From Orbus hercynius (GTDB lineage Bacteria; Pseudomonadota; Gammaproteobacteria; Enterobacterales; Orbaceae), in the NCBI RefSeq assembly GCF_003634275.1, contig NZ_RBWY01000001.1, positions 124,001 through 188,000 on the forward strand: a DNA stretch of 64,000 bases. Direction: 5' to 3'. Below, one piece after another: positions 1 through 64,000 of the stretch. The notes below the pieces were generated by a model, which was not told the DNA's origin, did not search any database, and worked only from the letters and a program-made list of their open reading frames with translations. How positions within the stretch are numbered: the stretch's first letter is position 1; each line of letters begins with the position of its first letter. The translations under genes were made by a program, and so were the position numbers.

Positions 1-1038
1 ATTTTTATCGATATCCGAGTTATTGGCATTGTGAATAATTTAAATCTTATTCAGTTAGCACATATCTTATATCAAGATCAATACCTGTCACTAACGTTGT
101 TATTTTTGATTCTGGTACTTGTGATCCCTTTTTTATCTTTGCTTATTCAACTTGCTCTTTGTAGTCACTTACCGTTATCTAAATATCGGCAGCGATCTTT
201 GTTGAAATTATATCATCAATTAGAGCCTTGGAGTATGCCCGAAATTTTTATGGCTGGGGTGTTAGTGAGTTTTGTAAAATTGATTAATTATGGTGATGTT
301 GGGCTTGGGAAGGCATTTATATTATTTTGTCTTTTCATCGTATTTTATTTGAAGTCATATATTATTTTTGGTAAACGTGATATTTGGAACGAGATCGATA
401 AGAGTAATTTTGCGAACACTGAGCTGGTTTCTGGCACAATGGGTATCGATCAAAATATTCGATTATGTTTATGTTGCCATGCGATTTTACCTGCGGATCT
501 GACGCGCTGTCCGCGTTGTAAAAGTAAAGGTCAACTGAGGGAGAGTCGAAAAATTCAATGGACGTTTGCCTTATTATTCACCTCATTAATACTGTATATT
601 CCCGCAAATTTATATGGTGTGATGAACACGGTTTTTCTCGGTTCTCAGTCAAGCTCTACCATTTTAGATGGGGTTTTGTATATGTGGCAAGAAGGTGATT
701 ATCCTGTTGCGTTAGTCATATTCTCGGCAAGTGTTATCATTCCGGTGTTGAAAATTGTTGCATTGAGTTGGTTGTGTTATTTCGTTGTAGCCGTTAAACA
801 CAAGAGTGACAAAGACTGTTTCAAAATGAATAAAATATATAATATGGTCGAATTTATTGGGCGTTGGTCGATGATTGATGTATTTGTTGTGTCAATTGTG
901 GCTTCATTAATTCGTAATGGCGAGATGATGGCGGTCTATCCGTATATTGGTGTGATATTTTTTGCATCAGTTGTGATTGTCACGATGATTGCTTCACATA
1001 AATATGATCCTAGATTGATTTGGGATAAAGTTAATTAG
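1..1038 (+). CDS. pqiA: PqiA-like inner-membrane protein, 5' end cut by the window
   Basis: Integral membrane protein of the Pqi/Let family, which works with the MCE protein PqiB to move lipid between the inner and outer membranes. The frame is open from base 1. The GTG at 31 lies inside the family homology, so the true start is upstream of the window and this is the C-terminal four-fifths or so of a roughly 410-residue protein. Visible are hydrophobic helices, the conserved stretch MAGVLVSFVKLINYGDVG, a second zinc-ribbon-like motif (CLCCHAILPAD then CPRCKSKG), and the C-terminal block VEFIGRWSMIDVFVV typical of PqiA. It ends 16 bases before pqiB, so the two are co-transcribed. Confidence 0.93.
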   Translation: MFIDIRVIGIVNNLNLIQLAHILYQDQYLSLTLLFLILVLVIPFLSLLIQLALCSHLPLSKYRQRSLLKLYHQLEPWSMPEIFMAGVLVSFVKLINYGDVGLGKAFILFCLFIVFYLKSYIIFGKRDIWNEIDKSNFANTELVSGTMGIDQNIRLCLCCHAILPADLTRCPRCKSKGQLRESRKIQWTFALLFTSLILYIPANLYGVMNTVFLGSQSSSTILDGVLYMWQEGDYPVALVIFSASVIIPVLKIVALSWLCYFVVAVKHKSDKDCFKMNKIYNMVEFIGRWSMIDVFVVSIVASLIRNGEMMAVYPYIGVIFFASVVIVTMIASHKYDPRLIWDKVN

Positions 1039-1054
1039 AAAAGTTAGGTGAGTT

Positions 1055-2692
1055 ATGTCTGTTATTTCCAAAAAATTAGCAAAAGTCATGAAGAACGATC
1101 GCATCTCAGCGATCTGGATTATACCCATTATTACCTTAATGATCGGTGGATGGATGGTATATAGCCATTTTGCCGATCAGGGCCAAAGTATCACAATTTT
1201 AACTGCCAATGCCAATGGTATTGTTGCTGGCAAAACGGTGATCAAAAGCCGCAGTGTTGATGTTGGCATTGTTGAAAGCGTGACACTCAGCAGTGATTAT
1301 AATCAAGTTGTTATCAAAGGGCAGATTTATAAAAATATGGCGCCATTGGTAAAAAATGATTCAATATTTTGGCTGGTAAGGCCACAAATTGGTAAAGACG
1401 GTGTGACTGGATTGGGTACGTTATTCTCTGGCGTGTATATTGAACTTGTATCGGGTACCGATGGTTCAACCTTTCGTAATAAACCATTTCAATTATCAGA
1501 CAATCCACCACTTTTTGTGCCTAATGAAGCCGGTATTCGGGTTAATCTAACGAGCAATCTTAGTGGCACAATACCGCGAGGAGCGCCCGTGATGTTCCGC
1601 GGTTTCAAAGTGGGTAATGTTGAAAACTCAGAATTTGATATCACCTCACGTAGCATGAAATATCAATTATTTATTCCTAAACCTTACGATACGTTGATCA
1701 CGCAAAATGTGAGATTTTGGAAGGAAGGTGGAATTGATTTTTCTTTATCATCAAAAGGCGCCAGTTTAGATGTCCCATCGCTTGATGTATTGATATCAGG
1801 AGGCATTAGCTTTGATGTGCCCGACGGTGTGAAATTTGGCAAACCGGTAGAAGCGCTCACCTCATTTACACTTTATAAAGATAAAAATGCAATACAAGAT
1901 TCACAATATACTGAATTTCATCCATTTTTATTATTCTTCACAGAATCCATTTCAGGCTTAAGTGAAGGTTCACCAGTTGAGTATCGTGGTATACGAATTG
2001 GTACAGTAAAAGAAGTACCATTTTATAATAAAGACATGCTAGAAGAATCAAATGTGTTTAGTTATACCATTCCGGTACTAATCTATATTGAGCCTGGGCG
2101 CTTGTCAGATGTTATTGATCTGCCAGTTGATTTATCTAATTTGATCATCAAAGAGCAAAAACAAGGTCTGCGTGCATCGCTTAAATCGGCTAACTTTTTT
2201 ACCGGCGCATTATATGTTGATCTCGATTTCTATCCAGATATTAAAGATAATGGTAATAGTTTACCAACCCAGAAATTTGGCTATGATATCATCGAGACGG
2301 TGCCAGCCGGATTGTCGCAGTTACAAGCTAAATTAGCCCAAGCATTAGATAATTTCAATCAGTTACCGCTAGATAAAACAGTCAATGAACTTAATAATTC
2401 ATTAATCAGAATTCAAGCCTTGCTTGACTCAGTGACAGCGATCACTAAAAGCAAAGATATGCAAAGTTTACCAAAAGATTTGAAACAGACGCTTGATTCT
2501 TTAAACAGCACATTAGAGGGAATACAACCAGGCTCGTCGATGCATAATCAACTGAATGAAGATTTGAAAAAATTTGAGAATGTGTTAAATGAATTGACGC
2601 CATTGCTTAATACGTTAAATGAAAAAAGTAATGCCTTGATTTTTGCCGCACCGCAAAAACAAGATCCACAACCTAAGGCAAAAGGGAATTAA
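1055..2692 (+). CDS. pqiB: PqiB, MCE-domain intermembrane lipid transport protein
   Basis: 545 residues, the same length as E. coli PqiB. One N-terminal transmembrane helix (about residues 19-40, IWIIPIITLMIGGW) anchors it in the inner membrane. Three MCE/MlaD-like beta domains follow (about 45-140, 160-255 and 285-390), then a long helical C-terminal region (about 410-530) that in the family forms a needle across the periplasm. It sits between pqiA and the pqiC lipoprotein. The ATG at 1055 is preceded by AGGTGAG a few bases upstream. Known role: hexameric channel for phospholipid transfer between membranes. The exact lipid direction cannot be read from sequence. Confidence 0.95.
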   Translation: MSVISKKLAKVMKNDRISAIWIIPIITLMIGGWMVYSHFADQGQSITILTANANGIVAGKTVIKSRSVDVGIVESVTLSSDYNQVVIKGQIYKNMAPLVKNDSIFWLVRPQIGKDGVTGLGTLFSGVYIELVSGTDGSTFRNKPFQLSDNPPLFVPNEAGIRVNLTSNLSGTIPRGAPVMFRGFKVGNVENSEFDITSRSMKYQLFIPKPYDTLITQNVRFWKEGGIDFSLSSKGASLDVPSLDVLISGGISFDVPDGVKFGKPVEALTSFTLYKDKNAIQDSQYTEFHPFLLFFTESISGLSEGSPVEYRGIRIGTVKEVPFYNKDMLEESNVFSYTIPVLIYIEPGRLSDVIDLPVDLSNLIIKEQKQGLRASLKSANFFTGALYVDLDFYPDIKDNGNSLPTQKFGYDIIETVPAGLSQLQAKLAQALDNFNQLPLDKTVNELNNSLIRIQALLDSVTAITKSKDMQSLPKDLKQTLDSLNSTLEGIQPGSSMHNQLNEDLKKFENVLNELTPLLNTLNEKSNALIFAAPQKQDPQPKAKGN

Positions 2693-2695
2693 AGA

Positions 2696-3256
2696 ATGAA
2701 AAAGTATGTCATCATTGCGCTACTCTTTTTAGTAGCCGGTTGTTCATCAACCATGTCCAATAAGGTGTATTACCAGTTAACGAGTGATTTTTCTGTCAAT
2801 AATTTACAACCACAAACAGTTGATAATGTGATCGTTATTGATAGCGTTAATGTGGCGAACTATTTAGATAAAACCGGCATTGTTTATCAAACCGATGCGA
2901 TTGAATATAGCACTGCCAATAATAATTTGTGGTTAACGACTTTATCGAATCAGATTCAACAGCGCGTTATTATTGATCTATCTGCCTTATTACCGAACTA
3001 TTATGTGACCGCGGCGCCTACACAAAATCCAAGAGCGACAATCAAACTTTTTATTGATTCGTTTCATGGCAGCTATACTGGTGATGCGCTGATCAAAGGT
3101 AAGTGGGTGATTACATATAAAGATAATCAAGTAATCACTAAAAATATTGATATGAAGTTAAGGCAATCTGAAGATGGTTATGCGGCATTGGTTAAAACGC
3201 TTTCTAAAGGTTGGCAAAATGAAGAGCTTGACTTAATAAGAACGGTTAAATTTTAG
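2696..3256 (+). CDS. pqiC: PqiC outer-membrane lipoprotein
   Basis: 186-residue lipoprotein. The signal peptide ends in the lipobox LVAGC with the acylated cysteine at residue 16. The next residue is Ser, so sorting to the outer membrane is expected. The rest fits the ABC_trans_aux/DUF330 family (YmbA/PqiC), which docks the PqiB needle to the outer membrane. It starts 3 bases after pqiB stops and is the last gene of the pqiABC operon. A strong hairpin without a T-run lies between it and the convergent yeaD. Confidence 0.93.
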   Translation: MKKYVIIALLFLVAGCSSTMSNKVYYQLTSDFSVNNLQPQTVDNVIVIDSVNVANYLDKTGIVYQTDAIEYSTANNNLWLTTLSNQIQQRVIIDLSALLPNYYVTAAPTQNPRATIKLFIDSFHGSYTGDALIKGKWVITYKDNQVITKNIDMKLRQSEDGYAALVKTLSKGWQNEELDLIRTVKF

Positions 3257-3266
3257 GTTTCAATCG

Positions 3267-3297
3267 CGCCACCTAATGCGGTATCTATCAGGTGGCG
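3267..3297. terminator. Hairpin between convergent pqiC and yeaD
   Basis: Perfect 8-bp inverted repeat CGCCACCT / AGGTGGCG with a 15-base loop, in the 56-base gap between two convergent genes. Neither side has a clear T-run, so it may be a bidirectional terminator or simply a transcript-end stabilising hairpin. Confidence 0.5.
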
Positions 3298-3312
3298 TAA
3301 CGACTATTAATA

Positions 3313-4188
3313 CTATTTAATGACCGCTATTTTTACGCCGTAAGGCGTTTTTTGTTGTGAGGTTGAATGGATCGGCTGATTAATTCGGCAGGTTTCTGCG
3401 CAGACAAAGTGCCGATAACTATTTTCTTGTAGATCCTTAATCGTTTTTGATTTTTCAGTCCAAGGATTCCACACCACAACATCACTATAGTTATGATGGG
3501 TGATCTCAATTGTACGGTGATTATCGTTAATTAGTGTGATGGCATCCGCCTGAGTATAGATACGATCAACTTCTTGATTAAAGCGCATTTTACCCGCGAT
3601 ACTGGGTATATTTTCGGTGCTTAGTTTCTCAATATAGTTTTCACCAAGCCCGGAGACAGTAGTGTGGCTAATATCATCGATACCAAAATAAGTGTGTAAT
3701 GCGGATGTTGCATCAAAATTCCCTAATGAAGTAAGTTCCGCCGAGCAAGTCTCACCAAGATGCAAATGTAAACTCAATTCAAAGTCATTTTGCCAATACG
3801 GTTGTGTTTGTTCATTTGCCGTCAAACATAACACAATGTCGATCCCATTTTCGGTTTCTTGATGAGATTGTAATGTCCAATCGACAATGCGCGCAAAACC
3901 GTGTGCTGGGTTACCGGCTTGACCAAACCAAGGCCAGCAAATTGGCATACCGCCTCGAATGGCAACGTGTTTTTTGAACTGGGCATTTTCACTTAACCAA
4001 ATGATAGGTGTGTTTTCACCAGTTGGTTGCCAATAGAGTAAATGCCCGCCTTGCAGTGAAATCGCTGCATGGCATTTGGGATGCGTGATTAGGAGTAAGG
4101 TATGCTCCTCATAATTAACGCGTTTTAGGCTATGTGTTAATATCACTTGATTTGATGTGGTCGCTTGCATTTTTTCAATAATAGTCAT
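3313..4188 (-). CDS. yeaD: D-hexose-6-phosphate mutarotase (YeaD family)
   Basis: 291-residue aldose-1-epimerase-like protein (galactose mutarotase fold). Family motifs are visible: RGGMPICWPWFGQ (about 78-90), HGFAR with a probable catalytic His 96, LHTYFGI with His 165, WNPWTEKSK, and a late Glu in VCAETCR. The family interconverts alpha and beta anomers of glucose-6-phosphate and related hexose phosphates in the cytosol. Single gene, convergent with pqiC and divergent from deoB. The specific substrate is inferred from the family. Confidence 0.9.
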   Translation of the reverse strand: MTIIEKMQATTSNQVILTHSLKRVNYEEHTLLLITHPKCHAAISLQGGHLLYWQPTGENTPIIWLSENAQFKKHVAIRGGMPICWPWFGQAGNPAHGFARIVDWTLQSHQETENGIDIVLCLTANEQTQPYWQNDFELSLHLHLGETCSAELTSLGNFDATSALHTYFGIDDISHTTVSGLGENYIEKLSTENIPSIAGKMRFNQEVDRIYTQADAITLINDNHRTIEITHHNYSDVVVWNPWTEKSKTIKDLQENSYRHFVCAETCRINQPIHSTSQQKTPYGVKIAVIK

Positions 4189-4302
4189 CTTAATTCCCCA
4201 TAATTAGTGTCATTGTGATGATTCTACGCATCTTATTATTTCAATACAGAGAAGTATATCGCAAAAATAGGGTTTTTATGTTTCTGATCGTGACTTCATC
4301 AG

Positions 4303-4327
4303 ATGATTAAATCATATGCAATGATTT
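4303..4327. promoter_or_regulatory. Overlapping palindromes upstream of deoB
   Basis: Three copies of the half-site ATGATT/AATCAT lie close together. ATGATT and AATCAT flank one base (4303-4315), and AAATCAT / ATGATTT flank a 5-base spacer (4309-4327). The symmetry and the position 116 bases before the deoB start suggest an operator. I cannot name the binding protein. DeoR/CytR-type control of deoB is known in enterics, but this is not a recognisable copy of those sites. Confidence 0.35.
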
Positions 4328-4442
4328 GTAGGGAATATTTTAAGCCATAATAATCATAAAATTTATTAATCAGTTTCGTTAAAATTAGTTTATTATAAGC
4401 AGATATCATCTTTTTAAGTAAAAATCATAGAGAGTGAATAGG

Positions 4443-5678
4443 ATGAAACGTGTTTTTATTATGGTATTAGACTCTTTTGGCATCGGTGAAACACAGGATG
4501 CTGATAAATTTGGCGATGTTGGTGCCAATACATTAGGCCATATTGCCATGTGGTGTGACGCTAATCGCAAAAATAGTGACGGCAGTAAAAAACCGCTCTC
4601 CTTGCCTAATTTAAGCCGATTAGGCTTAGGTAAAGCGGCAGAAGGTTCTTGTGGTGAATTCCCGATTGGTTTAGACAAAGATGCTAAAATCATTGGTTCA
4701 TATGGCTACGCACAAGAGTTGTCGTCAGGTAAAGATACTCCATCGGGGCACTGGGAAATTGCGGGTGTTCCGGTCTTATTTGATTGGGGATATTTTGCGA
4801 ATAAAGAAAATAGCTTTCCAACGGAATTATTAGATGAGTTGGTACGAGAGGCTAATTTACCGGGCTATTTAGGTAATTGCCATTCATCTGGTACGGTAGT
4901 ACTTGATTTGCTCGGTGAAGAGCATATAAAAACCGGTAAGCCGATTTTTTATACGTCAGCGGATTCTGTCTTCCAAATTGCTTGCCATGAAAATACTTTT
5001 GGTTTAGAACGATTATATGAATTGTGTGAACTGGTGCGTGTAAAATTAACGGATGGTGGTTATAACATTGGTCGCGTTATAGCACGGCCTTTTATTGGTG
5101 ATAAAGCGGGTGAGTTTGAGCGTACAGGTAACCGTCATGATTATGCGGTAGAGCCACCTTCTGCGACAGTATTGCAAAAACTGGTCGAAGAAAAGCAAGG
5201 CGAGGTGGTTTCAATTGGTAAAATTGCCGATATCTATGCCCACGTTGGGATTACTAAAAAAATTAAAGCAACTGGCATTGATGCGCTATTTGATGCCAGT
5301 TTAGTTGAAATGAAACTGGCTAAAGATCAGACGATTGTTTTTACCAATTTTGTTAATTTTGATTCGGACTTTGGTCACCGACGTAATATTGAGGGATATG
5401 CTGCTGCGTTAGAGCAGTTTGATCGGCGTTTACCAGAAATGTTAGCGTTGGTTGAAGACGACGATATGCTTATTATTACTGCCGATCATGGTTGTGACCC
5501 ATCATGGCATGGTTCAGATCATACTCGTGAGCATATTCCGGTTCTTATCTATGGCCCGAATCTACCCGTTAAAAATTTAGGTTTATGCGCGACGTTTGCT
5601 GATATTGGCCAGACGGTCGCGCATTATTTTGATACCTCACCAATGGATTATGGTAAAGCGCTATTTACATTTAGCTAG
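4443..5678 (+). CDS. deoB: Phosphopentomutase
   Basis: Interconverts ribose-1-phosphate and ribose-5-phosphate (and the deoxy forms) in nucleoside catabolism. The ATG at 4443 gives [15 protein letters not shown], which aligns with the E. coli start. The in-frame GTG at 4434 adds three residues and is less likely. Alkaline-phosphatase-superfamily metal sites are visible: VLDSFGIGE near the N-terminus (Asp 10), the phospho-acceptor loop [12 protein letters not shown], and TADHGCDP plus HTREHIPVL near the C-terminus. It is 411 residues, close to the usual length. It stands alone here, without deoC, deoA or deoD beside it. Confidence 0.97.
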
Positions 5679-5695
5679 TCAGCAAAATGATGGCA

Positions 5696-5721
5696 TAATA
5701 CCCATTTTACCGTGGGTATTA
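5696..5721. terminator. Bidirectional terminator between deoB and the FAD reductase gene
   Basis: Inverted repeat TAATACCCA / TGGGTATTA with an 8-base loop lies between two convergent genes and overlaps the stop codon of the minus-strand gene. It is AT-flanked on both sides, but the T-runs are short. Confidence 0.6.
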
Positions 5722-6780
5722 TTGTTGAATATTATCGATATGTGAAATTTTACTTTTCATGATCATTTTACGCCAAAATGGGGTCGTGAGTATTTTCGCT
5801 TTAACGATTTTACTCAGCAGTTTGAAGCGTAATTTAAGGGTTCGTTGATAATAGGCTTTATTTGGATTTTTCAGCTTATCATTAAAAATTTTACTTAAAA
5901 TTTCTGCGCTATCAAAGGCGTAACTGATCCCTTCTAACGAACTGGCACTGATAAATCCTGCCGCCTCACCAATGAGAAAAATTTGTTCATTACCCACATG
6001 AAAATCTCGCCACCGATTAGGATAGACGACCGGGCATTTTTCAGTTTTTAGTGGCGTGCCGAAAATAAATCCATTTTGTTCAAGTTTGTGTTTGAGTTGT
6101 TCAAATTTTTGATTGGCATCTTTTTTAGGGAATGCCCCACCAAAAATGAAATGATCATCTTTAGATATGCTCCAGGCATAACAATTGGTGACGGTATTGT
6201 CAAAAATACAAGAGTAAAATGGCACCGGATGCTGCTCGGCAAACCACTGCTGTATGGCGATATACTGCCGCACGGTATGGTTAGGATAACGCATGCGCCG
6301 CACCATTGAATTCGCGCCATCAGCGCCGACCACATATTTGGTGGTGATAACATGCTCTTGACCATCTTGCACGAAAGTGACTTGGTAGCCATCGATAATG
6401 CGTTCAATGTTTTTGCATAAAGTATTGTGCCTAACATCAACGTGATTTGGAATCAATGATTTGAGCCATAAATCAAATTTGTGGCGATCGAAGTTAATGT
6501 AAGTACGTTGATAATTACGCACCAAGCCCGTTTGGATATCAAACGTTTTCACGCTAAAAATTTGTGGATTCGTGAGGATATCCAGTGGTAGATTAAGATT
6601 AAAACGGATGAATGAACGCTGAGAATCCGTGGCTAGCAATCCGCCAAAAGGCTTATTAAACCCATCTGTTCCACAGGTGAGTTTTTTATCTAAGGCTAAG
6701 ACCTTAAATTCTGATTTTAATAAACGTGCTAGCGTTGCACCCGCCGGTCCCAAGCCGACAACGACAATGTCATAATCCAT
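5719..6780 (-). CDS. FAD-dependent oxidoreductase, geranylgeranyl-reductase-like
   Basis: 353-residue flavoprotein. An N-terminal Rossmann FAD motif is visible ([15 protein letters not shown], about 6-20). A middle [11 protein letters not shown] motif (about 152-162) and [18 protein letters not shown] (about 275-290) are typical of the geranylgeranyl reductase / p-hydroxybenzoate hydroxylase-like superfamily (COG0644). No signal peptide or membrane helix is seen. It is a single gene convergent with deoB and divergent from prlC, with no prenyl-lipid or quinone gene nearby to suggest a substrate. The family assignment is firm; the reaction is unknown. Confidence 0.8.
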
Positions 6781-6923
6781 GTATAGTCTTTGTGATTGTT
6801 ATATTTTTTACCATTTTAGCTTATGCAACGGATAAATTATAGTGAATCCTCCCTTGAATTTATAAAATTTGCGCCAATATTAAAGTAATAATATTAAATC
6901 GGTATGACGTAAAAGGTATGACA

Positions 6924-8960
6924 ATGACAAATCCATTATTAAGTTCAGCGGAGTTACCGCAATTTTCACACATTAAACCGGAACACGTTTTACCCGCTGT
7001 TAAACAGGTTATTGCCCATTGCCGTGACGTAATTGAGCAAGTTGTTAATCAATCCGAGTATACTTGGGATAATTTGATTCAACCTATTGATGAAGCTGAT
7101 GAAAAATTTGGCCGAGTTTGGTCTCCAGTCAGCCATTTAAACTCGGTTAAAAATAGTAGTGAATTACGCGAAGCTTATGAAGCATGTTTACCTTTATTAT
7201 CTGAATACAGCACATGGGTTGGGCAGCATAAAGGACTTTATCATGCTTATAAATCATTAAGAAATAGTGCGCAATTTAGTAGTTTAAATAAAGCTCAGCA
7301 AAAATCGATTACTAATGCCTTACGTGATTTTGAGCTATCAGGTATCGGACTTGATGCTGAAAAACAACAACGTTATGGTGAAATTGTCGCTAAACTCTCT
7401 GAATTATCGTCTAATTACAGTAATAATGTTTTGGATGCCACCATGGGGTGGAGTAAACTTATTACTAATATTGATGAATTAGCGGGTTTACCTGAAAGTG
7501 CACTTGCTGCTGCTAAGGCGCAAGCCGAAGCGAAAGAGCAACAAGGTTGGTTATTAACATTAGATATGCCCAGTTATATTCCGGTCATGATGTACTGCGA
7601 TAATCGTGAATTGCGCTATGAAATGTATTATGCCTATTCTACTCGCGCATCAGATCAGGGACCGAATGCCGGTCAGTGGGACAATACTGATAATATCAAG
7701 CAGATTTTAGCACTCCGTTATGAGCTAGCTCAGCTACTCGATTTTGAAACTTATGCACATAAATCATTAGCAACCAAAATGGCCGATAAACCCGAACAAG
7801 TTTTAGCATTCTTAACCGATTTAGCCAATAAAGCCAAACCTCAGGGTGAAGAAGAATTAACCCAATTAAAACGTTTTGCTTATGAGCATTATGGAGCAAG
7901 TGAGTTAAAACCATGGGATATTACCTACTATAGCGAGAAACAGAAACAGTTTTTGTATACCATTAATGATGAAGAGCTACGACCTTATTTTCCTGAAAAT
8001 CGGGTGATTAGTGGCCTGTTTGAGGTAGTCAATCGTGTATTTGGCGTCACAGCAAAAGAGCGTAAAGATGTTGAGGTTTGGTCGCCAGAAGTCCGCTTTT
8101 TTGATCTCTATGATAAAAAAGGCGACTACAAAGCTAGCTTCTATCTTGATCTTTATGCACGCGAGCATAAACGTGGCGGTGCATGGATGGATGACTGTCT
8201 TGGCCAAATGCGGTTTGCTGATGGGCATTTACAAAAACCCGTTGCTTATTTAACCTGCAATTTTAATCGTCCAATTGGCGATAAGCCAGCGCTCTTTACG
8301 CACGATGAAGTTACCACGTTATTTCATGAGTTTGGGCATGGTTTACACCATATGCTAACCGCAATTGAAACCGCTTCTGTTGCCGGTATTAATGGTGTTG
8401 CATGGGATGCCGTAGAGTTACCGAGTCAGTTTTTAGAAAATTGGTGCTGGCAGCCAGAAGCATTGGCATTTATTTCGGGTCACTACCAAACAGGCCAGCC
8501 GTTACCAAAAGAGATGCTCGATAAAATGTTAGCGGCTAAAAACTATCAAGCAGCCTTGTTTATTTTGCGCCAATTAGAGTTTGGTTTATTTGATTTCCGT
8601 CTGCATTATGAATATTCACCGAAAAACGGTGCATTAATATTGGAAACGTTACAACAAGTCCGTCAGCAAGTGGCTGTCACGCCAACCGCCGAGTGGGGGC
8701 GATTTCCACATGCCTTTAGTCATATTTTTGCTGGTGGTTATGCAGCAGGATATTATAGTTACTTGTGGGCGGAAGTATTATCGGCAGATGCGTTTTCGCG
8801 CTTTGAAGAAGAGGGCATTTTCAATGTTAATACCGGTAATGACTTTTTAGCGCATATTCTGTCACAAGGCGGTAGTGATGAACCGATGACGTTATTTAAA
8901 AATTTCCGTGGTAGAGAGCCACAGTTAGATGCATTATTACATCATTATGGTATTGCGTAA
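6924..8960 (+). CDS. prlC: Oligopeptidase A (M3 zinc metallopeptidase)
   Basis: Cytosolic zinc endopeptidase of the thimet oligopeptidase family, which degrades short peptides including cleaved signal peptides. The zinc motif HEFGH begins at residue 468, in TLFHEFGHGLHHML. The protein is 678 residues and follows E. coli OpdA/PrlC throughout (LSGIGL, SHLNSVKNS, GAWMDDC, FAGGYAAGYYSYLWAE). The ATG at 6924 is chosen over the one at 6918 because AAAAGG (6911-6916) sits at normal spacing for the later codon. As in E. coli, rsmJ follows, but here a terminator separates them. Confidence 0.97.
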   Translation: MTNPLLSSAELPQFSHIKPEHVLPAVKQVIAHCRDVIEQVVNQSEYTWDNLIQPIDEADEKFGRVWSPVSHLNSVKNSSELREAYEACLPLLSEYSTWVGQHKGLYHAYKSLRNSAQFSSLNKAQQKSITNALRDFELSGIGLDAEKQQRYGEIVAKLSELSSNYSNNVLDATMGWSKLITNIDELAGLPESALAAAKAQAEAKEQQGWLLTLDMPSYIPVMMYCDNRELRYEMYYAYSTRASDQGPNAGQWDNTDNIKQILALRYELAQLLDFETYAHKSLATKMADKPEQVLAFLTDLANKAKPQGEEELTQLKRFAYEHYGASELKPWDITYYSEKQKQFLYTINDEELRPYFPENRVISGLFEVVNRVFGVTAKERKDVEVWSPEVRFFDLYDKKGDYKASFYLDLYAREHKRGGAWMDDCLGQMRFADGHLQKPVAYLTCNFNRPIGDKPALFTHDEVTTLFHEFGHGLHHMLTAIETASVAGINGVAWDAVELPSQFLENWCWQPEALAFISGHYQTGQPLPKEMLDKMLAAKNYQAALFILRQLEFGLFDFRLHYEYSPKNGALILETLQQVRQQVAVTPTAEWGRFPHAFSHIFAGGYAAGYYSYLWAEVLSADAFSRFEEEGIFNVNTGNDFLAHILSQGGSDEPMTLFKNFRGREPQLDALLHHYGIA

Positions 8961-8978
8961 GCGTTTCTAATTACGTTT

Positions 8979-9010
8979 AAAATGCATCACGATGGTTGGT
9001 GCATTTTTTT
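8979..9010 (+). terminator. Rho-independent terminator after prlC
   Basis: AAAATGCA (8979-8986) pairs with TGCATTTT (9000-9007), the stem is extended inward by a few pairs, and it runs into a T-tract. It lies in the 111-base gap before rsmJ. Confidence 0.8.
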
Positions 9011-9015
9011 GTTTG

Positions 9016-9021
9016 TATAAT
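9016..9021 (+). promoter_or_regulatory. Candidate -10 box for rsmJ
   Basis: Perfect TATAAT 50 bases before the rsmJ start, just after the prlC terminator. No good -35 hexamer is seen at 16-18 bases upstream, so the promoter is only a suggestion. Confidence 0.4.
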
Positions 9022-9071
9022 GATGACATGATCGATTGAATTAAAACTGATTTTGTCAAAATGGAATCCTG

Positions 9072-9785
9072 ATGACACTACTTGAACAAGCGAATAATTG
9101 GCTAAGCTATCATGATCGAGATAAGGTATTTGCGTTATCAAATCGTAGTGGTTATTTAGAGCTGCTTAAAATTGATGAACCTAAATTAGGCGGAATTTAT
9201 GTGGATTTTGTCAGTGGGGCAATGGCACATCGACGCCAATTTGGTGGTGGCCGCGGTGAAGCGGTAGCAAAAGCGGTTGGCGTAAAAGGCGATTATTTAC
9301 CGGCTGTCATTGATGCAACGGCTGGATTAGGGCGCGATGCTTTTGTATTAGCGGCTATCGGTTGTCAAGTCACCATGTTTGAGCGTCATCCTGTTGTCGC
9401 GGCATTACTCGAGGATGGATTAAACCGCGCATATCAAGATGAAGCGATTGGTGATTGGTTGCAAGAGCGACTAGTTTTAACCTTTGATAATAGTGCTCAA
9501 GGTTTGTCATCTGTGATAATGAGGCCTGATGTGGTTTATCTCGATCCGATGTTTCCACATCGACAAAAAAGCGCATTAGTCAAAAAAGAGATGCGCGTTT
9601 TTCAGGAACTAGTCGGAAGCGATAATGATGCCGATGACTTATTAGCGATTGCCAGAAAAATCGTTAAAAAACGTGTTGTAGTTAAGCGTCCGGATTATGC
9701 GCAGTTTTTAGCTGAACAAAAACCCGTTTCTTCGATTAAAACCAAAAATCACCGTTTTGATATTTATGCCCCCCTTATTGAATAA
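9072..9785 (+). CDS. rsmJ: 16S rRNA (guanine-1516-N2)-methyltransferase RsmJ
   Basis: SAM-dependent methyltransferase that modifies G1516 of 16S rRNA. It matches the YhiQ/RsmJ family from [21 protein letters not shown] onward. The SAM-binding motif [14 protein letters not shown] (about 82-95) and catalytic motif [19 protein letters not shown] are intact. It has 237 residues, slightly shorter than the roughly 250 of E. coli because the N-terminal domain is trimmed. GGA lies 6 bases before the ATG. It follows prlC as in enterics. Confidence 0.95.
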
Positions 9786-9822
9786 ATTATCCCTTGTATT
9801 TCTCGTTATTGATAAAAAAGTA

Positions 9823-9850
9823 TTGGTTAATCGAATTTTTCCTTTAAAAT
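9823..9850 (+). promoter_or_regulatory. Candidate promoter of rsuA
   Basis: TTGGTT (9823-9828), a 16-base spacer and TAAAAT (9845-9850), with the start codon of rsuA 36 bases downstream of the -10. Reasonable sigma-70 fit, read by eye. Confidence 0.45.
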
Positions 9851-9885
9851 AGCTAACATATATTACTTTTTATAAGTTAGTTGTT

Positions 9886-10572
9886 ATGCGATTGGATAAA
9901 TTTCTTTCCCACCATTTAGGTATTAGTCGAACCCTTGTTAATAAAGAGCTAAAAGCCTCAAATGTGACCGTTGATGACCAAGTGATTAAGTCTGGTGCTT
10001 ACCAGATTAATGCTCAGCAAGTAATTAAGTACCAAGATAATATTATTGAACAAATTAATGGTAAGCGCTACTTTATGCTACATAAACCACAAGGTTATGT
10101 TTGTTCGACTGATGATCCCGATCATCCAACTGTATTGTATTTTCTTGATGAACCAATGGCAGAAAAACTACATGCTGCTGGCCGGCTGGATCTTGATACA
10201 ACGGGCTTAGTTTTACTCACTGACGATGGACAGTGGTCGCATCGTATTACCTCACCGAAGTATCATTGCGAGAAAACGTACTTAGTTGAGTTAGAACAAC
10301 CGTTAAGCGAAGATTTGATTGAGCAGTTTACTCAGGGAATTGCGCTAAAAGGTGAGTCTACCTTAACTAAGCCTGCCATACTTGAAATTATCGATGCACA
10401 TCATGCCCGCTTAACGATTAGTGAAGGTCGTTATCACCAAGTTAAGCGCATGTTTGCAGCGGTAGGTAATCATGTTGTGGCTTTACACCGTCAACAAATT
10501 GGTGCGATTAATTTAGATATTGCTGAAGGTGAATATCGCCCTTTAACACAAGTTGAGGTCGACTCGCTTTAA
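9886..10572 (+). CDS. rsuA: 16S rRNA pseudouridine-516 synthase RsuA
   Basis: 228 residues with an N-terminal S4 RNA-binding domain (about 1-55) and a RluB/RsuA-type catalytic domain. The catalytic Asp 102 lies in [14 protein letters not shown]. The family blocks [22 protein letters not shown] and [20 protein letters not shown] are near-identical to E. coli RsuA, which fixes the target as position 516 of 16S rRNA rather than the RluB, RluE or RluF sites. Monocistronic, with its own candidate promoter and a downstream terminator. Confidence 0.95.
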
Positions 10573-10618
10573 TCGAACATGTTGATCATTTATCGATTGA
10601 AAACGTTGATGTCAACTG

Positions 10619-10646
10619 GGGCAATATGCTAACTGTATTGCCCTTT
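10619..10646 (+). terminator. Terminator after rsuA
   Basis: Stem GGGCAAT (10619-10625) / ATTGCCC (10637-10643) with an 11-base loop, followed by TTT. It separates rsuA from the dcw cluster. Confidence 0.7.
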
Positions 10647-10889
10647 AAAGGGGTGAACGTATAAACTTTATGCTATTTTCAATGCGTATAATATTCATTA
10701 TGTGCCTTCTCATTTTCCCTATCTTTCGACGCCAATCAATGGCCTTGCTGATTTTAGGCTCAAATCAATATAACACTCATCTTTATATACACATCACATC
10801 GTTGTGAATATTTTCATATTTTATTGCTACTCAATCTCACTTGACTTAATAAATAAGTTGGCGAAATAACTATCATTTTTTGTTTTTTT

Positions 10890-10914
10890 GTGGTAAAAAG
10901 TGGAGAAAAGTGGT
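10890..10914 (+). promoter_or_regulatory. MraZ-type operator: three GTGG direct repeats, 10 bp apart
   Basis: GTGG occurs at 10890, 10900 and 10910, each followed by T or A and a purine-rich AAAA filler, so the repeats fall on the same DNA face. They lie 80-100 bases before mraZ, against possible -10 boxes TATAAA (10916-10921) and TATAAT (10929-10934). MraZ is known to bind tandem short G-rich repeats upstream of its own gene, so this is the expected autoregulatory site. The rest of the 421-base gap from rsuA (10647-10880) shows no gene, only AT-rich DNA. Confidence 0.7.
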
Positions 10915-10993
10915 GTATAAATAGATAATATAATAACAATCTGATTTTTAACAATTTTATTTTTTTGTTAGAGTCAGCAAGGAAAACATAATC

Positions 10994-11440
10994 ATGTTCA
11001 GTGGCGCAGTTTCAATCAATTTAGATAATAAAGGTCGATTAGCGATTCCAACTCGCTACCGTGACGTATTATCTGATGGATTAGTCTGCACTATCGGCCT
11101 TCATCACCCCTGCTTAATGTTGTATCCTACTGACGCGTGGCAACTCATTGAGCAAAAACTTGCAAAGTTATCTTCAATGATCGAAGTTGAGCGACGCATA
11201 GCTCGATTATTACTTGGCCATGCGAGTGAATGTCCAATGGATAATGCTGGACGAATTCTCATTCCCACAACGCTAAGACAGTACGCTAAACTTGAAAAAA
11301 GTACGATGTTTGTCGGGCAATCAAATAAATTTGAAATTTGGGATGAAACGTTATGGCATACACAAATTGTCGAAGATATTGCAGCTATTCCTGCTGATAT
11401 TGGCGAACTATCAGAAAATCTTAAACATTTAACAATTTAG
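10994..11440 (+). CDS. mraZ: MraZ transcriptional regulator
   Basis: 148 residues with two SpoVT/AbrB-like DNA-binding repeats, each carrying a family motif: [20 protein letters not shown] near the N-terminus and [20 protein letters not shown] at about 76-95. First gene of the dcw cluster, known as a repressor of that operon in E. coli. AAGGAAAA lies a few bases before the ATG. The matching repeat operator is upstream. Its stop overlaps possible GTG starts of rsmH. Confidence 0.97.
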
Positions 11441-11448
11441 TGGTGAAA

Positions 11449-12381
11449 ATGAATTACTTGCATCAAACTGTATTATTACATGAAGCCATAGATGGATTAG
11501 CGATAAAACCTGATGGTATTTATGTGGATGGTACTTTTGGGCGAGGTGGGCATTCAAAACTGATTCTTGAACAACTCGGTCCAACTGGCCGATTAATTGC
11601 CATTGATCGCGATACCAATGCGATAGAATCAGCAAAACAGATTAACGATTCTCGTTTTACGATGATTCATGGTCAATTTTCACAGGTTAAATCCTATATT
11701 GAAGCACTAGAGTTGGTCGGATGTATCGATGGTTTTTTGCTTGATTTAGGGGTGTCATCTCCACAACTCGATGATCCTGAACGTGGTTTTTCGTTTATGC
11801 GTGATGGGCCACTTGATATGCGAATGGATAGAAGCAAAGGAATGTCAGCGAGTGAATGGTTAATACAAAGCAGTGAGGATGATATTGCTTGGGTGCTTAA
11901 AACATTTGGCGAAGAGCGTTTTGCTAAACGTATCGCTAGAGCTATTGTGTTACAAAATCAACAGCAGCCTATGACCAGAACACTTGAATTAGCCAATCTT
12001 ATCGCAAATGCAAGTCCAGTAAAAGAACGTCATAAACATCCAGCAACTCGAAGTTTTCAGGCAATTCGAATTTATATTAATAGTGAGCTTGAAGAAGTTG
12101 AATTAGCATTAAAAGAGAGTTTAGCAATATTAAAAGATAGCGGCCGATTAGCGGTGATTAGTTTTCACTCTTTAGAGGATCGCATTGTTAAGCAGTTTAT
12201 GGCAAAGCAGAGTAAAGGACCAGAGATTCCGAGAGGGTTGCCGCTAACAGAGCAGCAAATAAAGCAATATGGTTCTTGTTCATTAAAGTCGTTAGGCAAA
12301 GTGAAGCCGTCTAAGGATGAAATTGATCATAATCCAAGATCGCGTAGTGCGATCTTACGTATTGCAGCTAGAGTCCGATGA
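11449..12381 (+). CDS. rsmH: 16S rRNA (cytosine-1402-N4)-methyltransferase RsmH
   Basis: Formerly MraW. Methylates C1402 of 16S rRNA. The SAM motif [16 protein letters not shown] (about 21-36) and the family blocks [19 protein letters not shown] and [16 protein letters not shown] are complete. Three starts are possible: GTG 11440 (overlapping the mraZ stop), GTG 11443 and ATG 11449. I chose ATG 11449 because [13 protein letters not shown] aligns best with relatives. The stop overlaps the ftsL start (ATGA). Confidence 0.96.
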
Positions 12382-12710
12382 ATAATAGTAATGCAAAGAC
12401 TAGGTTTAGTTTAGTTAAATTAATGATTGATGATTTTTTTAAACATCAAAAGTTATCGATGTTATTGGTTATTTTAATTATTGGATCAGCTTTTTCTGTC
12501 TTATTAGTCACTCAACAGACCCGAAAGCAGCTGTTTGAAAAAGAACAACTTATCTTAGAACGTGATGTACTTGAAAGTGAGTGGCGAAATTTAATTATTG
12601 AAGAGAATGTACTTGCCGAACCAAAGCGGATAGAACAAAAAGCAAATACGTTGGGTATGCAGTATGTATCATCCAAAAATGAGACTGTAATTGTTATAAA
12701 GAATAAATAA
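12378..12710 (+). CDS. ftsL: Cell division protein FtsL
   Basis: 110-residue bitopic protein with a short cytoplasmic N-terminus, one membrane helix (about 27-47, [19 protein letters not shown]) and a periplasmic coiled-coil segment (about 50-95) that pairs with FtsB in the divisome. It is identified by position between rsmH and ftsI, topology and size, since sequence conservation in this family is low. Start overlaps the rsmH stop (ATGA), and its stop overlaps the ftsI start (TAATG). Confidence 0.95.
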
Positions 12711-14434
12711 TGAAATTAGCGAAGAAAAAACCAACAGAAAATAAATTTTTTGCTAAATGGCGATTTTATGTAGTTTATGGCGTCATTTTTGCGGCTGTTT
12801 TAGGTTTGGTGTGTAAGCTTGCTTTATTACAGTTAGTCGAACCAGAGCGATTGATTACCGAAGGTGATAAACGTTCAATCCGTTATCAAGATGTTGGCGT
12901 GCCAAGAGCGATGATTCTTGATCGTAATGGGCGAGCACTTGCGGTTAGTGTACCGATGTATGATGTATGGGCTGATCCTAAAATTGTTGCTCAAACTGGC
13001 GGTTTTGATGCCGCAGACGTGAGATGGCAGGAGTTAGCAAAAAGCCTTGCTATGTCGATAACGATGTTAGAACAAAAGTTGACGCAAAAAACGCTGCGTT
13101 TTGTTTATTTAGCTAAACAAATTACACCGACTAATGCGAATTATTTAAAAAAATTGAAATTATCAGGGATTCACTTTGATAAAACATCCAAGCGCTATTA
13201 TCCAGCCGGCGAAAGTGTGGCGCAGTTAATTGGCTTAACTAATATCGATAATAATGTTGAAATTGGTTCAGATGGTATCGAAAAAAGCTATCATAAATGG
13301 CTGATTGGTGAATCAGGTCAGCGGGTGGTACGACGAGATCGCTTTGGTCGAGTGATTGAAGAGTTAGAGCGAGTGGATGGTGAAGCTGCTATTGATTTAG
13401 TGCTTAGCATTGATGAACGATTACAATCGCTCGTGTATAAAGAGTTGGCTCAAGCGGTTGAGTTTAATAAAGCCGATAGCGGTACTGCAGTATTGGTTGA
13501 TATCAAAACAGGCGAGATTTTAGCGATGGCGAGTAATCCATCTTATAATCCTAATAATCGCTCTAAGATCAATCCTCGGTTATTACGTAATCCAGCAATA
13601 ACTGATGCGTTTGAACCTGGCTCAACTGTAAAACCATTAGTTGTGATGGCCGCGCTTGAGAAAAAAATCGCTGATTTAAATACCGTAGTTGATACTAGGC
13701 CATTTTATGTCAATCGCTATGAAGTCAAGGATGTTTCATACCAAAAAGCACTTAATTTGGCGGGAATTTTAGAAAAATCGAGTAACGTTGGGGTGAGCCG
13801 CTTAGCGTTGCAAATGGAACCACGTGATTTAATCGAATTTTATGCTCGTTTTGGTTTAGGACAATCGACCTCATTAGGAATTAGTGGTGAGTCAAGTGGA
13901 TCAATTGCGGCAAACCGAAAACGCTGGTCTGATATTGAAAGAGCGACTTATTCTTTTGGTTATGGATTAATGGTCACGCCATTACAATTAGCACGAGCAT
14001 ATGCAACTATTGGAAGTTATGGTGTCTATCGACCTGTATCGATTTTACGAGTCAATGAACCGGTAAAAGGTCAGCGAGTTGTCGATGAAAAAACCGCTAA
14101 AACGGTGGTACAGTTAATGGAAGCTGTAGCAGTTAGCGGGGGGGGAACAAAAGCATCAGTTCCGGGCTATAGTGTCGCGGTAAAAACGGGTACCGCCAAA
14201 AAATTAGGTGTCGATCATACGTATATTAATCAATATATTGCTTATACGGCAGGGATTGCACCCGCAACAAATCCAAGGTATTCATTGGTGGTGATTATTG
14301 ATAATCCAAAATCAGGCCAATATTATGGTGGTACGGTATCTGCCCCTATTTTTAGCCGAATAATGGGTGGAACGTTAAGAACAATGAATATTAAACCAGA
14401 TAAAGAATTAGATAATCAGATGATTATCTACTAA
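12710..14434 (+). CDS. ftsI: Peptidoglycan transpeptidase FtsI (PBP3)
   Basis: Septum-specific DD-transpeptidase. It has an N-terminal membrane helix (about 21-40), a pedestal domain and a C-terminal penicillin-binding domain. Active-site motifs are all present: SxxK with nucleophile Ser 305 and Lys 308 (FEPGSTVKP), SSN at 357-359, and KTG at 492-494. 574 residues against 588 in E. coli. A run of eight G (14138-14145) encodes Gly 477-479 in frame, and the frame is intact across it. Coupled to ftsL upstream. Confidence 0.97.
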   Translation: MKLAKKKPTENKFFAKWRFYVVYGVIFAAVLGLVCKLALLQLVEPERLITEGDKRSIRYQDVGVPRAMILDRNGRALAVSVPMYDVWADPKIVAQTGGFDAADVRWQELAKSLAMSITMLEQKLTQKTLRFVYLAKQITPTNANYLKKLKLSGIHFDKTSKRYYPAGESVAQLIGLTNIDNNVEIGSDGIEKSYHKWLIGESGQRVVRRDRFGRVIEELERVDGEAAIDLVLSIDERLQSLVYKELAQAVEFNKADSGTAVLVDIKTGEILAMASNPSYNPNNRSKINPRLLRNPAITDAFEPGSTVKPLVVMAALEKKIADLNTVVDTRPFYVNRYEVKDVSYQKALNLAGILEKSSNVGVSRLALQMEPRDLIEFYARFGLGQSTSLGISGESSGSIAANRKRWSDIERATYSFGYGLMVTPLQLARAYATIGSYGVYRPVSILRVNEPVKGQRVVDEKTAKTVVQLMEAVAVSGGGTKASVPGYSVAVKTGTAKKLGVDHTYINQYIAYTAGIAPATNPRYSLVVIIDNPKSGQYYGGTVSAPIFSRIMGGTLRTMNIKPDKELDNQMIIY

Positions 14435-14476
14435 AAAATAAAATAATCGTAGAATGATGTTGGGATGAGAATAGTA

Positions 14477-16039
14477 ATGGCTAATTATAGTTTAGAAAAG
14501 CTAATTAAATATTTTAACGCAAAGGTGCAATCAAAAGAAGCACATGCTATTTTTTCGTCTAAAAATTATGCCATTAACCAATTGAAGTTAGACAGCCGCC
14601 TCGTTAGTACTAATGATATATTTGTTGCTTTGAAAGGGCAATGTCGTGACGGTAAAGACTTTATTGCACAAGCCATAGACGCTGGCGCTATTGCGATTTT
14701 AGTTGAGACAAATCAGCATTCCGATGATGGTATAGTCACATATTATCAACCTAATAATCGCCCTTGTATACGAATTGATGTTTATCAGTTATCACAACGA
14801 ATATCCGCATTTGCAGCTGAATTTTATGGCTACCCATCTGACAAAATGAGGGTTGTTGGAGTAACAGGCACGAATGGTAAAACCACTGTCACTCAGTTAA
14901 TTGCTCAGTGGGCTGTCTTACTCGGCAAAAAATCAGCCGTACTTGGCACGATTGGTAATGGGGTTTTGGGTCAGCTTACTCCTTCAGCGAATACTACACC
15001 ATCAAACGTTGATATTCAGCATTATTTAGCTGATTTTTTAGCAAATAAAGTTGATGTGGTGGCGATGGAAGTCTCATCCCATGGTTTAGCATTAGGGCGC
15101 GTTGAGGATGTGAGTTTTTCGGCTAGTGTTTTTACCAATTTAAGCCGTGATCATTTGGATTTTCATCATACAATGGCAAAATATGAAACGGCTAAATGGT
15201 CGTTATTCTCACCTGCAAAAACGGAATTAGCCGTTATATCATCAGGAAAAAGAATTATCAATTATGATGATACCGTTGGCAATGCATGGATAAATCGGCT
15301 TGATGATGTGATGGTGGTTTCTGCCAATCCAGATTATTTAATGCGAATTCGTCAGTTAGATAAACCTTATATCGCGGTGTCTTCTTTAGAGTACCATAAT
15401 AAAGGTGTATCGATTCATTTTGATTCAAGCTTTGGTCATGGCACCTTAGAGAGTCGATTGTTCGGTGCTTTTAATGTGTCCAATTTATTGGTGTCATTTG
15501 CAACCTTGTTAGCTTTGGATTTTCCTTTTTCTCGTCTTGTTAATACGGCGTCTTATTTGTTACCGGTGACAGGTCGAATGGAAATATTTACAGGGGCAGG
15601 TAAACCAACAGCGATTGTTGATTATGCACATACACCTGATGCCTTAGATAAAGCACTTAGTGCCGCTAAAGAGCATTGCCATGGGCGGCTCTGGGTTATA
15701 TTTGGCTGCGGCGGTGATCGCGATAACGGTAAACGTTCATTAATGGCCAAAGTAGCGCAGTCTTATACTGATAATATTATTGTGACTAATGATAATCCAA
15801 GAACTGAAGACCAAGATCAGATTATTGAGGATATTTTAAAGGGTTTTAGTCAAGGCTTGAGAGTCGAGGTGATTAAAGAGCGATATCAAGCGATTAAATG
15901 GGCAATGAAGCAGGCAAATGAAGATGATGTTATTTTAATCGCCGGTAAAGGTCATGAGGATTACCAAATTATTGGCGAGATAAAACATCACTATTCTGAT
16001 CGTGAAGCCGTACAGCAATTATTAGGAATAGCAGAATGA
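14477..16039 (+). CDS. murE: UDP-MurNAc-tripeptide synthetase MurE (meso-DAP adding)
   Basis: Adds meso-diaminopimelate to UDP-MurNAc-L-Ala-D-Glu. The P-loop TGTNGKTT lies near residues 130-137, and the DNPR motif at 439-442 is the signature for meso-DAP rather than lysine. That fits a Gram-negative wall. I prefer ATG 14477 (MANYSLEKLI) because it aligns with relatives and GGGATGAGA lies upstream at usable spacing. ATG 14465 would add four residues. Overlaps murF by ATGA. Confidence 0.96.
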   Translation: MANYSLEKLIKYFNAKVQSKEAHAIFSSKNYAINQLKLDSRLVSTNDIFVALKGQCRDGKDFIAQAIDAGAIAILVETNQHSDDGIVTYYQPNNRPCIRIDVYQLSQRISAFAAEFYGYPSDKMRVVGVTGTNGKTTVTQLIAQWAVLLGKKSAVLGTIGNGVLGQLTPSANTTPSNVDIQHYLADFLANKVDVVAMEVSSHGLALGRVEDVSFSASVFTNLSRDHLDFHHTMAKYETAKWSLFSPAKTELAVISSGKRIINYDDTVGNAWINRLDDVMVVSANPDYLMRIRQLDKPYIAVSSLEYHNKGVSIHFDSSFGHGTLESRLFGAFNVSNLLVSFATLLALDFPFSRLVNTASYLLPVTGRMEIFTGAGKPTAIVDYAHTPDALDKALSAAKEHCHGRLWVIFGCGGDRDNGKRSLMAKVAQSYTDNIIVTNDNPRTEDQDQIIEDILKGFSQGLRVEVIKERYQAIKWAMKQANEDDVILIAGKGHEDYQIIGEIKHHYSDREAVQQLLGIAE

Positions 16040-17394
16040 TAGCCATTTCAATTAAAGATTTGTTACAAGTCGTTGGTGGACAATGTGTTGCCGTGAATAA
16101 TGATGATAAAATTATTACTGATATCACTATTGATTCAAGGAAAATGTCCAGCGGCGCATTATTTATTGCTTTAATGGGTGAAAAATTTGATGGACATGAG
16201 TTTGTTAAGCAAGCGGTTACCGAGGGGGCGAGCGTTGCTTTAGTTAGCCATCAAATTGATGATAAGACACCGCAAATTATTGTGCAAGATACTCACCTTG
16301 CATTAGGTCAAATTGCCACTTGGGTAAGGGAACATTCAACCGCAAAAGTTGTTGCTTTAACGGGATCATCAGGTAAAACATCAGTCAAAGAGATGACGGC
16401 AGCGATTTTATCTCAATGTGGTCAAACCCTATTTACTAAAGGTAATTTGAATAATGATATCGGTGTGCCTTTAACGCTATTCCAATTGACTGAACAAGAT
16501 GAATTTGCCGTGATTGAGCTGGGCGCGAATCATATTGGCGAAATTGCTTATACAACACAAATGGTCAAACCCCATAGTGCATTGATTAATAATATTGCTC
16601 AGGCACACTTGGAAGGTTTTGGTTCGCTCGATGGCGTTGCAAAAGCAAAAAGTGAAATCTTTTTAGGGTTACCCATGCAGGGTATTGCCATTGTAAATTT
16701 AGATAGTTATCGTCAAAATTGGCTCGATGATTTAAATGATAAAAAAATTTATTCTTTTGCTTTACAAAATACAGATGCGGATTTTTATGCTCAAAATATT
16801 GTGCAAAGCGCAGGAACCGAATTTATTTTGCATACACCAATTGGCAAGGTTGTCATTCATTTACCATTATTGGGGCTACATAATGTTGCTAATGCCGTTG
16901 CATCTGCTGCTTTAGCCATTTCAGTAGGGGCTAATCTTGAGCAGATCAAAACGGGATTACAATCGGTAAAAGCGGTGAAAGGGCGACTATTTCCTATACC
17001 GTTAAACGATGATCAGCTGATTCTAGATGATTCTTATAATGCCAATATTGGCTCAATGACCGCTGCAATTGATGTTTTAGCGGGACAAAGAGGCTATAAA
17101 ATTTTAGTGGTTGGCGATATGGCTGAGTTGGGAAACGATTCAGTGTATTTACATCAGCAAATTGGTGAAAAGGCCCATAATGCGAATTTAGATTGCGTTA
17201 TTAGTGTGGGTGAAAATAGTGCTTTAATTAGTCAGTTTAGTGGTGTTGGGCATCATTTTCAGGACAAAAGTCAAGCGAGTATCTTTTTACGTCAAATATT
17301 ACAAATGCAGCCAATTGCAACGGTATTGGTAAAAGGTTCTCGTAGTTCGAAGATGGAAGAAGTTATTCATAATATTAATCATTGTCAGGGTTAA
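16036..17394 (+). CDS. murF: UDP-MurNAc-pentapeptide synthetase MurF
   Basis: Adds D-Ala-D-Ala to the UDP-MurNAc-tripeptide. Three-domain Mur ligase of 452 residues: N-terminal substrate domain with DSRKMSSGALFIAL, ATP-binding P-loop GSSGKTSVKEM beginning at residue 110, and KGNLNNDIGVPLTLF, the MurF-specific block. C-terminal ligase domain with DDSYNANIGSM. Start overlaps the murE stop, and the end lies 3 bases before mraY. Confidence 0.97.
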   Translation: MIAISIKDLLQVVGGQCVAVNNDDKIITDITIDSRKMSSGALFIALMGEKFDGHEFVKQAVTEGASVALVSHQIDDKTPQIIVQDTHLALGQIATWVREHSTAKVVALTGSSGKTSVKEMTAAILSQCGQTLFTKGNLNNDIGVPLTLFQLTEQDEFAVIELGANHIGEIAYTTQMVKPHSALINNIAQAHLEGFGSLDGVAKAKSEIFLGLPMQGIAIVNLDSYRQNWLDDLNDKKIYSFALQNTDADFYAQNIVQSAGTEFILHTPIGKVVIHLPLLGLHNVANAVASAALAISVGANLEQIKTGLQSVKAVKGRLFPIPLNDDQLILDDSYNANIGSMTAAIDVLAGQRGYKILVVGDMAELGNDSVYLHQQIGEKAHNANLDCVISVGENSALISQFSGVGHHFQDKSQASIFLRQILQMQPIATVLVKGSRSSKMEEVIHNINHCQG

Positions 17395-17397
17395 ACT

Positions 17398-18501
17398 ATG
17401 TTATTTTTGTTATCCAGTTTTTTAGTTAAATATGTGACGTTTTTTAATGTATTTTCTTATGTCACGGTAAGATCAATTTTAGCGTTATTAACCGCGTTGA
17501 TTATTTCGTTAGCCTTTGGGCAAAAGGTGATTGATTGGTTGCAAAAATTACAAATAGGCCAGGTCATCCGTAATGATGGTCCAGAAAGCCACTTGAGTAA
17601 AAAAGGGACACCGACGATGGGGGGAACGTTAATTTTAGCCTCTATTACAATCTCGGTTTTATTATGGGCTGATTTGAAGAATCCCTATGTATGGGTGACG
17701 CTATTTGTACTCATTGGTTATGGCATTGTTGGCTTTGTTGATGATTATCTGAAAGTGGTGCGCAAAAATACCGATGGTTTAATTGCGCGTTGGAAATACT
17801 TTTGGCAGTCATTGATTGCTTTAATTGTGGCATTTGGATTATATGCCTATGGTAAAGATACGTCAGTTACGGTTTTAGTGGTGCCTTTCTTTAAAGATGT
17901 GATGCCTCAGTTGGGGGTGTTCTTTATTTTGCTGACTTATTTTGTCGTTGTGGGCGCAGGCAATGCCGTTAATTTAACCGATGGTTTGGATGGATTGGCT
18001 ATTGTGCCAACGATCATGGTTGCGGCGGGATTTGCGTTAGTTGCATGGGCAACAGGAACGGCGAGTTTTGCCGGCGGATCGGTTAGTTTTGCTCAGCACT
18101 TACATATTCCTTATATTCGCTATAGTGGTGAATTAATGATTATTTGCATGTCTATTGTTGGCGCGGGGCTAGGATTTTTATGGTTTAATACTTATCCCGC
18201 TATGGTATTTATGGGGGATGTTGGTTCACTTGCATTAGGGGGTGTACTCGGTATTATTGCGGTTTTATTACGACAAGAGTTTTTATTACTGATTATGGGT
18301 GGCATTTTTGTGATTGAAACGTTATCGGTGATTTTACAAGTTGGATCATTCAAATTACGCGGTAAACGTATTTTCCGCATGGCACCGATTCATCATCATT
18401 ATGAATTAAAAGGTTGGCCAGAACCTAGAGTGATTGTTCGTTTTTGGATTATTTCACTGATGCTGGTACTAATCGGCTTAGTTACGTTGAAAATACGTTA
18501 A
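17398..18501 (+). CDS. mraY: Phospho-MurNAc-pentapeptide translocase MraY
   Basis: Transfers phospho-MurNAc-pentapeptide to undecaprenyl phosphate, making lipid I. About ten membrane helices. The conserved cytoplasmic catalytic motifs are visible: [30 protein letters not shown] and the C-terminal [19 protein letters not shown]. 367 residues, seven more than E. coli, with the extra residues in a periplasmic loop around [18 protein letters not shown]. Part of the tight dcw run. Confidence 0.97.
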
Positions 18502-18516
18502 GTAAATGGAATGAAT

Positions 18517-19845
18517 ATGATCAATTATCGTGGAAAAAACATTGTTATTGTTGGGCTAGGTATCACAGGATTATCTTGTGTAAATTACTTTTTGACCAAA
18601 AATGTTATTCCAAAGGTCATTGATACACGTGTGAAGCCTGATGGTTTAGATCTGCTAGATTGCCGAGTACCTTATCACATTGGCAGCTTAAAACTTGATT
18701 GGTTGTTATCTGCTGATTTAATCGTTGCAAGTCCAGGTATTGCATTATCGACACCAGAGCTAGTAGAAGCACAACAACACGGTGTTGAGATTGTTGGTGA
18801 TATTGAGCTTTTCTGTCGGGAAGTTAATCAGCATAGTGGTAAAAAAATAGCAGCGATTACTGGCTCAAATGGTAAAACCACCGTGACCACGTTAGTGGGT
18901 GAAATCGTTAAAGCTTCAGGTGCTAAAGTGGGTGTTGGCGGTAATATTGGTCAAGCTGCACTCAGTTTGTTAGATGAAGATTGCGATGTTTTTGTGTTAG
19001 AGCTTTCAAGCTTTCAACTTGAGACAACCTTTAGCTTACGCGCTACTGCTGCGACGATTTTAAATGTTTCAGAAGATCATATGGATCGCTACCCCGATGG
19101 CATTAAGCAATATACGGCGGCCAAGCAGCGCATTTATACCAATGCTAAACACTGCATTATTAACTATGATGATCAATTAACCTATCCAATTGATCCGTCT
19201 GAGCAGTCGAAGTGTATTGAGTTTGGTGTGGCAAATGGGCAATATCATTTAGATGATCTGCAGCAACATCTGGTCATTAATGATGTAGCAGTCCTAGAAA
19301 CTCAACAAGCCCAGCTTATTGGATTACATAACTATCTGAATATTCTTGCTGCGTTAGCTATTACTGATGCATTAGATATTGCAAGAGAAAGTAGTTTAGC
19401 GGCGATAAAACACTTTCAAGGATTATCACATCGCTTTGAATTAGTATTTGAAAATAAAGGCGTTAAATGGATTAACGACTCTAAAGCCACTAATGTGGGA
19501 AGTACTGAAGCTGCTTTAAACAGTATCGTATGTCAGGGGACGTTATATCTTTTATTAGGTGGTGACGGAAAGTCGGCTGATTTTTCACCATTACTTCCTC
19601 ATTTATTACGACAAAAACAGCTTGAGATTTATTGCTTTGGCCGAGATAAAGACTTGCTTGCGCGATTAAGACCAACGGTCACAACTAAAGTTAATACAAT
19701 GCAAGAGGCTATATGCGCAATTGCTCAAAAAACGCAAGCGAATGATGTCGTGTTATTGTCTCCAGCATGTGCGAGTTTAGATCAATTTAAAAACTATATC
19801 GAACGCGGTAACAGCTTTGCAGCTTTAGCAAAGGAGCTTGGATAA
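18517..19845 (+). CDS. murD: UDP-MurNAc-L-alanine:D-glutamate ligase MurD
   Basis: Adds D-glutamate to UDP-MurNAc-L-Ala. N-terminal Rossmann-like motif [17 protein letters not shown]-loop [11 protein letters not shown] beginning at residue 116, [11 protein letters not shown], and C-terminal [19 protein letters not shown] 18517 is preferred to 18511 because GGA (18508-18510) abuts the first ATG but is well spaced from the second, and MINYRGKN aligns with relatives. The stop overlaps the ftsW start (TAATG). Confidence 0.96.
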
Positions 19846-21002
19846 TGCGTAGACTCATTCGGATTAATACACAGGTCAATGCGCAAAGTATGTTATATGA
19901 TCGTGCATTACTATGGACGGTAATTGGACTGATGATATTTGGTGTACTGATGGTCACGTCAGCATCAATGGCAATGAGCGAAAATCGTCCTTTTTTTTAC
20001 ACGCAACGTGAACTTGTTCAGTTAGGGCTAGCAATAACGGTTATGTTGATTGTTTTATATATTCCAATAGCTCGCTGGAAACAAGCTAGTATGCCACTAT
20101 TGTTATTAACGATTATTTTATTGATTGTCGTGTTATTTACTGGTTCAGCAATAAAAGGTGCGTCTCGCTGGATTCCACTTGGGATATTTAATTTTCAGCC
20201 AGCAGAGTTATCTAAATTAGCGCTATTTTGTTATCTAGCGAGTTATTTAAAGCGTAAGTCAGACGAAGTTCAAAGTAGTTTTTGGGGCTTTTTTAAACCA
20301 ATGACGGTTATGTTGGTTTTATCGTTATTACTATTAAAACAGCCCGATTTGGGCACGGTCATTGTTCTATTCTCGGTCACATTAGGTATTTTATTTATTG
20401 CTGGGGCCAGGTTGTGGCAATTTATAGCGATACTGGCAACCGGTATTTTTTCGGTTGTATTATTGATATTATTTGAGCCCTATCGCTTAACGCGTTTTAC
20501 CACCTTCCTTGATCCTTGGAAAGATCCAACCGGATCGGGCTATCAATTGACTAGTTCTTTGATGGCAATTGGTAATGGTGGATTCTGGGGACAGGGGTTA
20601 GGTAATTCGGTACGAAAACTCGGTTATCTGCCCGAAGCTCACACGGATTTTATTTTTTCAATTATAGCAGAAGAGTTGGGCTATTTTGGTGTCATTATGA
20701 TTTTGGCGTTGTTGTTTTTTTTGACATTTAAAGCATTATCTATTGGTTATCGTTCACTGAGCGTTGGTGCTCAGTTTTCCGGATATTTAGCCTGTCAAAT
20801 CGGTATTTGGTTTGGTTTTCAAACGTTTGTAAATATTGGTGTAACATCGGGTATGTTACCAACTAAAGGATTAACGCTACCATTTATAAGTTATGGTGGA
20901 TCGAGTCTAATTATAATGAGTGTCGCTGTGGCGTTATTACTTCGTATCGATTTTGAGTTTCGTCAAGAGCAGATCCAAGCCAGAGTAAGGGTAAAAAAAT
21001 GA
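19845..21002 (+). CDS. ftsW: Septal peptidoglycan glycosyltransferase FtsW
   Basis: SEDS-family polymerase that works with FtsI at the septum. 385 residues with about ten membrane helices. Family blocks are visible: [51 protein letters not shown] and [12 protein letters not shown]. Start codon overlaps the murD stop, and the end overlaps murG (ATGA), so translation is probably coupled along murD-ftsW-murG. Confidence 0.97.
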
Positions 21003-22060
21003 TCAAAAAAATATTAATTATGGCAGGTGGAACCGGCGGCCATGTTTTTCCAGGACTTGCTGTCGCGCAGGAATTAATTCAACAAGGTTGGCAAGTTCGT
21101 TGGCTGGGAACAGCTGATCGAATGGAGGCTCAGTTAGTTCCTCAGCATGGTATCGACATTGATTTTATTACCATATCAGCAATTCGTGGCAAAGGTATAT
21201 TGGCAAAATTGTTAGCACCAATACGGATTTTTAAAGCGGTAATACAAGCAAGAAAGATTATAAAAATTTATCAGCCTGATGTGGTCTTAGGTATGGGCGG
21301 ATATGTTTCAGGTCCGGGTGGACTTGCGGCAAAACTTTGTGGCATACCCGTTGTTTTGCATGAGCAAAATGGCATAGCCGGCTTGACTAATCAATGGCTA
21401 TCAAAAATAGCAACAGTGGTGTTGCAAGCATTTCCATCAGCTTTTAAGGATGCTAAGGTGGTTGGTAATCCGGTACGCACCGATATTTTATCACTCCCCT
21501 CACCACAAGAACGTTTTACTGAACATCAGGGTAAACTACGCATTTTAGTTATGGGTGGTAGCCAAGGTGCAAAAATATTAAATGAGGTTATCCCGGTTGC
21601 CTTCAAGCAAGTCGCTGATCGATTTGAGATTTGGCATCAAACCGGTAAAGGTTCGCAAGATAAGGTTTTATCTGCCTATGAAGGTATTGATATGACACAT
21701 AATAAAGTTAGCGAGTTTATTGATGATGTGGCTGAAGCATATCGCTGGGCAGATCTTATTATTTGTCGTAGTGGGGCATTAACGGTCAGTGAAATTCAAG
21801 TTGTTGGACTCGGCGCTATTTTTGTTCCTTTTATGCATAAAGATCGGCAGCAATATTGGAATGCTAAGCTGCTGCAAGATATTGGTGCGGCACAAATTAT
21901 TGAGCAGATACATTTTACTTCTGATAAATTAGTCACAATATTAACATCGCTTGATCGCAATCAATTGTTGAGTATGGCTAATAAAGCAAGCAGCCTTGCA
22001 ATTAAAGATTCTGCGTTAGAAGTTGCACAAGCTATTAATGATTGTGTGACGCAACCTTAA
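20999..22060 (+). CDS. murG: Lipid II synthase MurG (UDP-GlcNAc transferase)
   Basis: GT28 glycosyltransferase on the inner face of the membrane, adding GlcNAc to lipid I. The N-terminal glycine-rich loop [16 protein letters not shown] (about 8-23), [26 protein letters not shown] and the C-terminal UDP-GlcNAc site [11 protein letters not shown] are all intact. 353 residues, near the 355 of E. coli. Overlaps ftsW by four bases. Confidence 0.97.
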
Positions 22061-22078
22061 AAACAATTAATAAGAACG

Positions 22079-23545
22079 ATGATGAATGTAAATAAATTAG
22101 TAGCGTTAAGAACAATCATTCCTGAAATGAAACGAGTCAAACATATTCACTTTGTGGGAATCGGCGGTGCAGGAATGGGTGGAATCGCAGAAGTCCTTGC
22201 TAATGAAGGGTATGAAATTAGTGGTTCAGATATTGCTGAAAACACAGTCACTCAAAATTTATCTCACTTAGGGGCCCAAATTACTATTGGTCATAAAGCG
22301 GAAAATATTATTGGCGCTAGTGTGGTTGTTATTTCATCAGCGATTTCAAACGAAAATATTGAAGTGATGGCGGCAATTGAAGCCAGAATTCCCGTGATCC
22401 AGCGTGCTCAAATGCTCGCTGAGCTGATGCGTTTTCGTTATGGTATTGCCATTGCCGGCACGCATGGCAAAACAACAACAACCGCGATGGTGACAGCAAT
22501 TTATGCGGAAGCAAAACTCGACCCGACATTTGTAAATGGTGGACTAGTTAAAGCCGCTGGCACACATGCAAGATTAGGTACTAGCCGTTACTTTATTGCG
22601 GAAGCTGATGAAAGTGATGCATCTTTTTTGCATTTACAACCGATGGTCTCAATTGTGACAAATATTGAAGCTGACCATATGGATACCTATCAAGGTAATC
22701 TTGATAATTTAAAACAAACATTTATTACGTTTTTACACAATTTACCATTTTATGGTCTAGCTATTATGTGTTTTGACGATCAGATTACGCGCGAATTGTT
22801 GCCAATTGTTGGACGGAAAATTATTAGTTATGGATTTGATGATGGTGCTGATGTAAAGATTAAACATTATCGACAAGTGCTTAATCGAAGTTATTTTACT
22901 GTCGTTAGGCCCGGATTAAGCGAATTAGATATTGAGCTTAATGCGCCAGGTAAGCATAATGCATTAAATGCAACTGCTGCATTGATTGCGGCAACAGAAG
23001 ATGGTATTGATGATGCATCAATTCTTGCTGCATTGGCAAAATTTGGTGGCACAAATCGTCGTTTTGACTTTTTAGGTTCGTATGTTCATCCTAATGGTGG
23101 TGAAATCATGCTTGTTGATGATTATGGTCATCATCCAAGTGAAGTTAGCGTGACAATTCAAGCGGCTCGAAATGGTTGGTCAGAAAAACGATTAGCTATG
23201 CTATTTCAGCCTCATCGTTATACGCGAACCCGTGACTTGTTTGATGACTTTGCAAATGTTTTATCGCAAGTAGATGTATTAATTATGCTCGATGTTTACT
23301 CAGCAGGTGAACAACCTATTGCTGGAGCGGATAGTCGGGCATTATGCCGAACGATTCGTAATCGAGGTAAAGTTGATCCTATATATGTATCTGATCCTAA
23401 TACATTACCTCAGGTATTATCCGAAGTATTAAAGGGCGGAGATTTATTATTAACTCAAGGTGCAGGTAGCGTTGGCAAGATTGCTAGCCATTTATCGAAA
23501 ATGGGGTTATTTGCACAAGAATCATTATTAGAAGGTAATCAATAA
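22079..23545 (+). CDS. murC: UDP-MurNAc:L-alanine ligase MurC
   Basis: First amino-acid-adding Mur ligase. Motifs: [17 protein letters not shown] (N-terminal domain), P-loop [11 protein letters not shown] beginning at residue 127, [14 protein letters not shown], and [10 protein letters not shown] in the C-terminal part. 488 residues, about the family length. Tandem ATGs at 22079 and 22082 cannot be told apart. The stop overlaps the ddlB start (TAATG). Confidence 0.97.
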
Positions 23546-24453
23546 TGGCGGATAAAGTTGCTGTATTGCTAGGTGGAACTTCTGCTGAGCGTGAAGTTTC
23601 GCTAAAATCAGGGAATGCTGTTTTAAATGGGTTATTAGCAAAAGGTATTAATGCTCATGCTATTGATACAAGTACATACCCAATTACACAATTAAAAAAA
23701 GATGGTTTTACCAAAGCCTTCATTGCACTGCATGGTCGGGGTGGTGAAGATGGTATTACGCAAGCGATTTTAACCTACCAAAATATTCCTTATACTGGTA
23801 GTGATGTTTTATCTTCAGCATTGACGATGGATAAGCTAAAAACCAAGTTAATTTGGAAGTCATCTAATTTACCGGTTGCTGATTATGTGATGTTAGAGAA
23901 AGGCCAAGCGGTTTGTTGTGAGACGATCGTGAAACAATTGGGTTTGCCATTATTTGTAAAACCTAGCCATGAAGGCTCAAGTGTTGGAATGAGTCGCGTC
24001 GATAAAGTAACTGATTTACAATCTGCGCTTGATCATGCTTTTAAATTTGATAGTTCTATCATGGTAGAAGCATTCTTAGCGGGCGCTGAATACACGGTCG
24101 CTATTGTCGGTGATGAGGTTTTACCGACAATAAAAATTCAACCTGCAACGACATTTTATGATTATGATGCAAAGTATCTTTCTGATAAAACACAATATTT
24201 TTGTCCAAGTGGTCTTGATCAACACAATGAAATGGCATTAAGAGAATTGGCGTGGAAGGCCTATCAAGCGGTAGGTTGCCGTGGTTGGGGGAGAGTTGAT
24301 ATCATGTTTGGCAAAGATGGTCAGCCTTATTTATTAGAGGTTAACACCGCGCCAGGTATGACCGACCATAGTCTTGTGCCGATGGCAGCAAAGCAACAGG
24401 GTTGGTCTTTTAGTGATTTAGTTTATACAATTTTAACTTTAGCAACAGTTTAA
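23545..24453 (+). CDS. ddlB: D-alanine--D-alanine ligase DdlB
   Basis: ATP-grasp ligase making the D-Ala-D-Ala dipeptide used by MurF. Visible motifs are [17 protein letters not shown] at the N-terminus, the ATP loop [14 protein letters not shown], and metal/ATP-binding [19 protein letters not shown] near the C-terminus. 302 residues. The Tyr in the ligase loop ([14 protein letters not shown]) fits a D-Ala-specific enzyme rather than D-lactate. Position between murC and ftsQ marks it as the ddlB paralogue. Confidence 0.96.
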
Positions 24454-24492
24454 AGTTAGTTAAATTCCAAGTAATCGTTAGAAAAAATTAAC

Positions 24493-25323
24493 ATGAAAAA
24501 AACACGACAAGCCGCACAACGAAAAGAGAGCCATAAAAAGGTCATATTCGTGTTTGCCAATAGAGAGCAGTTGGTTGGTTTTGTGTTTTTCATCATCGTA
24601 TTATTATTTGGATTTTGGACTGTTTTAACCGTAACGCGTTGGGTGGATAACCCTGAGCGAGTAATCTTATCGCAATTAACGTTAACGGGCGATCATGCTT
24701 TTACAACCGAAGATGATATTCGTCGGGCGATATTAGGTTTAGGGTTACCTAATACTTATATTGCGCAAGATGTTGATGATATTCAACAAGAAATTATGCG
24801 ACTACCTTGGATTAAACAAGTGAGTGTGCGCAAGCAGTGGCCAGATCGATTAATTGTTCATCTTGTTGAGTATAAGCCGTGTTATTTTTGGAATGAAGTG
24901 TTTTTATTAGATGAAGATGGTGTGCTATTTAGCGTACCAAAAGATCGTCTTAATAACGACTTAATTCCGAGACTATCGGGTCCTATTGGTAAAGAAAAAC
25001 TAGTTTTGGCAACATTTCGTCGACTGGATGAAATATCTAAGGAATCTGTTAATCGTTCACTAACATTATCGATTCTTGATGCTAGTGCGGATGATAGAAA
25101 TGCTTGGACCTTGATAGTTCGGCCTTGTGTAAATGGTTTTTGTGTGGATGATCAAAACATTGAATTAAAGTTGGGTAGAGAAAAAATGGTTGAACGTTAT
25201 CGACGTTTTATTCATTTTTTGTCAGATATTCAGGCTGGATTACCAGATGGTGAAAGGGTTGTGGCGGTTGATTTACGCTATGAGAATGGTATTTCAGTAA
25301 AAAAACAAAAAATTGAGAAATAA
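24493..25323 (+). CDS. ftsQ: Cell division protein FtsQ
   Basis: 276-residue bitopic divisome protein. Basic cytoplasmic N-terminus, a membrane helix at about 32-51 (LVGFVFFIIVLLFGFWTVL), then a POTRA domain (about 57-127, with the ILSQLTLTGDHAFT start) and a beta domain that binds FtsB/FtsL. Two cysteines in RPCVNGFCVDD may form a periplasmic disulfide. 39 bases after ddlB and 14 bases before ftsA. Confidence 0.95.
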   Translation: MKKTRQAAQRKESHKKVIFVFANREQLVGFVFFIIVLLFGFWTVLTVTRWVDNPERVILSQLTLTGDHAFTTEDDIRRAILGLGLPNTYIAQDVDDIQQEIMRLPWIKQVSVRKQWPDRLIVHLVEYKPCYFWNEVFLLDEDGVLFSVPKDRLNNDLIPRLSGPIGKEKLVLATFRRLDEISKESVNRSLTLSILDASADDRNAWTLIVRPCVNGFCVDDQNIELKLGREKMVERYRRFIHFLSDIQAGLPDGERVVAVDLRYENGISVKKQKIEK

Positions 25324-25337
25324 TTAGGAATTGAAGT

Positions 25338-26591
25338 ATGAAAGCAACAGATAAAAAGTTAGTCGTTGGACTGGAAGTTGGTACATCCAAGGTACTTGCG
25401 CTTGTTGGAGAAGTACTTCCAGATGGTATTGTTAATATAATAGGTGTCGGTCACTGTCCTTCTAAGGGTGTTGATAAGGGCGGTGTTAATGATCTTGAGT
25501 CTGTGGTTAAATCTATCCAGCGTGCTGTTGATCAAGCTGAGTTGATGGCCGATTGCCAGATATCATCTGTCTATTTAGCGCTGTCAGGTAAACATATACG
25601 TTGTCAAAATGAAATTGGTATGGTGCCAATTGCTGCTGAAGAGGTCAGTGTCGATGATGTTGAAAACGTTGTCCACACTGCTAAATCGGTCAGAATATTA
25701 GACGAACATCGTATTTTACATGTTATTGCTCAAGAATATTCTATTGATTTACAAGAAGGGATCAAAAACCCAATTGGCTTATCTGGCGTACGAATGAAGT
25801 CTAAAGTTCATCTCATCACTTGTCATAATGATATGGCAAAAAATATCGTCAAAGCGGTTGAACGGTGTGGACTAAAAGTTGATCAGTTAATTTTCTCTGG
25901 GCTGGCATCAAGCTATGCGGTATTAACTGACGATGAAAAAGAGTTAGGTGCTTGCGTGATTGATATCGGTGGTGGAACCATGGACATTTCAGTGTATACA
26001 GGAGGTGCGTTACGCCACTCTGTTGTGATTCCTTATGCAGGTAATGTAGTGACTAGTGATATCGCTTATGCATTTGGTACGCCACCTATGGATGCTGAAA
26101 ATATTAAAATTAAATATGGCTGTGCAACCGGCGCGCTTGTTGGTAAAGATGAAGTAATTGATGTACCCAGTGTGGGTGGGCGCCCTTCTCGAACGCTTCA
26201 AAGGCAAACACTTGCTGATGTGATTGAACCACGTTACACCGAATTATTATCGCTTGTACAAAAAGAACTGGCAACCTTGCAAGAGGGGCTGAAACAGCAA
26301 AATGTTAAACACCAACTGGCAGCAGGTATTGTATTAACTGGTGGGGCTTCACAGATTAAAGGTTTGGTCGAATGTGCTGAGAAAGTATTCCATAATCAGG
26401 TTAGAATCGGTTACCCACTGAATATTTCAGGCTTAACCGATTATGTACAAAAGCCTTATTGCTCAACAACAGTTGGATTATTGCATTATGGTAAGCAAAG
26501 CATTTTAAATGATGATGATCGCGTGAAAGATAAGGCATCAATAAAGGGATTAGCTAAACGTGTAACCGGTTGGTTTAAAAAAGAGTTTTAG
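25338..26591 (+). CDS. ftsA: Cell division actin-like protein FtsA
   Basis: Tethers FtsZ to the membrane. The actin-fold phosphate loops are seen in VGLEVGTSKVLALVG (about 10-24) and CVIDIGGGTMDISVYTGG. SHS2 domain in the middle, and a C-terminal amphipathic membrane-targeting helix in the last 15 residues (KGLAKRVTGWFKKEF). 417 residues, close to the 420 of E. coli. Followed by a 110-base gap carrying a good ftsZ promoter. Confidence 0.97.
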   Translation: MKATDKKLVVGLEVGTSKVLALVGEVLPDGIVNIIGVGHCPSKGVDKGGVNDLESVVKSIQRAVDQAELMADCQISSVYLALSGKHIRCQNEIGMVPIAAEEVSVDDVENVVHTAKSVRILDEHRILHVIAQEYSIDLQEGIKNPIGLSGVRMKSKVHLITCHNDMAKNIVKAVERCGLKVDQLIFSGLASSYAVLTDDEKELGACVIDIGGGTMDISVYTGGALRHSVVIPYAGNVVTSDIAYAFGTPPMDAENIKIKYGCATGALVGKDEVIDVPSVGGRPSRTLQRQTLADVIEPRYTELLSLVQKELATLQEGLKQQNVKHQLAAGIVLTGGASQIKGLVECAEKVFHNQVRIGYPLNISGLTDYVQKPYCSTTVGLLHYGKQSILNDDDRVKDKASIKGLAKRVTGWFKKEF

Positions 26592-26622
26592 CTAAATTTA
26601 TAATAATTCATTCATTAACTGC

Positions 26623-26651
26623 GTGACTTTACGGATGCTTATCTGTACAAT
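26623..26651 (+). promoter_or_regulatory. Candidate ftsZ promoter
   Basis: GTGACT (26623-26628), exactly 17 bases, then TACAAT (26646-26651). It lies in the ftsA-ftsZ gap about 50 bases before the ftsZ start. Four of six and five of six matches to the sigma-70 boxes. An extra promoter here would let ftsZ be made above the level of the upstream cluster, as is known in E. coli. Confidence 0.6.
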
Positions 26652-26701
26652 ATTAGCTAAGCGTTGTAGAGATGCAGATAATGTCAATTTGGAGAGTAAT
26701 T

Positions 26702-27835
26702 ATGTTTGAACCGATGGTTGCATCAAATGAACCAGTAATTAAAGTTATCGGTGTCGGTGGTGGAGGCGGTAACGCTGTTGAGCACATGGTCGCTGAGCAC
26801 ATTGAAGGCGTCGAGTTTTTTGCTGCGAATACAGATGCACAGGCATTAAGACGAATTAGAGTAGGTCAAACAATCCAAATCGGTAGTAACGTTACTAAAG
26901 GTTTAGGTGCTGGTGCTAATCCAGAAGTCGGAAAAACGTCTGCACAAGAGGATCGAGAGATTATTCGTACTGCACTGGAAGGTGCTGATATGGTGTTCAT
27001 TGCTGCCGGTATGGGTGGTGGTACAGGTACGGGTGCTGCGCCAGTTGTTGCTGAAATTGCAAAAGAACTCGGTATTTTGACCGTTGCTGTTGTCACAAAA
27101 CCATTCGGTTTTGAAGGCAAAAAAAGAATGGCTTTTGCTGAGCAAGGTATTACTGAATTGGCGAAACATGTTGATTCGTTAATTACAATTCCAAACGATA
27201 AATTACTTAAAGTATTGGGCCGTGGCGTGACTTTACTTAATGCTTTCTCAGCCGCTAATGGCGTATTGATGGGCGCCGTGCAAGGTATTGCCGAGTTGAT
27301 TACTAAGCCTGGTATTATTAATGTTGACTTTGCCGATGTAAGAACTGTCATGTCTGAAATGGGATATGCGATGATGGGTTCGGGTAAAGCATCAGGTGAT
27401 AATCGAGCCGAAGAAGCTGCTGAAATGGCGATTTCAAGTCCACTACTCGAAGATATTGATTTATCTGGAGCGAGAGGGGTGCTTGTCAATGTAACTGCCG
27501 GTTTTGATCTCAGCTTGGAAGAGTTTGATACTGTTGGTCGTACTGTGCAAGCATTTGCATCTGATAATGCAACAGTTGTTGTGGGATCAACTATTGACCC
27601 GGAAATGAGTGATGAAATACGAGTGACTGTTGTTGCAACTGGGATTGGTATGGATAAAAGGCCAGAAGTTAAAATGGCACAATCTATTGCTCCTCGTCAG
27701 AGTTATCATCAAGCAGCGGCGCCGGTTCAAGCAGAAGTGAAACCTGCGCAAGTTGTTAATGATCAACCTGTCGCTACTGCGAGCAAAGAAGATTATCTTG
27801 ATATTCCTGCTTTTTTACGTAAACAAGCTGACTAA
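26702..27835 (+). CDS. ftsZ: Tubulin-like cell division GTPase FtsZ
   Basis: Forms the Z ring. GTP-binding signature GGGTGTG begins at residue 105 ([16 protein letters not shown]). The T7 loop [20 protein letters not shown] is intact, and the C-terminal peptide [14 protein letters not shown], which binds FtsA and ZipA, is identical in form to E. coli. The start is ATG 26702 (MFEPMV), with GGAGAG about 7 bases upstream. An earlier in-frame ATG at 26672 would add ten residues not seen in relatives. 377 residues. Confidence 0.98.
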
Positions 27836-27842
27836 TTGGAAC

Positions 27843-27866
27843 TTATGACGTATTTTATTGTCATAA
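27843..27866. repeat. Inverted repeat between ftsZ and lpxC
   Basis: TTATGAC / GTCATAA, 7 bp each, with a 10-base spacer. It could be a weak hairpin or a protein site in the 75-base gap before lpxC. No T-run follows. Confidence 0.35.
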
Positions 27867-27910
27867 CTATGTATAAGATAAATCGTTATTAGATAATGAT
27901 AGGTGCAAGA

Positions 27911-28825
27911 GTGAAACAAAGAACATTAAAACAGAAAATTCAGGCAACGGGAGTGGGCTTACATACAGGTAAGAAGGTCACGTTAACGTTACGTCCTGCA
28001 CCTGAAAATACCGGTATTATCTATCGTAGAATGGATTTAGATCCCGCTGTCGATTTCCCTGTTAATGCAAAATCAGTACGTGATACGATGCTTTGTACAT
28101 GTTTAGTTAATGAGAATAACGTTAGGATTTCGACTGTTGAGCATATCAATGCTGCATTAGCCGGTTTAGGCATTGATAACATTATTATCGAAGTGGATGC
28201 GCCAGAAATTCCAATTATGGATGGTAGTGCAAGTCCTTTTATCTATTTATTACTTGACGCGGGTATTGCTGAGCAAGGCGCGAATAAAAAATTCTTACGA
28301 GTGAAAGAAACCGTGAGAGTCGAAATCGGTGATAAGTGGGCTGAAATACGGCCGTATAGTGGTTTCAAATTGGATTTTACCATTGATTTTAATCACCCAG
28401 CGATTGATAGTAGTTCACAGCGTTATCAGATGGATTTTTCATCGGAATCTTTCATTAGACAGATTAGCCGTGCAAGAACCTTTGGCTTTATGCGTGATAT
28501 TGAAATGTTGCAATCAAAAGGTTTATGTTTAGGCGGAAGTCTTGATTGTGCAATCGTAGTTGATGATTATCGTGTATTAAATGAAGATGGTTTACGGTTT
28601 GAAGATGAATTTGTACGCCATAAAATGCTTGATACCATCGGAGATCTTTATATGTGTGGACATAACATGCTTGCAGAAGTGGTATGTTATAAATCAGGCC
28701 ATGCATTAAATAATCAGTTGTTACAAGCATTATTAGCGAAACAGAGTGCATGGGAATTTGTCACATTTGATGATACTGAATCGGTTCCTGTTGCTTTAGG
28801 TGATCAATCTCTCGTTTTAGCTTAA
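27911..28825 (+). CDS. lpxC: UDP-3-O-acyl-GlcNAc deacetylase LpxC
   Basis: Zinc enzyme for the committed step of lipid A synthesis. Start chosen at GTG 27911, which gives [20 protein letters not shown], matching the E. coli start, with AGG 6 bases upstream. ATG 27896 would add five unaligned residues. Zinc ligands are visible: His 78 in EHINAAL after catalytic Glu 77, and His 237 plus Asp 241 in [16 protein letters not shown]. 304 residues. Last gene of the dcw cluster. E. coli next has secM-secA, but here a terminator and then yfbR follow. Confidence 0.96.
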
Positions 28826-28849
28826 CCTACAGTTACATCATACAAATTG

Positions 28850-28886
28850 AACGCTTTCATCTAATCGTGAAAGCGTTTTTTATTTT
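28850..28886 (+). terminator. Terminator at the end of the dcw cluster
   Basis: Perfect 10-bp stem AACGCTTTCA / TGAAAGCGTT with an 8-base loop, followed directly by a T-rich tail. Strong rho-independent terminator after lpxC. Confidence 0.9.
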
Positions 28887-28917
28887 CCATAAAAACATTA
28901 CTTAAATTTGATTAATT

Positions 28918-29511
28918 ATGAAAACAAGCCATTTTTTTGCTCATCTTTCTCGGTTAAAATTGATTAACCGTTGGCCCTTAATGCGTAATGTTAGAATAGA
29001 AAATGTTTCTGAACATAGTTTACAAGTTGCTTTTGTTGCTCATGCTCTTGCTATTATTAAAAATCGCAAATTTAATGGTCAACTTAATCCTGAGCGGATT
29101 GCCTTAATGGCAATGTATCATGATGTGTCAGAAGTATTAACGGGCGATATGCCAACTCCAACTAAATACTATAATCCGCAAATCACAATTGAATACAAAA
29201 AAATTGAAAAAATTGCTCAAAATAAATTGATCAATATGCTACCAGCCGAATTTCAAGACGACTTTAGAGCATTGATCGATGATGATTTTTATAGTGAAGA
29301 TGAAAAAAATATTGTTAAGCAAGCTGATGCATTGTGCGCTTACTTAAAAACGATTGAAGAGTTAAGTGCTGGCAATAATGAGTTTAAATTGGCAGAGCAA
29401 CGGTTGAAGAAAACACTATCACAACGAGAAAGTGCTGAAATGGATTATTTTCTTGAGGTATTTGTACCGAGTTTTAGTCTATCATTAGATGAAATTACTT
29501 TAGAAGAATAA
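28918..29511 (+). CDS. yfbR: 5'-deoxynucleotidase YfbR (HD domain)
   Basis: 197-residue HD-domain phosphohydrolase that removes phosphate from deoxyribonucleoside 5'-monophosphates. Family motifs are near-identical to E. coli: [25 protein letters not shown] at the N-terminus (quoted in part: [16 protein letters not shown]), [17 protein letters not shown], the HD pair in [16 protein letters not shown], and [13 protein letters not shown] with a further metal Asp. Single gene after the dcw terminator. Confidence 0.95.
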
Positions 29512-29662
29512 TTTTTATTTTAGTGATTATTATCAGCTATATTTTGTTATAAAATTATTTTATTCGGACTATATTGTGTTTTTATTTTCTAAGGTGTATA
29601 TAGTTAATTGAATATTGATAAATATTCATAACTCAATAGTTTTTTAACTAAGGATAGTGAAA

Positions 29663-29743
29663 ATGGCTAAGACACCAGCTAAAAAAGAGCCAGCTAAAGC
29701 ACCTGCCAAGGCACCTGCTAAAGCTCCAGCTAAAAAGAAATAG
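29663..29743 (+). CDS. Lys/Ala/Pro-rich mini-protein (26 residues)
   Basis: Very short gene starting MAKTPAKKEPAKAPAKAPAK and ending in KKK. Its composition is almost only Lys, Ala and Pro in AKAP-type repeats, like the tails of histone H1 and bacterial H1-like proteins. Support for it being real: AAGGA about 9 bases before the ATG, a terminator 25 bases after the stop, and third-base variation between the repeats (gct/gca/gcc, cca/cct), which argues against mere DNA repeat expansion. Function unknown; nucleic-acid binding or polyanion shielding is only an inference. It could still be a low-complexity artefact. Confidence 0.6.
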   Translation: MAKTPAKKEPAKAPAKAPAKAPAKKK

Positions 29744-29768
29744 TTGAAACCGAATTAATTTGATTAAA

Positions 29769-29788
29769 GGGTCATTTGACCCTTTTTT
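29769..29788 (+). terminator. Terminator after the mini-protein gene
   Basis: GGGTC-ATTT-GACCC stem-loop, extendable by one A-T pair, followed by TTTTTT. It defines a monocistronic unit for the 26-residue gene. Confidence 0.88.
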
Positions 29789-29839
29789 CATGCAAACAAT
29801 TTAGCCAATAGTCTATTTTTTTATCTTAGTGATGCGATG

Positions 29840-30328
29840 CTAATCAGATACTGGGGCATGATACTGTATTACGAGTATCGCGTAATAGGCTTTACCGTTT
29901 GGTGTATCAACGGTGATTTCATCATCAACTTTATGGCCGATTAAGCTACGTGCAACAGGGCTGTCGATAGAGATCCAGTTTTTTTTCGGATCGAATTCAT
30001 CTGGCCCAACTAAACGAAAGATTTTTTCATGACCATTTTCATCTTCCAGTGTTACCCAAGCGCCAAAAAATACCTTACCTTCTTGCGCAGGATTGGGTTC
30101 AACAATTGTCAACGCTTCAAGCCGTTTGGTTAAAAATCTAACGCGGCGATCAATTTCGCGCAGTCGTCTTTTACCATAAATATATTCGGCATTTTCGCTG
30201 CGATCACCCATTGCGGCTGCTTCCGAAACTGCTTGGGTTACTTTAGGTCGCTCTTCTTTCCAAAGATATTTTAATTCACGATCAAGTGCCAAATATCCTT
30301 CTCTTGTTATATAATTGCTCTTTGCCAT
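29840..30328 (-). CDS. greB: Transcript cleavage factor GreB
   Basis: Rescues backtracked RNA polymerase by stimulating transcript cleavage. N-terminal coiled coil with the acidic tip in AAMGDRSENAEYIYGKRRLR, and a C-terminal FKBP-like domain (KVFFGAWVTLED, ISIDSPVARSLIG). The GreB-type YLWKEERPKVT distinguishes it from GreA. ATG at 30328 (MAKSNYITREGY) is chosen because it aligns with relatives and gives 162 residues. A GTG at 30355 would add nine. Divergent from tex, with only 51 bases between the start codons. Confidence 0.95.
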   Translation of the reverse strand: MAKSNYITREGYLALDRELKYLWKEERPKVTQAVSEAAAMGDRSENAEYIYGKRRLREIDRRVRFLTKRLEALTIVEPNPAQEGKVFFGAWVTLEDENGHEKIFRLVGPDEFDPKKNWISIDSPVARSLIGHKVDDEITVDTPNGKAYYAILVIQYHAPVSD

Positions 30329-30336
30329 AATTAAAA

Positions 30337-30364
30337 TTGTTGATTTTGATTCCACTAATAAAAT
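30337..30364 (+). promoter_or_regulatory. Candidate promoter of tex
   Basis: TTGTTG (30337-30342), a 16-base spacer and TAAAAT (30359-30364). It would start the transcript only about ten bases before the tex ATG at 30380, so the leader would be unusually short. Confidence 0.35.
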
Positions 30365-30379
30365 GTAAGATAAGTATTT

Positions 30380-32677
30380 ATGATAAATTCACAAATTAGC
30401 CATATTATAGCTGGTGAACTGAGTGTAAAACCAGAACAAGTTTTTGCTGCCGTCAGCTTACTCGATGAAGGAAGCACGGTTCCTTTTATCGCGCGATACC
30501 GAAAAGAAGTGACCGGGGGACTTGATGATACTCAATTACGTACCTTAGATAGCCGATTAACTTACCTGCGTGAACTTGAAGATCGTAAGCAGACTATTTT
30601 AAAATCGATCGAAGAGCAAGGTAAATTAACCCCAGCACTGCAAAAAAGCATTACAACAACACTTAATAAAACTGAATTAGAAGATCTTTACCTACCTTAT
30701 AAGCCTAAACGACGAACGCGTGGACAAATTGCAATTGAAGCAGGATTAGAACCTTTAGCGAATGCTTTATGGCAAAATTCTCAGCTCGATCCTGAAGCTG
30801 AAGCGACAAAATACCTAAATAAAGATAAGAGTATTGATGATACGAAATCCGCATTAGATGGCGCACGCTATATTTTAATGGAACGGTTTGCTGAAGATGC
30901 GACATTATTGGCTAAAGTGCGTCATTATTTATGGAATAATGCGCATTTAGTTGCGACGGTCAATCAAGGTAAAGAAGACGAAGGCGCAAAATTCCGTGAT
31001 TATTTTGCTCATCACGAGTTAATTGCCAAGATTCCCTCTCACCGTGCTCTAGCAATGTTTCGTGGACGTAATGAAGGAATTTTGCAGTTATCACTTAATG
31101 CCGATCCACTTGCCGAAGAGCCACCGAAAGAGAGTTATTGCGAACAGATTATTACCACCCACTTAGGTATACACCTAAATGATGAGCCAGCAGATAAATG
31201 GCGCAAAGCCGTGATTAGTTGGACATGGCGTATTAAGATTTTAATGCACATGGAAACGGAGCTAATGACAACGCTCAGAGAGCGTGCAGAAGAAGAAGCG
31301 ATTAATGTGTTTGCTGCTAATTTACATGATATGTTAATGGCAGCACCCGCTGGTATGAAAGTGACAATGGGGATGGACCCTGGGCTACGTACTGGTGTAA
31401 AGATCGCGGTGGTGGATCAGACAGGGAAACTCGTTGCAACTGACACAATCTATCCTCATACGGGTCAGGCGGATAAAGCGGCGATGATTATTGCGGCACT
31501 CTGTATTAAGTATCAAGTTGAACTAGTTGCGATCGGTAACGGTACTGCTTCCCGTGAAACGGAGCGATTTTTCATCGAGTTGCAGAAAAAATATCCAGAT
31601 GTTAAAGCTCAAAAAGTGATTGTCAGTGAAGCGGGTGCTTCGGTATATTCTGCTTCTGAACTTGCAGCCCAAGAGTTTCCAGCGCTTGATGTATCGTTAC
31701 GTGGCGCGGTTTCCATTGCGCGCCGGCTACAAGATCCTTTGGCAGAGTTAGTTAAAATTGATCCGAAATCCATTGGTGTTGGCCAATACCAGCACGATGT
31801 CAGTCAAACGTTATTAGCTAAAAAACTTGATGCTGTTGTTGAAGATGGGGTAAATGCCGTTGGCGTTAACTTGAACACGGCATCCGTTATGTTATTATCG
31901 CGCATTGCAGGCTTAAATAAGGTGATTGCACAAAATATTGTTGATTATCGTAACGATAATGGTCAATTTATCGATCGTAAACAATTGTTAAAAGTTGCTC
32001 GACTTGGGCCAAAAGCCTTTGAACAGTGTGCGGGCTTTTTACGTATTATCGGTGGTAAAAATCCGTTAGATGCTTCGGCAGTTCACCCAGAAGCTTATCC
32101 AGTGGTTGAACGCATTTTGACTGCATTAACTAAGCCATTACAAGAGATTATGGGTGAGAGTGAGTTGCTCAAATCGCTTAAAGCGGTTGATTACACCGAT
32201 CAACATTTTGGTTTACCAACAGTAACCGATATTATCAAAGAGTTAGATAAACCGGGTCGAGATCCAAGGCCTGAATTTAAAACGGCACAGTTTACTGAAA
32301 ACGTCGAAACGATGAATGATCTCAACGTGGGCATGATTATGGAAGGCGCCGTGACAAATGTGACAAATTTTGGCGCATTTGTTGATGTTGGTGTCCATCA
32401 GGACGGACTTGTCCATATTTCGGCATTATCCGATCGTTTTGTTGAAGATCCTAGAACGGTGGTTAAAACCGGTGATATTGTGAAAGTCAAAGTGATCGAG
32501 GTGGATATTGCACGCAAACGTATCGCGTTATCTATGCGCCTTGATGATGATACTACCTCGATTAAGAATAATGAATCACCGCGAAGAGATGCAAAAGCGA
32601 CTAACACTAAATCGGTTCAAGCTGCAACCAATAGTGCAATGGGCAATGCCTTTGCTGCTGCATTTAAGAAAAAATAA
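30380..32677 (+). CDS. tex: Transcription accessory protein Tex (YhgF)
   Basis: 765-residue RNA-binding protein conserved across bacteria. The order is an N-terminal helical region ([17 protein letters not shown]), a YqgF/RNase H-like domain ([16 protein letters not shown], about 335-350), helix-hairpin-helix segments ([12 protein letters not shown]) and a C-terminal S1 domain (about 645-720, [20 protein letters not shown]). Followed after 8 bases by murB, so probably co-transcribed. Function is in transcription and RNA metabolism; the mechanism is unsettled in the literature. Confidence 0.95.
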
Positions 32678-32685
32678 GGGCCACG

Positions 32686-33702
32686 ATGAAAAAGCGTATT
32701 CCAAATACATTTAATTTACCTGTTTATGCCCAAGATGTGATAGCTGTAAATCATGTTGATGAGCTGATGGCATGTTATGAGCACGCTACGGCCAAAAATA
32801 TACCGATGCTTGTTTTGGGAGAAGGAAGTAATACTTTATTCACCGAAGATTTTGCCGGTATGGTAATTCTTAATCGCATTGGCGGCGTGGCGATTAGCGA
32901 AACGGAGGATTGCTGGCTCATTAAGGCTGGCGCTGGTGTTATTTGGCATCAATTAGTGAGCCAATTAATTGAGCAGCACATCCCCGGACTTGAGAATTTA
33001 GCGCTTATTCCGGGCTGCGTCGGCTCTGCGCCTATTCAAAATATTGGCGCATATGGCGTTGAGTTTGAACAATTTGCGGATTATGTTGAGTTATTAGATT
33101 TGACGAACGGTGAGTTAATCACCGTGACCGACGGTGAATATGGTTATCGTGAAAGTATATTTAAGTCGCAATATCGCCAACATTATGTTGTCACGGCTGT
33201 TGGAGTAAAGCTGCCTAAACAGTGGCAACCGGTGTTGAGTTATGGTGAGCTGAAATTATTTGATCGCCAAACCGTCACTGCCAAAATGATTTTTGACAAA
33301 GTCTGTGAAGTTCGTAGCAGTAAACTACCTAATCCGAAAGTACTTGGTAATGGTGGCAGTTTTTTTAAAAATCCGGTTATTGATCGTACTCAATATCAGC
33401 AATTAGCTAAGCGATATCCGGATATGCCAGCTTATTTTCAAGCTGATGGGCAAGTGAAGCTCGCCGCTGGCTGGCTGATCGATCAGTGTGGTTTAAAAAA
33501 TCACCAAATTGGTGGGGCAGCTGTTCACGATAAACAAGCACTGGTATTGATTAATAAAGATCACGCGATAGCACAAGATGTGATTGATTTAGCCAGAGTG
33601 GTAAGAAATACTGTACAACAACGATTTGGAATCTCTCTTTCCCCAGAAATTCGATTTATTGCTAAGCAAGGCGAGATTGATGCTAATTTACTATTGAGCT
33701 AA
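32686..33702 (+). CDS. murB: UDP-N-acetylenolpyruvylglucosamine reductase MurB
   Basis: FAD enzyme that reduces UDP-GlcNAc-enolpyruvate to UDP-MurNAc. FAD-binding segment LGEGSNTLFTEDFAGMVI, substrate motif NIGAYGVEFEQF, catalytic Ser in GNGGSFFKNPV, and catalytic Glu in SPEIRFI near the C-terminus. Type I MurB, 338 residues. In E. coli it is directly followed by birA; here an MFS gene lies between them. Confidence 0.96.
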   Translation: MKKRIPNTFNLPVYAQDVIAVNHVDELMACYEHATAKNIPMLVLGEGSNTLFTEDFAGMVILNRIGGVAISETEDCWLIKAGAGVIWHQLVSQLIEQHIPGLENLALIPGCVGSAPIQNIGAYGVEFEQFADYVELLDLTNGELITVTDGEYGYRESIFKSQYRQHYVVTAVGVKLPKQWQPVLSYGELKLFDRQTVTAKMIFDKVCEVRSSKLPNPKVLGNGGSFFKNPVIDRTQYQQLAKRYPDMPAYFQADGQVKLAAGWLIDQCGLKNHQIGGAAVHDKQALVLINKDHAIAQDVIDLARVVRNTVQQRFGISLSPEIRFIAKQGEIDANLLLS

Positions 33703-33774
33703 TAAATATATTAGGGATTAGGTCCAGGTAGATTTAATTAGTTAATTATTTTATTCATATTAAGAGTTGATAAC

Positions 33775-34914
33775 ATGGGGCGTCGTTCATATTCTTTTCC
33801 GGTTTTATTAATTAGCTTACTATTTGTCACAATATCCCTTTCTACATTAAATACACAAGTGCCTTTGTGGTTAGTTCATAGCTATTTTCCTGTTTGGCAA
33901 ATTGGTTTGATTGGATCGAGTTATTTTGTTGGTAATCTTGTTGGTACCATCGTTGCGAATTGGTTCATTGGCAAATTCAATGCCAAACTGACCTACAGTT
34001 ATGTCTGTGTTTTATTTGCCGTTGCCACTTTAGGGTTAAGTTTTTCAATGGATTTTTATAGTTGGATATTTTGGCGATTCTTAATTGGTATTGCTTGCGC
34101 GGTCACATGGGTTGTAGTTGAAAGTTGTATTTTGGTTACTGGGACGTTACGTACTCGAGGTAAAATGCTAGCCGTTTATATGACAACTTATTATTTAGGG
34201 ACGGTGTTTGGGCAGGCATTACTGCGTTATTTTCCAACAGATGTTTTGTATTTTAGTCTTGTGATATCCACGTTGATGGCACTCGCTGTATTATTTATTT
34301 TATTAACTCACTATAAACTACCGAAAAAGAAACACAACACGTTTAATTTGATGCCAATGATTTTACACAAACAAGCCAGATTTGGTTTGATTGGTTGTAT
34401 GATTGCGGGAATGATTATTGGTTGTTTTTATTCATTACTGCCAGCTTATTATGCACATTTGGGCTATAATGATAGTCAAGTTGCCAATTGGATGATTGTA
34501 TTGATTATCTCAGGTGTGATTGCCCAAATTCCAGTAGGATGGATTGCTGATAAATATGGCAAACAGACTCTACTTATCGTTGAGATGTTGATTGCGATAA
34601 TGGCATGTCTCATGCTAATTAGTGGTTTATTTAATGTCGTTGCCACAATTATTTTGGGAGCAACGATTTATACGATTTATCCTATTTCTATGGCTTGGGC
34701 CTGTGAATCGGTCAGAAAACCCGATATTGTTGCTATGAATCAAACAATGTTATTAGTTAACACCTTAGGAAGCTTAATTGCACCGGCATTTATTTCATTA
34801 ATAATGGATATATGCGGTGATATTTACTTATTTGTTAGTTTTGCCATTATTTCACTCTATTATGTCTGGGTACTTACTAATAATATGATAAAAAACAGAT
34901 GGAGTCATAATTAA
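33775..34914 (+). CDS. MFS transporter, YcaD-like
   Basis: 379 residues with about twelve membrane helices. The sequence follows the E. coli YcaD family: SSYFVGNLVGTIVANWF, WRFLIGIACAVTWVVVESC, MTTYYLGTVFGQ, the loop motif GWIADKYGKQ (MFS motif A of the second half) and YPISMAWACESVRKPDIVAMNQ. Substrate unknown. It stops 1 base before birA starts, so it lies inside a murB-MFS-birA unit. That neighbourhood does not reveal its cargo. Confidence 0.85.
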   Translation: MGRRSYSFPVLLISLLFVTISLSTLNTQVPLWLVHSYFPVWQIGLIGSSYFVGNLVGTIVANWFIGKFNAKLTYSYVCVLFAVATLGLSFSMDFYSWIFWRFLIGIACAVTWVVVESCILVTGTLRTRGKMLAVYMTTYYLGTVFGQALLRYFPTDVLYFSLVISTLMALAVLFILLTHYKLPKKKHNTFNLMPMILHKQARFGLIGCMIAGMIIGCFYSLLPAYYAHLGYNDSQVANWMIVLIISGVIAQIPVGWIADKYGKQTLLIVEMLIAIMACLMLISGLFNVVATIILGATIYTIYPISMAWACESVRKPDIVAMNQTMLLVNTLGSLIAPAFISLIMDICGDIYLFVSFAIISLYYVWVLTNNMIKNRWSHN

Positions 34915-34915
34915 T

Positions 34916-35881
34916 ATGCGCGATATTTCTAACCCACTTAAAGTGGTGGCGTTATTGTCAGATGGTCAGTTTCATTCGGGTGAAGAGTTAGCGGCTATAT
35001 TTGGCATCACTCGAGCCGGTGTTAATAAATACATCAAAGTCATTCGAGAATGGGGAATAGAGCTGCTATCGGTGCAAGGTAAAGGCTACCAATTAACTCA
35101 TCCACTCGATCTGCTTAATAACGACAAGATCGCTAATTATTATCACCGTAAAACTAAACAATCGCCTAATTTCGAAGTCATTCCAGTAATTAATTCAACC
35201 AATCAATATTTATTAGAGCGAGTTCAGTCATTACCGGTTGGTTTTGCCTGCATTGCTGAGTATCAACAAGCCGGTCGAGGGCGCCGAGGGCGGCAGTGGT
35301 ACTCACCATTTGGTAGTAATCTTTATTTATCAATATATTGGCGCTTAGAGCAAGGCCCCGCGGCGGCAAGTGGATTGAGTTTGGTGATTGGTATTGTGAT
35401 AGCTAAAGTGCTGCGTGAGTTATCCGGTCAAGATATTAGAGTTAAATGGCCAAATGATCTCTATCTGAATGACAAAAAATTAGCCGGGATTTTAGTTGAA
35501 ATCACAGGTAAAACTGGCGATGTTGCCCATGTTGTTATGGGGGTCGGTATTAATTTAAGTATGCACAATCCTAATCAAGATATTGTCAACCAAGCGTGGT
35601 CTAATTTAGGTAATATTGATCGTAATCAACTGGTTGCTGAGCTTTTATCTTATTTGCGTCAAGCATTAATCAACTTTGAAAAAGAGGGGCTGACAGCATT
35701 TTTATCACAATGGAGCCCAATCGATAATTTTGCTAACCGCTCGGTTAAATTAATTATTGGCGATACCCTTATTAAAGGGATTGCTCGAGGAATTAATGAA
35801 CAGGGCGCACTCTTGCTCGAGCAAGATGGTCAAATCACGCCGTATATTGGCGGTGAAATTTCGCTTAGGGCCGATAGTTAA
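34916..35881 (+). CDS. birA: Biotin-protein ligase and biotin operon repressor BirA
   Basis: Bifunctional enzyme of 321 residues, the same length as E. coli BirA. The N-terminal winged helix (about 1-62, FGITRAGVNKYIKVIREWG) makes it a repressor as well as a ligase. The catalytic domain has the biotinyl-AMP loop GRGRRGRQWYSPFGSNLYLS (about 121-140), KWPNDLYLNDKKLAGILVE, and a C-terminal SH3-like domain. GGAG lies 11 bases before the ATG. No biotin synthesis operon is in the window. Confidence 0.96.
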   Translation: MRDISNPLKVVALLSDGQFHSGEELAAIFGITRAGVNKYIKVIREWGIELLSVQGKGYQLTHPLDLLNNDKIANYYHRKTKQSPNFEVIPVINSTNQYLLERVQSLPVGFACIAEYQQAGRGRRGRQWYSPFGSNLYLSIYWRLEQGPAAASGLSLVIGIVIAKVLRELSGQDIRVKWPNDLYLNDKKLAGILVEITGKTGDVAHVVMGVGINLSMHNPNQDIVNQAWSNLGNIDRNQLVAELLSYLRQALINFEKEGLTAFLSQWSPIDNFANRSVKLIIGDTLIKGIARGINEQGALLLEQDGQITPYIGGEISLRADS

Positions 35882-35906
35882 TGTACATGCATTAACAATG
35901 TTAATG
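35877..35906. repeat. GTTAATG inverted and direct repeats between convergent genes
   Basis: GTTAATG (35877-35883), 6 bases, CATTAAC (35890-35896), then another GTTAATG (35900-35906). They span the birA stop, the gap, and the stop of the minus-strand gene. May be a weak bidirectional terminator with alternative pairings. Confidence 0.4.
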
Positions 35907-37559
35907 CTGTATTAATTGGCCTGCATCTTGTAAGTCTTGGTAGATATAGTGTTTATAGCTTTCAACGAGTTGCTTGTCTTCACAATCATCTAATTTACCA
36001 TCGCAAAGATAGCGCATGGCAATATTCGCTCGGTAAAAGTCAGAATATTGCACCCCCGTTTTTTCTAAAATTAAACCGCTAACGAGTGAGACATCGGTCA
36101 ATTCATTATGCTCAACACTGCTTGGATAATTGGTTGTTAATGTATATTGCGTGAGGTAGTCAGCAGCACTTAACTTTGTTTTATAGTCACCGCCCCAGCT
36201 CAAAGCAGGTTGGTGATCACCAAAATATAGAAAGAGTGTCGGATTTTGCCGGTGCTGTATATAACGACTGAAATCTTGTGTCGCGCTATCGAGTGGCGTT
36301 ATACGGCTTAAATAATCATTAAAACGACCAACAAACTGTTTATCAGTAACTGAAGATTCGATTTGTGTCTCGTCCACAAAGTTAGGATCGTAAGGCCCAT
36401 GTTCATTCATCGATAAAACAAAAATAAACAGTGGTTTGTCTGTATAAGTGTCAAGAATCATTTTGACGCGATCGAGTAAGTCTTGGGTCGGTATTTTCCA
36501 TAAATTTTCATTTTGCTCTGCGGCATAACCTAAGTCTTGTGGCATAAAAAACTTTTGCATACCAAAGGACGTATACGCCGGGCCTGCATTATAGTTACCA
36601 TAGCCCATCGGAGATAATACAACGGTGAAATAGCCATTGTCATTGAACTCTTTAAAAAGGCTAGTTTGTATATGTGGGGCAACGACATAGTAAACCGAGT
36701 TTTTCCGATAAGAAAAATCATTGGTATTGAGTCCTGTTAGCATTGAAAATTCAGTTAGCCATGTGCCACCGCCAAAGGTTTGTACGCGCATTAAGTTGCT
36801 ATTAGGTTGCGAGAACATCTCATAACTAGGTACATTCGAAGATGGGATATCAAATAACTGGGGATTGACGGTGGATTCTTGCAAAAAGACCACGACATCC
36901 GGTTTTTTAGTTAATACTGGCGTAGCTGCTGAAATTGACGGTTGAAATGTCGATAATTTATCTAAAAAGTAAGCTGACGAATTTCCAAAAATTGGTGGCT
37001 CATAAGTGAATTGATTGGATGAAATAAACAGATTGGCAATTGTACCGCGTCCTTTGGGCAAATATTGTTGCCATAGGCGATTGACATGAGCTTGCTTACT
37101 CACATAAACGATACCGCAGAATAATATAATTGAGATAAGTAAACTTCCCCATCTACTCAGCTGGCTAATTTTTTTTTCTGTTCGAAATAGCCAAATATTA
37201 GCGATCAAAAAGATAAGTAATGCAAACAAATACAGTGATGCACTTGGATAGTGCAATAATGTTGAAAAATTTTTTGGATCAAAGGCGACATAGAAATCAG
37301 AGAAAAATAGTCTTTCTTTATAGTAGTGAACTTTAATTTGATTCAACAGTTGCAAAATGATGAGCAGTGAACTGGTGATGACTAAAGATAGTGCGATGCG
37401 GCGTGTTAAAAAGACAATCATTGTTGCTAGTGAAGCGTAAAATCCAAAAGCGATAAAGGTGAATACTGACAATCCGACGGCATTAGTACAAGTAATAAAT
37501 GCAATAATAATAATAAGCAAAGCATAGGTAATTTTTAAACTAAATAAAATTTTCTTCAC
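35901..37559 (-). CDS. LTA-synthase/OpgB-type sulfatase-fold membrane protein
   Basis: 552 residues. About four to five N-terminal membrane helices (within 1-155), then an extracytoplasmic alkaline-phosphatase-superfamily domain. Metal and nucleophile positions resemble LtaS/MdoB (COG1368): Glu 228 in VVFLQESTV, Thr 266 in FGGGTWLTEFS as candidate phospho-acceptor, NEHGPYD, and GDHQPAL near residue 450. The family moves phosphoglycerol or phosphoethanolamine from phospholipid to sugars or polymers. The actual acceptor is unknown, and no glucan or polymer synthesis gene lies beside it. Convergent with birA, divergent from yqhD. Confidence 0.8.
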   Translation of the reverse strand: MKKILFSLKITYALLIIIIAFITCTNAVGLSVFTFIAFGFYASLATMIVFLTRRIALSLVITSSLLIILQLLNQIKVHYYKERLFFSDFYVAFDPKNFSTLLHYPSASLYLFALLIFLIANIWLFRTEKKISQLSRWGSLLISIILFCGIVYVSKQAHVNRLWQQYLPKGRGTIANLFISSNQFTYEPPIFGNSSAYFLDKLSTFQPSISAATPVLTKKPDVVVFLQESTVNPQLFDIPSSNVPSYEMFSQPNSNLMRVQTFGGGTWLTEFSMLTGLNTNDFSYRKNSVYYVVAPHIQTSLFKEFNDNGYFTVVLSPMGYGNYNAGPAYTSFGMQKFFMPQDLGYAAEQNENLWKIPTQDLLDRVKMILDTYTDKPLFIFVLSMNEHGPYDPNFVDETQIESSVTDKQFVGRFNDYLSRITPLDSATQDFSRYIQHRQNPTLFLYFGDHQPALSWGGDYKTKLSAADYLTQYTLTTNYPSSVEHNELTDVSLVSGLILEKTGVQYSDFYRANIAMRYLCDGKLDDCEDKQLVESYKHYIYQDLQDAGQLIQH

Positions 37560-37641
37560 AGCATCTGGTTCTAATTTGGATTATAATAGCCAGAGATAAT
37601 AGGTACTGATCTGATAAATGTAAATAGTAGGAGCAAAGATT

Positions 37642-38796
37642 GTGCAAAATTTTCAATTTTATAATCCAACACGGATTATTTTTGGTCAAGATACCATTTC
37701 GCAATTAGCCACCTATTTACCAAAAGGCGCCCGCATATTAATTGTATACGGCGGGCAAAGTGCGATTAATAATGGGACGCTTGATGAAGTCAAAACTACC
37801 CTTGCTCCTGATTTTTATTATCAAGCGTTTGGCGGCATTGAACCCAATCCTCATTTTGAAACGTTGCTTAAAGCGGTTGACATTGTCAAAAAACATAAAA
37901 TTGATTTTTTGCTTGCAGTGGGTGGTGGCTCGGTAATTGATGGGACAAAATTTATTGCTCAAGCAGCACTGTATCGCGATGATCCCTGGAAAATTTTGAC
38001 CAAAACCGGTGTGGAAGTAAAAGATGCGTTACCGCTTGCAACGGTTCTAACCCTGCCAGCGACTGGCTCTGAAATGAATTGCCGCGGCGTCATTACTCGA
38101 GCTGAAACTCAAGAGAAACTTTCGTTTAGAACTGAACTGATTTTTCCTCAGTTTTCAATACTCGATCCTAGCAAAACCTATTCACTACCAAAGCGCCAGT
38201 TAGAAAACGGGATTGTCGATTCATTTGTCCATACGCTTGAGCAGTACTTAACTTATCCGGTAGATGCCAAAGTGACTGATTATTTTGCCGAAGGGATACT
38301 AAAAACGTTGCTTGAAATTGCGCCAGACGTCATTCATAAGCCTGATGATTATCAAGCTAGGGCGAATTTTATGTGGGCGGCAACCCTTGCTCTTAATGGT
38401 ATTTTAGCAACGGGAGTTCCTGAAGATTGGGCAACGCATCGTATTGGACATGAGCTTACAGCGCTTTATGGTTTAGACCATGCTCGTACGTTAGCCTTGA
38501 TTTTACCAGTACTTTGGTCGCTGAAAAAAGAGGAAAAACGAGCGAAGTTATTGCAATATGCGTTACGGATTTGGGGTATTACATCGGGAACGGATGATGA
38601 GAAAATCGATAGCGCGATTGAAAAAACCGTCCATTTTTTTCAATCTTTAGGCATGAAAAATACCCTTGCTGACTATGGTATTAGTAAAGATGTTGATCTA
38701 TTAGTGGCTAGGCTCGAGCAGCATGGACACACGGCACTAGGTGAGCAAGGTAATATTACCTTAACCATTAGTCGGCAGATTTTAGAGCGTATTTAG
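37642..38796 (+). CDS. yqhD: NADPH-dependent aldehyde reductase / iron-type alcohol dehydrogenase (YqhD)
   Basis: 384-residue group III alcohol dehydrogenase that reduces short-chain and lipid-peroxidation aldehydes. GGGSVIDGTKF (about 95-104) is the NADP-binding loop. Metal ligands by alignment with E. coli are Asp 193, His 197, His 266 and His 280 (VDSFVHTLEQY, WATHRIGHE, GLDHARTLA). GTG start at 37642 is supported by TAGGAG 8 bases upstream. TATAAT at 37582-37587 is a possible -10. No yqhC-type regulator is adjacent. Confidence 0.93.
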   Translation: MQNFQFYNPTRIIFGQDTISQLATYLPKGARILIVYGGQSAINNGTLDEVKTTLAPDFYYQAFGGIEPNPHFETLLKAVDIVKKHKIDFLLAVGGGSVIDGTKFIAQAALYRDDPWKILTKTGVEVKDALPLATVLTLPATGSEMNCRGVITRAETQEKLSFRTELIFPQFSILDPSKTYSLPKRQLENGIVDSFVHTLEQYLTYPVDAKVTDYFAEGILKTLLEIAPDVIHKPDDYQARANFMWAATLALNGILATGVPEDWATHRIGHELTALYGLDHARTLALILPVLWSLKKEEKRAKLLQYALRIWGITSGTDDEKIDSAIEKTVHFFQSLGMKNTLADYGISKDVDLLVARLEQHGHTALGEQGNITLTISRQILERI

Positions 38797-38862
38797 TGTA
38801 TTGCAAATAGAGGGCTGCACGAGCAAATTGTGTGGTTGTTCCTTATTATAGAGAGTTTAAAC

Positions 38863-38878
38863 AAGCCCGGTAGGGCTT
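38863..38878 (+). other. Short hairpin before modF
   Basis: AAGCCC-GGTA-GGGCTT stem-loop ending 19 bases before the modF start. It is followed by ATAT rather than a T-run, so it may be a weak yqhD terminator or a leader structure of modF. Confidence 0.4.
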
Positions 38879-38897
38879 ATATCAATAGAAGATATAT

Positions 38898-40364
38898 ATG
38901 ATTAAAATTAATAATGCTCAATATAAAATTGGTGATTACACGACGTTTTCTATTCCTGAGCTGACGATTATGCCGGCAGAAAGTTGGGCATTTGTTGGCT
39001 GTAACGGTAGCGGAAAATCCAGTTTAGCGAAGGTATTAACTGAGCAATTACTATTACTTAACGGACAAGCTTCTCATCAGTTTTCCGCTGTTGAACAGAT
39101 CTCTTTTGAATTATTACAAAAGATGATTGAAGATGAGTGGCAACGTAATAATACTGATATGTTAAGCGAAGGTGAAGACGATATTGGTTTAATGACTAAG
39201 CAAGTGATTAGCGAGAATAGGCAAGATAGTGAGTTATGCCAAGTTTTAGCTAAACGTTTTGGCATTGATCATTTACTTGATAGGCGCTTTAAATACCTCT
39301 CAACTGGTGAAACACGTAAAGCGCTATTATGTCGTATTTTAATGTCTTCGCCTGATTTATTAGTACTCGATGAACCTTTCGATGGTCTAGATGTTGAATC
39401 TCGTCGTCAGTTCACTTTGTTGTTAGCAGAATTATCGCAGCAAGGTGTTACCGTTGTTTTAGTGTTAAACCGATTTGATGATATTCCAACCTTCGTTCAG
39501 TCTGTTGGCGTATTAGCACAGTGCCAACTCATTAAGGTTGGTCCCAGAGAGCAGATTTTAGCCGATGAAGTGGTAAAGGCACTGAGTAATATTGAAGCTC
39601 TCACTAATATCCATTTGCCAGAACCGGATATTGAGCTTGAACGCTTGCCCGTTGAGGTCGCTAGAGTCAAGTTAAATCACGGGTTTGTACAGTATGATGG
39701 CAAAGCAATTCTTAATGATATAACTTGGCAAGTTAATGCCCAAGAAAACTGGCAAATCGTTGGGCCCAATGGCGCAGGTAAGTCGACTTTGCTCAGTTTA
39801 ATTACTGGCGATCATCCGCAAGGCTACAGCAACGATTTAACGTTATTTGGGCGTAAACGTGGTTCAGGCGAAACGATTTGGGATATTAAAAAGCATATTG
39901 GCTATGTCAGTAGTAGCTTACATTTAGACTACCGAGTAAGTAGCAGTGTGAAAAATGTTCTATTATCTGGTTATCTTGATTCGATAGGCGTTTATTGTGC
40001 AACGAGTGATAAGCAGGTTAAATTGGCGGAGGAGTGGCTCGCTTTATTGAATTTGACTAAACAGGCAAATCAACCCTTTAAATCATTATCTTGGGGTCAA
40101 CAGCGCTTAGTTTTAATTGCCAGAGCATTGGTTAAACACCCAACTTTGTTGATTCTAGACGAGCCATTACAGGGTCTTGACCAATTAAACCGAGAGTTAG
40201 TAAAGCGTTGGATCGACTTATTAATGCAAAAAGGATACAGTCAATTACTGTTCGTTTCTCACCATGTTGAAGATGCGCCTCGATGTATTACCCATCGATT
40301 AATATTTGTTGCTCAGGATCATGATAACTATTCTTATCAGATGGAAAAATTACCCGCTAATTAA
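38898..40364 (+). CDS. modF: Tandem ABC ATPase ModF
   Basis: 488-residue protein with two ABC ATPase domains and no membrane part. Walker A motifs are GCNGSGKSSL (about 33-42) and GPNGAGKSTLL (about 294-304), and signature motifs are LSTGETRK and LSWGQQR. The NDLTLFGRKRGSGETIWDIK stretch is diagnostic of ModF (PhrA). In E. coli modF is linked to modE and molybdate genes. None is here, so a molybdate link is only from the name. Its true role is not settled. Confidence 0.92.
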   Translation: MIKINNAQYKIGDYTTFSIPELTIMPAESWAFVGCNGSGKSSLAKVLTEQLLLLNGQASHQFSAVEQISFELLQKMIEDEWQRNNTDMLSEGEDDIGLMTKQVISENRQDSELCQVLAKRFGIDHLLDRRFKYLSTGETRKALLCRILMSSPDLLVLDEPFDGLDVESRRQFTLLLAELSQQGVTVVLVLNRFDDIPTFVQSVGVLAQCQLIKVGPREQILADEVVKALSNIEALTNIHLPEPDIELERLPVEVARVKLNHGFVQYDGKAILNDITWQVNAQENWQIVGPNGAGKSTLLSLITGDHPQGYSNDLTLFGRKRGSGETIWDIKKHIGYVSSSLHLDYRVSSSVKNVLLSGYLDSIGVYCATSDKQVKLAEEWLALLNLTKQANQPFKSLSWGQQRLVLIARALVKHPTLLILDEPLQGLDQLNRELVKRWIDLLMQKGYSQLLFVSHHVEDAPRCITHRLIFVAQDHDNYSYQMEKLPAN

Positions 40365-40779
40365 TTTAGATAATAACTATTAATTTATAGGGTAAAAATA
40401 GGTAAAAAAATAATTTATTTTGATCATTTGTGCTATTATCAGGATCTTTATTGCGGTAAACCCCTGTAAAATTAAGGGAATAAAGCATTCATAAAGTTAT
40501 CCCCGATGGCTGTGGATAACTTTGTGAATAGTTTCTTGAAAACGTAGCTAATCGCTAGAAATAACACGCTTTATTCTAATTTGTTTAGATAGTAAACATA
40601 AAATATCAATATTATATAAATCAAATAGTTAGGATAAATCAAGTGTCGGTTATAGCCAGCTTTAACTTGATTTTTAAAACGGCCAATGTGGAAATGAATT
40701 AATGCCAAAGGTCAAGCCTTTTTTGGGGATAAATTTTATTTACTACACATAGATAATGTGATAATAGAAAGGACAATGT
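40365..40779. other. 415-base intergenic region upstream of uvrB
   Basis: AT-rich, no gene found on either strand. It holds the DnaA-box inverted repeat described separately. I looked for a LexA box of the form CTG-N10-CAG and saw none. TGATAATAG just before the uvrB ribosome site offers a possible -10. Confidence 0.6.
40493..40523. promoter_or_regulatory. DnaA-box inverted repeat upstream of uvrB
   Basis: A perfect 10-bp inverted repeat AAAGTTATCC / GGATAACTTT with an 11-base spacer. Its right arm contains TGTGGATAA (40511-40519), the exact complement of the consensus DnaA box TTATCCACA. The left arm has the weaker box TTATCCCCG (40497-40505). A DnaA site upstream of uvrB is known in E. coli, so DnaA control is the likely reading. 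It could also fold as an RNA hairpin. Confidence 0.65.
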
Positions 40780-42783
40780 ATGCGAAATTTCAAATTATGT
40801 TCAGAATTTAGCCCAGCAGGGGATCAGCCCGAAGCAATAAAAAAAATTAATCAAAATTTAGATGATGGTATTGCACATCAAACCTTACTTGGTGTAACGG
40901 GATCGGGTAAAACCTTTACAATGGCTAATGTGATTGCAACCCATAATCGTCCGACTGTTATTTTAGCACCTAATAAAACATTAGCCGCTCAGCTATATGG
41001 AGAGATGAAATCCTTCTTCCCTGATAATGCGGTTGAGTATTTTGTTTCATATTATGATTATTATCAACCTGAGTCTTATGTTCCAACAACTGATACTTTT
41101 ATTGAAAAAGATGCGTCGATTAACGAACATATTGAGCAGATGCGATTATCCGCGACGAAATCGCTATTGGAGCGACGTGATGTTGTCATTGTTGCATCGG
41201 TTTCGGCGATTTATGGCTTAGGTGCACCAGAAACCTATATGGCTATGATTTTACATTTAACTAAAGGTACTATTACCGACCAACGCGCGATCCTGACGCG
41301 TTTAGCTGAAATGCAATACAAGCGTAATGATATTGGTTTTAATCGCGGTACGTTTCGCGTGAGGGGCGATGTGATTGATATTTTCCCTGCTGATTCGGAC
41401 ACATTAGCGGTGCGAGTGGAATTATTCGATGAAGAAGTCGAAAAATTAGTATTATTTGATCCTTTAACCGGTAGCGTTGTTAATGAAGTCTCGCGTATTA
41501 CAGTTTATCCGAAAACGCACTATGTTACGCCTCGTAATATTCTTGAGAATGCGATTGCACAAATCAAACAAGAGTTGGTTGATCGACAAAAAATTTTATT
41601 AGATCAAAATCGTTTGCTTGAAGAGCAGCGTTTGACCCAACGTACTTTGTTTGATTTAGAGATGATGTCTGAGTTAGGTTACTGTTCTGGCATTGAAAAC
41701 TATTCACGTTATCTATCACAGCGTAAGCCCGGCGAACCTCCAGCTACATTGTTTGATTATTTACCGGCAGATGGTCTACTGTTTATTGATGAATCGCATG
41801 TTGCAGTGCCACAAATAGGTGCAATGTATAATGGCGATCGTTCTAGAAAACTTAATTTGGTTGAATATGGTTTTAGGCTGCCGTCAGCGTTAGATAATCG
41901 ACCGCTTAAATTCAGTGAATTTGAACAGATCATGCCACAAACAATTTATGTGTCAGCCACACCCGCAAAATATGAAATAGAAAAATCGGGTGAAGAGATT
42001 ATTGAACAAGTCGTGCGCCCAACTGGCTTGCTCGATCCTGTGTTGGAAGTCAGGCCGGTGATGACACAAGTTGACGATCTATTATCTGAGATAAAACAGC
42101 GCATCATATTAAGTGAACGGGTTCTCGTTACTACGCTGACTAAACGAATGGCTGAAAATTTAACAGATTATTTTTCAGAACATGGCATAAAAGTGAAATA
42201 TTTACATTCTGATATTAATACGGTTGAGCGAATGGAAATTATTCGTGATTTACGTCTAGGCGAAGTTGATGTTTTAGTTGGAATAAACCTATTACGTGAG
42301 GGACTTGATATTCCTGAAGTATCTTTAGTGGCTATTTTAGATGCTGATCGTGAAGGTTTTTTACGTTCGGTAAGCTCATTAATTCAAACTGTTGGTCGGG
42401 CAGCTCGTAATGTCAATGGTAAAGCGATTTTATATGCTGATAAAATTACGCCAGCGATGCAACAGACTATCGATGAAACGGCGCGAAGACGTAATAAGCA
42501 GCAAGAATTTAATCAAGAGCATCATATTGTACCTTCATCTGTTAAAAAACAGATTCAAGATATCCTTGATGCGGGTTTAAGTACAAAGAAATCAATCAGT
42601 AAAGCGAAAATATTTGAACCTGGCAAGAACTATGATTATGTGTCGGTCAAAGAGGTACAAGCTCGAATTAAAGAGCTTGAAAGTATGATGTATGAAGCGG
42701 CTAAAAATCTTGAATTTGAACGTGCAGGCGTGCTACGCGATGAAATTAAACAGTTAAGAAGTGATTTTATCACGTTATCTTGA
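40780..42783 (+). CDS. uvrB: Excinuclease ABC subunit B
   Basis: Damage-verifying helicase-like subunit of nucleotide excision repair. Walker [16 protein letters not shown] starts at residue 38, the beta-hairpin motif is [17 protein letters not shown], Walker B with [20 protein letters not shown], then helicase motifs ([22 protein letters not shown]). The C-terminal UVR domain (last 35 residues, [16 protein letters not shown]) binds UvrC. 667 residues. AAAGGA sits 6 bases before the ATG at 40780. No SOS box is visible upstream. Confidence 0.98.
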
Positions 42784-42914
42784 TTGATCTTTCATCAATA
42801 GTTACCCGTAATTAAGTCATAATATCGGCTTGGCATAATTGTTACAATTGAAATTGTCTGTTAGTTTGATATCTGCTAGTATGCTTAACAAAATTGATTC
42901 GTAAAGGAATAAAA

Positions 42915-43280
42915 ATGGAAAATAGCAATATTATTCAAGTTGAAGTTGATGTTTTTCTCATGAAAAAAATGTCATTTATTGGCACGATGCAGAAGATTTT
43001 TGGCGTTTTTGCCATTATTGGTGGCGCATTAACATGTCTTGGTATTATAACGGCAATATTGGGCGTTCCTTATTTGATAGCGGGGATAAAATTATTTAAA
43101 TCGGGTAGTGCATTTTCTTATGCTTCATATACTCATGACAGTAAATTTATGAAAGAGGCAATTGTAAATTTGGCCTCATATTGGCTATACACGTTAATTA
43201 TGATTATTATTACAGTTGTATTTTATATTATTGCTTTATTGATGATGTTTACCATTTTTGCACGTGGGCAGTATTATTAA
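42915..43280 (+). CDS. Small membrane protein, DUF5362-like
   Basis: 121 residues with two hydrophobic regions (about 24-60, FIGTMQKIFGVFAIIGGALT, and about 90-117) joined by a short loop. The pattern of a first pair of helices with GVPYLIAGIKLFKSG recalls the DUF5362 family. Start placed at ATG 42915, which has AAAGGA 6 bases upstream; an ATG 21 bases earlier is also in frame. Function unknown. The downstream gene starts 36 bases later. Confidence 0.7.
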   Translation: MENSNIIQVEVDVFLMKKMSFIGTMQKIFGVFAIIGGALTCLGIITAILGVPYLIAGIKLFKSGSAFSYASYTHDSKFMKEAIVNLASYWLYTLIMIIITVVFYIIALLMMFTIFARGQYY

Positions 43281-43316
43281 AGTTAGTAATACACTCGTTG
43301 TGACAAGGAGAACAGC

Positions 43317-43673
43317 GTGACAATTATTCGAATCGATGCCGATGATCGTTGGTCGGAAGCGACTATACATAATGACGTTATCTATTATACCAGTGTGCCA
43401 GCTAATTTAGTTGCTGATGTTTATGAACAGACTAAAAGTGCATTAAGCGAGATTGACGCAATACTTGCTCGAGCGAATAGTGATAAAACGCATATTTTGG
43501 ATGCAACAATTTTTATTGTCGATAAAGCCGATTTCGCCGCTATGAATAAAGCATGGGATGAGTGGGTGGTTAAAGGCCAAGCGCCTGTACGCTGCACTGT
43601 GCAAGCAGGGTTAATGAAAGATAGCTATAAAGTTGAAATTAAGATCATTGCTGCGGTTAAAAAGTCGTCTTAA
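43317..43673 (+). CDS. yoaB: RidA/YjgF-family protein, YoaB type
   Basis: 118 residues, close to E. coli YoaB over the whole length (TIIRIDADDRWSEATIHND, DATIFIVDKADFAAMNKAWD, APVRCTVQAGLMKD). The conserved Arg in VRCTVQAGL binds the carboxylate of imine substrates in RidA relatives that deaminate enamines and imines. Whether YoaB itself is a deaminase is not known. GTG start with AAGGAG 6 bases upstream. Ends before a strong terminator. Confidence 0.92.
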   Translation: MTIIRIDADDRWSEATIHNDVIYYTSVPANLVADVYEQTKSALSEIDAILARANSDKTHILDATIFIVDKADFAAMNKAWDEWVVKGQAPVRCTVQAGLMKDSYKVEIKIIAAVKKSS

Positions 43674-43708
43674 TATTTTATTCTTATCGCTACTTTGCGT
43701 AGCAAGCA

Positions 43709-43736
43709 GGTTCTGCCGTTGTATGCAGAACCTTTT
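43709..43736 (+). terminator. Terminator after yoaB
   Basis: Perfect 8-bp stem GGTTCTGC / GCAGAACC, 8-base loop, then TTTT. It lies between the convergent yoaB and fabA. In the fabA direction it lacks a T-run. Confidence 0.85.
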
Positions 43737-43741
43737 AATCA

Positions 43742-44263
43742 TTAAAAAGCGGTCGTATCTTGGAATAGACCGACTTTAAGATCCGTTGCTTGATAGATAA
43801 GTTTACCATCAACAAACACTTCACCATCGCCAATCCCCATAATCAGACGACGATTAATGACACGTTTAAAGTGGATTTTGTAGGTCACTTTTTTTGCTGT
43901 TGGCAGGACTTGGCCGGTAAATTTCACTTCACCAACACCTAGCGCACGACCCTTGCCTTTACCACCTACCCAACCAAGGTAAAATCCAACTAATTGCCAC
44001 ATTGCATCAAGCCCTAAACAGCCTGGCATTACAGGGTCATTAGTGAAATGGCATTTAAAAAACCATAGATCAGGATTGATATCAAGTTCTGCTTCTACAT
44101 AACCTTTTTCAAAGTGCCCACCTTGCTCGTTCATTTCGACCACTCGGTCCATCATTAACATTTGATCTGACGGTAATGGTGGTCCATCAATCCCAAATAA
44201 TTCGTTATTACCTGATTTTATCAGGTCTTCTTTTGTATAAGATGATTTGCGTTCAAAAGTCAT
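43742..44263 (-). CDS. fabA: 3-hydroxydecanoyl-ACP dehydratase/isomerase FabA
   Basis: Makes the cis double bond for unsaturated fatty acids. 173-residue hot-dog-fold enzyme. Catalytic His 72 ([11 protein letters not shown]) and Asp 86 ([10 protein letters not shown]) are present, and [16 protein letters not shown] is the conserved core. AAAGG lies a few bases before the ATG. Upstream is a FabR-like palindrome and then lonH, the same gene pair as in E. coli, where ycbZ precedes fabA. Confidence 0.98.
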
Positions 44264-44300
44264 ACGTAACCTTTTATATGTTATATCTTTAAGTAAAAAA

Positions 44301-44324
44301 TTAAGCGTACAAGTGTAAGCTTAA
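44301..44324. promoter_or_regulatory. FabR-like palindrome upstream of fabA
   Basis: TTAAGCGTACAAGTGTAAGC followed by TTAA forms a near-perfect 24-bp palindrome. The core AGCGTACA-AG-TGTAAGCT resembles the AGCGTACA..TGTACGCT site I recall for FabR, the repressor of unsaturated fatty acid genes. It begins 38 bases upstream of the fabA start on the minus strand, where the promoter should be. Confidence 0.6.
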
Positions 44325-44342
44325 ACAGGCTTTTTTGCAATG

Positions 44343-46079
44343 CTATTTACGCCATTTATGAAACCAGCCAGTGGGGCGTTTTTCGTGACTGATGGTCATT
44401 TGTATTCTGGCTTGAATGAGTTTGTATAAACTAATAGTATTTTCATCTCGATAAGCGATGCCTGTGAGTAAGTATAATGCATCTGCGACATTATCGACCG
44501 TCCAAATTGAAAATTGTTCATTTTTAATCGCGGTGGTAATGTCATTATTTAAACAGAGATGGCGCTGATTACTTGAAGGAATAATGACCCCTTGTTGACC
44601 CGTCAAGCCTTGATTTTGGCATACGGCAAAAAATCCAGCTATTTTTTCGTTTACACCACCAATTGCTTGTACGTGACCAAATTGATCCACAGAACCTGTC
44701 ACCGCTAACTGCTGATCAATTGGCTGCCCTGATAAGGCGCTAATTAAAACACATAGACCCGCAAGTGACGCACTGTCGCCATCCACTTCATTATAAGATT
44801 GTTCAAAGACTAATGAGGCTGAAAAAGGCAGTTGGTGAGTGAGGGCAAATTCAGATGTAATGAATGATTGCATTATCATCATGCCTTTAGAGTGAATATT
44901 ACCAGCAAGTTCATTTTTACGTTCAATATCAATGAACTCACCATCACCAAAATGGATTAAGCAGCTTAAACGGGTAGGTTCACCAATCGCTTTAGGATGA
45001 CCTGGGTATTCAACCACTGATAAGCCATTGATTTGCCCAACCACTTGTTCTTTGGTATTAATCATTACTTGGTTTGTGAAAATGGCCTCTCGAAAACGCT
45101 CAACTAAATAATTTTCACGCCAGTTTTTTTGCTCGATTGCAATGTTGACAGCACTTGCATCAATATCATCAACGGCTACTTGTGCCGCATAAGTTAATTG
45201 ATTATTTAGCCAGTCAGGCAATAAGGGTATAAGCGATTGATCTTCTGTATATTGTGTTCCTGCTTTGATTAATTCACTGATGGCTGAGTGATTAATGTTC
45301 GGTAATTGTTGATAACTTGCTAAAAATTTTACATATGCTGACCATTTTTTGATATCGTCATCAGATTTAATCACTAATTCGTTTTCAAACTCTGCATACA
45401 GGGCTGACTCATAGAACTCGGGATCATCCTCTTGCAACTCAGCCATACTGAGCCTATCACCCACTAATACAATGCGTAAATCAAGTGGCATCGCTGGAAT
45501 GGTAATAGGCAATGGATTGGCATCATCGGTTGAGAACCATTCATATTCACCACTCATCACCATATTCTTTAAGCGAGCCCAAATATTTGGCTGTGAAAGA
45601 AGGGTGCGTAACCCTAAGATTAATACACCGCCATTGACATTGTGCACTAGCCCTGGTTGCAGTTTAAATAGATTATCTTCGGGTTGTCTGACACATCCAA
45701 ACAAACGTTCATGATCTATCCAAGTAGAAAATTGGCACCGATCTATGGCGGCAAAATTATCTTGTTTAGACTTTGCCGGTGACAAGGTGATTTTTCGATC
45801 GTTAATATGGTAAGCAAAGCCCATTTGTACCGATGGCGGCAATATTGATTCAATCGAATGATGTAGTAACGAAAAAAATAGCTGACTTTCAGGTGCTTTT
45901 AATAACATAAATCGAGGCTGATAAGTCTTCCTGTTGGTCGGACATAACATCGATAACGCCGATTGAATCCGAGGCTGCAGTGTTAACAAATCTGCCTCGA
46001 GTGTGAGATTATCTAATAATGACGAAATATGGTCAGTAATTGGCTGTGTTTCTTGCCAAGTCAGTCGTTTAATTGTCAA
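44343..46079 (-). CDS. lonH: Lon-like protease LonH (YcbZ)
   Basis: 578 residues. The C-terminal Lon-type protease domain has the Ser-Lys dyad at Ser 436 (DGDSASLAGL) and Lys 479 (GGVNEKIAGFF). The N-terminal two thirds align with YcbZ, including LQPGLVHNVNGGVLILGLRTLL, and resemble a degenerate AAA+ region in which I see no Walker A P-loop, so ATP use is doubtful. Target unknown. Upstream of fabA, with a 79-base gap carrying the fabA control site. Divergent from yejM. Confidence 0.93.
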   Translation of the reverse strand: MTIKRLTWQETQPITDHISSLLDNLTLEADLLTLQPRIQSALSMLCPTNRKTYQPRFMLLKAPESQLFFSLLHHSIESILPPSVQMGFAYHINDRKITLSPAKSKQDNFAAIDRCQFSTWIDHERLFGCVRQPEDNLFKLQPGLVHNVNGGVLILGLRTLLSQPNIWARLKNMVMSGEYEWFSTDDANPLPITIPAMPLDLRIVLVGDRLSMAELQEDDPEFYESALYAEFENELVIKSDDDIKKWSAYVKFLASYQQLPNINHSAISELIKAGTQYTEDQSLIPLLPDWLNNQLTYAAQVAVDDIDASAVNIAIEQKNWRENYLVERFREAIFTNQVMINTKEQVVGQINGLSVVEYPGHPKAIGEPTRLSCLIHFGDGEFIDIERKNELAGNIHSKGMMIMQSFITSEFALTHQLPFSASLVFEQSYNEVDGDSASLAGLCVLISALSGQPIDQQLAVTGSVDQFGHVQAIGGVNEKIAGFFAVCQNQGLTGQQGVIIPSSNQRHLCLNNDITTAIKNEQFSIWTVDNVADALYLLTGIAYRDENTISLYKLIQARIQMTISHEKRPTGWFHKWRK

Positions 46080-46231
46080 AGTCGTGGTCTTTTAAAAAGT
46101 ATTAAATTAATTAGATGATTATACCTGATTTATGGCAATAGATAAAAAATTTACAGAAAGATTTTGTAAAATCGGTTAAACTACTCTTCATTCATTGAGA
46201 TAAACTAATCAATTGGCATTTTTACTATTTT

Positions 46232-47974
46232 ATGGTCAAGCTTAAACCGAATTCATTACGCGATGATCGCGCCACTCAAATCGTTAGCTGGGGCCATTGG
46301 TTTGCACTATTTAACATCTTTTTAGTCATTATTCTTGGCAGCCGTTATCTATTTATAGCCGATTGGCCACAAACATTGCTAGGCCGAGTTTATGCCATTA
46401 TCAGTTGTATTGGGCACTTTAGTTTCTTAACGTTTATTGTTTACCTTATTGTCTTATTTCCACTGAGTTTTTTTCTTCACTCATCAAGATGGCAGCGTAT
46501 TATTGCGGTTATTATTGCGACCGTCGCTATCACTATATTACTGATTGATATTCAAGTGTTTGCTCACTTTCGCATGCATTTGAACTTTTCAATTTGGCAG
46601 ATATTGACCTCAGCCGATCAAAGTAATGTGCTAAGTTCACAATGGCAACGTTTATTTATTTTTGTGCCGTTTATTTTACTCATTGAGAGTATATTTGCGA
46701 TCTGGAGCTGGCGTAAGCTACGCAGTTTGACTAAGCGTAGCCAGTATTGTCGACCTTTTATTGCTTTGTTTATCTTCTGCTTTATTAGTTCTCACTTGAT
46801 TCATATTTGGGCTGATGCTAACTTTTATCGTCCAATTACTATGCAGCGCTCTAGCTTACCGATCTCTTATCCGTTGACGGCAAGGCATTTTTTAGAGCGC
46901 TATGGTTTTATTGAGCAAGGCAATTATGAGTCACGTGTGAGGCAAGAAGGTAATCCTTTTGCGATTGCTATTGAATATCCATTGGAGAAAGTGCGCTATG
47001 AAAGCACTCAAGCACCTTATAATATTTTAATGATCGTTGTCGATAATTGGAATGCTGATAGTCAGCTGAGTAACATGCCAAATTTAGCTGAATTTGCTAA
47101 TAAAAACATTCAATTTATTAATCATTTCAGTGCTAGTGATAAATCATTTTTGGGTGAGTTTTCACTTTTTTATGGCTTGGATCCTAATTATTATAATAGC
47201 ATTCTGGCAAGCCATAAATCGTCGATCTTTATCGATACATTAACCAAGCAGCGCTATAGTTTGGGTTTATTTTCTTCCGATAGTTTTGACCATCCTTTAT
47301 ATCGATATGCATTGTTATCTAATTTCTCAATGCCGGCAGAGACACAATCACAATCATTTGCCGCGACAACCGACTTATGGTTATCTTGGTATTACGATTT
47401 GCAAAAAGTGGATAACAGTGCACCGTGGTTTTCAGTGATTCAGTATAAAAATAATGAAAAAGCCCATACCGTTAAACAGCAGCAAGCATTGGATAGTGCG
47501 ATTGAACGTGTTATACAATCCTTGCAAACGACCGGCCAAATGGAGCGAACGGTTGTTATTGTCACGGCCAGTAATACTGCTTCACCTAATGATGATCACG
47601 AGTTTAATCGGCAACAGCTACGAGTGCCGTTGATTATTGCGTGGCCAAATCGAGATGCTCAAGTGATTACCACACCGACATCGCATGTTGATATTATGCA
47701 AACCTTAATGCAAGAGGTACTACAAGTTAAGACGGCATCAAAACAGTATAGCCAAGGTGAAAACTTATTTTTACCGAATGGTCGCCAATGGCTAGTTGCT
47801 GGCACTGAGCAAGATATTGCCGCGCTTTATCCTGATAAAACCATTGTGATTGATAATTCAGGGCATTATCAAATTTATAATTTTGCGGATGAATTACAAA
47901 AAAATGAAACACTCGGTCTGTCCACTTTTTTACAAATCGTGACGGATAATCGGCGATTTATGGTTAGTCACTAG
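46232..47974 (+). CDS. yejM: LPS-synthesis regulator YejM (PbgA/LapC)
   Basis: 580 residues with five N-terminal membrane helices (VSWGHWFALFNIFLVIILGS first), then a periplasmic sulfatase-fold domain that in the family lacks catalytic metal residues. Strong match to E. coli YejM throughout (IADWPQTLLGR, HIWADANFYRPITMQRSSLP, SYPLTARHFLERYG, LGLFSSDSFDHPLYR). Known role: senses periplasmic LPS and blocks LapB-FtsH degradation of LpxC, which links it to lpxC in this window. No clear Shine-Dalgarno precedes the ATG. Confidence 0.95.
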   Translation: MVKLKPNSLRDDRATQIVSWGHWFALFNIFLVIILGSRYLFIADWPQTLLGRVYAIISCIGHFSFLTFIVYLIVLFPLSFFLHSSRWQRIIAVIIATVAITILLIDIQVFAHFRMHLNFSIWQILTSADQSNVLSSQWQRLFIFVPFILLIESIFAIWSWRKLRSLTKRSQYCRPFIALFIFCFISSHLIHIWADANFYRPITMQRSSLPISYPLTARHFLERYGFIEQGNYESRVRQEGNPFAIAIEYPLEKVRYESTQAPYNILMIVVDNWNADSQLSNMPNLAEFANKNIQFINHFSASDKSFLGEFSLFYGLDPNYYNSILASHKSSIFIDTLTKQRYSLGLFSSDSFDHPLYRYALLSNFSMPAETQSQSFAATTDLWLSWYYDLQKVDNSAPWFSVIQYKNNEKAHTVKQQQALDSAIERVIQSLQTTGQMERTVVIVTASNTASPNDDHEFNRQQLRVPLIIAWPNRDAQVITTPTSHVDIMQTLMQEVLQVKTASKQYSQGENLFLPNGRQWLVAGTEQDIAALYPDKTIVIDNSGHYQIYNFADELQKNETLGLSTFLQIVTDNRRFMVSH

Positions 47975-47993
47975 GGCAGCGCCATGAGAATAT

Positions 47994-48012
47994 TGACTTG
48001 CGAAAGTCATTT
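47994..48012 (+). terminator. Weak terminator-like hairpin after yejM
   Basis: TGACTT-GCGA-AAGTCA stem-loop followed by TTTACT, 20 bases after the yejM stop. Confidence 0.4.
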
Positions 48013-48034
48013 ACTAATCTCCCTTTGGACGTAA

Positions 48035-48550
<516 letters not shown>

Positions 48551-48559
48551 TTTTCAGTC

Positions 48560-48583
48560 AGGCTCCGCTTTCGCGGAGCCTTA
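48560..48583 (+). terminator. Terminator after nanQ
   Basis: Perfect 9-bp GC-rich stem AGGCTCCGC / GCGGAGCCT with a TTTC loop. The T-tail is short, but the stem is strong. Confidence 0.75.
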
Positions 48584-48713
48584 AATCAGCAGCTTAAAAT
48601 GATCACTTAGGTTGGCTAATCAATTAAACTCATCACAGTTTCTTTTACTATTTATCAAATCATCGAGATTATGGTAATCTTAAACATTACTTTATTGTTG
48701 TCACTTGATACCC

Positions 48714-49919
48714 ATGAAATTACCTCGTTTATCGCTATTATCACAAATTTGTATTACGCATTTAATTAGTCATATTCATATGTTAGTGCTACCGGTTTTA
48801 ATGCCTGTCATGCTACTTACGCGCCAGGATGTCGATTTTATCCAAATTGGTTTTGCTATCAGTGTTTTTAATATTGTTTCTGCGGTGGTTCAAGCACCGG
48901 TCGGTTTTTTTGTCGATCGCATCGGACCGAAGCGTGTGTTATTAACGGGTTTGATTATTGGGAGCTTAAGCTTTTTATCCATCGGCTTAATTGAGCACTA
49001 TATTTGGTTGATTATTGCGATGGGGATTGCGGGCGCAGCCAATGCCGTCTATCATCCTGCCGATTACGCAATTTTATCGCAAAATGTGACTGAAAAACGA
49101 ATGGGTAGAGCCTTCTCATTACATACATTTAGTGGTTATATTGGTTTTGCAGTTACGCCGACGTTAATGTTAACGGTGAGTGCGTTTTATAACGTGGGTA
49201 TGGCATTTATTGTCAGTGGTGTTATTGGACTCATTGCGGTTGTGATTTTATATCCTAAAGCACGTAATGAAGGGCGTAAAAAAACAGAGGAAAGCCAGTC
49301 AATTGAGCATAAAGAATCAACAAACAAAGTCAGTACTAAATTGCCTTTAATGACACCCGCCATCTTTTTTATGCTGATTTTGTTTTTATTACTCAGTTTA
49401 AGTGGTGGTTCAATTCAAAACTTTTCGGTTTCAGCATTAGTGACTGGTTATCATATTTCGTTAGCGGATGCCAATGTGGCTTTAACGGCATTTTTAGTCG
49501 CTAGTGCTGTGGGCGTATTAGTTGGTGGGCAACTTGCTGATTATTCTAGTCGTCACGGTTTTATTGCCACTGCTGCACTAGCCGTGACGGCGCTGCTGGC
49601 CGTGTTAGTTGCGCTCTTATCTGTGTCATCGACGCTCATTATTACGCTGATTATTGGGGTGATGGGCTTTTTATCTGGACTCATTGCGCCCTCGCGCGAT
49701 ATGCTTGTGCGTAATATCTCGCCTAAAGGTGCGGAAGGGCGAGTGTTTGGAATTGTATCGACAGGATTTAATATTGGCGGTACGATTGGCCCTGTTTTAT
49801 TCGGTTGGATTTTAGATCAAAACTCCCCAAGAGGTATATTTTGGTGTACTGCTATTTTTATGGCGTTAACTGCAATGATTGCATTTTATCAAGAGATAAA
49901 AGGCACAAAAAGACAGTAA
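48714..49919 (+). CDS. MFS transporter, fosmidomycin-resistance-like
   Basis: About 401 residues with twelve predicted membrane helices and a central loop around 190-210. First-half motif DRIGPKRVLLTG is MFS motif A. GAANAVYHPADYAILSQNV resembles the Fsr/YfnA-like subgroup that exports small compounds. Start placed at ATG 48714; a TTG three codons earlier is possible but unsupported. No Shine-Dalgarno is obvious. The substrate cannot be inferred. ycgL begins 16 bases later. Confidence 0.85.
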   Translation: MKLPRLSLLSQICITHLISHIHMLVLPVLMPVMLLTRQDVDFIQIGFAISVFNIVSAVVQAPVGFFVDRIGPKRVLLTGLIIGSLSFLSIGLIEHYIWLIIAMGIAGAANAVYHPADYAILSQNVTEKRMGRAFSLHTFSGYIGFAVTPTLMLTVSAFYNVGMAFIVSGVIGLIAVVILYPKARNEGRKKTEESQSIEHKESTNKVSTKLPLMTPAIFFMLILFLLLSLSGGSIQNFSVSALVTGYHISLADANVALTAFLVASAVGVLVGGQLADYSSRHGFIATAALAVTALLAVLVALLSVSSTLIITLIIGVMGFLSGLIAPSRDMLVRNISPKGAEGRVFGIVSTGFNIGGTIGPVLFGWILDQNSPRGIFWCTAIFMALTAMIAFYQEIKGTKRQ

Positions 49920-49934
49920 CAAAGGAACAAGACG

Positions 49935-50192
49935 ATGATGTGGTGTTATATTTACCGAAGCTCGAAAAAAGAAAATAGTTATTTATATGTAGCAAAAGAA
50001 AATGATTTTTCTCAAGTACCTAAGGTCTTGATGGACGTGTTTGGCACACCTAGTTTTGCCATGAAAGTGCTATTAGATGGTAAACGGCAGTTTGTCGTCG
50101 GTCATGCACAAGAGATTGAGGATAAAATTAATAGCGATGGCTTCTTTTTGCAGATGCTAAAAGACGATGATTTTTATATTGGTACCAACTAA
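49935..50192 (+). CDS. ycgL: YcgL-family small protein
   Basis: 85-residue protein matching the YcgL domain (CYIYRSSKKENSYLYVAKEN, FGTPSFAMKVLLDGKRQF). Shorter than many relatives, which carry a C-terminal extension. AAAGGA about 8 bases before the ATG at 49935; a second ATG follows directly. Cytosolic, function unknown. It sits with mltB and ycgN. In E. coli ycgL and ycgN are also close neighbours. Confidence 0.9.
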   Translation: MMWCYIYRSSKKENSYLYVAKENDFSQVPKVLMDVFGTPSFAMKVLLDGKRQFVVGHAQEIEDKINSDGFFLQMLKDDDFYIGTN

Positions 50193-50222
50193 GGTCACCC
50201 GCTAAATGGTGAGGAGTTATTG

Positions 50223-51281
50223 ATGAAACTGATTAAAGCACTGGTGCTGATTGGTGGTATTGCTGTGTTATGGGGATGCGCTAGTCAATCTGAACAGACA
50301 TCCAATGAGATCAAAACCAGTGTTATCGGTTTTGATAAGCCACGGGAAGTGCACTATTTTCCTGATTATATTGAGGCGTTAAAGCATTATGCTAAAACGC
50401 AAGGCATTAATGATAAAACCATTGAAATCGCCTTTACAGATGTGCATTTTGTTGAACATGTGGTTCAAGCTGATAAAAATCAACCTGAAAAAAAATCGAC
50501 GCTTGATGAGTATTTAACGCGCGCAGTGTCCCCCACACGCATTAAATTGGCTCAACAGAAATATTTAGAGTTTCATGACCAGATACGCAATGCAACTTTA
50601 TTGACGCATGTGCCACAAACCTATATTTTGGCATTATGGGGCGTTGAAAGTGGCTATGGTAAATATCAAGGTAAAGAAGATATTATTTCCGCTTTATCGA
50701 CATTGGCATTTGAAGGTCGACGAGAGACCTTTTTTACCAAAGAGCTGATGTCAGCATTAACGATTCTACAAAATGGCCACATTGAAAAATCACAGTTTAA
50801 AGGTTCTTGGGCTGGGGCAATGGGACAAAATCAATTCATGCCATCATCCTATCTTGCTTATGGCTTAGATGGCGACGGCGATGGCGTAATCGATATTTGG
50901 AATAATATGTCAGATGTGTTTGCTTCAACCGCTAATTATTTAGCGACAGTTGGCTGGCAAGCTAATGAAGGATGGGGTAATAAGATTAAACTGCCGGATA
51001 ATTTTGATAGTCAGTTAGCGGGGCTCGATAATGACAAAGTTCGCGCGGTATCTGAGTGGCTCAAAACCGGCATTACGTTTAGTGATTCTAAAGCTAAACC
51101 CAACAATAATACTCAAGCTTGGGTGATTATTCCTGATGTAGGCAGTGGTCAAGGTTACTTGGTGTATCGTAATTTCAGAACATTGATGCATTGGAATCGT
51201 TCATACCCATTTGCCATTAGTGTGGGTATGCTTGCTGATAGCTTAACGGATGATTCATTAAATAACACGGAAGGGAATTAA
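50223..51281 (+). CDS. mltB: Membrane-bound lytic murein transglycosylase B
   Basis: Outer-membrane lipoprotein that cleaves peptidoglycan to 1,6-anhydro-MurNAc ends. The signal peptide ends in AVLWGC with acylated Cys 19, followed by Ala. The SLT domain has the catalytic Glu in ALWGVESGYGKYQGKEDI and the MltB motif GSWAGAMGQNQFMPSSYL, plus GDGDGVIDIW. Start is ATG 50223 with GAGGAG 6 bases upstream; the TTG just before is not needed. Lies between ycgL and ycgN. Confidence 0.94.
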   Translation: MKLIKALVLIGGIAVLWGCASQSEQTSNEIKTSVIGFDKPREVHYFPDYIEALKHYAKTQGINDKTIEIAFTDVHFVEHVVQADKNQPEKKSTLDEYLTRAVSPTRIKLAQQKYLEFHDQIRNATLLTHVPQTYILALWGVESGYGKYQGKEDIISALSTLAFEGRRETFFTKELMSALTILQNGHIEKSQFKGSWAGAMGQNQFMPSSYLAYGLDGDGDGVIDIWNNMSDVFASTANYLATVGWQANEGWGNKIKLPDNFDSQLAGLDNDKVRAVSEWLKTGITFSDSKAKPNNNTQAWVIIPDVGSGQGYLVYRNFRTLMHWNRSYPFAISVGMLADSLTDDSLNNTEGN

Positions 51282-51287
51282 TTAATC

Positions 51288-51710
51288 ATGATCGCATTTT
51301 GGCAAAATAAAACATTAGACGAGCTGAGTGATAGTGAGTGGGAACAGTTATGTGATGGCTGTGGGCAATGCTGTTTAAATAAATTAATTGATGAAGATAC
51401 TGATGAAATTTTATATACCAACGTTGCCTGTAATCAGCTTGATAGCCAAACTTGTCAATGTAAGCATTATGCTAACCGTTTTGATTATGAACCGGATTGT
51501 ATTAAGTTGACTCGTCAAAATTTATTTACCATTGAGTGGCTGCCTAAAACCTGTAGCTACCTTTATTTTCAAGAGCATAATCGATTACCCGATTGGCATC
51601 CGCTGATAACGGGTAGTAAAACAATGATGCATAAAAAGCGTATTTCGGTGCAAAATCGTATCGTATATGAAGAGGATGTAATTCACTGGCAGGATCATAT
51701 TATTCGTTAG
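51288..51710 (+). CDS. ycgN: YcgN, UPF0260 cysteine-cluster protein
   Basis: 140 residues with a cysteine cluster [11 protein letters not shown] (about 22-32) and later CQCKHY and DCIKL, typical of the YkgJ/YcgN family that probably binds a metal or Fe-S cluster. Ends with [20 protein letters not shown] as in E. coli YcgN. Function unknown. Six bases after mltB, so co-transcribed with it. No terminator is seen before the convergent nadD. Confidence 0.93.
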
Positions 51711-51789
51711 GCGTACCACGATATTTGGCTTTATGTTGTTTTGCCCGTCACTGGGTTGGAATTTTAATGTTAATACCAATCCTAATAAA

Positions 51790-52446
51790 TTATGCGCCGT
51801 AGAGGTGCTCTGCTTGAATATATTGCCACACTTTAGGGGGTAATAAGGACTCACAGCTCTGTTGCTGGCTAATTCTATCCCTAATTTCTGTCGCTGAAAT
51901 ATCTTCTAATGGCGTATTAGCAAAATAGATAAAGCCACTGGCATTTTGATGTAAATCATGAATATCATGGGTTTGATGCTGATTAATCCAAGCTTTAAGC
52001 TGTGTATCATTGGTTGTCTTTGCATACCCCGGACGACGGCAAATGAGTAAATGGCAATATTTGAGTAATGTTTGCCAATTATTCCAAGTAGGTAGGCTAA
52101 GTAACGAATCTTGGCCTAAAATAAATGCTAAGCCTTGCTGAGTACCGTTTTCTTGCCGCCAGGCTTGTAGTGTCTCAATCGTATAAGATGGTCTATCTAA
52201 TCTTGCTTGCACGATTTCACGCAGATCAATTGATAATATTGGCTTATCTTCAATAGCAAGTTTGAGCATCTCAATACGCTGATGGGTCGATGCTTCTGGC
52301 TGCGGTTTATGCGGCGGAATATGATTAGGCAACAGGCTAATGTGCGATAATTTTACCTCTTTTGCTAAGGCTACGGCCGGTAATAAATGCCCATAATGGA
52401 TCGGATCAAATGTGCCACCAAAGAGTGCAGTTAAACAATTAGTCAT
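51790..52446 (-). CDS. nadD: Nicotinate-nucleotide adenylyltransferase NadD
   Basis: Converts nicotinate mononucleotide to deamido-NAD. 218 residues. The nucleotidyltransferase motif ALFGGTFDPIHYGHLLPA lies near the N-terminus, and the ISATEIRDRI motif near the C-terminus. Last gene of leuS-lptE-holA-nadD. Its start overlaps the holA stop by eight bases, so translation is likely coupled. Confidence 0.96.
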   Translation of the reverse strand: MTNCLTALFGGTFDPIHYGHLLPAVALAKEVKLSHISLLPNHIPPHKPQPEASTHQRIEMLKLAIEDKPILSIDLREIVQARLDRPSYTIETLQAWRQENGTQQGLAFILGQDSLLSLPTWNNWQTLLKYCHLLICRRPGYAKTTNDTQLKAWINQHQTHDIHDLHQNASGFIYFANTPLEDISATEIRDRISQQQSCESLLPPKVWQYIQAEHLYGA

Positions 52447-53455
52447 TGCTTGAGCCTATAAATAGTATATTGAGCGCTGTAATTCGTTCCCAAGCAGGAG
52501 AGTGATAATCATGTTTTAGCATCACTTCAATTTCAGCCAGTTTTTTTAATACCTGATAAAGCTGATTAAGATTGATGCGATTAAGATAAGGCGTTATTAG
52601 ATTACGCCGACTTTGCCAGACTTTATAAGCATCATAAGCGGCTTTTAAATTATGCTGCATAGTATATTTTTTTAAATTAATCAACAAAATCAGCTCTCTT
52701 TGAATACTACGTAATAGAATTAATGGCTCGATATCATTAACTTTGAGCTGCTGCAAAATGTGCATTGAGCGTTTGGTTTTACCAAGTAACATGGCATCGA
52801 TCCAGTGATAAGGCGTAAAGATAGCGGAATCATTGAGCTGACCTTCTAATTGGTCATAACTAATGGTGCCTTTAGGATAGAGTAGCTTAAGCTGGTCTAA
52901 TATCTGGCTTAGCGCGAGTAAATTACCTTCATAATAATAAGCTAATAGCTCAATTCCCTGTTTTTCAATGGTTAATGTTAGCAGATGTGACTGTTGCTCT
53001 ATCCATTGCGGTAATTGCTTAGCATCTGGTGTATTGCAGCTGACAATCAATAATTGTTCGGATAAATTTTGCAACCATTGGGCATTTTCTTGTGTTTTGC
53101 TCATTTTAGTTAATGAGATTAACACGCTCACATCGGGTGATAAGTGTTGCGTTAGTTCATCGAGTTTTTTGGCAATCGCCACATTTAAAGCGGTTTCACC
53201 AAACTGCAAAATAAGTAAGGTTTGGCTCGAGAATAAGCTCATCGCTTGACTGCTTTGATAAACAAGATCCCAATCAGTTTGATTATCAATGGCAAATACA
53301 TTGTGTTCTGCAAATCCTAATGTGCGTAACTTAGCGATAATTTGATTTTGAGTTAAGTATTGCAAATAGGGATCGCTTCCCACGGTTATGAAATAGCGTA
53401 GCGAATCATTGTTAGCTAACTTTGCCAATAATTGGCTATCGCTAATTTTTATCAT
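52439..53455 (-). CDS. holA: DNA polymerase III delta subunit HolA
   Basis: Clamp-loader subunit that opens the beta clamp. 338 residues, about the family length (343 in E. coli). Recognised from FITVGSDPYLQYLTQNQI near the start, YYEGNLLALSQILDQLKLLYP and the C-terminal HDYHSPAWERITALNILF, and from its fixed place between lptE and nadD. Overlaps lptE by four bases. Confidence 0.94.
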   Translation of the reverse strand: MIKISDSQLLAKLANNDSLRYFITVGSDPYLQYLTQNQIIAKLRTLGFAEHNVFAIDNQTDWDLVYQSSQAMSLFSSQTLLILQFGETALNVAIAKKLDELTQHLSPDVSVLISLTKMSKTQENAQWLQNLSEQLLIVSCNTPDAKQLPQWIEQQSHLLTLTIEKQGIELLAYYYEGNLLALSQILDQLKLLYPKGTISYDQLEGQLNDSAIFTPYHWIDAMLLGKTKRSMHILQQLKVNDIEPLILLRSIQRELILLINLKKYTMQHNLKAAYDAYKVWQSRRNLITPYLNRINLNQLYQVLKKLAEIEVMLKHDYHSPAWERITALNILFIGSSND

Positions 53456-53964
53456 TGTGTGTTAATTTTTTGCTCTATCATATTGATTGATTTTAGTTTA
53501 CCAATCAACTGAATAGCTGCTTGGCTATACATCTCTTGCTCAATCATGTACTGCTCAGTGCTTTTTGCTAATGCACTGGCCGGATTGTCAAAAAAGGTTC
53601 TAAATACTTTAACAGTCAATGGGTAGATATCGCTACCGGCAATAATGACTTGAGCATTAACCATTAACGTTAATTGATATTCAGCCGATTTACCATCTGG
53701 ATAAATTGAGATAGTCGTTTTATCCATATTGTCATCAATAACTTTTAAAGCGGGATAATTATGTTTATCATCATTATTAACGATTTGCACATTGTTCTCT
53801 CTCAATACTTTTTTGATTTCTCGAGAGAGTGAGCCATATGGGTCACTGCTATAAAAAGCCATTGTTTGAAATTGCTTAGGAATTTCTGCATCGCCCTGTA
53901 AGTGAAAACCACAACCACTTAATAGCAGAGACATTAATGCAAACAAGCAGAGCCATTTTTTCAT
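53452..53964 (-). CDS. lptE: LPS-assembly lipoprotein LptE
   Basis: Outer-membrane lipoprotein that plugs the LptD barrel during LPS insertion. The lipobox LLLSGC places the acylated Cys at residue 18, followed by GFHLQGDAEIP, the hallmark start of mature LptE (CGFHLRG in E. coli). 170 residues. AGGTAA lies upstream of the ATG. Preceded by a perfect intercistronic hairpin after leuS. Confidence 0.95.
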   Translation of the reverse strand: MKKWLCLFALMSLLLSGCGFHLQGDAEIPKQFQTMAFYSSDPYGSLSREIKKVLRENNVQIVNNDDKHNYPALKVIDDNMDKTTISIYPDGKSAEYQLTLMVNAQVIIAGSDIYPLTVKVFRTFFDNPASALAKSTEQYMIEQEMYSQAAIQLIGKLKSINMIEQKINTQ

Positions 53965-53984
53965 GTATTTTACCTAAAATTTAT

Positions 53985-54004
53985 GGGGTAAACAAATTTA
54001 CCCC
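53985..54004 (-). other. Perfect intercistronic hairpin between leuS and lptE
   Basis: GGGGTAAA / TTTACCCC, 8 bp with a 4-base loop, in the 53-base leuS-lptE gap. On the coding (minus) strand it is followed by an AT-rich stretch without a clean T-run. It may act as a partial terminator or mRNA-processing hairpin. Confidence 0.6.
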
Positions 54005-54017
54005 GTATTTTCAATGA

Positions 54018-56612
54018 TTAGCCAACAACAATATTCAATAATTTGCCCGGTACATAAATGACTTTACGAATAGTTGTGCCTTCCAAGTATTTTTGGATAT
54101 TGACTTCAGATTTAGCCATATCAGTGACAAATTGTTCTGTGGCATCAGCAGGAACGGTCAGTTTTGCGCGTAATTTACCGTTAATTTGTACAATAATAAG
54201 TTTCTCATCTTCTACCATGGCTGCTTCATCAGCAACAGGCCATGAGGCATTATCGATGCTGTCTTGATGACCGAGTGCTTTCCACATCATAAAACACGCG
54301 TGCGGCATCATCGGTGAAAGTAAACGTACAATGGCTTGTAATGCTTCATCCATTAATGCACGATCTTGTCTAGAGTCTTGCGCCGCTTTTTGCAGACGAT
54401 TCATAAATTCCATGACGGCAGCAATTGCGGTATTAAATGTCTGGCGACGACCAATATCATCGCTAACTTTGGTAATCGTTTTATGGAGTTCACGACGTAA
54501 CGCTTTTTGCTCATCGTTGAGTTCATTACAATTTAATGTGGCAACTGGGCCTTTTTCTGCATGCTCGTACACTAAACGCCAAACTCGTTTAATAAAGCGA
54601 TTTGCACCTTCAACGCCAGACTCTTGCCATTCAAGCGTCATATCTGCAGGAGAGGCAAACATCATAAATAAGCGAACGGTATCTGCGCCATATTTTTCCA
54701 CCATTTCTTGTGGGTCAATGCCGTTATTTTTAGATTTAGACATTTTTGTCATGCCGGCATGAATCAGTTCATTACCCTCTTTATCGTAAGCCTTGGCAAT
54801 CCGGCCTTTATCATCTCGTTCAACGGTGACTTCAGTTGGTGAAATCCAAATACGTTCCCCCGTCGCTGTTGTATAGTAAAAGGCATCAGCAAGTACCATA
54901 CCTTGACATAATAAGCGTTTGGCTGGTTCGCTTGATGTTACCATACCAAAATCACGCATCAGTTTATGGAAAAAGCGGAAATACAGTAAATGCATAATGG
55001 CATGTTCAATTCCGCCAACATATTGATCGACCGGTAGCCAATAATTGGCAGCTTTTTCATCTAACATGCCTTTATCATAGTGAGGGCAGGTATAGCGAGC
55101 GTAATACCAAGAGGATTCCATGAATGTGTCAAACGTATCGGTTTCGCGTAGCGCGGATTGACCATTAACGGTGGTTTTTGCCCACTGCGGATCGGCTTTG
55201 ATCGGGCTTGTGATACCGTTCATTTCCACATTTTCTGGTAGAATAACCGGAATTTGATCTTCCGGCGTAGGAATGGTTGTACCATCTTCTAACGTCACCA
55301 TTGGAATTGGCGCACCCCAATAACGTTGACGAGAGACGCCCCAGTCACGTAATCGGTAGTTAACTTTGCGCGCACCGACACCTAGGTTAATCAATTTACT
55401 AGCGATTGCGTCAAACGCTTGTGCAAAATCAAGCCCGTCAAATTCACCGGAGTTAAAGAGTTTGCCATGCTCAGTATAAGCTTGTTGAGTTAAATCTGGC
55501 GCATTGTCATCTTGATCTAAAATAACCGCTTTTATTGGTAAATCATATTTACTTGCAAATTCAAAATCACGTTGGTCGTGACCCGGTACTGCCATGACGG
55601 CACCTGTACCATATTCCATTAACACGAAGTTGGCAATCCAGACTGGAATCTTTTCATTAGTTAATGGATGAATCGCATAAAATCCGGTAGCGATACCTTT
55701 TTTCTCCATTGTTGCCATATCTGCTTCTGCTGTTTTGGTATTTTTACATTCAGCAATAAATGCAGCGATATCAGCATTGTTTTGAGCGGCTAATTGAGCA
55801 ATTGGATGCTCGGCAGCAACCGATACAAAGCTCACCCCCATGAAGGTATCGGGGCGGGTAGTGTAAACGCGTAATTTGTCGTTATAGTTTAGTACATTAA
55901 AATCGATCTCAACCCCTTCAGAACGACCGATCCAGTTTTTTTGCATCGTTTTGACTTGTTCTGGCCAGCTTTCTAAGGTCTCTAAATCGTCTAGTAACTC
56001 TTGTGCATAAGCGGTAATTTTAATAAACCATTGTGGAATCTCTTTACGTTCCACCGGTGTATTACAACGCCAGCAGCAACCTTCAACCACTTGTTCATTG
56101 GCTAACACGGTTTGGTCAGTTGGGCACCAGTTTACCGCTGAGGTTTTTTTATACACTAAACCTTTTTCATAAAGCTTGGTAAAAAACCACTGTTCCCATT
56201 TATAGTACTCGGGTCTACATGTTGTGATTTCTCGATCCCAGTCATAGCCAAAGCCAAGTAGTTTTAATTGCTTTTTCATATAAGCAATATTTTCATAAGT
56301 CCATTTTGCCGGTGCGGTATTGTTTTTTACTGCGGCGCCTTCAGCTGGTAAACCAAACGCATCCCAACCAATTGGTTGTAATACATTTTTGCCTTGCATA
56401 CGCTGAAAGCGCGAGATGGTATCACCGATAGTATAGTTACGAACATGACCAAGATGGAGCCGACCAGACGGGTAAGGTAACATCGATAAGCAGTAGTATT
56501 TCGGTTTATTATTATCTTCGGTAACATGAAATGTTTTATTATCGTGCCAGTATTGTTGAACTTGCGCTTCAATTTCATCGGGGCGATATTGTTCTTGCAT
56601 ATGTGTTGACAT
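54018..56612 (-). CDS. leuS: Leucyl-tRNA synthetase
   Basis: Class I synthetase of 864 residues. HIGH-type motif in [20 protein letters not shown] (about 44-63), KMSKS in [15 protein letters not shown], the editing domain with [15 protein letters not shown], and a zinc-type cysteine cluster [18 protein letters not shown]. Start ATG 56612 gives four extra residues before [11 protein letters not shown], which aligns with the E. coli start at ATG 56600. Neither has a clear ribosome site. Heads the leuS-lptE-holA-nadD operon. Confidence 0.97.
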
Positions 56613-57239
56613 AGTTGGTCTGCGTCCTATTAACTATATTTTGTACGTGTATTTTCGATACAATTAACTAAATAAATTATCTGCTAATTGTAGGGGGTAT
56701 TGGGCAAAAATGAAATATCTGATTGCTAATTTGCCCCATTTTTATGTTATTAAATTCTGCGCGCATGATGTTCGACATTGCTCGCAATGCATTAAGTTTG
56801 GATGATGAGATGTTTTGTATCTTTAAAATTTGAGATTTATCAAAATATACCATATCACAAAATCAGATTAACTTAATGATTTATATGGTTAAATTAAATT
56901 TTAACGTTTTCTTATCTCTTCTTTACTTTATTTTTAAGTAATATTTTAAAACCCCGCTTTAGAGTGACTAAACTGAAAATAATTATCATATTTTATTGCT
57001 AATAATTATCTCTATTTCTTATTAAAAGACAAATAAATACAGTGCATTAGAAAATGGCTTGATAATGAATACCCACAATTTGAAACACCGATTTCTTTTA
57101 AATAATTGATCATTTTATGTAAATCTTTTCCAAATAATGGTAATTAACCACTGTCCGCTTGTTTGACCGAGTATGAAATTCAAGCAAGAATACCAATTAT
57201 TAAACATAAATACGATTTTAAAAAAATTAGTGTAATCCG
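56613..57239. other. 627-base AT-rich intergenic region between leuS and the secreted-protein gene
   Basis: Divergent promoter region with no convincing gene on either strand. One inverted repeat, GGGCAAA (56702-56708) / TTTGCCC (56730-56736), has a 21-base loop and is followed by ATTTTT. A short minus-strand open stretch around 56690-56810 has no supported start. The rest (56820-57239) is strongly AT-rich without clear structure. Confidence 0.55.
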
Positions 57240-58694
57240 ATGAAAAACCATTTTATTTGTCATGCTAAGATAATAGTTTCAGCGCTAACTCAACTGAGCG
57301 CATCTTATTTACAGCGATTAGTTTCATTAATTCTATTGGGATTTATAGGTGTGGCTACATCGCTCATACCTTTATCTGCAAAGGCGGGATATGCCGTTAC
57401 CACTATTGCTGATGTGCAAGGTACACCTCCGTATTTAACATTTGATGGTGGTATGACTAAAGTAACGACAACGGAAGGTTTGCTTGGCATTACGCTATCA
57501 GATGGCACAGTTATTACTGCCTCAAGTGATAATTCCAGCTCGGCATCACCAATCATATTACCCAATGAAAATGATACGTTTGCCAGCATTACGACCATGG
57601 TTCCCTTATCTACAACGAATGCTGATTATCCGTCAGTTTCTTTGAATGAATTAGTTAATACTTATAGCTATTGGGGAGATTCTGATGGCGATACTAATCC
57701 TACCGCGACAGGTAGCTTGACAGTCAACTGGCTTGATGTGAATGGCACCGACATTACCAATACCGTAAAAACGACACCTGATACTGCACTTGGAGGATGT
57801 GATGCTCCTTACATTGGGCCTTATCAGCTGACTGTTTCATCAACCGATGGGAGCTTATCAACACAATATGGCGATCCAAGTACGAGCTATTTTACCCAGA
57901 GTACTAAAAGCTATTATTTACAACCGCCTGTCAGTGGCTCAAAAGTGTGTTATATCCAACCTAATTTAAATTATGGGACGGGTGTGTACGCTGGCTCTAC
58001 TACTCAATGGAATCCGGCGAAAGGATTTTTAGTGCAAGATGTTAATACTCCAAGTCGTAACTTTCCAACGACCGGATTTAATCAAGCTTTTTTTGACATT
58101 TTGTTAAATGGTGTATTGGGTAGTTCGGTTACGGCAACGAAAGTATCAGGGAGTAGTAATATTAGCTTGACGTTAACGCCAAATCCTAATGGTGCTGGCG
58201 CTAACATTGTGCGAGTGACGTTAAATGGCCCTAGTTTTGCCAGTCCCGGGTCAAGCGCTTTTACAGCCACAACATTCAAATTATCAGCTGGTTCAACTGA
58301 CTTATACAGTTTTACCCTTAAACAATGGTTTATTGCACGTAAAAATACAGACGGTAATTACAGTAATTCAGCCAGTTATTGTGCGTCAGTTGCCGGTGGA
58401 AATTATCGCATGATGGCTGTGCGAGACTTAACAAATGCTACAGGTGAAGTTGGATTTGAAAATCCAAATAATCCTAATGAAAATTATCAACGCCAGATTG
58501 GTGGCGGATTATTTTCAGAGTGGGGAGTGACTTCATTTCGCTACTATACTGAAAGTGATTTTAACCAAACAATTTTTTGGACTAGTGATAAATACGGTAG
58601 CACCTCACAATATATAGTCAACTCCGCGACAGGTGAGGTAAGCACTTATGATTCCAATAATATTTATGTTAGGTCAGCTTGTGTCAGTAAGTAA
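57240..58694 (+). CDS. Secreted protein with invasin/lectin-like C-terminal domain
   Basis: 484 residues. A long signal peptide (about 1-48: extended N-region, hydrophobic core RLVSLILLGFIGVATSLIPL, cleavage after SAKA). The mature part is Ser/Thr/Asn/Gly-rich and beta-like. Cys 187 and Cys 237 and then Cys 381 and Cys 481 are spaced as two disulfides. The C-terminal part, with KQWFIARKN, ASYCASVAGGNYRMMAVRDL, RQIGGGLFSEWG, a TIFWTS stretch and a final RSACVSK, resembles from memory the C-terminal lectin-like domain (Pfam DUF823 type) of enterobacterial invasin-like proteins. No beta-barrel, LPxTG, lipobox or Ig-repeat array is present. Weak ribosome site. Likely a host- or glycan-binding secreted protein; function unproven. 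Confidence 0.75.
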   Translation: MKNHFICHAKIIVSALTQLSASYLQRLVSLILLGFIGVATSLIPLSAKAGYAVTTIADVQGTPPYLTFDGGMTKVTTTEGLLGITLSDGTVITASSDNSSSASPIILPNENDTFASITTMVPLSTTNADYPSVSLNELVNTYSYWGDSDGDTNPTATGSLTVNWLDVNGTDITNTVKTTPDTALGGCDAPYIGPYQLTVSSTDGSLSTQYGDPSTSYFTQSTKSYYLQPPVSGSKVCYIQPNLNYGTGVYAGSTTQWNPAKGFLVQDVNTPSRNFPTTGFNQAFFDILLNGVLGSSVTATKVSGSSNISLTLTPNPNGAGANIVRVTLNGPSFASPGSSAFTATTFKLSAGSTDLYSFTLKQWFIARKNTDGNYSNSASYCASVAGGNYRMMAVRDLTNATGEVGFENPNNPNENYQRQIGGGLFSEWGVTSFRYYTESDFNQTIFWTSDKYGSTSQYIVNSATGEVSTYDSNNIYVRSACVSK

Positions 58695-58707
58695 TCATTA
58701 TTATTAC

Positions 58708-58729
58708 TGCAGCCGTTAGGCTGCATTTT
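58708..58729 (+). terminator. Terminator after the secreted-protein gene
   Basis: TGCAGCC-GTTA-GGCTGCA stem-loop followed by TTTTG, 14 bases after the stop. Confidence 0.8.
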
Positions 58730-58936
58730 GTCACTGGTAATACTAGATGGGTAGAGTGAGTTTATAACAATATCCAATATTATTTTGTTGGCTAGTAAAT
58801 AAATTTATACCATTCACTTTTTCATAAAAAAAAGTTGCACTTTTATAAAAAGCGAGTATTTTGATTAAAAGTACATGGTATTTACAGTATATGACAAATA
58901 CCCATTCAGAGAGATTAAAGGTAAAAATTACATAGT

Positions 58937-59017
58937 ATGAACTTAATTAATATTCGTATCGTCCTCATCAACATTATTAGCGTGGTCATTATTATGCCAA
59001 CGCGGGGGCGCTATTGA
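58937..59017 (+). CDS. ilvL: ilv operon leader peptide IlvL
   Basis: 26-residue peptide beginning MNLINIRIVLINIISVVIIM. Thirteen of its residues are Ile (8), Val (3) or Leu (2), as expected for attenuation by all three branched-chain aminoacyl-tRNAs. It sits 30 bases before the attenuator and 90 bases before ilvG. Its own ribosome site is weak (AAAGG some 15 bases upstream). The region 58730-58936 before it is AT-rich; possible promoter boxes (TTGCAC at 58835, TATTTT at 58857) fit poorly. Confidence 0.85.
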   Translation: MNLINIRIVLINIISVVIIMPTRGRY

Positions 59018-59077
59018 GTTAAATTAAGTCTATATCAACAATTTAAAACCCCCGCAATATTGCAGGGGTTTTTTTTT
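59002..59077 (+). promoter_or_regulatory. ilvGMED attenuator: antiterminator and terminator
   Basis: Terminator: CCCC..GCAATATTGC..GGGG (59049-59068, one C-A mismatch) followed by nine T. Antiterminator: GCGGGGG (59002-59008), inside the last codons of ilvL, is the exact complement of CCCCCGC (59049-59055), the terminator's left arm. A ribosome stalled on the Ile/Val codons leaves GCGGGGG free and blocks the terminator. A ribosome reaching the stop at 59015 covers it. Confidence 0.85.
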
Positions 59078-59106
59078 ATTAATAATAAAGCAAAAGGGGA
59101 GCAGTC

Positions 59107-60801
59107 ATGACGACAGGAGCACAGTGGATCGTTAAGTCATTAAAGCAGCAAGGGGTAAAAACCGTTTTTGGTTATCCTGGTGGGCAGATAATGCCACTTT
59201 ATGATGCTCTTTATGACGGCGGACTTGAACATCTATTATGTCGTCACGAGCAAGGTGCGGCAATGGCAGCGATTGGTTATGCTCGCTCAACGGGTAAAAC
59301 TGGGGTGTGCATTGCAACATCGGGGCCGGGTGCAACCAATCTTTTAACCGGGCTGGCGGATGCGTTAGTTGATTCCGTGCCGGTGGTTGCAATTACCGGT
59401 CAAGTGCCTCGCGCATTAATTGGCACAGATGCCTTTCAGGAGGTTGATATATTAGGAATGTCATTTGCCTGTACCAAGCACAGTTTTTTGGTTGATGACC
59501 CAACCGCCTTACCTGATATCCTTGAGCAAGCTTTTGCGATAGCCAACTCAGGGAGGCCGGGGCCGGTTTTAATTGATGTTCCTAAAGATATTCAATTAGC
59601 TCAACTTGATTTTGAACACTGCTTAACCCATTCTCATTATTATCATCCATTTGACACTTTAACTCATTCACTGACCTCCACGACGACTTCACAGATCCGA
59701 GCTGCTAATGACCTAATCAATCAAGCTAAAAAACCGATATTGTATATTGGTGGTGGGGTGATGATGGCTGATGCGGTAATGGAACTGCGAGAGTTAGTGA
59801 CACAGACCGGTATTCCTGCGGTGACAACGCTAAAAGGTATTGGGGCGTTAGATATCAATCATCCGTACTATCTCGGTATGGTTGGGATGCATGGTTTTAA
59901 GTCAGCTAACTTGGCCGTGCAACAGTGTGATTTATTGATCGCTATTGGTGTGCGATTTGATGATCGTGTAACTGGCAATCTTAATCAATTTGCCACGCAT
60001 GCTAACGTGATTCATATTGATATTGATCCCGCGGAATTGTGTAAATTGAAACTGGCTCATATTGCAATCCAAGCGGATGCTAAATTGGTGATACCGATGT
60101 TAAAGCAATCTGTGGATATTGGTGATTGGCAGCAGCATATTTTATCATTGAAGCAGCAATATGTGCCGCGTTACGATCACCCTGGTGAGGCGATATATGC
60201 GCCATTAATGCTCAAGCAGCTATCTAATGCGATTTTAGCGCAAGCAGCGATCGCAACATTTGTGACAACCGATGTTGGCCAGCATCAAATGTGGGCAGCA
60301 CAGCATATGTTATTTAAAGATCCTAATACGTTTATTAGTTCTAGCGGGCTTGGCACGATGGGATTTGGCTTGCCAGCAGCAATTGGTGCGCAAATTGCCA
60401 GACCAGATGATTGCGTGATTTGTATTTCAGGTGACGGCTCTTTTATGATGAATATTCAAGAGCTAGCAACCATTAAACGTAGGAACCTGCCGATTAAAAT
60501 GGTCTTAATCGATAATTCTCGTTTAGGTATGGTGCGCCAGTGGCAGCAACTATTCTTTAAAGAACGTTACAGCGAAACCGATTTATCGGATAATCCTGAT
60601 TTTTTAGTTTTGGCCAGTGCATTTAATATACCGGGTCGATTAATTACCACCAAAGCAGAAGTCTTACCGGCGATTGAGCAGTTACTCACCACAGAAGGGG
60701 CCTTTTTATTGCACGTCAAAATCGATGCAATGGAGAATGTGTGGCCACTTGTTCCACCTGGCGCCGCTAATCATGACATGCTTGAGTCGATTACAGAATA
60801 A
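59107..60801 (+). CDS. ilvG: Acetolactate synthase II large subunit IlvG
   Basis: Thiamine-diphosphate enzyme for the first common step of valine and isoleucine synthesis. Catalytic Glu 48 in [19 protein letters not shown]/substrate region [10 protein letters not shown], and the ThDP/Mg motif [12 protein letters not shown] beginning at residue 442 with the conserved Asn in [14 protein letters not shown]. 564 residues and open throughout, unlike the frameshifted copy in E. coli K-12. Followed by its small subunit IlvM. Confidence 0.97.
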
Positions 60802-60822
60802 GAATTTTTAGGAAAAATCAAA

Positions 60823-61053
60823 ATGGAAACGTATCAATTATTAATTAATGCTCATGATAGACCGGGTTCATTAGAACGTATTTTGCGTGTCATTCGCCAT
60901 CGTGGCTGCAAAGTGGTCACACTCAATATGCAGACACATGACCAAACTCGGCTACTAATTAAGGTTGAGCTAACTAATGTCAAATCAAAACAGCAAATCT
61001 ATGATCAGCTGCTCAAGTTAGCTGATATTGTTACGATGAATGAACAAGAATAA
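60823..61053 (+). CDS. ilvM: Acetolactate synthase II small subunit IlvM
   Basis: 76-residue ACT-domain regulatory subunit (YQLLINAHDRPGSLERILRV at the start, KVVTLNMQT). The short length is typical of IlvM, which makes isozyme II insensitive to valine, as opposed to the longer IlvN and IlvH. AGGAAAA upstream of the ATG, 21 bases after ilvG. Confidence 0.94.
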   Translation: METYQLLINAHDRPGSLERILRVIRHRGCKVVTLNMQTHDQTRLLIKVELTNVKSKQQIYDQLLKLADIVTMNEQE

Positions 61054-61082
61054 TAGCAAAATTTATCTAAAGGAGTAATAAA

Positions 61083-62012
61083 ATGGCAACAACGGCAAAA
61101 TCTGATTATATTTGGTTTAATGGCGAAATGGTTAAATGGGCTGATGCTAAAGTTCATGTGATGTCACACGCGCTACATTACGGTTCTTCGGTGTTTGAAG
61201 GGGTACGTTGTTATGAGACTCATCAAGGCCCTGCTGTTTTTCGTCACCGTGAACATATGCAGCGTTTACATGATTCTGCAAAAATTTATCGTATGCCATT
61301 GGCATACAGCGTCGATGAGCTGATGGCTGCAACGCGGCAAACGCTCAAACAAAATCATTTAACCAGTGCATATATTCGGCCGTTAGTTTTTATTGGTGAT
61401 ATTGGCATGGGCGTGAATCCACCTGAGGAATATGGCACTGATGTCATTATTGCGGCTTTTCCTTGGGGCGCTTATTTAGGTGAGGATGCGTTAGAACAGG
61501 GCATTAATGCAATGGTTTCTTCCTGGAATCGTGCTGCGCCAAATACCATTCCTACGGCGGCTAAAGCGGGCGGCAACTATTTATCTTCACTTTTAGTGGG
61601 TAATGAAGCGCGTCGCCATGGTTATCAAGAAGGGATTGCTTTAGATGTACATGGCTACGTATCAGAAGGTGCTGGCGAAAATATTTTCGTTGTTAAAAAT
61701 GGCATACTTTATACCCCAACGTTGACGTCGGCTGCATTGCCTGGGATTACGCGCGATGCCATTTTAACATTAGCTAAAGATTTAATGATTGAGACTTGTG
61801 AACAAACCCTATCGCGTGAATCACTGTACTTGGCTGATGAAGTCTTTATGACAGGCACTGCCGCTGAAATTACCCCAGTGCGTAGTATCGATGGTATTCA
61901 AATTGGCATAGGTCGCTGTGGCCCTATGACCAAACAAATTCAGCAGGCATTTTTTGGTCTATTTAATGGTAAAACCACCGATAAATATGGTTGGCTTGAT
62001 TTGGTGAAATAA
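61083..62012 (+). CDS. ilvE: Branched-chain amino acid aminotransferase IlvE
   Basis: PLP enzyme for the last step of Ile, Val and Leu synthesis. Schiff-base Lys 161 in TAAKAGGNYLSSLLVG, SEGAGENIFVVKNG for the phosphate/substrate loop, and class IV N-terminal block HALHYGSSVFEGVRCYET. 309 residues, as in E. coli. AAAGGAG about 5-6 bases before the ATG. Followed by a 140-base gap with a hairpin before ilvD. Confidence 0.97.
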   Translation: MATTAKSDYIWFNGEMVKWADAKVHVMSHALHYGSSVFEGVRCYETHQGPAVFRHREHMQRLHDSAKIYRMPLAYSVDELMAATRQTLKQNHLTSAYIRPLVFIGDIGMGVNPPEEYGTDVIIAAFPWGAYLGEDALEQGINAMVSSWNRAAPNTIPTAAKAGGNYLSSLLVGNEARRHGYQEGIALDVHGYVSEGAGENIFVVKNGILYTPTLTSAALPGITRDAILTLAKDLMIETCEQTLSRESLYLADEVFMTGTAAEITPVRSIDGIQIGIGRCGPMTKQIQQAFFGLFNGKTTDKYGWLDLVK

Positions 62013-62017
62013 TCCAT

Positions 62018-62036
62018 AACGCGTTTAGCGCGTTTT
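62018..62036 (+). terminator. Weak terminator-like hairpin after ilvE
   Basis: AACGCG-TTTAG-CGCGTT stem-loop followed by TTA, six bases after ilvE. A second small hairpin, TCCCT/AGGGA, lies at 62054-62075. Only partial termination would be expected. Confidence 0.5.
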
Positions 62037-62111
62037 ATGCTTTAAGTTATTGATCCCTGACAATTTTGCTAGGGAATGCACTAAAATCTGCAATTTTTAG
62101 TTAATTATGTA

Positions 62112-62117
62112 TATACT
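62112..62117 (+). promoter_or_regulatory. Candidate internal -10 box for ilvD
   Basis: TATACT 36 bases before the ilvD start, after the ilvE hairpins. No strong -35 is seen. E. coli also has an internal promoter upstream of ilvD. Confidence 0.35.
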
Positions 62118-62152
62118 TATTAAATTATTGGAAAAAGAATTGGGAGCATTAT

Positions 62153-64000
62153 ATGCCGAAGTATCGTTCAGCAACATCTGTAGAAGGCCGTAATATGGCT
62201 GGGGCACGCGCATTATGGCGTGCAACTGGCGTTAAAAATGAAGATTTTGGTAAGCCAATCATTGCGGTGGTTAACTCATTTACGCAATTTGTTCCGGGTC
62301 ATGTTCATTTAAAAGATATTGGTCAATTAGTCGCGAAAGAGATCGAAGCGTCCGGCGGCATTGCGAAGGAGTTTAATACCATTGCGGTTGACGATGGGAT
62401 TGCCATGGGGCATGGTGGTATGTTGTATTCGCTTCCTTCACGTGAATTAATTGCGGACTCGGTTGAATATATGGTTAATGCTCACTGTGCTGATGCGATG
62501 ATCTGTATCTCTAACTGTGACAAAATCACTCCTGGTATGCTAATGGCTGCGTTGAGAATTAATATTCCCGTGATTTTTGTTTCTGGTGGCCCAATGGAAG
62601 CCGGTAAAACTAAGCTTTCTGATCAGATTATCAAATTAGATCTTATTGATGCGATGATTCAAAGTGCTGATCCAACCGTTTCTGACAGTGTTAGCCAGCA
62701 AATTGAAGAATCAGCGTGCCCAACGTGTGGCTCATGTTCGGGCATGTTTACCGCCAACTCCATGAACTGTTTGGCGGAAGCGCTTGGCTTAGCTCTACCG
62801 GGTAATGGCTCGTTAGTGGCAACCCATAAGCAGCGTGAAAAATTATTTATTGATGCGGCAAAACATATTGTTGATATTACTAAGCGTTATTATGAGCAGA
62901 ATGATGAATCATTATTACCCCGTGCGATTGCAACAAAAGCCGCTTACGAAAATGCCATGTCATTAGATATTGCCATGGGAGGATCAACTAATACGGTACT
63001 TCACTTATTAGCAACCGCGCAAGAAGGTGAAATCGATTTTACCATGTCAGATATCGATCGTTTATCACGTAAAGTGCCTCATTTATGTAAAGTAGCGCCA
63101 AGTACCCAACTATATCATATGGAAGATGTACACCGTGCTGGTGGCGTAGTTGGCATTATGGCGGAACTTGATCGCGCCGGTTTACTTAACCATAACGTTA
63201 AGAATGTGCTTGGCTTAAATTTAGAGCAGACTTTTGCGAAATACGACATCATGCAATGCCAAGACGAACAAGTGAAAAAAATGTACCGCAGTGGCCCGGC
63301 TGGTATTCGTACAACGAAAGCATTTTCACAAGATTGCTATTGGGATACGTTAGATAATGATCGCCAAAATGGCTGTATTCGCGATAAAGCACATGCTTAT
63401 AGCCAAGATGGCGGACTGGCGACGCTTTATGGCAATATCGCACTTGATGGTGCTATTGTTAAAACAGCCGGTGTTGCAGCAGAAAACCTTGTCTTTAAAG
63501 GACCAGCTAAAGTGTTTGAAAGCCAAGAAGAAGCGGTTGATGCGATTTTAGGTGGTAAAGTGGTTGCCGGTGATGTGGTGGTGATTATTTATGAAGGACC
63601 AAAAGGTGGACCCGGCATGCAAGAGATGCTTTACCCAACGAGCTATCTAAAATCAATGGGTTTGGGTAAAAAATGTGCCTTAATTACCGATGGCCGTTTT
63701 TCGGGTGGCTCATCAGGCTTATCGATTGGTCATATTTCACCTGAAGCGGCAAGTGGTGGCTTGATTGGTTTAGTGCGCGATGGCGATATTATTGACATTG
63801 ATATTCCAAATCGTAAATTAGTATTAGACGTTACCGAAGTGGAACTTGCAGCACGTCGAACCGCGCAAGAAGCGCGTGGCGACAAAGCATGGACCCCATT
63901 AAATCGTCAGCGAGCAGTGTCTTATGCATTAAAAGCTTATGCAAGTTTAGCGACCAGTGCAGATAAAGGTGCCGTACGCGATAAAAGCAAATTAGGGGGC
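62153..64000 (+). CDS. ilvD: Dihydroxy-acid dehydratase IlvD, stop codon outside the window
   Basis: Fe-S dehydratase, third step of Ile/Val synthesis. TGGGAG 6 bases before ATG 62153. 616 codons run to the final base and end in [13 protein letters not shown], the usual C-terminus of IlvD, so only the stop codon is missing. Cluster-binding cysteines are Cys 122 ([10 protein letters not shown]) and Cys 195 ([11 protein letters not shown], with Cys 189 and Cys 192). Other family blocks: [44 protein letters not shown]. ilvA would be expected next. Confidence 0.97.

Follow-up and report, generated by a model that had tools for sequence, protein, structure and literature searches.

A free-standing Lys/Ala/Pro-rich mini-gene with conserved expression signals in part of the Orbaceae

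Short genes of low complexity are easily overlooked, and one such gene lies between yfbR and greB in the window, i.e., the whole 64,000-nucleotide stretch of Orbus hercynius DNA analysed here. Its anatomy is conserved in five genomes and its amino-acid sequence is under selection. As judged from sequence comparison, the frame is almost certainly protein-coding. The best explanation is that this mini-gene is genuine, monocistronic and limited to part of the family Orbaceae, where several bacteria of the insect gut retain it. It was first predicted from the DNA letters of the window, and both its position and its flanking genes were borne out (Table 1). The greB frame, as listed, opens at an upstream GTG; the start seen in relatives (MAKSNYITR) corresponds to the ATG at 30328.

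Table 1. The mini-gene, its signals and its flanking genes in the window
Feature	Position	Strand	Details
yfbR	28918-29511	+	NCBIfam 5'-deoxynucleotidase, E 1.2e-101
Candidate promoter	29574..29602	+	TTGTGT 29574-29579, 17-nt spacer, TATATA 29597-29602; inferred
5' hairpin/palindrome	29610..29627	+	GAATATT-GATA-AATATTC; predicted 5' end of transcript
Ribosome-binding region	29645..29654	+	TAACTAAGGA; ends 8 nt 5' of ATG
Mini-gene ORF	29663-29743	+	ATG 29663, TAG end 29743; 26 aa MAKTPAKKEPAKAPAKAPAKAPAKKK; 9 Lys, 1 Glu
Intrinsic terminator	29766..29788	+	AAAGGGTC ATTT GACCCTTT + T run; from fold and conservation
greB	29840-30355	-	GreB, E 1.1e-72; converges on mini-gene

Lysine, alanine and proline make up 88% of the residues in the window copy. 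Of the 457 ORFs in the window that open with ATG and reach 20 aa or more, the runner-up has a share of 45%, and when the window was simulated 100 times with a first-order Markov model, the top share was 52%; the ORF is therefore not a chance frame. The predicted synonymous variation is also present, as the three AKAP repeats of the window copy vary solely at third positions. As DNA, the 12-nt array scores 55 and ranks second among the tandem repeats of the window. The description of the protein as almost pure AKAP holds for residues 11-24, to which these units are confined, but not for its N-terminal start, MAKTPAKKEP. The mini-protein would be disordered, with a net charge of about +8 and with Lys and Pro alternating along an alanine chain.

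The family set comprised 44 Orbaceae genomes (39 of them at least 90% complete). It was searched with three queries: a DNA pattern of ribosome site plus MAKTP, a protein profile (four peptides) and a 5'-region model. All three returned the identical set of five carriers, with one copy each. These are two of the four genomes of the window's genus, probably Orbus (G000, the window's own genome, and G001), both Frischella genomes (genus g4; G006, F. japonica, and G009, probably F. perrara) and the single Zophobihabitans genome (genus g2; G004, Z. entericus). By the same queries, the mini-gene was not found in the other two genomes of the window's genus, in either genome of genus g3 or in any of the 35 genomes of genus g5, which is probably Gilliamella. 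Given these absences, the gene is dispensable.

The reading frame is kept in the relatives, which is the pattern that the original prediction had named as support for coding. The carrier ORFs have 24, 26, 26, 26 and 29 codons, with every length change in frame. When 21 codons were aligned from both ends, the window copy differed from that of F. japonica at 10 positions and from that of Zophobihabitans at 11, and all of these differences were synonymous and at third positions. If changes were spread evenly over the three codon positions, the chance of such a pattern would be about 2e-5 and 6e-6, respectively, values which are only indicative because the sequences are related. Each of the seven comparisons in which G001 or G009 takes part includes 3 to 7 non-synonymous changes; some of these arise because the alignment, anchored on the right, runs across an indel in G001. 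In all five orthologues, the MAKTP start and the KKK end are invariant and a single acidic residue is present; in G009, the share of K, A and P comes to 69%. The mini-gene thus has what is expected of a free-standing small-protein gene, namely an ORF under selection with its own start, ribosome site and terminator.

Both the ribosome site and the separate stem-loop terminator had been predicted, and both are supported by the orthologues. The AAGGA sequence (29650-29654) lies 8 nt ahead of the ATG, and all 10 bases of TAACTAAGGA are invariant across the five copies. The terminator region (29735-29800) folds at -15 kcal/mol, with a z-score of -2.9 and an energy equalled by 2 of 200 shuffles. A stem-loop with a T run occupies the same position in every orthologue, the stem being GGGT/ACCC in the window versus GGGC/GCCC in the others. 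It went unflagged in a simple terminator scan, presumably on account of a tail rule that wants five T after the stem. Likewise, the consensus promoter scan listed no + strand promoter just upstream of the mini-gene. Promoter and terminator are thus claimed here on conservation and folding. A -10-like box, GTATAwAG, is common to the five orthologues, including the relocated Zophobihabitans copy, while the -35 element is weak or absent in G001. In F. japonica, another stem-loop resembling a terminator, GGGCATGCGCTC with a T run behind it, is present some 100 bases 3' of the terminator of the mini-gene (L031, ~1737-1761).

The 5' hairpin pairs in the folds of all five orthologues, and 85.7% of its pair cells are kept in a fixed register. 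However, the register is shifted by 2 nt in Zophobihabitans and no two-sided change occurs among the five, which gives no covariation support; selection at the level of structure is therefore unproven. The GAATATT/AATATTC palindrome could equally be a DNA operator as an RNA structure. Taken together, the candidate promoter, the 5' hairpin and the ribosome site suggest that the gene is well expressed.

The gene order yfbR, mini-gene, greB, tex is found in the window and in G001. The original prediction had proposed that the product may act with the adjacent transcription factors GreB and Tex; this partnership finds no support in synteny and was rejected. In both Frischella genomes, the gene that comes after yfbR and the mini-gene encodes a type I methionine aminopeptidase and is on the opposite strand, and neither greB nor tex occurs within the 11-kb stretches covered. 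In Zophobihabitans, the mini-gene stands between lolE and the gene of a MarR-type regulator, and yfbR of this genome has no adjacent mini-gene. Furthermore, two genomes of the window's own genus have greB beside yfbR without a mini-gene. In G003, yfbR, greB and tex are all retained and the first two are about 100 bases apart; in G002, yfbR stands beside a greB. The latter greB (L159:5435-5905) shares 53% identity with the GreB of the window, the G003 counterpart 92%; we read the G002 gene as a replaced or second greB.

DNA similarity between the window and the Zophobihabitans copy extends from -111 to +86 around the ATG (E 4.5e-25). Because the locus or the neighbours differ in Zophobihabitans and Frischella, the transcription unit is independent of greB and tex, and it has moved, or was moved, in its entirety. 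At least three changes are needed to place the mini-gene on a tree of LpxC and YfbR (33 rows, for 33 of the 44 family genomes). By this reading of the sequences, it would be either an old gene with several losses or one that was regained.

Outside Orbaceae, scans of the order, the class and named genomes did not find the mini-gene. A loose pattern matched 14 of 394 genomes of the order, of which only three matches encode AKAP proteins, all of them in Orbaceae; the profile, run over 274 genomes of the class, matched the window's own genome alone. The named-genome scan was exact and required MAKT/AP and KKK ends, so that divergent analogues would escape it. It gave 74 pattern stretches, two of which are the mini-gene (Z. 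entericus and F. japonica), and many of the remainder are the same motif within a long enzyme-like ORF. A viral scan returned nine stretches and no free AKAP gene; the three inspected (L129, L130 and L134) each lie at the end of a longer open frame. Nine further matches of the 5'-region model (E 0.09-0.97 per genome), which lie before or inside unrelated genes, were judged to be due to chance. One of them, at E 0.12, is in G011 (L144, ~1540-1570), where the start of a gene that we read from its sequence as Dps-like carries TTTAACTAAGGA and ATGGCTAAGAC, resembling the start region of the mini-gene.

Pfam gave no match for two of three peptides tested and, for the third, only a sub-threshold PT repeat (13.9 versus 26.2 bits); NCBIfam matched none of the three. 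Hence, by the searches made here, the mini-gene belongs to no named or curated family. A literature search found no report of it, which does not by itself establish its absence from print.

A transcript of about 180 nt with its own promoter, a 5' hairpin and a terminator with a T run would also suit a small RNA, either dual-function or mainly regulatory, with the peptide as a secondary matter, and the invariance of the 10-nt TAACTAAGGA in all five copies is in keeping with this. We consider it unlikely, since the constraint within the ORF falls on the amino-acid sequence and leaves third positions free, the 5' hairpin lacks covariation, and no known small RNA was recognised, the best Rfam score being 22.1 bits against a cut-off of 50. 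Slightly less probable still is a cationic small protein associated with the ribosome. Thx and L36 are short, basic ribosomal peptides of bacteria, similar in size and charge to the mini-protein, and the ribosome site looks strong. However, the aromatic, Arg or Gly pattern that we take to mark Thx is missing, no solved structure matched at E up to 10, and such patchy presence would be unusual in a part of the ribosome.

A short peptide rich in Lys and Pro, in gut symbionts that are in mutual competition, might also be a secreted or released cationic antimicrobial peptide. The mini-protein, however, has no hydrophobic signal peptide in its sequence, and its neighbours vary by locus, none of them being recognised as an export gene linked to it, which makes this reading very improbable. 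The tiny ORF with a terminator close behind is also reminiscent of a leader peptide or attenuator, if not of a translation artefact of repeat DNA. This reading is strongly disfavoured, as the next gene is on the opposite strand in the window, G001, Frischella and Zophobihabitans, and both the codons and the protein are conserved at two loci.

The reading preferred here, that of a polyanion-binding protein, draws on known proteins with similar tails. Lysine-, alanine- and proline-rich tails are established as unfolded and polyanion-binding, and that of HupB/MDP1 carries a PAKK motif. In the account given in PMC9239181, AlgP of Pseudomonas aeruginosa is 352 aa long; its N-terminal domain is helical, KPAA repeats occupy a region of 154 aa, and KPAA peptides bind DNA in vitro. 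The repeat region is, like the mini-protein, Lys/Ala/Pro-rich, disordered and variable in repeat number. However, AlgP is a large, domain-bearing protein, whereas the mini-protein is a free chain of 26 aa with AKAP units. The latter do not correspond to the KPAA type of tail of AlgP and PhaF, as they have a period of four with K and P two residues apart. There is also no room for a helical N-terminal domain, since in all five copies the whole protein, from its own start to its own stop, is 24-29 aa long. The C-terminal tail of histone H1 and chlamydial Hc2 share with it the lysine-rich repeats, the repeat-driven change in length and the high positive charge; Hc2, as described in PMC2848022, differs in having 165-237 aa with lysine-rich pentamers. 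The K/A/P-rich, disordered tail of HupB/MDP1 is similar too but is described as joined to a folded HU domain (PMC5676037, PMC5974015), whereas the mini-protein stands alone.

The likeness to a free histone-H1-like tail, which had been predicted, thus stands for composition. The mini-protein is Lys/Ala/Pro-rich and strongly basic, as are AlgP, Hc1/Hc2 and BpH1, and yet no Pfam or NCBIfam profile for such proteins is matched over the cut-off. On these grounds, the mini-gene would be a free-standing variant of H1-like tail sequences.

With nine Lys and one acidic residue spaced by Ala and Pro, the mini-protein is expected, by analogy with such tails, to be unfolded and to bind polyanions, and it probably works in this way. 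We infer the following course. A short monocistronic mRNA of about 180 nt would be made from its own promoter, open with a hairpin that likely shields the 5' end, bear a strong ribosome site and end at its own terminator. The product would be an abundant, disordered polycation, binding DNA, RNA/ribosomes or polyphosphate through non-specific electrostatic contacts. This is the mode of action thought to apply to the tails of AlgP, PhaF, HupB and histone H1, minus the folded domain. Composition by itself fixes no single ligand. A more far-reaching proposal is put forward tentatively, as possible and rather less probable than not: a domain-less ‘histone tail’ of 24-29 residues may act alone as an abundant condenser of nucleoid, RNA or polyphosphate, regulated from its own promoter (perhaps via GAATATT-N4-AATATTC) and swapped into and out of symbiont lineages as a self-contained transcription unit.

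Co-occurrence did not narrow down the ligand. Polyphosphate kinase (PP_kinase) is found in 42 of the 44 family genomes, with or without the mini-gene, and is uninformative for a polyphosphate link. A role as stand-in for H-NS was also rejected. Six of the 44 genomes encode an H-NS domain (G002, G003, G004, G005, G006 and G009), of which three have the mini-gene and three lack it, and the 35 genomes of g5 have neither. Within the window's genus, an H-NS domain protein is present in the non-carriers G002 and G003 but not in the carriers G000 and G001; Frischella and Zophobihabitans have both. For expression, a stranded RNA-seq dataset of F. perrara is described in PMC10104596 (GSE189728).

Tails of this kind are usually studied as appendages on larger proteins. 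A natural stand-alone tail under protein-level selection makes it possible to ask for the tail's own role by knocking out an 81-base gene. That neither Pfam nor NCBIfam gave a match over the cut-off illustrates how short low-complexity genes escape family libraries. The restriction of the mini-gene to the window's genus, Frischella and Zophobihabitans, and its absence from g5, provide natural pairs of presence and absence within the family.
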